Positions 1 to 42,848 of a stretch of DNA of 42,848 nucleotides are shown in pieces. Both the position numbers and the translations under genes were made by a program. Numbering within the stretch: the first letter of the stretch is position 1; each line of letters opens with the position of its first letter. The stretch comes from Nitrosopelagicus sp. REDSEA-S31_B2 (GTDB taxonomy: Archaea; Thermoproteota; Nitrososphaeria; Nitrososphaerales; Nitrosopumilaceae). Location of the stretch: contig LUPB01000004.1 of the NCBI GenBank assembly GCA_001627235.1, positions 3,372 through 46,219 on the forward strand, given 5' to 3'. Under the pieces are notes generated by a model. The model was given only the letters and a program-made list of their open reading frames with translations, made no database searches and was not told where the DNA came from.

Positions 1-674
1 TAATAGTGAATTATTCCGTTATCCTTCAAACAGTTCAATGCAGAATCTAAAAACTCATCAGAGCGTTCAGGCAATAACATCAAAACTCTGTCTGCCTTTC
101 CTGTTAACTGTTCTTCAATAACTTTGGTTGCATCTCCGTTAAGTGAGATTACTTCACCTTTTAGCTTGTTAATCTGTGCATTTTCTTTACACAACTGTGC
201 TGCAACTGGATTAATGTCAATGTTGTATACAGTACATGCAGTATCTTTTGCTGCTAGTAGCGAAAACATTCCTACACCTCCAAACATGTTAACTATGACC
301 TCTCCGTCTTTTACCAAACCTGCAATCCTTTCTCTTTCTGTTGATAGTCTTGGAGAAAAAAATGCCTTTTCTACATCTACGATAAACCTACAACCATTTT
401 CTTTATACTCTGTTTGTGTTTTGTCTTCTCCTGCAATCACCTCTAACTGTCTTGTTCGAAAGTCTCCTTCTACTGGTGAAGACTGGTAAAAAACAGAATT
501 TGCAGTACTGACTTGTTCAAGCAGTGTTTTTCCAATGATCTGTTTTTTTGAAATTAACGAATCAGGAATTCTCACTATGATGATATCTCCAATCTGATCA
601 AATGCGGAGATTAGCTGTTCATTTTCTTCTTCAGAGAGAACATCTTGCAAGACTCTCTTTAGCATCTTGGTCAT
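1..674 (-). CDS. trm5: tRNA (guanine37-N1)-methyltransferase, Trm5-like, C-terminus cut by window edge
   Basis: Minus-strand open frame, not in ORF track, starting at cat 672-674: MTKMLKRVLQDVLSEEENEQLISAFDQIGDIIIVRIPDSLISKKQIIGKTLLEQ...VEKAFFSPRLSTERERIAGLV...VNMFGGVGMFSLLAAK, a Trm5-type SAM methyltransferase pattern. Confidence 0.85.
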   Translation of the reverse strand, partial: MTKMLKRVLQDVLSEEENEQLISAFDQIGDIIIVRIPDSLISKKQIIGKTLLEQVSTANSVFYQSSPVEGDFRTRQLEVIAGEDKTQTEYKENGCRFIVDVEKAFFSPRLSTERERIAGLVKDGEVIVNMFGGVGMFSLLAAKDTACTVYNIDINPVAAQLCKENAQINKLKGEVISLNGDATKVIEEQLTGKADRVLMLLPERSDEFLDSALNCLKDNGIIHY

Positions 675-2455
675 TTTCTAAAATAGTAATTACCTGATGA
701 CTTTTGTTCTTTGTCTAGTCTACTTGCTTCTTTGTTAACGCGATGTCTACTTGTCTTCTCATCTTTTCTAAATGAGATGTCTAGTGATTCCAAAAATCTG
801 TTCATGGCATCTGTTTTTGGCATTGGTGATGTTGCAACACCTTCCACGCTTGATGTGCCCTCAAAAATTACCATTGAATCTGATACCAAATCCATCAACT
901 GCAAGTCATGGTCTATGATTATTGCAGACTTGCCAAAGGAGCGAACAAATTTCTGCAAAAATTTGGCTACTGCAATTCTATCTTCGACATCTAAAAATGC
1001 AGATGGCTCATCTAGCGCATACAAGTCAACTTTTTGTAATAGGCATGATGCAATTGCAACTTTTTGCAGTTCTCCACCTGAGAGATTCTTTACAGATTTG
1101 TTGTATAATTTTTTTAATTTCAATGGGTCAAGAATTTGTTCTTCTTCAGCACTTCCTTCAATTGTAGTACCGTTTGCTTTTTCTAAAACTGCAATCACTT
1201 CAACATCAATATCGTTTGTTAGATATTGTGGCTTGTATGCAATCTTAATTTTCTTATCAACAGAGCCTGCATCTGGTTTTTCAACACCTGCAATCATCTT
1301 CATCATTGTAGTTTTTCCTAATGCGTTTGCACCCATTATTCCAAGCAGTTCACCCTTTCGAACAGTTCCAGGTTCTATTGAAACTGAAAATGAATCAAAT
1401 TTTTTCTCAAGTTTTGGATATGAAATTACTACATCTCCTTCAAGTATCTCATCACCTGATGTTGATGCATCAAATGTGAATTTTTTATCTCTAAACCTTA
1501 CGTTTTCTGTTGGTAAATATCCATCAAGAAATACGTTAATTCCAACTTTGGTAGATAATACGTTTGAAACTATGCCATATGCGGCTGGCACACCGTACAA
1601 CACCTCGATATAGTCACTAAGAAAGTCAAGCAGTGTAAGATCGTGTTCTACTACCATCACGCTTTTTCCTTGTTCGGCAAGACTGTGAATTACTCTTGCA
1701 ACACCAGTCCTTTGAAAGACATCATTGTATGACGATGGTTCATCAAAAAAGTAAAAGTCAGAATCCCTTGATGCTGCAGTTGCAACTGACAATCTTTGCA
1801 ACTCTCCTCCACTTAATTCCTTGAGACTTTGTTCCAAAGAATTTTCTAATCCCAATTGTTTTACAAGTTCTCTTGATGCGCCTCTTTGATCATATTTGTC
1901 TAAGAGTTCTTTTCCTGTTCCATCAAATGCATCTGCAATTGTATGTACTTGTTGTGGTTTGATTGATGCTTTAATCTCTCCATTTTTTATTTTTTCAAAA
2001 TGTGCTTTTAGTTCTGTTCCTTTGTAATATTTTAAAATCTCATCCCACTCTGGTGGTTGCTCATAATTTCCAAGGTTTGGTTTTAACACTCCAGAAAGAA
2101 TGTTGACAACGGTACTTTTTCCCATGCCGTTTCTTCCAAGTAGTCCGACAACCTCTCCTTTCTTTGGGGTTGGAAGTTTGTAAAGTCTAAAGGAATTCAT
2201 TCCATACTGGTGAATCTTGTCTGTCTTTAGTTCACTAGCCAAATTCACTATTGTAATTGCATCAAAGGGGCAAACCTTTACGCAAATTCCACATCCGTTA
2301 CAAATATTCTCGTCAATTGTTGCCTTTCCAGTTTCCTCATTTAGTACAATACAGTCTGCGCCAGATTTGTTGACAGGACAGTATTTGATACACTCCAGTC
2401 CACATTTCTTGGGCTGGCATAATTCCTTATCCAGTACGGCAACACGGTGTGTCAT
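671..2455 (-). CDS. abce1: ABCE1/Rli1 ribosome-recycling ATPase with N-terminal 4Fe-4S domains
   Basis: N-terminal CPVNKSGADC and CNGCGICVKVCPF cysteine motifs; two ABC domains (GRNGMGKST, GANALGKTT; two LSGGELQ signatures); ATGA overlap with trm5. Confidence 0.97.
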   Translation of the reverse strand: MTHRVAVLDKELCQPKKCGLECIKYCPVNKSGADCIVLNEETGKATIDENICNGCGICVKVCPFDAITIVNLASELKTDKIHQYGMNSFRLYKLPTPKKGEVVGLLGRNGMGKSTVVNILSGVLKPNLGNYEQPPEWDEILKYYKGTELKAHFEKIKNGEIKASIKPQQVHTIADAFDGTGKELLDKYDQRGASRELVKQLGLENSLEQSLKELSGGELQRLSVATAASRDSDFYFFDEPSSYNDVFQRTGVARVIHSLAEQGKSVMVVEHDLTLLDFLSDYIEVLYGVPAAYGIVSNVLSTKVGINVFLDGYLPTENVRFRDKKFTFDASTSGDEILEGDVVISYPKLEKKFDSFSVSIEPGTVRKGELLGIMGANALGKTTMMKMIAGVEKPDAGSVDKKIKIAYKPQYLTNDIDVEVIAVLEKANGTTIEGSAEEEQILDPLKLKKLYNKSVKNLSGGELQKVAIASCLLQKVDLYALDEPSAFLDVEDRIAVAKFLQKFVRSFGKSAIIIDHDLQLMDLVSDSMVIFEGTSSVEGVATSPMPKTDAMNRFLESLDISFRKDEKTSRHRVNKEASRLDKEQKSSGNYYFRK

Positions 2456-2478
2456 AACGTTATTCGCCGTGGCTTTAA

Positions 2479-2488
2479 TTTATACTTC
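2479..2488 (-). promoter_or_regulatory. Putative TATA box for ABCE1-trm5 transcript
   Basis: Minus strand reads AGTATAAATT about 25-33 nt upstream of the ABCE1 ATG, consistent with an archaeal TATA box and short or leaderless transcript. Confidence 0.45.
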
Positions 2489-2554
2489 TATGAAAAAATT
2501 CGTTCACGATTTTTTAGTTAGCTTATTATGAAAGATAATTTGTTGAAATGATAA

Positions 2555-2667
2555 GCCGGCCATAGCGTTTGGGTGCGACCCAATCCCATTCCGAACTTGG
2601 AAGTCAAACCAAATGTCGCTGCTGTGTTACTGACATGCGAGAGCCGTTGGGAAGCAACAGTGCTGGC
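2555..2667 (+). rRNA. 5S ribosomal RNA
   Basis: gccggc...gctggc terminal helix pairs fully (one G-U); conserved core gggtgcgacccaatcccattccgaacttggaagtcaaac; T-run follows at 2671. Confidence 0.93.
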
Positions 2668-2669
2668 AT

Positions 2670-2676
2670 CTTTTTA
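2670..2676 (+). terminator. Oligo-T terminator after 5S rRNA
   Basis: ctttttaa immediately after the 5S terminal helix. Confidence 0.4.
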
Positions 2677-2715
2677 ATTCAATTAACTTAAGTTATGCTC
2701 AAATTTTATCAAAAC

Positions 2716-2844
2716 ATGGTAAACTGTTCTGTTTGTGGAGAAAAATTTGACAGCGACATACGATTCTTGAATCATATGATGGAAAAACACGGATTTAGAA
2801 ATCCAAATATCGATAAACCAGATCGTAACAGTCGTGGATACTAG
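2716..2844 (+). CDS. 42-aa C2H2 zinc-finger protein
   Basis: ATG..TAG giving MVNCSVCGEKFDSDIRFLNHMMEKHGFRNPNIDKPDRNSRGY; C-x2-C-x12-H-x4-H; not in ORF track. Confidence 0.7.
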   Translation: MVNCSVCGEKFDSDIRFLNHMMEKHGFRNPNIDKPDRNSRGY

Positions 2845-2850
2845 CTTCAA

Positions 2851-2860
2851 TAATTTATAA
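2851..2860 (+). promoter_or_regulatory. Putative TATA box for L30e operon
   Basis: taatttataa about 33-42 nt upstream of the ATG at 2893. Confidence 0.4.
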
Positions 2861-2892
2861 GTCACTAAAATCGAGTTGCTCTTACAAGCAAC

Positions 2893-3207
2893 ATGATAAA
2901 AAAACAACTAGAAAAGACACTCAAAGATGCAATCAAAGAAGATGCATACATTATTGGTACAAAACAAGTTCTAGGAAACATTTCAAAATCTAAACTTGTA
3001 CTTCTTTCAAAATCTGTACCACGTCATGTCAGTGAGAAAATAGAAGATGACGCAAAAAAATCAAACATTTCAACAATTGCCTTCGATGACACATCTGTTA
3101 ACCTCGGAAAACTCTGCGGATTACAATTTAGAGTTTCTGCAATTTCACTAACCAACATCGCTGATGCTGATATCAAAACACTACAAAAAGAAACAGAATC
3201 CAAATGA
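2893..3207 (+). CDS. rpl30e: Ribosomal protein eL30 (L30e)
   Basis: L7Ae/L30e-like sequence (YIIGTKQVLGNISKSKLVLLSKSVP); upstream of NusA-S12-S7 as is typical in archaea. Confidence 0.9.
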   Translation: MIKKQLEKTLKDAIKEDAYIIGTKQVLGNISKSKLVLLSKSVPRHVSEKIEDDAKKSNISTIAFDDTSVNLGKLCGLQFRVSAISLTNIADADIKTLQKETESK

Positions 3208-3283
3208 TGTTGTTAAAAACTTATCCTAAAACAAAAACCAATCAAGGTTTAAATGAGACTGAGAAATTTTTTGAGTAATTAAG

Positions 3284-3751
3284 ATGACTATGACACAAGA
3301 AATCAAACTAACAACTGATCAAATGAAATTGATGTCATTATTCCAAAATATTACAAAAGCAACAGCAAGAGATTGCATTGAAGATGAAAAACGTGATAGA
3401 ATTATCTTTGTTGTAAATGAGGGTAAGATGGGTCTAGCAATTGGAAAAGGTGGCTCTCATATCAAAGCACTCCAAAACAAGATTGAAAGAAATGTTGAAC
3501 TTGTAGAATATAATGAAGACCCAATCAAACTTTTGAAAAATATACTAAATGAAAAATACATTACTGACATTAAAATATCTGAAAGATTGGATGGTTCATT
3601 CCAAGCCAATGTAGAAGTTGACGGTGCAAAGAAAGGCGTTGTCGTGGGACGAGAAGGTCGCAACGCAGAGAAGGCAAGAATCCTTGCACGCAGATATTTC
3701 AACATAACATATGTAATGATTAATAGCAAGGAACAAGCTTTCGAGTGGTAA
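3284..3751 (+). CDS. nusA: NusA-like KH-domain transcription factor
   Basis: KH motifs [15 protein letters not shown] and [17 protein letters not shown]; sits upstream of rps12. Confidence 0.93.
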
Positions 3752-3753
3752 TA

Positions 3754-4191
3754 ATGGCAAAATCACCTCTAGGACTATTTGCAGGACGAGATCTTCGTAA
3801 CAAGAAAAAGCAACAGCGCTGGGCTATCTCAACTTACAAGAGAAGAGAATTAGGATTAGATAAAAAATCAAACCCATTTGCAGGTGCTCCTCAAGCAAAA
3901 GGAATTGTTTTAGAAAAAGTAGGTGTTGAAGCAAAACAGCCAAACTCTGCTGTAAGAAAATGTGTCAGAGTACAATTAATTAAAAATGGAAAATCAATTA
4001 CTGCATTTCTTCCACGTGACGGTGCAATGAACTACATTGACGAACACGACGAAGTACACGTTGAAGGAATGGGTGCAACACAAGGCGGTGCAATGGGAGA
4101 TATTCCTGGTGTAAGATTCAAAATTTTCAAAGTTAACAATACATCATTACGTGAACTAGTCCTAGGAAAGAAGGAGAAACCAAGGAGATAG
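3754..4191 (+). CDS. rps12: Ribosomal protein uS12
   Basis: [23 protein letters not shown]...[19 protein letters not shown]; start chosen at MAK rather than ORF-track 3745. Confidence 0.96.
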
Positions 4192-4193
4192 AC

Positions 4194-4817
4194 ATGGCTG
4201 AAACAAAACCACTCTTGTTTAGAAAATGGGATACTTCTCAAATTGAAATCAAAGATTTGGGTTTACAACAACGTGTATCTGGAGACAAAACTCTTTCATC
4301 AATCTCACTAAAACCAGTCGTATATCCAATTGACTTTGGTCGTTCAGCACTAAAGAGATTCAACAAAGGTGATGTTCACATTGTAGAACGTCTAGCAAAC
4401 AAACTAATGCATTTTGGTAAAAAATATGCAAAAAACACCGGAAGACAAGGTGGCAAAAAACAACATTCTCTAAAGATTATTGAAGTTGCATTTGATATTA
4501 TTCATCTAAAAACTGGTCAAAATCCAGTTGAGGTTCTTGTGCGTGCAGTTGAAAACTCTGCACCAAACGAGGATACAACAAGAATTGTATACGGTGGAAC
4601 TGTATATCACGTATCAGTAGATGTTGCCCCAATCAGACGTGTTGATTTGGCACTACGATTTATTGCAGATGCAATTAAAGAAGCAACATTCTCAAATCCA
4701 AAACCAATAGAAGAATACATCGCAGAGCATCTAATATTGGCTGCAAACAACGACCCTGCTGCTCCTTCTGTAAAAAAGAAGAACGAATTAGAGCGTGTCG
4801 CACAGGCTTCTAGATAA
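4194..4817 (+). CDS. rps7: Ribosomal protein uS7
   Basis: KLMHFGKKYAKNTGRQGGKK...GQNPVEVLVRAVENSAPNEDTTRI; follows rps12. Confidence 0.95.
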   Translation: MAETKPLLFRKWDTSQIEIKDLGLQQRVSGDKTLSSISLKPVVYPIDFGRSALKRFNKGDVHIVERLANKLMHFGKKYAKNTGRQGGKKQHSLKIIEVAFDIIHLKTGQNPVEVLVRAVENSAPNEDTTRIVYGGTVYHVSVDVAPIRRVDLALRFIADAIKEATFSNPKPIEEYIAEHLILAANNDPAAPSVKKKNELERVAQASR

Positions 4818-4875
4818 TTAACTAGAATACAACAAATTCTAACGCAATATTTGTTATTATACAAAATAGATACAG

Positions 4876-4947
4876 TAGCCCGGCCCGGACTCGAACCGAG
4901 GTCAAAGGCTCCAGGGGCCCCTATGCTTGCCGCTACACTACCGGGCT
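4876..4947 (-). tRNA. tRNA-Gln (anticodon CTG)
   Basis: Hand-folded cloverleaf AGCCCGG TA GTGT AGCGGCAA GCAT A GGGGC CCCTGGA GCCTT TGAC CTCGG TTCGAGT CCGGG CCGGGCT A; A1-U72 fits archaeal tRNA-Gln; no intron; CCA not encoded. Confidence 0.9.
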
Positions 4948-4993
4948 ATATGGAAAATAACAAAATGTTTGAATATATTCATTATTGTAAAAA

Positions 4994-5314
4994 CTATCTA
5001 ATCTTAATTTCATGCAATGCCGTTGCATAATCGCAATCTGCTTTTAGTCGCATATATGGAATCAATCTAAAATGTATAAAGTAAGATTGCTTTTCTTTGT
5101 AAAGTAAACCTCTTTGAATTAATGATGACAGTCCCCTTGATAATGCATTAACTGACATTCCGTATTTTGTAGAAATCTCATCACGCTTTTTTTGATACTG
5201 ATCAAGTGAAAACTCGGCATCGTTTACCTCAAGAATTAATGGCCAAACAACCTCCTTCCACACAAATCTGCGGTTTTGTGTGGCTGATGCGTATTTGCCT
5301 TTCTCGCTCAACAT
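4994..5314 (-). CDS. Hypothetical protein, possible winged-helix DNA-binding
   Basis: MLSEKGKYASATQNRRFVWKEVVWPLILEVNDAEFSLDQYQKKRDEISTKYGMSVNALSRGLSSLIQRGLLYKEKQSYFIHFRLIPYMRLK resembles a wHTH pattern; internal start preferred over 5410, which overlaps the divergent CDS. Confidence 0.55.
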   Translation of the reverse strand: MLSEKGKYASATQNRRFVWKEVVWPLILEVNDAEFSLDQYQKKRDEISTKYGMSVNALSRGLSSLIQRGLLYKEKQSYFIHFRLIPYMRLKADCDYATALHEIKIR

Positions 5315-5346
5315 TATAATATCAAACTTTATGGATATAAGAAATA

Positions 5347-6051
5347 ATGTCTCAAAAAGAAATCCAAGAATCTTTAGACTTGATGGAAAAAGATTGGGAT
5401 TTTGATCCAATCTTACATGACTTTGTTCTTGGAAAGTACACCGACGTGACAGATTTCACACTAAAAGTAAAAGATGTAATATTTCACATTCCATATCTTC
5501 CAAAAGAAAAGAAGTACATCTTATGGAAATGTTACTGGCCTGACTGTCATAATTGCTGTGAAAGACAAGGTCGCTTGCCTCTAACATCAAATGATTTAAT
5601 CCAGATTGGTCAAGGCCTAAAATATCAAAAGGTATCTGAGTTTGTAAAAAATGAAACAATAATTGCAACTCATGATGAGCCAACTCCTTCTGGCGGACTA
5701 TCTGTCATGACAAACATTCACTTGAAACGAAAAACTGATGAAACTGAAGCTGAAGATGGTACTCACATCTCTTGTAGATTTCTTGATGATGAAGGTGCAT
5801 GTGGAATACATCCTAACCGCCCAGGTGTTTGTTACCTGTATCCATTTTCAACATGGGCGCAAAACGAAAAAGGTCGCGCACGCGTACATGCAACATTCCA
5901 ATTTACAGGTGACTGTCCTGGATTTTATCTCTCTGAATCGCTTGATTCTATGAAAGAAGTGTTTGATGATTATTCTACTACCATCTATGACTATAACATG
6001 AAATCAAGTAGAACTCTGAAAGATGGTTTTGGATCTCTTAGTATGTCTTAG
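5347..6051 (+). CDS. YkgJ-like cysteine cluster protein (putative Zn/Fe binding)
   Basis: CYWPDCHNCCERQGRLPLTSNDL ... CRFLDDEGACGIHPNRPGVCYLYPF cysteine pattern. Confidence 0.8.
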   Translation: MSQKEIQESLDLMEKDWDFDPILHDFVLGKYTDVTDFTLKVKDVIFHIPYLPKEKKYILWKCYWPDCHNCCERQGRLPLTSNDLIQIGQGLKYQKVSEFVKNETIIATHDEPTPSGGLSVMTNIHLKRKTDETEAEDGTHISCRFLDDEGACGIHPNRPGVCYLYPFSTWAQNEKGRARVHATFQFTGDCPGFYLSESLDSMKEVFDDYSTTIYDYNMKSSRTLKDGFGSLSMS

Positions 6052-7061
6052 GCTTTAGCAACTTTTAGCAAATCGCCAATTTTGATATGCATTCCAAATC
6101 TGTCTTCATGCTTTTTCATATATCTGAAGATTGCAATAAAGTCAGGCAATGCTTTCAAGAAATTAAAATCATGATGAATTTTTGCTCTGACAAAATTGAA
6201 TACTTTTGCATAAACTTTGTAGTGTTCTTCAACTGCTTTTTCATATGCTTTGAAATCATGCATATTTTCAATGAAAATGTCAACACACTGCATTGATGGA
6301 ATTATTCCTTCCCCTAACAGTGCATAAACTGTTCCAATTGATTCTCCTACTCCAACAACTTTGCCAGAATAATATGGCTTGCATCTATCTGGGGTTGCTA
6401 ATCTAATTGGACGTCCTTTTGTAGCAACAATTTTTCCTCCATGTTTTTTTAGAAATTCATCTGTTGCTTTAACATGATTTTTGTTATAATCGCCTGCACC
6501 GATATGTGCAAAGTTGTCACCAAGTGGGAAATACCAAAAATATCCTGACATTCCTGGGAATGGTTCGATGTAAAAATCATCATAAGGGACTCCGTTTTCA
6601 TATTCTACTTTATACTCGTATGTTGGCAAGAAGAAATCTTGCTCCATTTTTGGCAAGTATACTCTATGAAATCCTGTACAATCTACAATCATGTCATATT
6701 CTTTTTCAAGTTCTTCTAATGATGGTGCTTCTCCATAAATTATCTTAGAATCTTTAATGAAATCTTTAATCAGTCCAAGTTTGTTATATGTACAAAGTCC
6801 TTTCAAACCAATATCAAATTTAACGTCATTATTCATTTTTACATGCATGTTTTTTCCGTCATGAATTAGAAAATTATTAAAATCTCTGCCTGTTTTTTTA
6901 CAAAAGTTTGTTAATTCCTCTTTTATTGTTCCCCATGCACAAATCGAATCATGTTTTTCTTGAATCATTCTTTCATAACCTACAACCTCGTGCTCTGAAT
7001 CTTTGAGTCTTGCCATAAGATAACTTCCAGCAACTCCCATGCCCATGACAGCAATTTTCAT
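6048..7061 (-). CDS. Geranylgeranyl reductase-family FAD-dependent oxidoreductase
   Basis: N-terminal Rossmann MKIAVMGMGVAGSYLMARL; PFPGMSGYFWYFPLGDNFAHIGAGDY and GVGESIGTVYALLGEGIIPSMQ motifs. Confidence 0.75.
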   Translation of the reverse strand: MKIAVMGMGVAGSYLMARLKDSEHEVVGYERMIQEKHDSICAWGTIKEELTNFCKKTGRDFNNFLIHDGKNMHVKMNNDVKFDIGLKGLCTYNKLGLIKDFIKDSKIIYGEAPSLEELEKEYDMIVDCTGFHRVYLPKMEQDFFLPTYEYKVEYENGVPYDDFYIEPFPGMSGYFWYFPLGDNFAHIGAGDYNKNHVKATDEFLKKHGGKIVATKGRPIRLATPDRCKPYYSGKVVGVGESIGTVYALLGEGIIPSMQCVDIFIENMHDFKAYEKAVEEHYKVYAKVFNFVRAKIHHDFNFLKALPDFIAIFRYMKKHEDRFGMHIKIGDLLKVAKA

Positions 7062-7103
7062 TTGATCTAACTAGTCATTTACCTAATAAATACAATTCCA
7101 GTT

Positions 7104-9974
7104 TTACTCAATCAAAATTGCTGGTTTGTATGGTCTTGCATGTCTTGCTTTTCCTTTAGGATCGTAAACATCCGTATCTGATTCAGAATAAACTTGAATT
7201 TCAACTCCAAACTCTTTTTGTCCCATACTGGATAGTTCTTCTGTTAGGAACTCTTTTTCATTAAATGAATCTGATTCAAGTTTCATTTTCTTAATTGACT
7301 CAGACTCTGAATGCAAGTCTTTAATCACTTTTTGAACATAATCTGGCATTTTCTTGGCATCAATAGTCTCAGGATCTGCAAGTAACTCCTTCATAACTAC
7401 TCCCATGTTGTTTTGACCTCCAACCATCACACTCAAAATTTTACGATAAATTTTTGATTTCATATTATCTGAATTCACATAGATGACAATTTTTTGTGGG
7501 GTAATTTTTGTTACCTTGAGAATGTTTGCAATGTCTTCGATGGTTGATTTTAACAATTCTTCTGCTTGAATTATTGTAGCATCAACTTTATCTGAAGAAT
7601 ATTCTGGCCATTGTGATTTTGATACTAATTCTACATTTCCTAATTTTTCCCACATTTCTTCGGCAACATGAGGTGCAAATGGAGAAAGCATTGCAACTCT
7701 AGTAGAATTTATCTGATGTAAAATTCCCGAAACATCGTTTCTTTGTTTTGCTTGAACTCTTTTTTGATACCAACTAAGATCACTTTCAAACGTAAACAGA
7801 ATTTCATGTAATGCCTCTCGCAATCTCATTTTTTCCACAGCTTCTGTTACTTCTGCAATTTTACTTTGAGTTTTAGATAAAATCCATCTGTCTTCAGCTT
7901 GTAACTCTCCAATCTCGTCTTTTTTGAGCGACTCACACTCCTCTAATAGTGATTGTAACTTGTTTTGAATACCTGAAACTGATTCCATGTTAAAGTCTGC
8001 ATCTTGTAACAGTTCTGCTGATGAGATAATTGCTAATCTAATTGGATCTGCACCGTGGTCACGGATTGCGGTACGAAGTGGTATGATATTGCCCATACTT
8101 TTTGACATTTTGGCGCCATCCATCATGACACTGCCATTAACAACAATCTCTTTTGGCCACAATTCTTTTTCAAATATTGCAGCATGATTCAAAACAAAAA
8201 ATGACAAGTGATTTTGTACTAAATCTCGTCCAGAATGTCTTGCGTCTACTGGATAGAAGTATTGGAACTCTCTTTTCACCGTACTGATTACATCTTCGGC
8301 AAGATTTGATGAACTTGTTACTGTTGTTAAATCTCCTTTATCTAAGAAAACATAATCAAAGAACTCTTTTGTAAGGTTCTCTGGCTTTACTGTTCCATCA
8401 TTTACAAATCGTGATATGGTATAGTATGCCATGTAAATGACACTATCAGACAATGATTCTACAATCCAGTCTTTATCCCATGGTAGTTTTGTACCAAGAC
8501 CCTGTTGTCGTGCACATGCTCTTTCATGTAGCCAATTAATTACGTCATGAAATTCTGTCTTTATCTTATTTGGAAGAATGTTCATGCTGTCAAGGCAATC
8601 TCTTGCTACTTCTTTCCATTTCTCATCTCCATAATTCAAGAACCATTGATTGTTCAAGACTTTAACGACACACTCGGCACCACAGCGGCATCTAATTGGT
8701 GAATTTTGTAAAGTTGGGAATGACTCTAACTGATTTTTATCTTTTAGCCAATCTCTAACCTTGTTTCGTCCAAACTCTACCTTTTCATTGACAAAATCTC
8801 CACACTTTTCATTTAATTTTCCACCGACAAACTCCTTGAGGTATAATTCTTCTGTAGCTTCTTCTAATTTTGAATCACTTTGGTCTGTAACTCCTAATCT
8901 TTCACAAACATCTTTTGCTGGAATCTCTCCATACCCTTCTGTTACTATGATTGGTATTGGTTCAATTTTTAATGCTAATTCGTGATTTTTTGATTTTAAA
9001 TCCATCAATGCTTGATAGTCTTTAGGTGCATGTGCTGGAACTGACATTACCAGACCTGTGCCCATTCCAGGTTCAACAAAATCTGCTTCGAAAATTGGAA
9101 TCTCTTGTTCTGTGTGTGGTGCCTTAGCTGTTTTACCAATAATTTCTGTTCCTTTGATGTCTCCTTCATTTGTAATTTCTTTTCCAAAGAATTCTAATTT
9201 TTCAACACATTCTTTTGAAACAATCCATTTCTCATCGTCAACTTTGATCTTTTTGTATATGACGTTTGGATTCACCCAGAGATTTGTAATACCAAAAAGC
9301 GTTTCAGGTCTTAATGTTGTAATTGGAAATACGTATTCATCTAGTCTGAATTTTACAAGATAGTTTTCATCATTAATCTTTGGTTCGACATCTCCCATTG
9401 TATCATGTTGTGATACTGGATTTTGATCAACTGGGCACCATCCTACTGGATGTGAACCCTGAATAATCCTGTCGTTGTCACGTAATGTAGTAATCTGCCA
9501 TTCGATAAATTTCTGATAACCTGGAACTATTGTTGTAAATTCTCGTCTCCAGTCAATAGAGTAGCCCATCTCAATCATTCCAGACTTTATTTCTTCATGA
9601 AAATAGTCTGCAATTTTTATTGGTTCAACAAATGTCTTGATTGCATCTTCTGGAACATGGTATATGTTTCGTAATCCATCAAGAATTTCTTTTTCACCTG
9701 CTTCAATTCTTTTTGCCATTCCAAGAACAGGAGTTCCAGTATAATGGAATCCCATTGGAAATAATACGTTGTATCCCTTCATTCTGTAAAATCTTGCATG
9801 AACATCTGCTAACGTGTATGTTCTACCATGTCCTATGTGTTGAGGTGAGTTTGGATATGGATATGCTACTGTAATGAATTTTTTTGGTTTATCATTTGGA
9901 TTTGTTTCAAAATCTTTAGCTTCTTGCCACTTGCTTCTCCATTTCTCATCAATTTGATTCCAGTTAATCTCCAT
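7104..9974 (-). CDS. leuS: Leucyl-tRNA synthetase
   Basis: 956 aa; YPYPNSPQHIGHGRTYTLADVHARF (HIGH), MMDGAKMSKSMGNII (KMSKS), archaeal LeuRS architecture. Confidence 0.95.
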   Translation of the reverse strand: MEINWNQIDEKWRSKWQEAKDFETNPNDKPKKFITVAYPYPNSPQHIGHGRTYTLADVHARFYRMKGYNVLFPMGFHYTGTPVLGMAKRIEAGEKEILDGLRNIYHVPEDAIKTFVEPIKIADYFHEEIKSGMIEMGYSIDWRREFTTIVPGYQKFIEWQITTLRDNDRIIQGSHPVGWCPVDQNPVSQHDTMGDVEPKINDENYLVKFRLDEYVFPITTLRPETLFGITNLWVNPNVIYKKIKVDDEKWIVSKECVEKLEFFGKEITNEGDIKGTEIIGKTAKAPHTEQEIPIFEADFVEPGMGTGLVMSVPAHAPKDYQALMDLKSKNHELALKIEPIPIIVTEGYGEIPAKDVCERLGVTDQSDSKLEEATEELYLKEFVGGKLNEKCGDFVNEKVEFGRNKVRDWLKDKNQLESFPTLQNSPIRCRCGAECVVKVLNNQWFLNYGDEKWKEVARDCLDSMNILPNKIKTEFHDVINWLHERACARQQGLGTKLPWDKDWIVESLSDSVIYMAYYTISRFVNDGTVKPENLTKEFFDYVFLDKGDLTTVTSSSNLAEDVISTVKREFQYFYPVDARHSGRDLVQNHLSFFVLNHAAIFEKELWPKEIVVNGSVMMDGAKMSKSMGNIIPLRTAIRDHGADPIRLAIISSAELLQDADFNMESVSGIQNKLQSLLEECESLKKDEIGELQAEDRWILSKTQSKIAEVTEAVEKMRLREALHEILFTFESDLSWYQKRVQAKQRNDVSGILHQINSTRVAMLSPFAPHVAEEMWEKLGNVELVSKSQWPEYSSDKVDATIIQAEELLKSTIEDIANILKVTKITPQKIVIYVNSDNMKSKIYRKILSVMVGGQNNMGVVMKELLADPETIDAKKMPDYVQKVIKDLHSESESIKKMKLESDSFNEKEFLTEELSSMGQKEFGVEIQVYSESDTDVYDPKGKARHARPYKPAILIE

Positions 9975-9983
9975 CTTGTTTAC

Positions 9984-12677
9984 CTATTGGATAATCATGG
10001 ACTTCGCATTTTTAATTGCATCTTCTTTTTTTGACTTGTCGGTTCCTCCTCCTTGGGCAAATTTTGGACTTCCTCCACCTGCTCCTCCTAAAATCTGAGA
10101 AATACTCTTGACAATTTCTCCTGCACTTTTCTCTTTTGAGATGTCTTCGCCTGCATAAACAATAACTCGAACTTTTTCTCCTTGCTCAAACAATCCGCAA
10201 TATACCAATTTTGGATCAGTCTTACAAAGTGTTTCACCTAATCCTATGTGGAACACATCATCATAGTTGTCACTTGTTGAATAACAAAAGTTTGCTTTTC
10301 CAGATTCTGCTAATTCCATTGTGATGTCATCTATCGTTACTGAACCTTGTTTACATTCTAACAGGGATTTTGCTATTACAGGAATTCTTTCTTTGGCAAG
10401 TTGTCTTTGTTCTAATCTACGCTCTTTTTCTTGTTCTCTTAGTTTCTCTTCTTTTTCTTTATTTTCTGAATCTACTTGCTTCTTTTTTACAAACTCCTTT
10501 GCCCCATCTCCAGAAACAAATTCAATCCTTACGACTCCGTCCTGAATTCTTTTTGTTCTTGTAATTTTGATTTGTTCAACATCTGATGTGTTTGCTACAT
10601 GTGTTCCTCCACACGCTTCTATGTCTAAATCTCCAATTGATACAATTCTAACTGATTTTACAGGCACAACTCCTCCCTGATAAATTCTAAATCCGTACTT
10701 TTGTTCTGCAGTACCTCGGTCAAAATTTTCTATCTTCACTGGTATGGATTTTTCAATAATTCCGTTTGCTGCCTGTTCAATTTTTACAACATCTTCATCT
10801 GTTAATGCAGAATGATGTGTAATGTCTAATCTTGCATGGTCGGCTTCTTTGAATGCTGAATGTTGCCATACCCATGAACCTAACACACTTCTTGCTGATG
10901 TATTTATGATGTGAGTGCTTGTATGATTTTTTGTTATGCCATCTCTTCTTGTTGAATCAACTACACACGAAACTGTATCACCTTCTTTTGGAATTTCTCC
11001 TTTAATTTCATGAACTACTATGTTACCGTGTTTTGTAATGTCCACTATGTCACATTCTGCAATCTTTCCATGATCTGGTTCTTGACCTCCACCTCTTGCA
11101 TAAAATCCAGTTTTATCTAGAACTACAAAATTATCAAACACCTTCAAAACTTTTGCACTAAACTCTCTTGGGTCGTCACCATAAAACAAAAGTTCGGTAT
11201 CTGGAATTCCTTCTAGTGGCAAGGTTAACTGCTCTTTTTGTTTCTTTGACTGATGCAAATCAGAAAGCTTTGCGTAAAATGTCGATGGAATTTCTGAAAT
11301 TACTTTCATTTCCTTTAGATATTCTGGAGTTACTCCATCAGATTCGTAAAGTCTTATCAAATCTGTTACGCTTGGTTCTTTGTCTAATTTACTAACAATT
11401 TTCTGCATTCTTTGTTTTGAACTATCGTATCTGCCTGCCTCAATTGAAATAATCTCTTTTACATCGTCTCGTGTATCTTCTAATTCTGGGTATGTATTTT
11501 TCAAATAATCAATCTGTATGTCGATTATTTCATCCAAATCAAATTTTAGCTTTAATCTGTCCATAGTTGAAACAATTCTTCGTAGCATTATTCGAAGGTT
11601 GTATCCTCCTCCGACATTGCTAGGAAGTGCACCATCTGAAATTGCAAAGATTAGTGTTCTGATATGGTCAATTATTAGATAAATTCCTTCTAGTGGTGTT
11701 ATAATGCGGTTAATCTGTTCATCTGATAATCCCGTAGATTTTATGGCATTTTTTCTCACTTGGGATAAATCATCATACAATTCCAAATTCTTTGCAATTT
11801 CGGTGAAATATGGAACAAGTACTGAAGAATTTGCATCTATCCCTGCATCCTGAATTAATTTTTCAGTAATCGGACCAAAGCAACAATCGTATGCAGTTGG
11901 TGTTCCCATTGTAATCCAAGCAAATCTCTCAAGACCTGCACCCATGTCAATAATTCTTTGATCAAGTGTTTTGTAATCTGAAAGGTCACCTTGAAATTCT
12001 GTAAAAACTGCGTTACCTAACTCTAAACCTCTAACAAAATATTCTAATGACGAACCAAAAGAACCTCCGCCTTCCCAAACATCTTCAACAAATGTAATTT
12101 CTTTTTTATCAATTCCAAATTGCTGTGTTAACAAATTAAAATCTAAATTAACACACTCATCTTTCCAATATCCACTTTCATTTGGTATGCTGTGTTGTCC
12201 TATCATGCAAAAAGATGAGAAATGTCTTCCAGTAACACCAACATTTTCTAAATCTTTGAACCTTAAACATGTCTGTGGTACAACAAGTGGGTTTGCAGGA
12301 AACTCAAATGTCACTTTACTTCCCATGACTCTTTGGAAATCAACAATTGATGCAATTGTAAAGTAAAGGTCATCTCTCCATCTGCATACAACTGGATATC
12401 TGTTAATTGAAGTATGATTGTTTTTCACGAAAAATGATTCTACTTCTTTCCATGATTGTGTATAATCGAATCTCTTTGATGTTGGTGGTTCCCCAATGAA
12501 TGAGTATGTATCATCAGAATGATCTGGACATTTGTCTCTATTTGCATCCAAAGTCCAGAAATATCTGTTACAAGTCTTGCATGATTTTCGTTCAAATCCT
12601 TGATCTTCGAAAAGATTAACGTTGTAGTATCTTTGTGGATCTGCTGAAAACTTGTCGAGAATCTCTTTTTTATTCAC
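9984..12677 (-). CDS. alaS: Alanyl-tRNA synthetase
   Basis: 897 aa; N-terminal Cys-rich archaeal extension, NVGGGYNLRIMLRR, editing motifs HTSTHI and CGGTH, C-terminal GGAGGGSPKFAQGGG. Confidence 0.97.
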   Translation of the reverse strand: MNKKEILDKFSADPQRYYNVNLFEDQGFERKSCKTCNRYFWTLDANRDKCPDHSDDTYSFIGEPPTSKRFDYTQSWKEVESFFVKNNHTSINRYPVVCRWRDDLYFTIASIVDFQRVMGSKVTFEFPANPLVVPQTCLRFKDLENVGVTGRHFSSFCMIGQHSIPNESGYWKDECVNLDFNLLTQQFGIDKKEITFVEDVWEGGGSFGSSLEYFVRGLELGNAVFTEFQGDLSDYKTLDQRIIDMGAGLERFAWITMGTPTAYDCCFGPITEKLIQDAGIDANSSVLVPYFTEIAKNLELYDDLSQVRKNAIKSTGLSDEQINRIITPLEGIYLIIDHIRTLIFAISDGALPSNVGGGYNLRIMLRRIVSTMDRLKLKFDLDEIIDIQIDYLKNTYPELEDTRDDVKEIISIEAGRYDSSKQRMQKIVSKLDKEPSVTDLIRLYESDGVTPEYLKEMKVISEIPSTFYAKLSDLHQSKKQKEQLTLPLEGIPDTELLFYGDDPREFSAKVLKVFDNFVVLDKTGFYARGGGQEPDHGKIAECDIVDITKHGNIVVHEIKGEIPKEGDTVSCVVDSTRRDGITKNHTSTHIINTSARSVLGSWVWQHSAFKEADHARLDITHHSALTDEDVVKIEQAANGIIEKSIPVKIENFDRGTAEQKYGFRIYQGGVVPVKSVRIVSIGDLDIEACGGTHVANTSDVEQIKITRTKRIQDGVVRIEFVSGDGAKEFVKKKQVDSENKEKEEKLREQEKERRLEQRQLAKERIPVIAKSLLECKQGSVTIDDITMELAESGKANFCYSTSDNYDDVFHIGLGETLCKTDPKLVYCGLFEQGEKVRVIVYAGEDISKEKSAGEIVKSISQILGGAGGGSPKFAQGGGTDKSKKEDAIKNAKSMIIQ

Positions 12678-12751
12678 TAAATTTTTGACCTAGTGCCGAT
12701 ATTAAGGACTGTCGATTCAACCGTTAAATATAGAAAAATGTGAAGCAATTC

Positions 12752-13270
12752 ATGTTCGGAAGAAAAAAAGGAGAAGTTAAAGAAGGAGATTTTGTATTTA
12801 CTTCTCGAAAAGATGAAGAAGGAGATTTTCATAACATCGTATTTGGAACAGTTACAGGTGTTGATGGAAATAAAATCGGTCTGAATGGTTTTATCGTAAA
12901 TCCTGTTGGTCTAAAAAATAAAGTCTCACAAGGAAAAGCCGGTCCACGTTCAAAAGAAATTCTAACAGATCCTTCCTCTGAGAACTGTATTTTTGCTTTA
13001 ATCTATAGAATCGAGTATGAAAACTTCACCGATGTTATTGATATTGAAGCTGAAAAAGTAGAATTTATCTCAAAAAAGATTTTCACCGTCTTTGATGGCT
13101 GGATTCGAGAATCTCTATCTGAACTAATCAATAATGTACTTTCTTTGCCACCTGGTACAGAACAAGATCATGCCAAGAGAATCCTAAAACAAAAGATGGA
13201 GAATCTCTATGATAAAGACCTGAAGAAAAACCTCTATTCTGTTTGCAGAAGCCTAAAAATTCTGATCTAA
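12752..13270 (+). CDS. Conserved hypothetical protein
   Basis: [53 protein letters not shown]...; start at ATG 12752 or GTG 12740. Confidence 0.65.
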
Positions 13271-13286
13271 GGGTAAATTCTGATAG

Positions 13287-13296
13287 CTTTTTATTA
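13287..13296 (+). promoter_or_regulatory. Putative TATA box for rpl12
   Basis: ctttttatta about 22-31 nt upstream of the ATG at 13318. Confidence 0.4.
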
Positions 13297-13317
13297 TGCC
13301 TGACGGCTTTTTTGTAC

Positions 13318-13629
13318 ATGGAATATGTTTACGCTGCATTGATGTTGCACAAACTCGAAAAAGAAGTTAACGAAGCAAACGTTACTAGCGTAGTTAAAGC
13401 AACCGGCGCCGAAGTCAACGAAGCCCAAGTTAAAGCACTTGTAGCATCATTGGCCGATGTTAACATCGAAGAGGCAATCAAAGCAGCACCTGTAGCAGTT
13501 GCCGCAGCAGCACCAGCAGCAGACGCTCCAGCAGAAGGTGGAGACGACAAGAAAGAAAAGAAAGCAGAACCACCAAGCGAGAAACAAGAAGAAGCAGCAA
13601 TGGAAGGCTTATCCTCTCTATTCGGCTAA
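13318..13629 (+). CDS. rpl12: Ribosomal stalk protein P1/L12
   Basis: [30 protein letters not shown]..., Ala-rich hinge, acidic tail [13 protein letters not shown]. Confidence 0.95.
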
Positions 13630-13684
13630 ACTATCCTCAAAACCTTTTCAACGTTATTAGTGACTAGATTCTACTGTTATTGGT

Positions 13685-14320
13685 TTGGCAGACTCATCTT
13701 TGTCAATTGAGTTTTTCATTTACATTTTAGATCTATTTGGAACAATGGCTTTTGCTGTAACTGGTGCATTCAAGGCCATTGAACACAAAGCCGACATTGT
13801 GGGAATAATCATTCTTGCTACAATTACAGGTGTTGCTGGCGGTACAATACGTGATGTCATTCTTGGTAAGGACTTGCCAAATTCTCTAATTGATCCTTCA
13901 TATGTCATAATTACTGTTGTATCTGCTATTGTAATCTTCCTTTTGCACTCTAAAATGAAAAAACATTGGAACGTATTTTTGAAATTTGATGCTATTGGAT
14001 TAGGAGTTTTTACTGTAATTGGTGCAACTTTTGCCTATAACATGTTTGGAATGAACTTCCTTGTAATCGTGCTTTCTGGAATGCTTACTGCTATTGGTGG
14101 TGGAATATTACGTGATGTGTTTGTTAGCCAAACTCCTATAGTATTTGTCAAAGAATTGTATGCATCAGCCAGTTTTCTAGGTGCATCTGTATTCTACATT
14201 GTGATATTTCTCACAAATGATGTGTATGCAGGAACAATATCTGGACTATTATTGGCTACTGGACTAAGAATGGTTGCAATGAAGTATAATTGGAACTTGC
14301 CTAAGGTAAAAAGTAGTTAA
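13685..14320 (+). CDS. TRIC-type (UPF0126/YadS-like) membrane protein, putative cation channel
   Basis: Duplicated GTMAFAVTGAFKAIEHKADIVGIIILATITGVAGGTIRDVILG / GLGVFTVIGATFAYN...GGGILRDVF; multiple TM segments. Confidence 0.85.
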   Translation: MADSSLSIEFFIYILDLFGTMAFAVTGAFKAIEHKADIVGIIILATITGVAGGTIRDVILGKDLPNSLIDPSYVIITVVSAIVIFLLHSKMKKHWNVFLKFDAIGLGVFTVIGATFAYNMFGMNFLVIVLSGMLTAIGGGILRDVFVSQTPIVFVKELYASASFLGASVFYIVIFLTNDVYAGTISGLLLATGLRMVAMKYNWNLPKVKSS

Positions 14321-15187
14321 TTATGCAGGTGTGTAGTCTTTTGCTTTAGAAGCGACGCCTTGTGCTTGTCCATGTGCCTTTTGTAAGATTTGTTCTTTGG
14401 TGTCTTCAGTCATATATCCTGCTTCAGTTGAAACAGAACGGGCTGATTGTGCTGCCTTTGCTAATATTTGTTCAATGTTGTCTGCAGTAATGTATGCTGC
14501 TTCGATTGAAAGTGAAACTGCTTGTTGATGGGCTTGTGCCAAATCATTTCTGAATTTCTCAACATCGATAATCATCTCTTCTTGTTGATAGACTAATCCT
14601 TCTTCTAGTGCTGAATTGAGAACAATTCCTGCCTCAATTGCTTTAATGTCTAGTTTAGTCAATAATCCTGCGAGTTTTTCAGATATTGGTTCTCCTTTCT
14701 TGACAGGTACTGTCTCTTTCATAATCCAGATTGTACCTTGGTCAATCTTTGTTGGAATATTATTTTCTTTAAAGTCAGTTAACATTGGTCCTGGTGCAAT
14801 TCCAGTATTCTTTGGTGGAATGACAACATCCATGCTTGCATTATCTCCACCTCTTGCAAATAGCATAACTTTGTTTTTTCCTAAAAGAACATTGAGTTTG
14901 AATGGTGACATGTTTGTAAACATGAAAAGACACTGTCCCTCTAGTTTGTCAATAAATTTGTCTACTCCTGTTACTCCAGCTTTTTCTAAAGCTAATCTTG
15001 CAACTTTATCTTTAACACTAAATATTTCAACTTCACCCTGAAGTTTCTTTCTTAGTGGAAGTAATTGTGATGCTCTAACTTTTTCCATTCTTACAAGAGC
15101 TATGACATTGTATTTTTTTGGAAGCTCTTGTAGCTGTTGATACATCTGTGTTTTCTTTTTTGGATATGTTGTTCTATTCTCATGCAT
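14321..15187 (-). CDS. rpl10: Ribosomal protein uL10 (P0)
   Basis: YPKKKTQMYQQLQELPKKYNVIALVRMEKVRASQLLPLRKKL...NTGIAPGPMLTDFKENNIPTKIDQGTIWI; directly downstream of rpl1. Confidence 0.92.
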   Translation of the reverse strand: MHENRTTYPKKKTQMYQQLQELPKKYNVIALVRMEKVRASQLLPLRKKLQGEVEIFSVKDKVARLALEKAGVTGVDKFIDKLEGQCLFMFTNMSPFKLNVLLGKNKVMLFARGGDNASMDVVIPPKNTGIAPGPMLTDFKENNIPTKIDQGTIWIMKETVPVKKGEPISEKLAGLLTKLDIKAIEAGIVLNSALEEGLVYQQEEMIIDVEKFRNDLAQAHQQAVSLSIEAAYITADNIEQILAKAAQSARSVSTEAGYMTEDTKEQILQKAHGQAQGVASKAKDYTPA

Positions 15188-15188
15188 T

Positions 15189-15842
15189 TTATTTCACCTT
15201 ATGATCTAGTTTTACTGCTTTTCCCATTGTTGTCTTAATCATATACTTTCTAATGTTCTTGTCACCGTTTGGCAATTTTCCTTTCAAGTTGTTAATTACT
15301 GCCATTGCATTTGCAGCAACTTGATGTTCGTCCATTTCTGAATCTCCAACTTTACATGAAATTGAAAGTGAATTTTTTACTCTAACTCTAATTGATGTTT
15401 TAAATCTACTTAGGAATGATTCTATTGGTGCGTTAAATGGTACTGGTGTTGGCATTTTTCCTCTAGGTCCTAAAAGTTGTCCTAATGATTTACCTACTAC
15501 AGGCATTAGTTTTGTATCTGCTAGGAAAAAGTCGTATTTGTTGATTAATTTTCGTGATGCTCTCTTATCTTCTGCTAATTTGTTTACATTATCATTATCT
15601 AAAACTTCGTCTGCTTTTGCTTCTTTTGCTTTTAGTCCCATATCTCCTGAAGCCATGACACAAACTGCTGCTGGTTTTGACATTTGGTTTGGTAGTTGAA
15701 TTACCTCATTTAGTGCAAATCCCTTTTTGACATCAATATCTTTTAGGGTGATGTAAAGCTCAAGTGATTCTTTGAACTTTCTTTCTTTTTCTCCTTTCTT
15801 TGCTTCTTGGATTAATGTGACGATTTCAGACTCGTTAACCAT
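15189..15842 (-). CDS. rpl1: Ribosomal protein uL1
   Basis: LGQLLGPRGKMPTPVPF, MDEHQVAANAMAVINNLKGKLPNGDKNIRKYMIKTTMGKAVKL. Confidence 0.93.
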   Translation of the reverse strand: MVNESEIVTLIQEAKKGEKERKFKESLELYITLKDIDVKKGFALNEVIQLPNQMSKPAAVCVMASGDMGLKAKEAKADEVLDNDNVNKLAEDKRASRKLINKYDFFLADTKLMPVVGKSLGQLLGPRGKMPTPVPFNAPIESFLSRFKTSIRVRVKNSLSISCKVGDSEMDEHQVAANAMAVINNLKGKLPNGDKNIRKYMIKTTMGKAVKLDHKVK

Positions 15843-15981
15843 GTCAAAAACCTTAATTCCTCACTTATTATCGTTTAGAGTAAATAATTTCCGGGACCAT
15901 TATTTTTCCAATATTGACACATCTTTATCCAAATTTTAGCAAAATTCTAGATGTTTCTGGCAAAACTTACATTTACTACTA

Positions 15982-15996
15982 AAATTTACTAAATTT
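15982..15996. promoter_or_regulatory. Candidate Lrp-family operator (palindrome AAATTT-ACT-AAATTT)
   Basis: aaatttactaaattt is a dyad apart from its central base, ending 6 nt before the Lrp-like ATG in the rpl1/lrp divergent intergenic region. Confidence 0.4.
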
Positions 15997-16002
15997 AAGA
16001 AA

Positions 16003-16458
16003 ATGGCTAAAGCAGATGACCTTGATCTTAAACTATTATCTGAATTAAAAAAAGATGGAAGTATCTCTATTCCACTTTTGGCAAAAAAACTCAACATCAA
16101 TGCATCTGTTTTGTACAGCAGAATCAAACGTCTGCAAAAAAAGAAAATGATAAAGAAATTCACCATAGATATTGATGAATCTCAATTAGGATTTGGTGTA
16201 AAAGCGTATGTTGGAATAAACCGAGACCCAAAATTTAAGACAGAAATTCATGAAAATCTATTGAAAATCCCAGAAATTGACCGAATCATTGAGGTAACTG
16301 GTAGATTTGATTTGATGGTTGGTGCCTTAGCTGAAGATCTTGAACAATTACACAATATTGTAGTGGACAAAATTGGGAAAATTGATGGAATTCAGAATAC
16401 TGAAACCTTTGTTGAATTGGAAAGAACTGAAAAATCTCCGATGTATCTTTCTAACTAG
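16003..16458 (+). CDS. Lrp/AsnC-family transcription regulator
   Basis: N-terminal HTH DLKLLSELKKDGSISIPLLAKKLNINASVLYSRIKRLQKKKMIKKFTIDI plus AsnC/RAM domain VTGRFDLMVGALAED. Confidence 0.92.
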   Translation: MAKADDLDLKLLSELKKDGSISIPLLAKKLNINASVLYSRIKRLQKKKMIKKFTIDIDESQLGFGVKAYVGINRDPKFKTEIHENLLKIPEIDRIIEVTGRFDLMVGALAEDLEQLHNIVVDKIGKIDGIQNTETFVELERTEKSPMYLSN

Positions 16459-16939
16459 TCTGTAATTTTTCGTCCCATTTACCGTCATTAACCTCGACAG
16501 TAATCTCTTTTGGTGTTTTACCTTCTACTTTGATGCCTAGACATTGGCATGTTCCAATAATCTGTTTTGCGACTGATTTAAGCTCGGATGCATATGATGT
16601 TTCGAGTTTAACATTTGCAACTTTGACTACTGCTTCCATTCCGATGTCAGCAACCCATTCTGTGCCAGAAGTGCCAGAACCTTTTTGGATGTTTGCCTCT
16701 TTGAGAATTAGTGCAGATGCTGATGGAATTCCAACATCAATGTCCCATTCTTTTGTATCTGTGTCAACACTAACTGTGACTGGAACTTTCATTCCCTTAA
16801 AGTCACCTGTTTTTTCATTAATCTTGTTGATAACTTCCATGATGTTTACTCCAAGTGGACCAAGTGCTGGACCTAGTGGAGGACCTGCAGAAGCTTCTCC
16901 TCCTGTTACTTGTGCTGAAATTGATTGTTTATCGCCCAT
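16451..16939 (-). CDS. rpl11: Ribosomal protein uL11
   Basis: GGEASAGPPLGPALGPLGVNIMEVINKINEKTGDFKGMKVPV. Confidence 0.96.
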   Translation of the reverse strand: MGDKQSISAQVTGGEASAGPPLGPALGPLGVNIMEVINKINEKTGDFKGMKVPVTVSVDTDTKEWDIDVGIPSASALILKEANIQKGSGTSGTEWVADIGMEAVVKVANVKLETSYASELKSVAKQIIGTCQCLGIKVEGKTPKEITVEVNDGKWDEKLQTS

Positions 16940-16975
16940 TTGAAATTCGTCTCTTTTTTAATGATTTATTCCTTC

Positions 16976-17431
16976 CTATGATGCAACCGGTTTGAGATAG
17001 TTTGCATCTACTGTTACTGGTAATTGATATGGAGCATCTAGTAAAACTACTGTAGCTTCTTCTTTATCGTGATCAACTCTTGTAATGGTTGCTTTCATTC
17101 CTTTGAATGGTCCGCCAATTACTTCTACTGTTCCATCAACTGCTAATTCTGAAACTGTGGATTTCTTTACAAGATAACTTTCAATTTCGCTAAATTCTAA
17201 CTCTCCTCTTAATTGTCCTTTTACATGTCTCAATCCTTGAGTTGCCATAAACATGACTTGTGGATCGTTTGCTTCAATAACGACATATCCTTTCAAGTTC
17301 TCAACAATTAGGACTGATTGAACATCTAGTTCACCGCTTCTCATTTTTGCTTCTAATTGTCTCAAAACGACCTTCTCTTGACCTCCGGTGGTTCTAAGTG
17401 CAAATAAGTGGGAATTGGTTGTTTCTGACAT
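16976..17431 (-). CDS. spt5: Transcription elongation factor Spt5/NusG
   Basis: FALRTTGGQEKVVLRQLEAK NGN domain and KOW (DGTVEVIGGPFKGMKATITRVD); between secE and rpl11. Confidence 0.93.
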   Translation of the reverse strand: MSETTNSHLFALRTTGGQEKVVLRQLEAKMRSGELDVQSVLIVENLKGYVVIEANDPQVMFMATQGLRHVKGQLRGELEFSEIESYLVKKSTVSELAVDGTVEVIGGPFKGMKATITRVDHDKEEATVVLLDAPYQLPVTVDANYLKPVAS

Positions 17432-17440
17432 TTTCTATCT

Positions 17441-17623
17441 CTATTTGAAAACCATGTTTGGTGCAATGTTTGAAAAGATGAATTGAATACCGAATCCTAG
17501 TAGTCCTACTGTGGCAAATCCAAACAAAACGAGTCGCATGTGCTGTTTGTAGACCTCCTTATCGGATTTCTTTGTTAATTTTATAGTGTTAACTATATTC
17601 TTGAGCATAAGTCTTGGGTTCAA
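17441..17623 (-). CDS. secE: SecE/Sec61-gamma translocase subunit
   Basis: 60 aa single-TM protein upstream of spt5: KLTKKSDKEVYKQHMRLVLFGFATVGLLGFGIQFIFSNI. Confidence 0.82.
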   Translation of the reverse strand: MNPRLMLKNIVNTIKLTKKSDKEVYKQHMRLVLFGFATVGLLGFGIQFIFSNIAPNMVFK

Positions 17624-17665
17624 ATTATAATGAAAAATAATAATGTGTCAATATATCTTTTATTC

Positions 17666-18442
17666 ATGGATTTACTGGTGGCATTCAAAAATGACCCTGC
17701 TGGTCATAATATGGCCAAATTCATCTCACAGGATATGACTAAAGATGGTGATGTCTTTCGTGGAAAAAATTTTGATTTGATAGAAATTGACTCTCCTGCA
17801 ATCTCTGCAGATTGGTTAGATGAAAAATATGATTATGATGGATTTGTATTTTTATCAAAACATGCTGCTGAATCGGGAACCCTTGCATTAACGTGCCATA
17901 GTACGGGAAACTTTGATGAGGCAAAATTTGGAGGAAATAACAAAGAGATTGCAATTCCATATACAAATTTCCAAAAACGATACATGCAAAATCTTTGGAA
18001 TGTACATGATTCATTTTCAGATTTTGAAATTACTATCGAGGCTACTCATCATGGACCTACACATCTCAAAAAACCCTCAATATTTGTAGAGATTGGAACA
18101 ACCGAATCTCAGTGGAATGATGAGTCTTTGTGTTCGTCTGTGGCAAAATTAGTAGTAGATACCTATGAACAAGAGCCTGTCTCATTTCCTTTCGCAATTT
18201 GTTTTGGCGGTACTCATTATTCTGAAAAATTCACAAAAGAATTACTATTTGGAAAATATGGTTTAGGAACAGTAATGCCAAAACATGCATTAGAATTTCT
18301 TAATCCTCAATTGTTTGAACACATCATTGCACAAAATCGTGGCGCAAAAGCTGCATTACTAGATTGGAAAAGTCTTGGAAGGTATAAACAATCTTTACTT
18401 GATCTTCTTTCTACTACAGAACTAGAGGTTGTAAAACTTTGA
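17666..18442 (+). CDS. dtdA: D-aminoacyl-tRNA deacylase (archaeal DTD2 type)
   Basis: MDLLVAFKNDPAGHNMAKFI, STGNF, EATHHGPTHLKKPSIFVEIGTTESQW, CFGGTHYSEKFTKELL. Confidence 0.88.
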   Translation: MDLLVAFKNDPAGHNMAKFISQDMTKDGDVFRGKNFDLIEIDSPAISADWLDEKYDYDGFVFLSKHAAESGTLALTCHSTGNFDEAKFGGNNKEIAIPYTNFQKRYMQNLWNVHDSFSDFEITIEATHHGPTHLKKPSIFVEIGTTESQWNDESLCSSVAKLVVDTYEQEPVSFPFAICFGGTHYSEKFTKELLFGKYGLGTVMPKHALEFLNPQLFEHIIAQNRGAKAALLDWKSLGRYKQSLLDLLSTTELEVVKL

Positions 18443-18738
18443 AAATAGAAGAAAAAATTTATAGAAAATTGTTGGAGGTGCCTTCTGGTTATGTAACCAC
18501 ATATGGAGATCTTGCAAAAGCAATTAATCTAAAAAATGGCCAAAGAGTGGTTGGTCAAATTATGAAGAACAATCCTTTCCCTGTCATTGTTCCATGTCAC
18601 AGAGTTGTAAAGTCTGATGGAACTGTTGGTGGGTATGCATATGGGACAGAAAGAAAAAAGCACATGTTATCAAAAGAAGGATTAGAAATTAACAATGATA
18701 AAATTTTAGATTTTAAAAAAAATCTATTTCGTTTCTAA
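18439..18738 (+). CDS. ogt: Methylated-DNA-protein cysteine methyltransferase (C-terminal domain only)
   Basis: TTG start overlapping the dtdA stop; GYVTTYGDLAKAINLKNGQRVVGQIMKNNPFPVIVPCHRVVKSDGTVGGYAYG with PCHRV active site. Confidence 0.88.
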   Translation: MKIEEKIYRKLLEVPSGYVTTYGDLAKAINLKNGQRVVGQIMKNNPFPVIVPCHRVVKSDGTVGGYAYGTERKKHMLSKEGLEINNDKILDFKKNLFRF

Positions 18739-19190
18739 GATTTTTGTGTAGTAATTTCTTCAGCAATAACAGTTCTTAGATGTGCTTTGTTTCTAATTGT
18801 ATTACCGCCAATCTTTTTGTAAATTTTCTTGAATGAATCATTTGTGATTTCTTTTCTGTCCTTTGAAACTTTGAGTAAATATCTCAAGGCACGTACTTTG
18901 TTCACATAAACGGTTTTCTTACCTACACGTGCACCTTTACGACCTTTTTTGGAACCTTGTTTTGTTCCTCTTTTTGCTTTCTGGATTCGTTTGGTTTGTG
19001 CTCTTCCGTGAGATGTACCTGTAAATGATTTGATTGTAATTGTATTTGCTGTCATCAAGCTTCTGATGTCATCTCTAGTGATTGCATCTGCAATATCGTC
19101 TAAGTGTTCTTCATTAAATCTAACACGGTGTACTCCAACTCCTGCAATTCTTGAGACTAGTCTCTTTTTTGATCTTAGATTAACTGGCAT
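18735..19190 (-). CDS. rpl19e: Ribosomal protein eL19
   Basis: LRSKKRLVSRIAGVGVHRVRF...GTKQGSKKGRKGARVGKKTVYVNKVRALRYLLK. Confidence 0.95.
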   Translation of the reverse strand: MPVNLRSKKRLVSRIAGVGVHRVRFNEEHLDDIADAITRDDIRSLMTANTITIKSFTGTSHGRAQTKRIQKAKRGTKQGSKKGRKGARVGKKTVYVNKVRALRYLLKVSKDRKEITNDSFKKIYKKIGGNTIRNKAHLRTVIAEEITTQKS

Positions 19191-19578
19191 TTTGACTCAC
19201 TCTCGCATTAAAGACTTTGAATTTCTTTTCTATTGCAATTTTCATAATTTCTCTTCTCTTTTTTGCACCAACACTATGGCCAAATCTAATTCCATCTTCT
19301 TTTGGATTAAGATTTTCTAAATCATTTACATTATGTACTAAATTATCTGTATAACCTGATGGGTGCAATCCATATGCAATTTTTGGTGTGCCGTATCCTA
19401 CCTTTACCAATCCTGGACGACCACGACTTTTTTGTTTTCTTTGATGATTATCAATTCCTTTTGGTTTTCTCCAGTTAGTTTCTAATCTTTTGTACCTCCA
19501 GCTTTCTGGACGAATAAATTCTGGTCTACTAACTCTAGCTTCTTCTCTTGCCTGAAGCTTTTCTTTGTTTATTGGCAT
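19180..19578 (-). CDS. rpl32e: Ribosomal protein eL32
   Basis: RPEFIRPESWRYKRLETNWRKPKGIDNHQRKQKSRGRPGLVKVGYGTPK...GLHPSGYTDNLVHNV. Confidence 0.94.
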   Translation of the reverse strand: MPINKEKLQAREEARVSRPEFIRPESWRYKRLETNWRKPKGIDNHQRKQKSRGRPGLVKVGYGTPKIAYGLHPSGYTDNLVHNVNDLENLNPKEDGIRFGHSVGAKKRREIMKIAIEKKFKVFNARVSQNAS

Positions 19579-19718
19579 AGAGTTAAACCTTGAAATTTAA
19601 CATAAATACGTATCTAACTCTGACAAATTTGGATCTGAGAAAGAGATAATAACATTCGATTTTTCCCAAGGATCCGTAGATATGACACTAAAAACTAACT
19701 TTGAGGGGATTTTCTAAC

Positions 19719-21202
19719 ATGTCTAACACAAGTTCAAAAGTACATGACCAATTAGTGGAATTTGGAATAACTCCAAAGTCCATTTACCGAAATCTCTCTG
19801 TTGAAAAATTGGTAGAACAATCAGTCACGAAACCATTGATTGGGGTGATGTTAATAGACAATTCCCAACTGAAAAATTCAATTCAATATTTGAAAAAATG
19901 AAAAAACATGCAGAAGGAAAAGACTTGTATGTTTTTGATGGATTTGTAGGCGCTGATACTCAAAATCGATTAGCAATTCGTGTAATTAATGATCATGCAT
20001 GGCAAAATCTCTTTTGTAGACAATTGTTTGTTCGACCATCAAACGAAGAATTAGAATCACACGAGCCTGACTTTACCATCGTATGTTTAAATGACTTTGA
20101 AACAATTCCTGAAATTGACGGAACCAGAACTAATGTCTTCATTTTGATTAATCTTTCAAAGAAAATTGTTCTCATTGGTGGAACAAACTATGCCGGTGAG
20201 ATGAAAAAATCAATGTTTGGTGTCATGAACTATCTTATGCCAAAAAAAGACGTATTCCCAATGCACTGTTCTGCAAATATTGGTAAAGATGGTGATACTG
20301 CATTATTCTTTGGTCTATCTGGCACTGGAAAAACAAGCTTATCTGCAGACCCTGAACGCATGCTCATTGGTGATGATGAACATGGTTGGTCTGAAAGTGG
20401 AGTTTTTAATTTCGAAGGTGGATGTTATGCAAAATGTATCAATCTTAACGAAGAAGCCGAACCACAAATTTGGAACGCAATAAAATCTGGCGCAGTTTTA
20501 GAAAATGTTGTAGTAAACAAAGATACTCTAAAGCCTGACTTTGATGATGGAAGTTTAACTGAAAATACACGTGCAGCATATCCTCTTGATTACATTCCAG
20601 GTGCTGTAATTCCAAGTGTAGGTGGTCATCCTAAAGTCATAATATTTTTGACCGCTGATGCATTAGGTGTTTTACCACCTGTTTCAAAATTAACAAAAGA
20701 AAGTGCAATGTTTCATTTCATGTCAGGTTACACAAGCAAACTTGCTGGAACCGAACGTGGAATTAAAGAACCAAAGGCAACATTTTCAGCATGCTTTGGT
20801 TCACCATTCATGCCTCGCCCAGCATCAGTCTATGCAAAAATGTTAGGAGAGAAAATTTCTGAACACAATACAGTTGTTTATCTCATCAACACTGGTTGGT
20901 CTGGTGGTCCATATGGTGTTGGAAAAAGAATTAGCATAAAGTATAGTCGTGCAATGGTTACTGCTGCATTGACTGGTAAATTTGACTTGATAAAATTCAG
21001 ACATGATGATACATTCAATCTGGATGTTCCTACCGAATGTCCGGGAGTACCTTCTGATGTATTAGACCCAAAAAATACATGGATTGACAAAGACTCCTAT
21101 GATTTATCAGCAAAAAAATTGGCACAGATGTTTAGTGAAAACTTTACAAAATTCAAAGATGCCTCACCTGAAATTAAAGAAGCTGGACCTCAAATTCAAT
21201 AA
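19719..21202 (+). pseudogene. pckA: Phosphoenolpyruvate carboxykinase (ATP type), disrupted by an internal frame-shifting deletion near 19823-19826 as assembled
   Basis: N-terminal frame [36 protein letters not shown] then other frame [44 protein letters not shown]...[18 protein letters not shown]...; the expected TGRSPxDKF segment is missing. Confidence 0.85.
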
Positions 21203-23235
21203 TTTCTTTTCCTAAACTTCAATCCTACAATTATTACAATTGTAAATATTATTCCTAAAATTATTAATGCACGTTCTGGTAACACTGAATTCTCTACAAT
21301 TGGTTTTTGTTCACTCAAATCTTCTTTGATATCATAAAACTCAAAGACATCAAATGTACCTGAACTGTTTCTCACATTTGCTTCAATCCAATATCTTCCT
21401 GCATCGTACAATTTTAGACTGTCAAATTTTTTTGGAGTTATTGAAATGGTTCGTTCATCAAACGTTTTACTATTTGTTACGGTAATCTTTGCATACTCCC
21501 AATCAATTGGACGTTTAACTTGAAATGTTAACTCATTTTCTTTTTCTAAAATTACTATTGATGCCTCACTAACTTTAATCACGATTGGAATTTGATATAT
21601 TATGTCATTTTGAGTAATGAATGCTCTAGTCTCAAAATCACCTGTTTTACTATCAATTAATTTTGAAGTAATGTATAATGATGAATTCTCAACTCTATAA
21701 TCAAATTCAATATTATCAATTTTTGAAAACTCTACTTTTTGAATATCTACTATGTTGTTTATTCCTCTAATCATAATCTCATATTCTTCGGAGGATTTTT
21801 GTTCCGATAGATTGAACATCAACTTTGATGGTTCAAAAATTAATTCTGAACTAAAGGCCTTTTTTAGATCAATTCTTCCTGCTCCACCTTCGTTAAATCC
21901 AAATTCATCTTTGTACTGGTCTGTAATTACATCTGAAGTTGTTACAAGTATTGACTTTATTTCATGAGGTGTGAATTCCGGATTCTTTTCTAAAAGTAAT
22001 GCAATTGAGCCTGCAACATGTGGTGCAGCATAACTTGTCCCACTTGTTATGTTGTAGTAATTTTTTAGAGATGTTGTATTTACAAAAACTCCTGGTGCAA
22101 CCAAGTCTGGTTTCATGTAAAATGGAGACACAGGTCCTCTTGAACTAAATGTTGCAATAAAGTCAGGATGATTAAACACATTGAATGTAGCTGATGATTC
22201 TGTTTCTATGATTTTTCTTAATTCTAAGCCTTCTTCTCTTGTCATTGAAACTGTAGGTATTGTAGGATAGTAATCCTCACTAACATATTCATGAATTAAT
22301 TCACCAAAAAATATTCCAGGTTGGTTGTTGTAAACGATTAATCCTTTAGCACCGTTTTTTGTTGCAAAAATCTCCTTATCTGAGAAAAATACAATCTCGT
22401 CAGCTTCTTCTCCCCCTCGTTCTGCAAGAACAATTTTTCCTTTTACATCAATTCCCTCAAAATCATTTTCTCTACTATATTCGGCAAATACAATTTCTGT
22501 AGAAATTGGATCTGATATTGTGTCTGTTCCAAGCATTGGCAACACTTGGAATTGCGTTCCATCTACTTCTAGTGTTGAAACCATGCTTGAATCTCGATTG
22601 TTATATGTGGCTCCAACTGTTATTGCATTAGGATTTCTTGCTGGACTTCCAATAGTACTTTCATCCGGTCCACTATTTCCTGCAGCGGCAACTACCACTA
22701 CTCCTTGTTTAATTGCATTATTGACTGCCTGATCTATTTTGTTATGTGTCATGTTTACGCCAAGGCTAATGTTTATGATATCGACTTTATCTTCTACTGC
22801 TTGATTAATTGCTTTGATAATCAAATCTGATGGAACTGATTCGCCATCTGATGATACTCTGTACGAAAAAATTTCTACATTAGGTGCTATACCCTTAAGC
22901 TGACCGTTTGCAGCAATAATTCCTGCTACTTGCGTTCCGTGCCCATTTGTATCTTGAGGAATATCATCTCCTTCAACAAAATCATATCCTTTGGAGAATC
23001 TCGGTGTATCGTCTTGACTAAAAAAATCAGGATGATTTAGATTAATGCCTGTATCGATAACTCCTATCTTTATTCCGTCACCTGTAAAACCTAATTGCTT
23101 TGGAAATTCTACTCCAATGTATGGGCCACTATTATCTAGTAATAATTGAAAATCATCTTGAAAATCTATAAAATTTACAATAACAAATGAGAATGTCACT
23201 CCCAATAGTAAAGAAAAAAGCAAAAAGTTTCTCAT
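21196..23235 (-). CDS. Subtilisin-family (S8) serine protease with PA-like insert and C-terminal TM anchor
   Basis: Catalytic motifs [51 protein letters not shown]-terminal signal; C-terminal [24 protein letters not shown]. Confidence 0.92.
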
Positions 23236-23307
23236 AGTATCTATTTTTTTTAATCAGTAATAATTCCTTTAGAAAAACAATAAATTGCATCTAAACTCTG
23301 AAACTTT

Positions 23308-23928
23308 ATGGGAAAATACACACTTCCTGAGATGCCTTATGCATACGATGCATTAGAGCCTCACATTGATGCACAAACAATGGAAATTCATCATTCAAAA
23401 CACCATCAAAAATATACTGATGGGATGAATGGTGCATTGGAAAAACTTAGTCCTGAATTACAAGAAAAGGACATTGAAGAAATTTTGTCAAACATCAATC
23501 AAGTCCCTGACGACGTTAAGGGCGCCATTAACTTCAATGGCGGAGGTTATGATAACCATAAACTGTTTTGGAACAGTATGAAACAAAATGGTGGTGGTGA
23601 ACCAACTGGTGCAATCGCTGATGCCATCAATGATTCCTTTGGATCATTTGCTGAATTTAAAGAACTATTTTCTAGCAAAACAGCTCCAATTCAAGGAAGC
23701 GGATGGGGTTGGCTTGTATACAATCCAAACTCTGGCAAAGTCGAATACAAGGCAATGCCAAATCAAACTAGTCCAAGAACTGAAGGTTTAGTCCCTCTTT
23801 TAGGATTAGATGTTTGGGAACATGCATACTATCTCAAGTATCAAAACAAAAGACCTGATTACATAGCTGCTTGGTGGAATGTCATCAACTGGGATGAGGT
23901 AAACGACCGATTCTCAAAAGCAAAGTAA
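23308..23928 (+). CDS. sod: Superoxide dismutase (Fe/Mn)
   Basis: MEIHHSKHHQKYTDGMN ... GSGWGWLVYN ... LGLDVWEHAYYLKYQNKRPDYIAAWWNVINW. Confidence 0.96.
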   Translation: MGKYTLPEMPYAYDALEPHIDAQTMEIHHSKHHQKYTDGMNGALEKLSPELQEKDIEEILSNINQVPDDVKGAINFNGGGYDNHKLFWNSMKQNGGGEPTGAIADAINDSFGSFAEFKELFSSKTAPIQGSGWGWLVYNPNSGKVEYKAMPNQTSPRTEGLVPLLGLDVWEHAYYLKYQNKRPDYIAAWWNVINWDEVNDRFSKAK

Positions 23929-23995
23929 TTTTCTTCTCTTTTTTCTTTTATTTCTAAAAACTCTAATTTTTATACAGTTAGTCTAATTCAAATTC

Positions 23996-24418
23996 ATGAG
24001 TGAAGAACAAGCACAACAATTGCTACAACAAATGCAAATGCTTGAAAATATGTTTGCAGAATTATCTCAAAAAGAAAATTCAATAGTCAATATCATCCGT
24101 GATGCAAACTCTGCAATAAAATCAATTCAAGAATTAAAAGCAAATCCGGATTCAGAAAGTTTGGTACCTATTGGAATGGGCACTTTTATCAAAACTAAAT
24201 CCATGCCTGATGAGAAAATTGTAGTAAATGTAGGTGCTGGAGTTGCAATTGAAAAAGACCATGACTCTGCACTAAATTATTTAGAATCAAAAATTAAAGA
24301 ATTAGAAGTTGCATTGCAAGAAACTAATTCTCAACGTCAACAAATTGCAGCAAATATAGAACAAGGAAAACAACAAATGCAACAAATTATGCAACCTCCA
24401 CAAAACAAACCGCAATAA
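23996..24418 (+). CDS. pfdA: Prefoldin alpha subunit
   Basis: Coiled coil-beta-coiled coil; LVPIGMGTFIKTKSMPDEKIVVNVGAGVAIEKD; upstream of ftsY. Confidence 0.88.
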   Translation: MSEEQAQQLLQQMQMLENMFAELSQKENSIVNIIRDANSAIKSIQELKANPDSESLVPIGMGTFIKTKSMPDEKIVVNVGAGVAIEKDHDSALNYLESKIKELEVALQETNSQRQQIAANIEQGKQQMQQIMQPPQNKPQ

Positions 24419-24419
24419 T

Positions 24420-25544
24420 ATGTTTGATAATCTAAAAAAAGCATTTTCTAATGTATCGACTGGGTTTAGTGAAAAAGATCTTAATGAAAAAGACATTGAA
24501 GATGTATTATTTGAATTAGAAATTAACTTACTTGAATCTGATGTAGCCACAGAAGTAATTGATTCTATCAAAGATAGTCTAAAAGAAAAAATAATTGGCT
24601 CCCGAGTAGAGAAGAAAAACATACAAAACTTTGTCAAACAAAGTTTAATTGAATACATTAGTGAGACATTTGATAATGCTGGTCATGTTGATTTAATTGA
24701 CAGGATTAATCAGAAAAAGGACTCAAATGAACCATTTATCGTAGTCTTTGTTGGAATTAATGGAACTGGTAAGACAACTTCCCTTGCAAAAGTGGCAAAT
24801 CTCTTAAAAAATGAAAAATTTTCTTTGGCTATTGCTGCTGCAGATACTTATCGTGCAGGTGCAATTGAGCAATTACGTGAACATACGAATAGACTAAATC
24901 TCAAAATCATTGCACAAAATTATGGTTCTGACCCTGCAGCGGTCGCAAAAGACGCTGTCTTGTATGCAAAATCTCACAAAGTCGATTGTGTATTGGTAGA
25001 TACTGCAGGCAGAATGCAAACCAGCTCTAATTTAATGGAACAAATTGAAAAAATCACTAAAGTTGTAAAGCCTGACATGAAAATCTTTGTTGGTGACTCT
25101 TTAGCAGGAAATGATACTGTAAATCAAGCACGTGAATTTCATAATCATGTAAAATTTGATTGTTCAATTTTAACAAAAAGTGATGCTGATGCTAGAGGCG
25201 GTGCAGCATTATCTATTGTTAAAGTAACATCTTCTCCGATTATCTATGTTGGAGTAGGACAAGAATATGATGATATTGTAAAATTTGATAAACCAGAACC
25301 TGAATCAGAACCAGAACCACAACAACCAGAACCTGAACCAGAACCTGAACCTGAACCACAACAACCACAACAACCAGAACCTGAAAGTGGAGATAGTGAT
25401 GATCCTTTCGATGGTATTGAAACTGATGACATCAATGATTATGCTGATATGTATGATGTACCTCCACCAGAAACTGATGATGAGGCAAAAAAATTAGCTA
25501 CCAAAATTAAGAAATGGATACAAGACGGAAGACCAAAACCATAA
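24420..25544 (+). CDS. ftsY: Signal recognition particle receptor FtsY with atypical Pro-Glu-rich C-terminus
   Basis: NG domain: VGINGTGKTTSLAKVANLL, ADTYRAGAIEQLREH, DTAGRMQTSSNLMEQ, TKSDADARGGAAL, YVGVGQEYDDIVKFD; then PEPESEPEPQQPEPEPEPEPEPQQPQQPEPES. Confidence 0.92.
   Translation: MFDNLKKAFSNVSTGFSEKDLNEKDIEDVLFELEINLLESDVATEVIDSIKDSLKEKIIGSRVEKKNIQNFVKQSLIEYISETFDNAGHVDLIDRINQKKDSNEPFIVVFVGINGTGKTTSLAKVANLLKNEKFSLAIAAADTYRAGAIEQLREHTNRLNLKIIAQNYGSDPAAVAKDAVLYAKSHKVDCVLVDTAGRMQTSSNLMEQIEKITKVVKPDMKIFVGDSLAGNDTVNQAREFHNHVKFDCSILTKSDADARGGAALSIVKVTSSPIIYVGVGQEYDDIVKFDKPEPESEPEPQQPEPEPEPEPEPQQPQQPEPESGDSDDPFDGIETDDINDYADMYDVPPPETDDEAKKLATKIKKWIQDGRPKP
25291..25386 (+). repeat. Low-complexity Pro-Glu/Gln coding repeat in ftsY
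   Basis: Reiterated ccagaacctgaa/ccacaacaa hexamer-like units encoding (PE)n and QQP. Confidence 0.9.
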
Positions 25545-25583
25545 CTTCCAAAACTATAAGAAACATATTCTATTCTATAATCT

Positions 25584-26504
25584 ATGAACAAAAAACCACA
25601 TAATGTGAATATCTTAACTCTTGATGAGCTTGATTCTAAAGAGATTAATCATATTATTGATCTTGCAATTGATTTGAAAAAACAACAAAAAAAAGACAAA
25701 GAAAAACCGCTTTTACAAAATAAAACACTTGCAATGATATTTGAAAAACCTTCTACACGAACACGTGTAAGCTTTGAAACAGGAATGTTTCAGTTAGGCG
25801 GTCACGCACTTACCTTGTCTCCAAACGATCTACAATTATCTCGTGGAGAATCAATTGAAGACACTGCAAAAGTATTATCTCGTTATGTTAATGTGATTAT
25901 GGCACGTGTATATGATCACAAATCATTAGAAACGTTAGCAAGATATGCTTCAATACCTGTCATTAACGGCCTTTCTGATTCTTTTCACCCATGTCAAATA
26001 CTTGCAGATTTAATGACAATCAAAGAACATAAAAAAAATCTAAAGAAGGTAAAAGTTGCTTGGATAGGTGATGGAAACAATGTTTGTAACTCTTTGATTT
26101 TGGGCTGTGCAAAGTTGAAAATCAAACTTGCTATTGCAGTACCAAATGGATATGAACCTGATTTTGATGTAATGAAGATTGGAAAAGAAGCTGAAATCTT
26201 AGAAGTTTCAGATGAACCTGAAACTGCGGTTCAAGATGCTGATGTCATCATGACTGATACTTTTGTTTCCATTCATAATACAAACTCTGATCGCATCAAA
26301 AAATTTCTGCCAAAGTTCCAAGTAAATCAGCAATTGATGAACAAGGCAAAAAAAGATGTAATCTTCATGCATTGTCTTCCTGCAAAACGTGATCAGGAAG
26401 TAACCGCTGATGTTATAGATGGTCCAAAGTCTGTAGTTTGGGATGAAGCTGAAAATCGTTTACATGTCCAAAAAGCATTGTTAGTTCACCTTCTAGGCGT
26501 CTAA
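25584..26504 (+). CDS. argF: Ornithine carbamoyltransferase
   Basis: EKPSTRTRVSFETGMFQLGGHA, FHPCQILADLMT, WIGDGNNVCNSL, MHCLPAKRDQEV. Confidence 0.95.
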   Translation: MNKKPHNVNILTLDELDSKEINHIIDLAIDLKKQQKKDKEKPLLQNKTLAMIFEKPSTRTRVSFETGMFQLGGHALTLSPNDLQLSRGESIEDTAKVLSRYVNVIMARVYDHKSLETLARYASIPVINGLSDSFHPCQILADLMTIKEHKKNLKKVKVAWIGDGNNVCNSLILGCAKLKIKLAIAVPNGYEPDFDVMKIGKEAEILEVSDEPETAVQDADVIMTDTFVSIHNTNSDRIKKFLPKFQVNQQLMNKAKKDVIFMHCLPAKRDQEVTADVIDGPKSVVWDEAENRLHVQKALLVHLLGV

Positions 26505-26540
26505 GGTTTATAATACCAATCTCAAGTTTTTCCTCTATAG

Positions 26541-27026
26541 ATGGCATATTCGAAGATATTACAAAGAATACGTAGTGAGAAAACTAACTATCGGAAACGA
26601 AAAATTATGCTGATGGGAAAGCGTGATTTCATTACTGTTAATGTTACAAATGAAAATACTCAAGTCCAAATTGTCAAACCAGAGATTGCTGGAGACAAAG
26701 TTTTGGCATCTGCTCATTCAAGATTTCTAATTAAAGATGGCTGGAAAGGTTCAAGAAAAAATATTCCGGCATCATATCTGACAGGTTACATGGCAGGCAA
26801 AAAAGCACTTTCAAAAGGTGTTACTGATGCAATATTGTATAGTGGAACTAGAAGATACACAGACCGTATGGCTGCAGCATTGAAAGGTGTAATTGATGCA
26901 GGCGTTAATGTTCCAGCTGATGAAGAAGCATTTCCAGTTGATGAAAGAATAAACGGTGAACACCTTAAAGTCAAAAATGATGTTCAAACTGTTAAATCAA
27001 AAATTGATAGTGAGGTTAAAGCATAA
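26541..27026 (+). CDS. rpl18: Ribosomal protein uL18
   Basis: RRIRSEKTNYRKRK-like N-terminus; ASYLTGYMAGKKALSKGVTDAILYSGTRRYTDRMAAALKGVIDAGVNVP. Confidence 0.93.
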   Translation: MAYSKILQRIRSEKTNYRKRKIMLMGKRDFITVNVTNENTQVQIVKPEIAGDKVLASAHSRFLIKDGWKGSRKNIPASYLTGYMAGKKALSKGVTDAILYSGTRRYTDRMAAALKGVIDAGVNVPADEEAFPVDERINGEHLKVKNDVQTVKSKIDSEVKA

Positions 27027-27730
27027 TGAGTCAAACAGCTCCACAAAGGCAACAAGGAAGACCTGGAGGACCTCCTGGCAGAGGTGGACGACCTGGTCAA
27101 CAAGGTGACAGACCACGAAGACCAAGACGTGAACCTGTTGAAGAAGTTTGGGTCCCAAAAACTATTCTGGGAAAAAAAGTTGCATCTGGTGAAATTACAA
27201 CCATGGAAGAAATTTATGAAAAAGGTTTACGTATTCAAGAAGCAGGAATTATTAAAAAATTATTGCCTGATCTAAAAACTGAAGTAATCGATGTTGGTTT
27301 GATTCAAAAGATGACACCTAATGGTCAGTCAACTAGATTCAAAGCTCTTGTTGCAGCAGGAAATCAAAACGGTTGGCTTGGTATTGGTCTTGGTAAATCA
27401 AAACAAATGAGAATTGCAATCGAAAAGGCAAACAACGCTGCATTTCTAAATGTAAGTCCAATTAAACTTGGATGTGGAAGTTGGGAATGTAGATGTGAAG
27501 AAAAACATTCTGTACCATTCACTGTTAAAGGTAAAGGTGGCAGTGTAACGATTGAAATTTTACCTGGTCCAAGAGGTTTAGGACTTGTTGCTGGTGGAAA
27601 AATTCGTAATTTACTAAAATTAGCAGGTGTCAAAGATGCATGGACTCATACTAATGGTTCTACTGCAACAATGAACTCAACATCAAAAGCATTACTTGAA
27701 TGTCTAAGACAGACATTCAGTCAGGGATGA
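27026..27730 (+). CDS. rps5: Ribosomal protein uS5 with Arg/Gly/Pro-rich N-terminal extension
   Basis: QSTRFKALVAAGNQNGWLGIGLGKSKQMRIAIEKA; N-term QRQQGRPGGPPGRGGRPGQQGDRPRRPRRE. Confidence 0.96.
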   Translation: MSQTAPQRQQGRPGGPPGRGGRPGQQGDRPRRPRREPVEEVWVPKTILGKKVASGEITTMEEIYEKGLRIQEAGIIKKLLPDLKTEVIDVGLIQKMTPNGQSTRFKALVAAGNQNGWLGIGLGKSKQMRIAIEKANNAAFLNVSPIKLGCGSWECRCEEKHSVPFTVKGKGGSVTIEILPGPRGLGLVAGGKIRNLLKLAGVKDAWTHTNGSTATMNSTSKALLECLRQTFSQG

Positions 27731-27735
27731 TTATC

Positions 27736-28203
27736 ATGTCAAAAGCATATCTTGTTGTTAGAATTAGTGGAACAGCTGATGTCCCATATTGGGCAACAAC
27801 AACTATGAACTTGTTAAAGTTAGAAAAAAAACATAGAGCAGTAATAATTCCTGAAAAAGACAATACAATTGGAATGTTACGAAAAATTCAACATTATGTT
27901 GCATGGCAAGAACTAGATGTAGAAACTGCAAAGGAATTATTAGATAAAAAAGCCCGAAAATCTGGTTATAAGAAAATCACTACTGAAGATATTACTGCAT
28001 TAGGATTCAAAACTATTGATGAATTAGCCACTTCATTGGCTGAAGGCAAAACTTCTCTCTCAAAATTAAAACCTCTAAAACCTTGGTTTGCATTGAATCC
28101 TCCAGTACATGGATTCAAAAGAAGTACTAAGAGACTTTATGGTCAAAAAGGTGTTTTGGGTCATAACAAAGAACTTTTAGTTATTGTAAAGAGGATGATG
28201 TAA
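27736..28203 (+). CDS. rpl30: Ribosomal protein uL30
   Basis: MSKAYLVVRISGTADVPYWATTTMNLLKLEKKHRAVI; ATG at 27736 chosen. Confidence 0.93.
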   Translation: MSKAYLVVRISGTADVPYWATTTMNLLKLEKKHRAVIIPEKDNTIGMLRKIQHYVAWQELDVETAKELLDKKARKSGYKKITTEDITALGFKTIDELATSLAEGKTSLSKLKPLKPWFALNPPVHGFKRSTKRLYGQKGVLGHNKELLVIVKRMM

Positions 28204-28204
28204 A

Positions 28205-28684
28205 ATGGCAACTCGATTAAGAAAAACTAGAAAACTAAGAGGCGGACGACATATGGGTTGGGGTCAAGTAGGACAACACCGTTCATTTGGTCACAAAGGT
28301 GGTTTAGGTCGTTCTGGACATCTCAAACATCTTGCAAGTACTGTTATCAAAGAAGACCAAGATCATTTTGGTCATGAAGGAACACATTCTCCACATCCAA
28401 GTATTACGAAAGTTTGGATAAATGTCAGAGATCTGAATGATCTATTCTCTAAATCTGGAAAATCAGAAAACTCAAAAAATACTCTAGACCTTGAATCACT
28501 AAAAATTGAAAAATTGCTTGGTGGTGGTCAAATAAACACTGCATATACAATCAAAGTAAAACAGGCTACTCCATCTGCAATTGAAAAAGTAAAACAAGCA
28601 GGCGGCGAAGTCATTCTTCCTGTCCAAAAGACTGAGGAAAAAACTGAAGAAAAAACTGAAGATGTAGAAAACAACGATGGCTGA
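28205..28684 (+). CDS. rpl15: Ribosomal protein uL15
   Basis: MATRLRKTRKLRGGRHMGWGQVGQHRSFGHKGGLGRSG; follows uL30. Confidence 0.92.
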   Translation: MATRLRKTRKLRGGRHMGWGQVGQHRSFGHKGGLGRSGHLKHLASTVIKEDQDHFGHEGTHSPHPSITKVWINVRDLNDLFSKSGKSENSKNTLDLESLKIEKLLGGGQINTAYTIKVKQATPSAIEKVKQAGGEVILPVQKTEEKTEEKTEDVENNDG

Positions 28685-30046
28685 AGGAACACTAACTGAA
28701 ACTATACGAAAAATTGTAGCTAAGGCTGAACCTTATGTTCCACAAGTTCCAAAACCAAAAAAGAAAATTCCTCTACAAGCAAAAATTCTCTGGACTTCTG
28801 GTTGTTTAGTAATCTATCTTGTAATGGGTCAAACTCCTTTGTTTGGTGCAACTGCCCCTGAATTTGATTTCTTAGCCTTTGCAAGAGTTATTTTTGCATC
28901 TGCACAAGGTTCTCTTGTTGAATTAGGAATTGGACCAATTGTAACTGGTGGATTGTTAATGCAATTACTTCGTGGTTCTGATATACTAAAATTTGATTTC
29001 AAGAATCCTGCTGAGCGTGGTGTATTTCAGACTGCAACAAAACTTGTAACGTATGTTGTTATTGTAGCTGAGTCAATTGTGTATGTAATTGCTGTATACG
29101 GGCCTGGAATTTCTGAGCCGCATGTGATGTATATTATGATAGGGCAGATGATGGGTGCGTCTATTATTGTAATGTTCCTCGATGTGCTCAACAAATTCTT
29201 TGGAGTCTGTTTAGTCCAATGCCTGCAGGTGATGGTGGGGCTATCGGCGTATTTCCGTTCATTGGTCAAATGGCGGCTTATGGTGATGTCGCAGACGCGT
29301 TGTTCCGGTCAAACCAGCTGCCGAGTCTATTTGGCTTGTTCTTAACTGCAGGAATCCTAGCTATTCTTGTTTACACGCAAGGAATGAAGGTTGAAATTCC
29401 TATAGTATCTACAAAGTATAGAGGCTTTGCAGCTACATATCCAATTAAGATGATGTATGTTTCTAACATTCCAGTAATCTTGGCATCTGCACTTACTGCA
29501 AACTTTGTATTTATTGGGCAGATGTTTTGGTCACAGTTTAACCCGCGTAACAATAATGCATTTATGAATTTTCTAGTACAATTCGATCCTACTGCTCCGT
29601 CATCACCTATTGGTGGTATTATTTACTATGTTACTCCTCCTCGTGGATTGGAAATTGTCGCACAAGATCCTCTTAGAGCAGTTGGTTATGTAATATTCAT
29701 GGTTGCAATTGTAATTGTATTTGGAAGATTATGGGTGGAATTGGGAGGTCTTTCTCCAAAGAAAGCTGCTCAGAATCTCTTAGATGCTGATGTACAAGTA
29801 CCAGGATTTAGACGTTCAAACAAACCAATTGAAACATTACTTAACAGATACATTCCATCAGTTACAATTATCGGTTCTGCAATTCTTGGATTGATTGCAG
29901 GAGTTTCAGATGTATTAGGAGTATTTGGTACCGGAATTGGAATTTTACTTTCTGTAGATATTCTAATTAATTACTATAACCAATTAGTAAAAGAACAGGT
30001 GGAAGTTGTCATGCCACGGTTGGGTGCTTTACTTGGTAGATCGTAA
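28677..30046 (+). pseudogene. secY: SecY/Sec61-alpha translocase, split by an internal frame-shifting deletion near 29183-29186 as assembled
   Basis: Frame 1 to ...MMGASIIVMFLD then frame 2 AQQILWSLFSPMPAGDGGAIGVFPFIGQ...MPRLGALLGRS; the segment with the SecY GxGSGISLFI signature is absent. Confidence 0.88.
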
Positions 30047-30611
30047 AAAAGTTGTAATAGTTGGAATTCCTGGAGTTGGAAAAACTTCTCTAGTTACACG
30101 TATTGTCGAATTACTTAACGGTGACAAACAACGTGCAAGTGTTCATAGTTATGGAACTGTAATGATGAATGAGGCTGAAAATAATAATATCTCCGATAGG
30201 GATAATCTTAGACACTTGCCAGTATCACAACAAAAAGAATTACAAAAACAAGCAGCCAAAAAAATATCTGAATTAACAGATGATGTTATTTTTATTGATA
30301 CTCATGCATTCATATCCACACAAGAAGGATTCTACCCTGGTCTTCCCAATCATGTAATTCAAGTTCTTGAACCAACTCATCTTATTGCAATATCCGCACG
30401 ACCTGAAGAGATCTACAACCGTCGAATGAAAGATGACACCCGAAATCGTGATAAAATCTCAATAGAAGCAATAAAAAAGGAACTTGCAGTTCAAGATGCT
30501 ATGCTATCAAGCTGTTCAGTTTTATCAGGGTCCCCAATGAAAGTAATATTGAACAATGAGGGAAAAATTGATGAGGCAGCCCAAAATGTCATAGAGGCAA
30601 TAGGTGTTTAA
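30033..30611 (+). CDS. adkA: Archaeal adenylate kinase
   Basis: VDRKKVVIVGIPGVGKTSLVTRIVELL, HAFISTQEGFYPGLPNHVIQVLEPTHL; likely TTG start overlapping the secY end. Confidence 0.9.
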   Translation: MVDRKKVVIVGIPGVGKTSLVTRIVELLNGDKQRASVHSYGTVMMNEAENNNISDRDNLRHLPVSQQKELQKQAAKKISELTDDVIFIDTHAFISTQEGFYPGLPNHVIQVLEPTHLIAISARPEEIYNRRMKDDTRNRDKISIEAIKKELAVQDAMLSSCSVLSGSPMKVILNNEGKIDEAAQNVIEAIGV

Positions 30612-31232
30612 ATGGAATTCAATTTTATACTAAACTTCATTGATGCAGTATTCCTCCAAATGGACTTCTTTGGAATGAGAGAAGGTCCCCTAGGAAGTGA
30701 TGATCCAATGATTAAAGGCGTAATCTTATCAATGTTGGCAGTTGCTGGATTTGGAATTGCATTGAATTTGATCAACTCCTCAATTAGAAAAAAAATGGTT
30801 GATCAAGTAAAACAAAGAAGAATTACAAAAGAGGTTAGAGCCTGGCAGAAAGAGAGAATGGCTGCATTCAGATCAAAAGATCAAGCAAGAATTGCAGCTG
30901 CAAACAAAAAATCTGCATACATGAATAAAATGAACATGGAAATGATGCAGATGAACATTCGACCAATGATGATTACAATTATTCCTTTAATGTTGATTTT
31001 CTATTTTGTGCTACCACAATTGTTTTCTTACACCGTTGCTCTATCTCCAATTCCTCTTAATGTAATTCCTGGTGATTGGTTTGAACTAACATGTACTGCT
31101 GTTAAAGTTGAAGAAGGCGCATACTGTCAAGATGAAAATGCATTATACTTGTGGGCCTGGTACTTCTTAGCATCAATTGCATTTAGTGGTCTCATCATGA
31201 AACTAACCAAAACACAAATGGATTTAGGATAA
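30612..31232 (+). CDS. DUF106/EMC3-like (Oxa1/YidC superfamily) membrane protein
   Basis: Three TM regions with a charged coiled-coil (VRAWQKERMAAFRSKDQARIAAANKKSAYMNKMNMEMMQMNIRPMMITIIPLMLIFYF); between adk and cmk as in other archaea. Confidence 0.85.
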   Translation: MEFNFILNFIDAVFLQMDFFGMREGPLGSDDPMIKGVILSMLAVAGFGIALNLINSSIRKKMVDQVKQRRITKEVRAWQKERMAAFRSKDQARIAAANKKSAYMNKMNMEMMQMNIRPMMITIIPLMLIFYFVLPQLFSYTVALSPIPLNVIPGDWFELTCTAVKVEEGAYCQDENALYLWAWYFLASIAFSGLIMKLTKTQMDLG

Positions 31233-31793
31233 TTGTCAAAATCCATTGTAGTGTCTGGTCCACCTGCTATTGGAAAAACAACTGTGGCAAAAGGATTAGC
31301 AAAAGAATTCAATCTAAACTATCTTAGTGGTGGTGATATCTTAAAAGAACTTGCTAGTGAACAAGGATTTTCATCTAGTGGCGATGACTGGTGGGATACT
31401 GATGATGGAATGAAATTTCTTAATCAAAGAAAAGAAAATTCAGAATTTGATAAAAAAGTTGATGAAAAATTAATACAATTATTTGAAAATGGTAATGTTG
31501 TCATCACAAGTTACACACTACCATGGCTTATTGACAGTGGAATTAAACTATGGCTTAGTGGAAGTGTTGAGAACAGTGCAAAGCGAATGCAAAATCGTGA
31601 TAACATGGATAACTCCTCTGCATTGGCAGTAGTTACTAAACGATTTAATGAGAATAAATTAATCTACAAAAATCTCTATAATTTTGAATTTGGTGATGAT
31701 CTCTCAGTTTTTGATAAAATTATAGAAACTGATGGCAAAAATGCAGAACAGGTACTTGAAATTACAAAATCATATGTGAGAGAACTACTTTGA
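31233..31793 (+). CDS. cmk: Cytidylate kinase
   Basis: SIVVSGPPAIGKTTVAKGLAKEFNLNYLSGGDILKELASEQG; TTG start. Confidence 0.88.
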   Translation: MSKSIVVSGPPAIGKTTVAKGLAKEFNLNYLSGGDILKELASEQGFSSSGDDWWDTDDGMKFLNQRKENSEFDKKVDEKLIQLFENGNVVITSYTLPWLIDSGIKLWLSGSVENSAKRMQNRDNMDNSSALAVVTKRFNENKLIYKNLYNFEFGDDLSVFDKIIETDGKNAEQVLEITKSYVRELL

Positions 31794-32785
31794 CCTTAAA
31801 ACAACTTCAAAATCTTGTAAAAATTGATGAGGATGTTACTAACCCTGAAAACGGCACATATTATGATAAAAGAACAATTGAACAGCTCTTAGAATATGGT
31901 TTGGTGTTAATAGACAAACCTCCTGGTCCTACAAGTCATGAAGTAGTTGCTTGGGCAAAAAGAATTTTGGAAATCCCAAAAGCTGGTCATAGTGGAACTC
32001 TTGATCCACAAGTATCAGGAGTCTTACCTCTTGGTTTAGGTGAGGGAACAAAAGCTCTTGGTGTTTTACTGTTAGGTCCAAAAGAATACCATGCATTAGG
32101 TAGACTTCATTCATTACCCTCAAAGGAAAAACTTGAAAAAATACTTGATCTATTCCGTGGTGAAATATTTCAAAAACCTCCACAACGTTCTGCAGTAGTT
32201 AGACAAACACGAACAAGAACGATTTATGAACTAGAGTTGTTAGAACAAAAAGAACGATTAGTGTTATTGAGAGTTCTATGTGAGGCAGGCACATACATCC
32301 GAAAACTCTACTATGATATGGGTGAATTATTGGGACCTGGTGGGTCAATGATAGAATTACGTCGTTCACGTGTTCATCAATTCAGTGAAGACAATTTGGT
32401 AACCATGCATGAATTGGCTGATGCATATGCTACGTGGAAAGAAAACAATGATGATACTAAACTTATTAAAATAATTAGGCCTGTTGAAGAAACTCTTAGT
32501 GAAATAAAATCTGTAATTATTCGTGACTCTGCAATTGATTCTATGTGTCATGGTGCACAGTTGGCAATTCCTGGAATTTTAGAAATATCTCCATACTTGG
32601 AAAAAGGTGATCTTGTAGGAATTTATTCGCAGAAAGGTGAAATTGTAGCTCTAGCTGAATCTCTTTTATCTGAAAATGAGATTAAAGATCAAACAAAAGG
32701 TTATGCTTTTCAAACAAAACGTATAATCATGAAACCAAACACATACCCAAAAAATTGGCGTACTAGTCCTACGCAAAAAGAGTAA
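31790..32785 (+). CDS. truB: tRNA/rRNA pseudouridine synthase Cbf5/TruB
   Basis: GLVLIDKPPGPTSHEVVAWAKRILEIPKAGHSGTLDPQVSGVLPLGLGEGTK; PUA-like C-term; TTG start overlapping the cmk stop. Confidence 0.94.
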   Translation: MTLKQLQNLVKIDEDVTNPENGTYYDKRTIEQLLEYGLVLIDKPPGPTSHEVVAWAKRILEIPKAGHSGTLDPQVSGVLPLGLGEGTKALGVLLLGPKEYHALGRLHSLPSKEKLEKILDLFRGEIFQKPPQRSAVVRQTRTRTIYELELLEQKERLVLLRVLCEAGTYIRKLYYDMGELLGPGGSMIELRRSRVHQFSEDNLVTMHELADAYATWKENNDDTKLIKIIRPVEETLSEIKSVIIRDSAIDSMCHGAQLAIPGILEISPYLEKGDLVGIYSQKGEIVALAESLLSENEIKDQTKGYAFQTKRIIMKPNTYPKNWRTSPTQKE

Positions 32786-32786
32786 T

Positions 32787-33233
32787 TTGTTTCCAAGGAG
32801 CTTAATCTTTGCAATAGTTTTAGGTGTTGTAGCTGGTCCAATATTTGGTATTTTCTTATATGAATATGGTGTAGAAGAACAACTGGTCTATGTTAATGGA
32901 ACATCATTGTCTATTGTTACTGAAAAAATTAATTTTAAACTAGGTGAACCAATATCTATTAAAATCGTCAATTCAGGTACAGATGAACTAAAATTTCCTG
33001 ACGCATCATATGGTTTAGTCATAAAACAGTTGGATAGTATTCCCATTTTCTCACCTGCATCCGCACAAGTAATCTCTAAACTTGATTCTCATGATGAGGT
33101 ATCTTTTGTTTGGGATCAAATGAAAAATAATGGTGAGCATATCTTAGAAGGCACATACAAAATTACATCCAAAGCTATTACACTTGATGGAAGTATAATT
33201 GAAAAAATTGTTATAATTCACGTTTTCAAGTAA
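32787..33233 (+). CDS. Hypothetical membrane-anchored or secreted beta-rich protein
   Basis: N-terminal TM RSLIFAIVLGVVAGPIFGIFLY; Ig-like strand pattern; TTG start. Confidence 0.6.
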   Translation: MFPRSLIFAIVLGVVAGPIFGIFLYEYGVEEQLVYVNGTSLSIVTEKINFKLGEPISIKIVNSGTDELKFPDASYGLVIKQLDSIPIFSPASAQVISKLDSHDEVSFVWDQMKNNGEHILEGTYKITSKAITLDGSIIEKIVIIHVFK

Positions 33234-33246
33234 ATCATCTAATGCA

Positions 33247-33256
33247 TTTTTATAAT
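33247..33256 (+). promoter_or_regulatory. Putative TATA box for tRNA-Ser
   Basis: tttttataat about 33-42 nt upstream of the tRNA 5' end. Confidence 0.4.
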
Positions 33257-33288
33257 CACTATCAAATTATTATTTAGCGAAAGCTAAT

Positions 33289-33390
33289 GCCGAGGTCGCC
33301 TAGCCTGGTAGGGCGCGCGCCTGGAAATCTAAAAACCATAAAGCGCGTTCTCGCAAGGGATCGAGAGTTCAAATCTCTCTCTCGGCGCCA
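33289..33390 (+). tRNA. tRNA-Ser (anticodon GGA) with 15-nt intron (33327-33341) and encoded CCA
   Basis: Acceptor GCCGAGG/TCTCGGC, D arm GCCT..GGGC, anticodon arm CGCGC CTGGAA[ATCTAAAAACCATAA]A GCGCG, long variable arm, T arm GAGAG TTCAAAT CTCTC, G73 + CCA. Confidence 0.9.
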
Positions 33391-33419
33391 TATTTAATTT
33401 AAAATTAAACCACGTATGT

Positions 33420-34724
33420 TTGATCATATTGAAAAATTTTGATATTGCAATTGTTGGTGGAGGTGTATTAGGGACTAGCATCTCATATTGGATTTCAAAT
33501 CTATATGACCTGAACGTATGTGTGATTGATAAAGAATCTGATGTTGCAAAACATACTAGTGGAAGAAATACAGGCGTGGTTCACACTCCCTTCTATCTTG
33601 ATCCTGTAAAGAAAAAAATTTTTGCAAAATCTGCTTATTTGTCAAATGAATTATGGAAAAAACTTGCAAACAAAACACATACTCCTTGGAATGAAGTTGG
33701 AACAATTGAAATTGCATTGGATGAAAAACAACACAAAACACTAGAAAAATACAAAAAATGGGGCATACAAAATGGTGTTTCTGAAAACAATCTCACATTA
33801 TTGGATTCCAATGAAGTTAAACAAAAAGAAAAAAATGTTGTATGTCACTCTGGATTATTTTGTAAAAGTGATATATCAACTGATTATACGAGACTGACAC
33901 AAGAAGTCAAAAAAATATCAATTCAAAATTCAACTGAATTTATTTTTGAAAAAAATATACTATCATTTGATAATAATGATGACATTCAAATAAATTTCCA
34001 AGATAATTCTTCGATCAAATGTAATTATCTAATTAATTGTTCTGGAGGAAATTCACTAGATATTGCAAAACAGTTTGGGTTATTGGAAACTTTTTCTGAT
34101 CTACATTTTCGAGGAGAATACTGGATTGCTGATTCTGCTTATGCTAATCTTGTAAATACTAACATCTATTCTGTAGCACGACATCCTGAATTTCCATTTT
34201 TAGACCCTCATTGGATTAAACGTGCAAACGGAACTTCTGAGATTGGTCCTAATGCGGTACCTGTTCCAACACCTGAAACATATGATGGATTTGTAACTGA
34301 TATCCCATCAACAATATCAAAATTAGGCGACATTCTTACTGGTGGTGCCAAAAAATTATTTCTCAACCCTGAATTTCTATCTCTCATAACTCATGAATTT
34401 AGAAGCTCTCTTTCAAAAGATGCAATGGTAGAACGTGTAATGAATTTTATTCCAAAATTACAATCTAGTTATTTTACAAAAAAAGGAACTTCTGGAATAC
34501 GAACTCCTGTAATCTCACCTGATGGTAATTTTGTACCTGATGTTATAGAACGCGAAGGTCATAATTCATTTCACATTGTAAATTATAATTCTCCTGGAGC
34601 AACTGGCGCTCCTGCATTTTCTGCTTTAGTAATAAAAAAATTACAAAATAAAGGAATTCTCAAAAATTCAATTTCTCAAAAAAACACACTGTGGAATTTT
34701 GATTCTATAATAGAACAGATTTAA
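33420..34724 (+). CDS. lhgO: FAD-dependent oxidoreductase, probable L-2-hydroxyglutarate oxidase (LhgO-like)
   Basis: DIAIVGGGVLGTSISYWIS, HTSGRNTGVVHTPFYLDPVKKK, NCSGGNSLDIAKQFG, RGEYW, HFRGEYWIAD; TTG start. Confidence 0.75.
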   Translation: MIILKNFDIAIVGGGVLGTSISYWISNLYDLNVCVIDKESDVAKHTSGRNTGVVHTPFYLDPVKKKIFAKSAYLSNELWKKLANKTHTPWNEVGTIEIALDEKQHKTLEKYKKWGIQNGVSENNLTLLDSNEVKQKEKNVVCHSGLFCKSDISTDYTRLTQEVKKISIQNSTEFIFEKNILSFDNNDDIQINFQDNSSIKCNYLINCSGGNSLDIAKQFGLLETFSDLHFRGEYWIADSAYANLVNTNIYSVARHPEFPFLDPHWIKRANGTSEIGPNAVPVPTPETYDGFVTDIPSTISKLGDILTGGAKKLFLNPEFLSLITHEFRSSLSKDAMVERVMNFIPKLQSSYFTKKGTSGIRTPVISPDGNFVPDVIEREGHNSFHIVNYNSPGATGAPAFSALVIKKLQNKGILKNSISQKNTLWNFDSIIEQI

Positions 34725-34747
34725 TATTCCTCAATAAAGGAAATATC

Positions 34748-35011
34748 ATGTTCCCTGATAGATGTTCTGTAAAACATAATGGTCGCGATTGTGTAAATCC
34801 ACCTGAATTTGTTGTAGAAATTGTGCATAATTCTGATTCTTACATGGTTGGACTTACATGTGAAAAACACAAAAATGTTGTATCTGTGAAAATTGGTGAA
34901 TTACAAAAAATTGGAAAAATTCCTGAAGGTACACTTGAATTTCAAAAACTAAAAGCGGTAGGAACAGATTGTATAAAAGGTGACCCTGATGCACTTATCC
35001 AAATAGATTAA
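34748..35011 (+). CDS. Conserved hypothetical protein (87 aa)
   Basis: MFPDRCSVKHNGRDCVNPPEFVVEIVHNSDSYMVGLTCEKHKN with Cys/His pairs suggesting a metal site. Confidence 0.65.
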   Translation: MFPDRCSVKHNGRDCVNPPEFVVEIVHNSDSYMVGLTCEKHKNVVSVKIGELQKIGKIPEGTLEFQKLKAVGTDCIKGDPDALIQID

Positions 35012-35991
35012 ACAGAATAAAGTAATTTTTTTCCTTCTAAACCCGAAATCAAGTTTTTCACAGTTATGTCTGACATCTTGGATCTTGTTTCTTCAGTCGA
35101 GCTTCCTATGTGAGGTGACAGTACAACGTTTTCTAATTTTAACAATTGACTCTTGGTTTCAATAGGTTCTAATTCATAAACATCTATTCCTGCACCCTGA
35201 ATTTGTTTTTTCTTTAATGCTGTAATCAGGTGTTTTTCATTTACAATCTTTCCTCTTGCTGTGTTTATTAAAAATGAAGTATCTTTCATTTTTTTAAAAA
35301 TTTTTGAGTCAATCTTATGATGTGTATCTTTACTATATGGAATATGTAGTGAAACCACATCACTGTTTTCAAAGAGCTTATTTTCTGAAAGATATTTCAC
35401 ATTCAATCTTTTTTCTAAATTTTTTGATATTGGTCGTCTACTATGATAAACTACTTTCATTCCTAATCCATTTGCTTTTTTTGCTACCTCTTTTCCAATT
35501 CTTCCCATACCTAAAATCCCTATAGTTTTTCCAGAAACCTCAACACCCGTGTAATCATTAGCGCCAAAGACTTGCTTCCATCTTTTCTCTCGGATTAGCC
35601 TATCTCCTTCAGTAACTCTTCTCATCACATCTAAAATTAATGCAATTGTTAGTTCTGCTGTTGCATTAGTTAGGACTTCTGGTGTATATCCAATCTTAAT
35701 GCCTTGTGATCTTGCAAAATCTATGTCTATATGATCAAATCCTACACTAAACGTACTAATTATTCTGAGATTTTTTGCAGCTTGAATCACTTCTTTATCT
35801 ATTATATCATATGGATGACAAATCAAACCATCTGAATTTTTGATTTTATTAATAAGAATTTTTTTGGGAATTGGAATCTTTCCTGAATGTAACATCACAT
35901 TACATTTCTTACTTAACTCTTCTAATGCTGATCTATGTAAGCGTCTTGTAACTAATACGTTGAAATGTTTTTTCATCGAATGTATGGTCAA
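35008..35991 (-). CDS. D-isomer-specific 2-hydroxyacid dehydrogenase (glyoxylate/hydroxypyruvate reductase-like)
   Basis: GKTIGILGMGRIGKEVAKKANGLGMKVVYHSRR, TSFLINTARGKIVNEKHLI, LSPHIGSSTEETR. Confidence 0.88.
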   Translation of the reverse strand: MTIHSMKKHFNVLVTRRLHRSALEELSKKCNVMLHSGKIPIPKKILINKIKNSDGLICHPYDIIDKEVIQAAKNLRIISTFSVGFDHIDIDFARSQGIKIGYTPEVLTNATAELTIALILDVMRRVTEGDRLIREKRWKQVFGANDYTGVEVSGKTIGILGMGRIGKEVAKKANGLGMKVVYHSRRPISKNLEKRLNVKYLSENKLFENSDVVSLHIPYSKDTHHKIDSKIFKKMKDTSFLINTARGKIVNEKHLITALKKKQIQGAGIDVYELEPIETKSQLLKLENVVLSPHIGSSTEETRSKMSDITVKNLISGLEGKKLLYSV

Positions 35992-36023
35992 ACCATTTAT
36001 AATATTTAATCATAACAAAATCA

Positions 36024-36158
36024 TTGTCTTCATCAGATGATTTATTCAATTGTTCTGAGTGTGAAAAACCGATAGAACGATGTATTTGTGTTTGCCCTTA
36101 TTGTGGCGAACGAGACAAATGTGAATGTGCATTATTTGATGCAGCAACTGGAGGATAA
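36024..36158 (+). CDS. 44-aa Cys-rich protein (8 Cys), putative metal or Fe-S binding
   Basis: TTG..TAA: MSSSDDLFNCSECEKPIERCICVCPYCGERDKCECALFDAATGG; immediately upstream of korA; not in ORF track. Confidence 0.65.
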   Translation: MSSSDDLFNCSECEKPIERCICVCPYCGERDKCECALFDAATGG

Positions 36159-36160
36159 AA

Positions 36161-38071
36161 ATGACTGTTGATTTTACATGGATGATTGGTGGACCACAAG
36201 GTAGCGGTGTTGAAACTGCGGCAAACATTTTTTCTCAAGTATATTCAAAAATGGGTTATCAAATATTTGGAAAACGTGAATATTATTCAAATATCAAAGG
36301 TGAACATAGTTATTTTGCTGTACGAATATCTGATGAAAAAATTAATTCTAGCATAAAAGGAACCAACATGCTGATTGCATTTGATGCTGAAACAATTTTT
36401 AGACATGCAGATGATGTACTGGAAAATGGAATTATCATATATGATTCAACTTTAGAAAACATGAAAGTCTCAGATGTCATAACATTTGAGCATGATTTTA
36501 AACAAAGATTACAATCTCTACTTAATTCAAAAAATAAACTTGATACTGTATCTGGTATATTGGAGTTAGCATCAGAAAATGGTGTTAGCGTTAATTCAGT
36601 TTCTTTCAGATCTCTACTTACTGAACTTTCTGAAAAACTGGAAAATCCCCGAATTAAAAACATGACTAGGATGTTTAACGTACTTGGTGTTTCATTATCT
36701 TTGGGAATGTTACAAATCCCTTCTGAAAAATTAACCGAATCGATAAATTCTATTTTCTCAAAGAAAAAATCTATAGCTGAACTCAATGTGTCTGCAGCAA
36801 ATTTTGCTTACAACTTTGCTTCTGCCAAATTTGAAAATTCTCAATTTAATTTCCCATCGAAATCAATTACTGAAGAAACTATGCTTGTCCAAGGCCATTA
36901 TGGAACATCAATCGGAAAAATTATAGCTGGTTGTAGATTTCAATCATATTATCCAATTACCCCTGCAACTGATGAAAGTGATTTCTTAGAAAGAAATGAA
37001 ATACTTCAAATCAATGAAGATCGTCCTGGTTCTACACTTGTAGTACAAACTGAGGATGAAATATCTGCAATAGGAATGGCTATAGGTTCATCTCTCACTG
37101 GTACACGTTCATCTACGTGTACTTCTGGTCCTGGATTTTCATTAATGGCTGAATCATTAAGCTGGGCAGGAATAAACGAAATTCCTTTAGTAATCACACT
37201 GTACCAGAGAAGCGGTCCTTCAACTGGACTTCCTACACGTCACGGACAAGATGATATGTTATTTGCAATAAATGCTGGTCATGGTGAATTCCCACGAATT
37301 GTATATGCTTCTGGTAATGTTTCTGACAGTTTTTACGACACCGCACGAGTTTTCAACTATGCTGATGTATACCAAGTTCCTGTTATTCATCTTTTAGACA
37401 AATTTATCGCAAGTTCTGTTTCAACTTGTAAAAAATTTGATGAATCTAAAATAACAATTAATCGAGGAAAACTACTAGATGAAATTAAATCTGAAAATTA
37501 TAATAGGTTTGAACACACCTCTGATGGAATATCACCTCGTTCAAAATTAGGATTAGAAAATGGAATATTTTGGAATACTGGTGACGAAAGTGATATTCAT
37601 GGTCACATCACAGAGGATCCTGTTGTTCGTGTTCAAATGATGGACAAACGACAATCACGTTTAGATCATATCTTAGAAAATATCCCTGAAGATGAACAAA
37701 TTATCAAACATTCTGATGGTGAAATTTGTATTGTCTCATGGGGGTCTGCACAAGGTCCTATCATAGATGCTATTAAAATGCTCCAAAATGATGGAATCAA
37801 AATTGGTTTTATTGAAATAAAACTCTTAAACCCATTTCCTAAGAATTTATTAAAAAAATATCTATCTGATGTGAAAACGATAATTGATGTTGAAGCAAAC
37901 TACACTGGTCAATTAGGTTCTTTAATTCGACAAAATCTAGAGATGGATCCTGATTATTATATTCTAAAATTCACAGGAAGACCAATGACTTGTACCGAAT
38001 TATATGAATCAATAAAAAAAGTTGTAAACAATGATGCCGAAAAAAGAGAGGTTTTAACATATGGCGCTTAA
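36161..38071 (+). CDS. korA: 2-oxoacid:ferredoxin oxidoreductase, fused gamma-alpha subunit
   Basis: [48 protein letters not shown] gamma domain; [15 protein letters not shown] and [17 protein letters not shown] alpha domain. Confidence 0.92.
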
Positions 38072-39026
38072 GGTGGGTGATTTCAAAACTGATGTGCACA
38101 ATGACTGGTGTCCTGGATGTGGAGACTTTGGAATTGTAAATGCAATTCAAATGGCTCTTGCAGAAATGGAAATTCCTAGACACCAATCTGCAATATTCTC
38201 GGGAATTGGCTGCTCTGGTAAAACATCACATTTCATTAATGTTTTTGGTGTTCATACTCTTCACGGTCGTGTTCTTACTTTTGCACAAGGTGCTAAGATT
38301 GCAAATCCAAATCTTGAGATTATTGCCGTAGGTGGTGATGGTGATGGACTAGGTATTGGTGCTGGTCATTTTGTTGCTGCTGGTAGACGTAACGTTGACA
38401 TGACTTACATTATTTTTGATAATGCAGTTTATGGATTAACAAAAGGTCAAGCATCTCCTACACTGAAACTAGGTGAAAAAACCAAATCCTTACCAACTCC
38501 TAACACGAATTATAATGTCAATCCAATTGGTTTAGCAATTGCTAGTGGTTTTACTTTTGCTGCTAGAGGTTATTCATATGATATTCGTCAACTAAAAGAT
38601 CTAATTATTGCTGCAGTAAAACACAAGGGTCTAGCATTTCTCGATGTTTTACAACCTTGTCCAACCTACAATGATATAAACACTAGAGATTGGTTTGGTG
38701 GTGAAGATAGAATTGATGAAGATACAAAAAAACCAATGCCACGGATTTACAAATTAGAAGATACTGACTATGATCCTGTTGTTCATTTTAGTGATGAAAC
38801 AGAATTAAATCAGAAAAAAACTCAAGCACTTGTAAAATCAATGGAATGGGATTCAAAAATACCAACTGGAATATTCTACAAAAACGAACTAATCACTCCA
38901 TATACTAGAAGATTAACAGATAAAATTCCAAATTATGTTGAAAATCCCTCTGCATTACAAAAAATTTCAAAAAATAATGCCCCAATTACAAATATCAGTC
39001 AAATACTTGATATGTACAAAGTCTAG
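38061..39026 (+). CDS. korB: 2-oxoacid:ferredoxin oxidoreductase, beta subunit (TPP-binding)
   Basis: [76 protein letters not shown]. Confidence 0.94.
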
Positions 39027-39071
39027 TTAATGACAAATGATTATTAGATAGTTTTTTCTTTTTTACTACTA

Positions 39072-39506
39072 TTGAATATATCTGATGTAAATAGAATATT
39101 TCGAAAATCTATAATCAATGAATTTTTTATTCCTGAATTAACAAAACTTGATTTTAAAAAGTCAAATGTTAAACATCCTGAAATCACTACTGATGGATTA
39201 ATGCAATCCAATCTATTACACATCTTTTTTGACGTTGATACTGGAAATGATTATCCTGATGGTGATGAATGGTTTATCGCTGAATTTCTATTTCCATATG
39301 AAATGAAACTACCCGATAATCTGAAAGGAACTGATTATTTCACCACTATTTCTGTTGAAGAAGGCAAGACCTTTTGGCATCATCGTGAATTAATTCGTTA
39401 CAAATATGGAAAATCAAAAAAATTGGATGAATCTCTAGATTTTATTGAATCAAAATACAAGGAATTGCATTCAATGGTTGAACCACTTGAAAAAGAGATT
39501 AAGTAG
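39072..39506 (+). CDS. Hypothetical protein (144 aa)
   Basis: TTG-start ORF with archaeal-like codon use; no family recognised. Confidence 0.5.
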   Translation: MNISDVNRIFRKSIINEFFIPELTKLDFKKSNVKHPEITTDGLMQSNLLHIFFDVDTGNDYPDGDEWFIAEFLFPYEMKLPDNLKGTDYFTTISVEEGKTFWHHRELIRYKYGKSKKLDESLDFIESKYKELHSMVEPLEKEIK

Positions 39507-40038
39507 TTAATTTCCATCCCTTCTCAGAATTCACAAATTTCTTTTCATCTGTAAAAACTGTATTTAATCTCCATCTTGCAGCATCTTGATCAAAATTGTA
39601 AATCACACTTTTTACTCCCATTGGCAGTTTTTCTTCATCTAGATGATATGGAAGTAATTCTACAACAAAATCTATCTTCTCAACTTCCATCTTAAACCAC
39701 TGGCTCTCATCTGATTCAATTAGAAATTTTATGTTTGGTTCACCTGAAAAATTTAATTCAATTCTTAACGCTTTTCCATTTCCTCGACGTCGTTTCATCT
39801 CCTTGAAAACTCCTTTCAGTCTATCCCACTCCTTAAAATCAAACCATTTGAAAAACTCCTCATTGAACGAGTAGGGAAATAATATCTCTAAGTGACTAAC
39901 AAATTTCTCTTCGTATGTATTCTCAATTTCCTCCTCTTCGGTTAGAAATCTTTTATCTAAAATACTTGTAATCACATTAATTTCCCATGGAGATACTCCA
40001 TAGTGTTTCATGATTAATGGCTTAATTTGTTCAGACAC
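39499..40038 (-). CDS. Hypothetical protein (179 aa)
   Basis: Good ORF, MSEQIKPLIMKHYGVSPWEINVITSILDKRF...; converges on the previous CDS with an 8-bp overlap. Confidence 0.6.
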   Translation of the reverse strand: MSEQIKPLIMKHYGVSPWEINVITSILDKRFLTEEEEIENTYEEKFVSHLEILFPYSFNEEFFKWFDFKEWDRLKGVFKEMKRRRGNGKALRIELNFSGEPNIKFLIESDESQWFKMEVEKIDFVVELLPYHLDEEKLPMGVKSVIYNFDQDAARWRLNTVFTDEKKFVNSEKGWKLTT

Positions 40039-40070
40039 GAAACTTATTCTTCAGATTAATAATTAAAGCT

Positions 40071-40622
40071 TCAAAGTGTGTGTAAATACTTCCACAAATA
40101 CATTGCACCCACAGTTCCAATCATGAATAACATTGGCTTCCATGCAAAAACTGGAATATCAGGTGTGACCAATTTTATTTTGTACTCATCTAAAACTTTG
40201 TTAACGTATTTGCTGATTCTCTTATTCAGTATGTCATATTTTATTCCATTTCTCTTTAATATGGTCTCAATTTCATAGATGACCGCAGTACGTTGACTGA
40301 ATAAATGTTGTAAATAATCTCTCGAGATTTCCACTTCTCCCTGAATTGAAATACTATCTTTTGTATTACTGAATAATCTTACATGCATTTCCCATGGTTT
40401 TTTTAATTTTAGTGACAGTCCATCGCCAATTTGAAAAGGTTGTTTATGCTCAAATTTTACCGTAGTAAATCCTTCATCAAAAAGAATTTTTCTCATCTTT
40501 TCAGCACTCTCTTTTACGATAAGATGTAATTCTTCTACTCCAGTCATCTTGTCAACATGAATTTTTTTGTCTTCTCCATTTCCAACAGAAACTGTTTTTG
40601 GATATTTTGTCACATATTCCAT
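40071..40622 (-). CDS. Hypothetical protein with C-terminal TM anchor
   Basis: 183 aa; C-terminal PMLFMIGTVGAMYLWKYLHTL; soluble N-terminal part of about 155 aa. Confidence 0.65.
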   Translation of the reverse strand: MEYVTKYPKTVSVGNGEDKKIHVDKMTGVEELHLIVKESAEKMRKILFDEGFTTVKFEHKQPFQIGDGLSLKLKKPWEMHVRLFSNTKDSISIQGEVEISRDYLQHLFSQRTAVIYEIETILKRNGIKYDILNKRISKYVNKVLDEYKIKLVTPDIPVFAWKPMLFMIGTVGAMYLWKYLHTL

Positions 40623-40702
40623 TTAATCCCCTACCCGAAATCTCATATTTAACACTAATCTAAATAACAAATATTCATTAAATCACACACGTATTCAACT
40701 AT

Positions 40703-41818
40703 GTGAAATCACAGTCTTCCCTAGTATCTAAAATGGAAAAAAATTATCCTTTGTGCAAACATTGTGAAAGACGACTCGTTTCAAAATCAATTGCAAAAAA
40801 TAATTCCAAATTTAATAAACTCTCAAAAAGTAAATGCTACATATGCAAGGACATTTTTGAGACACTCGACTCAATGCTGTTTAATATTTATGAAAAAACA
40901 AGTAATTTTGATTTTAAAACTTTCAACTTGGGTCTAACTTTAAAACACTCATATCTGGAAAGAGATGATTATCTAAAATCAAAATTCAAAATAAAAGGTA
41001 TTGAAAATTTAAAATTTAGTATTTCTAATGAATTAGCAAAAAAAATAGTTAAAAAAACAAAATCCAAAAGAGTTAGTGAGCATCCTGACATATTCTTACA
41101 AATTAACTTCAAGGATGAATCATGTAAAATTAGGTCAAAACCAATATTCGTATATGGAAGATATAATAAAAAAATCCGAAAAATATCTCAAAAACTAAAA
41201 TCATGTGAAAAATGTAATGGTATTGGCTGTCATAATTGTAATTTTACTGGATTAGAAAATATTGAAAGTGTAGAAGGAAAAATATCTTCTTTCTTCAAGA
41301 AAAAATTTGACTCGGCACAAGTACAAATCAATTGGATAGGCGGGGAAGATCAATCTAGTTTAGTTCTTGGTAATGGAAGGCCATTTTTTGCTAAAATACT
41401 TAATCCAAAAAAACGTAATCGATTTTTACAAAAATCCTCTAACTTAGATACTGTTTCTCTATCTGAATTAAGAAAATTATCTGTTCAGCCTAAAGGTTCA
41501 GTTCCTTTCAAATCTGAAGTTTCTATAACCATTGATACTAAAAATTCAATTTCCTCACACACATTGAAAAAACTGTCTATTTTAAAAAATGCTGAAATCA
41601 TTAATAATTCAAAAGATAAGAAAAATATTCCTAAGAGAATTTATGACATTCATTACAAAAAACTAGGCAAAACTACATTTGTTTTAGATTTATTTGTAGA
41701 TGGTGGAATTCCACTCAAATCCTTTATACAAAATTCTGATCTAACTCCAAATGTTTCTGAATTGTTAGAAAATCCGTGTTTATGTACAAAACTTGATTTC
41801 AAAAATATTATTGTTTAA
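40703..41818 (+). CDS. pus10: tRNA pseudouridine synthase Pus10
   Basis: N-term CxxC pairs, SEHPDIFLQINF THUMP-like, CEKCNGIGCHNCNFTG, VQINWIGGEDQSSLVLGNGRPFFAKI. Confidence 0.85.
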   Translation: MKSQSSLVSKMEKNYPLCKHCERRLVSKSIAKNNSKFNKLSKSKCYICKDIFETLDSMLFNIYEKTSNFDFKTFNLGLTLKHSYLERDDYLKSKFKIKGIENLKFSISNELAKKIVKKTKSKRVSEHPDIFLQINFKDESCKIRSKPIFVYGRYNKKIRKISQKLKSCEKCNGIGCHNCNFTGLENIESVEGKISSFFKKKFDSAQVQINWIGGEDQSSLVLGNGRPFFAKILNPKKRNRFLQKSSNLDTVSLSELRKLSVQPKGSVPFKSEVSITIDTKNSISSHTLKKLSILKNAEIINNSKDKKNIPKRIYDIHYKKLGKTTFVLDLFVDGGIPLKSFIQNSDLTPNVSELLENPCLCTKLDFKNIIV

Positions 41819-41858
41819 ACAAATCAAGCTTTTTTATACTAATTTTTCAAGGGTAACT

Positions 41859-42563
41859 ATGAATCCTCTCAACAAACTTACTCAATCTTTTGAAAATGGA
41901 ATTATTCCTGAGACCACCTATGAATTAATCCTGAAAAGATTTTCTCTAGTCACAGATGGAATTAAAAGAATTGAAAAAGCATCTTCGATAAATTATCCTG
42001 TTGCATATGTGGATCCATCAATCATTGTTTCTGGAACCTCGAATTCTCTTGATATAGGAATTCTATATGCTAGAACAATTCCTATAATTGTAAATAATTC
42101 TATTCAAGTTGTTATACAAATCTCTGCGCCATTAGTTGCCTATGGGCTCAAAGGAACAATTCATGCAATATTGGCACATGAATTTCTTCATTATCTTGAA
42201 TTAGTCACACGTTTATCTAATTCTGAATTATTATCTGATGAAATTTCAAGTAATCTATTTGAAAATGTATATTCTGACAATACTAGACTATTAGAACCTA
42301 GAAGCGTTTTCAATGATGTCACTTTGTTATCTCACATAACAAAACGATTTCCTTCTGGATTTCGTGATTACAAGTTGGAAGATAAAGTGATAAAATTTTG
42401 GATTGAGCAAAATTTACCTGTATCTAAAATATCCCTTGACACAAATACAATAAAACTTAATGCCGTACAATTATCTAGTATTCAATTTGATGAATTGTTG
42501 TTACAACAATTAGAAATTATTAAAACAAAAAATTCTAAACTTCGTAAGAAAAAACTCTATTAA
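41859..42563 (+). CDS. Uncharacterised protein with HExxH motif (putative metalloprotease-like)
   Basis: MNPLNKLTQSFENGIIPETTYEL... with TIHAILAHEFLHYLELVTR; ATG at 41859 with TATA-like tttttatact at 41830-41839. Confidence 0.6.
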   Translation: MNPLNKLTQSFENGIIPETTYELILKRFSLVTDGIKRIEKASSINYPVAYVDPSIIVSGTSNSLDIGILYARTIPIIVNNSIQVVIQISAPLVAYGLKGTIHAILAHEFLHYLELVTRLSNSELLSDEISSNLFENVYSDNTRLLEPRSVFNDVTLLSHITKRFPSGFRDYKLEDKVIKFWIEQNLPVSKISLDTNTIKLNAVQLSSIQFDELLLQQLEIIKTKNSKLRKKKLY

Positions 42564-42742
42564 ATAAATTCAGTATCGCCACATTTGCCACATGTTCTTC
42601 TATTCTTATGTTCTGACATAAAAACACCTTTTCCACATCTTACACATGTTTTTCTTTCTCTAGTGAATTTGTCATTATCTACTTTATAGTATTGGCTCAC
42701 TTTTGGACTGACACCTTTATGGCCTTTCTTTTCCACAGGCAT
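42560..42742 (-). CDS. rps27ae: Ribosomal protein eS31 (S27ae)
   Basis: MPVEKKGHKGVSPKVSQYYKVDNDKFTRERKTCVRCGKGVFMSEHKNRRTCGKCGDTEFI, four-Cys zinc ribbon. Confidence 0.92.
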   Translation of the reverse strand: MPVEKKGHKGVSPKVSQYYKVDNDKFTRERKTCVRCGKGVFMSEHKNRRTCGKCGDTEFI

Positions 42743-42848
42743 TATTCTTTCTTCTCCTCTTCAGCAGGTGCTTCAGCTGCTGCTTCTTCAGCAGGTGCTT
42801 CAGCTGCTGCTTCTTCAGCAGGTGCTTCAGCTGCGGCGGCCTCTGCAT
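42742..42848 (-). CDS. rps24e: C-terminal end of a CDS, probably ribosomal protein eS24, with Ala/Glu/Pro repeat tail (truncated by window)
   Basis: Minus frame ...AEAAAEAPAEEAAAEAPAEEAAAEAPAEEEKKE*; stop overlaps rps27ae ATG (TAATG); eS24 identity inferred from usual S24e-S27ae gene order. Confidence 0.5.
   Translation of the reverse strand, partial: AEAAAAEAPAEEAAAEAPAEEAAAEAPAEEEKKE
42757..42840. repeat. About three tandem copies of a 27-bp unit (ttcagcaggtgcttcagctgctgcttc)
   Basis: Visible in sequence; encodes AEAPAEEAA repeats; last copy diverged. Confidence 0.85.

Follow-up and report, generated by a model that had tools for sequence, protein, structure and literature searches.

The interruption of secY in the stretch of DNA analysed here (the window; 42,848 nucleotides, taken from contig C34, bases 3372-46219, of a draft genome that is 85% complete and comprises 1,009,131 bases on 86 contigs, with the closest named records being those of Candidatus Nitrosopelagicus) is, with very little room for doubt, an assembly artefact, in which 61 bases were lost at contig joining, while the cells carry the ordinary intact gene of 1431 nt. 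The loss is ascribed to an artefact and not to biology because the same kind of loss affects dozens of other genes in the draft, whereas a biological deletion should be exceptional in this genome. The statement of the first-pass annotation that secY is broken describes the assembled letters, but is not supported as biology.

The gene spans positions 28677-30046 of the window and is composed of two pieces in different frames:

28677..29184, plus strand: 5' part of secY, corresponding to positions 1-508 of the 1431-nt gene of the relatives; 87-89% blastn identity with close relatives in the genus; match to positions 1-96 of Pfam PF00344.
29184..29185, plus strand: secY junction, at which 61 nt known from the relatives and encoding most of SecY signature 2 are absent, a probable contig join without N; 0 query bases against 61 in relatives, and the two edges share no sequence.
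29185..30046, plus strand: 3' part of secY, corresponding to positions 570-1431 of the gene of the relatives, in the other frame; 85-88% blastn identity with close relatives in the genus; match to positions 125-306 of Pfam PF00344.

Frame 1 reads as SecY throughout from ATG 28677 to GASIIVMFLD (GAT 29181-29183), and the C-terminal frame restarts with AQQILWSLFSP (GCT 29186-29188) and ends at 30046 with the stop TAA, which confirms the coordinates of the frame 1 end and the frame 2 start noticed at first reading. The gene is, accordingly, no single continuous open reading frame, with the switch between 29184 and 29185, a frame change that is almost certainly attributable to assembly. In the blastn comparison with the same-genus relatives, the window gene falls into the query blocks 1-508 and 509-1370, with 0 query bases between them, while the corresponding blocks of the relative L020 (1267-1774 and 1836-2697) are separated by exactly 61 bases. 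The early estimate of a missing length of 1 mod 3 was therefore right, the exact value being 61 nt, by which the frame is broken. The loss spans SecY signature 2 (DETIQKGWGLGSGISIFIMAGV), and the absent 61 bases code for most of ETIQKGWGLGSGISIFIMAGV; the first estimate of about 20 missing signature residues agrees with the 61 additional bases that the relatives carry there. The open secY of the relatives encodes DETIQKGWGLGSGISIFIMAGVAQQILWSLFSP, from whose D the window skips to AQQILWSLFSP, and the junction lies between GTTCCTCGATG on its left side and TGCTCAACAAATTC on its right side.

An unusual way of expression (programmed frameshift, RNA editing or a split SecY), making secY work as written, is scarcely credible, the least so of the explanations considered. 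The about 20 missing signature residues are not restorable by any frame change, as was correctly foreseen for simple programmed frameshifting, no relative has the same secY structure, and the downstream piece appears to be devoid of a ribosome-binding context or a family precedent.

The base-by-base comparison with 11 same-genus secY genes revealed the 61 nt in the relatives, with all 11 genes open, 1431 nt long and free of the loss, so that the shared shortened form, which had been named as an observation against a broken gene, occurs in none of them. SecY signature 2, absent from the window, is present in 80 of the 80 thaumarchaeal records fetched by similarity, and an open frame of at least 190 aa precedes it in 78 of them; the two exceptions are a record interrupted by a single stop codon and another that runs off its contig. 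The single in-frame TAG of the former (L252, a groundwater Thaumarchaeota draft) is located just after signature 2, at about bases 253-255, where relatives have a glutamine codon, and is possibly a base error.

A real 61-nt deletion, with secY as a pseudogene and another SecY encoded in the 15% of the genome that was not recovered, is very improbable; if true, a marine ammonia-oxidising archaeon with a secY pseudogene would depend on a second, unrecovered SecY. A second SecY was not found in the draft, and at 85% completeness its absence is not proven. However, a single SecY is found in each relative of at least 90% completeness, and the rest of the window gene is free of decay, with DNA identity to the closest relatives of 85-89% on both sides of the junction and mostly conservative protein changes. 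Among the three options listed at first reading, the assembly error is strongly favoured; the second secY was not found in the recovered genome, and the unusual mechanism received no support, since the relatives have the gene intact and dozens of unrelated genes of the draft bear a lesion of this kind.

The missing 61-nt segment was also not found elsewhere in the draft; its only partial match, C30:13262-13303, is located in an unrelated open frame and appears to be due to chance. The exact junction had no match in the genome collection, from which the window's own record may, however, be left out. A chimera of two lineages was rejected, as the same relatives match both sides of the junction equally well, and a repeat-mediated deletion was rejected by the junction without shared sequence. 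In a same-genus draft, G002, the contigs C78 and C75 both end within the same part of secY, and therefore this stretch may be hard to assemble.

The extent of such losses was assessed with the complete same-genus genome G041 as the yardstick, 892 kb of its 1,232 kb (about 72%) being used; its open reading frames were mapped onto 921 kb of the draft, including approximately 31 kb of N, mostly short contigs masked whole. Of 688 G041 orthologues, 24 are split across frames in the draft. The nucleotide census, which covered 602 kb in 667 genes and counted only deletions that measured at least 38 nt and had well-aligned flanks, gave 40 internal deletions against 2 insertions. The deletions have a median length of 112.5 nt and are indifferent to the frame, with lengths mod 3 of 0, 1 and 2 in 17, 15 and 8 cases, respectively, 23 of the 40 changing the frame. 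Of their junctions, 22 had no overlap, 11 overlapped by 1 nt and 7 by more, which is close to the fractions of about 0.53 (0 nt) and 0.29 (1 nt) that we estimated from the base composition. A part of the 17 in-frame deletions is probably natural, such as those in low-complexity linkers.

The genes bearing deletions include those for RNA polymerase A', class I lysyl-tRNA synthetase, DnaK, the complex I subunits L and N (NuoL and NuoN), phosphoglycerate kinase (PGK), PEP carboxykinase (PEPCK), 3-hydroxypropionate-CoA ligase and biotin carboxylase, with CO2-fixation enzymes among them. It is not plausible that a living cell has lost all these mostly essential genes, and the pseudogene explanation of secY would need the same excuse for RNA polymerase A', lysyl-tRNA synthetase and DnaK. 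In the survey of 31 genus genomes, three genes that are split in the draft, for a LolC/E-like permease, DnaK and PEPCK, were found uninterrupted in a single frame, or truncated only where a contig ends, in nearly all the other genomes possessing them.

The gaps marked by N were compared with the distances in G041, wherever runs longer than one base had both flanks mapping to one G041 place. All six measurable gaps (43 N against 132 nt, 53 against 226, 7 against 168, 10 against 142, 38 against 160 and 48 against 124) are too short, by 76-173 nt. The last of them, C34:3324-3371, directly precedes base 1 of the window. Read pairs spanning a gap must exceed its length, so that gap sizes need correction, and negative gap estimates have been described (PMC3158087). 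A bias of 76-173 nt would bring the estimate for a gap that truly measures 61 nt down to zero or below. The secY gene would then have been broken by a contig join in a scaffolding or gap-closing step, as follows. Two contigs flanking an unassembled stretch of secY would have been ordered, probably by paired reads, as in a short-read draft; their distance would have been underestimated to zero or less, and the scaffolder or gap closer would have abutted them end to end without N, leaving out the 61 bases of the gap, with the result that SecY signature 2 disappeared and the frame was shifted.

A real deletion present in only some cells of the population, be it a strain variant or dying cells, and taken up from them into the assembly, is even more improbable than the pseudogene with a second SecY. 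The diversity of marine Nitrosopelagicus populations speaks for it, but it leaves unexplained both the occurrence of about 40 deletions across the draft and the too-short N gaps.

Apart from secY, the window is collinear with G041 except for two discontinuities, between 19822 and 19823 and near 25285-25291, the former of which appears to be a further join:

19822..19823, plus strand: second join of the same kind, with 109 nt absent inside the gene for ATP-type PEP carboxykinase, which spans about 19701-21199; G041 comparison and genus survey.

The 109-nt loss at this direct join breaks the PEP carboxykinase frame, and the gene is intact in nearly all other genus genomes. At 25285-25291 the window is shorter than G041 by 243 nt, a number divisible by three, and the site lies in or beside a proline/glutamate-rich repetitive coding stretch; this difference may be natural length variation.

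As a control to the census, 22 loci of approximately 4 kb around secY in other genus genomes (88 kb) contained one discrepancy of at least 30 nt, in the fragmented draft G002, against approximately 6 expected in those 88 kb at the rate of the draft under study. This discrepancy is a shortfall of 111 nt relative to G041 near base 2119 of the locus L076 (G002:C78), and thus more than one assembly may have the defect.

Accordingly, the secY break does not change the biology and serves as a caution. Internal deletions occur in the draft about once in every 15 kb of coding sequence and are not marked by N, so that broken, shortened or split genes from this draft should not be taken as real. False pseudogenes will come from species-representative drafts with such a defect.

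By its family features, the window gene corresponds to SecY (PF00344) of the archaeal Sec61-alpha type, as in Candidatus Nitrosopelagicus, with both pieces over the family cut-off of 32.2 bits (120.1 and 51.1 bits) and a location after ribosomal protein genes, as is usual for secY, but differs from it in the absence of Pfam positions 97-124 and the frame broken by the 61-nt loss. The draft, known here from its assembled sequence, resembles the scaffold gaps with underestimated or negative sizes described for paired short reads (PMC3158087) by the loss of tens to about 200 nt at junctions without shared sequence, by the random frame and the scattered positions of the losses, and by the visible N gaps that are systematically too short.
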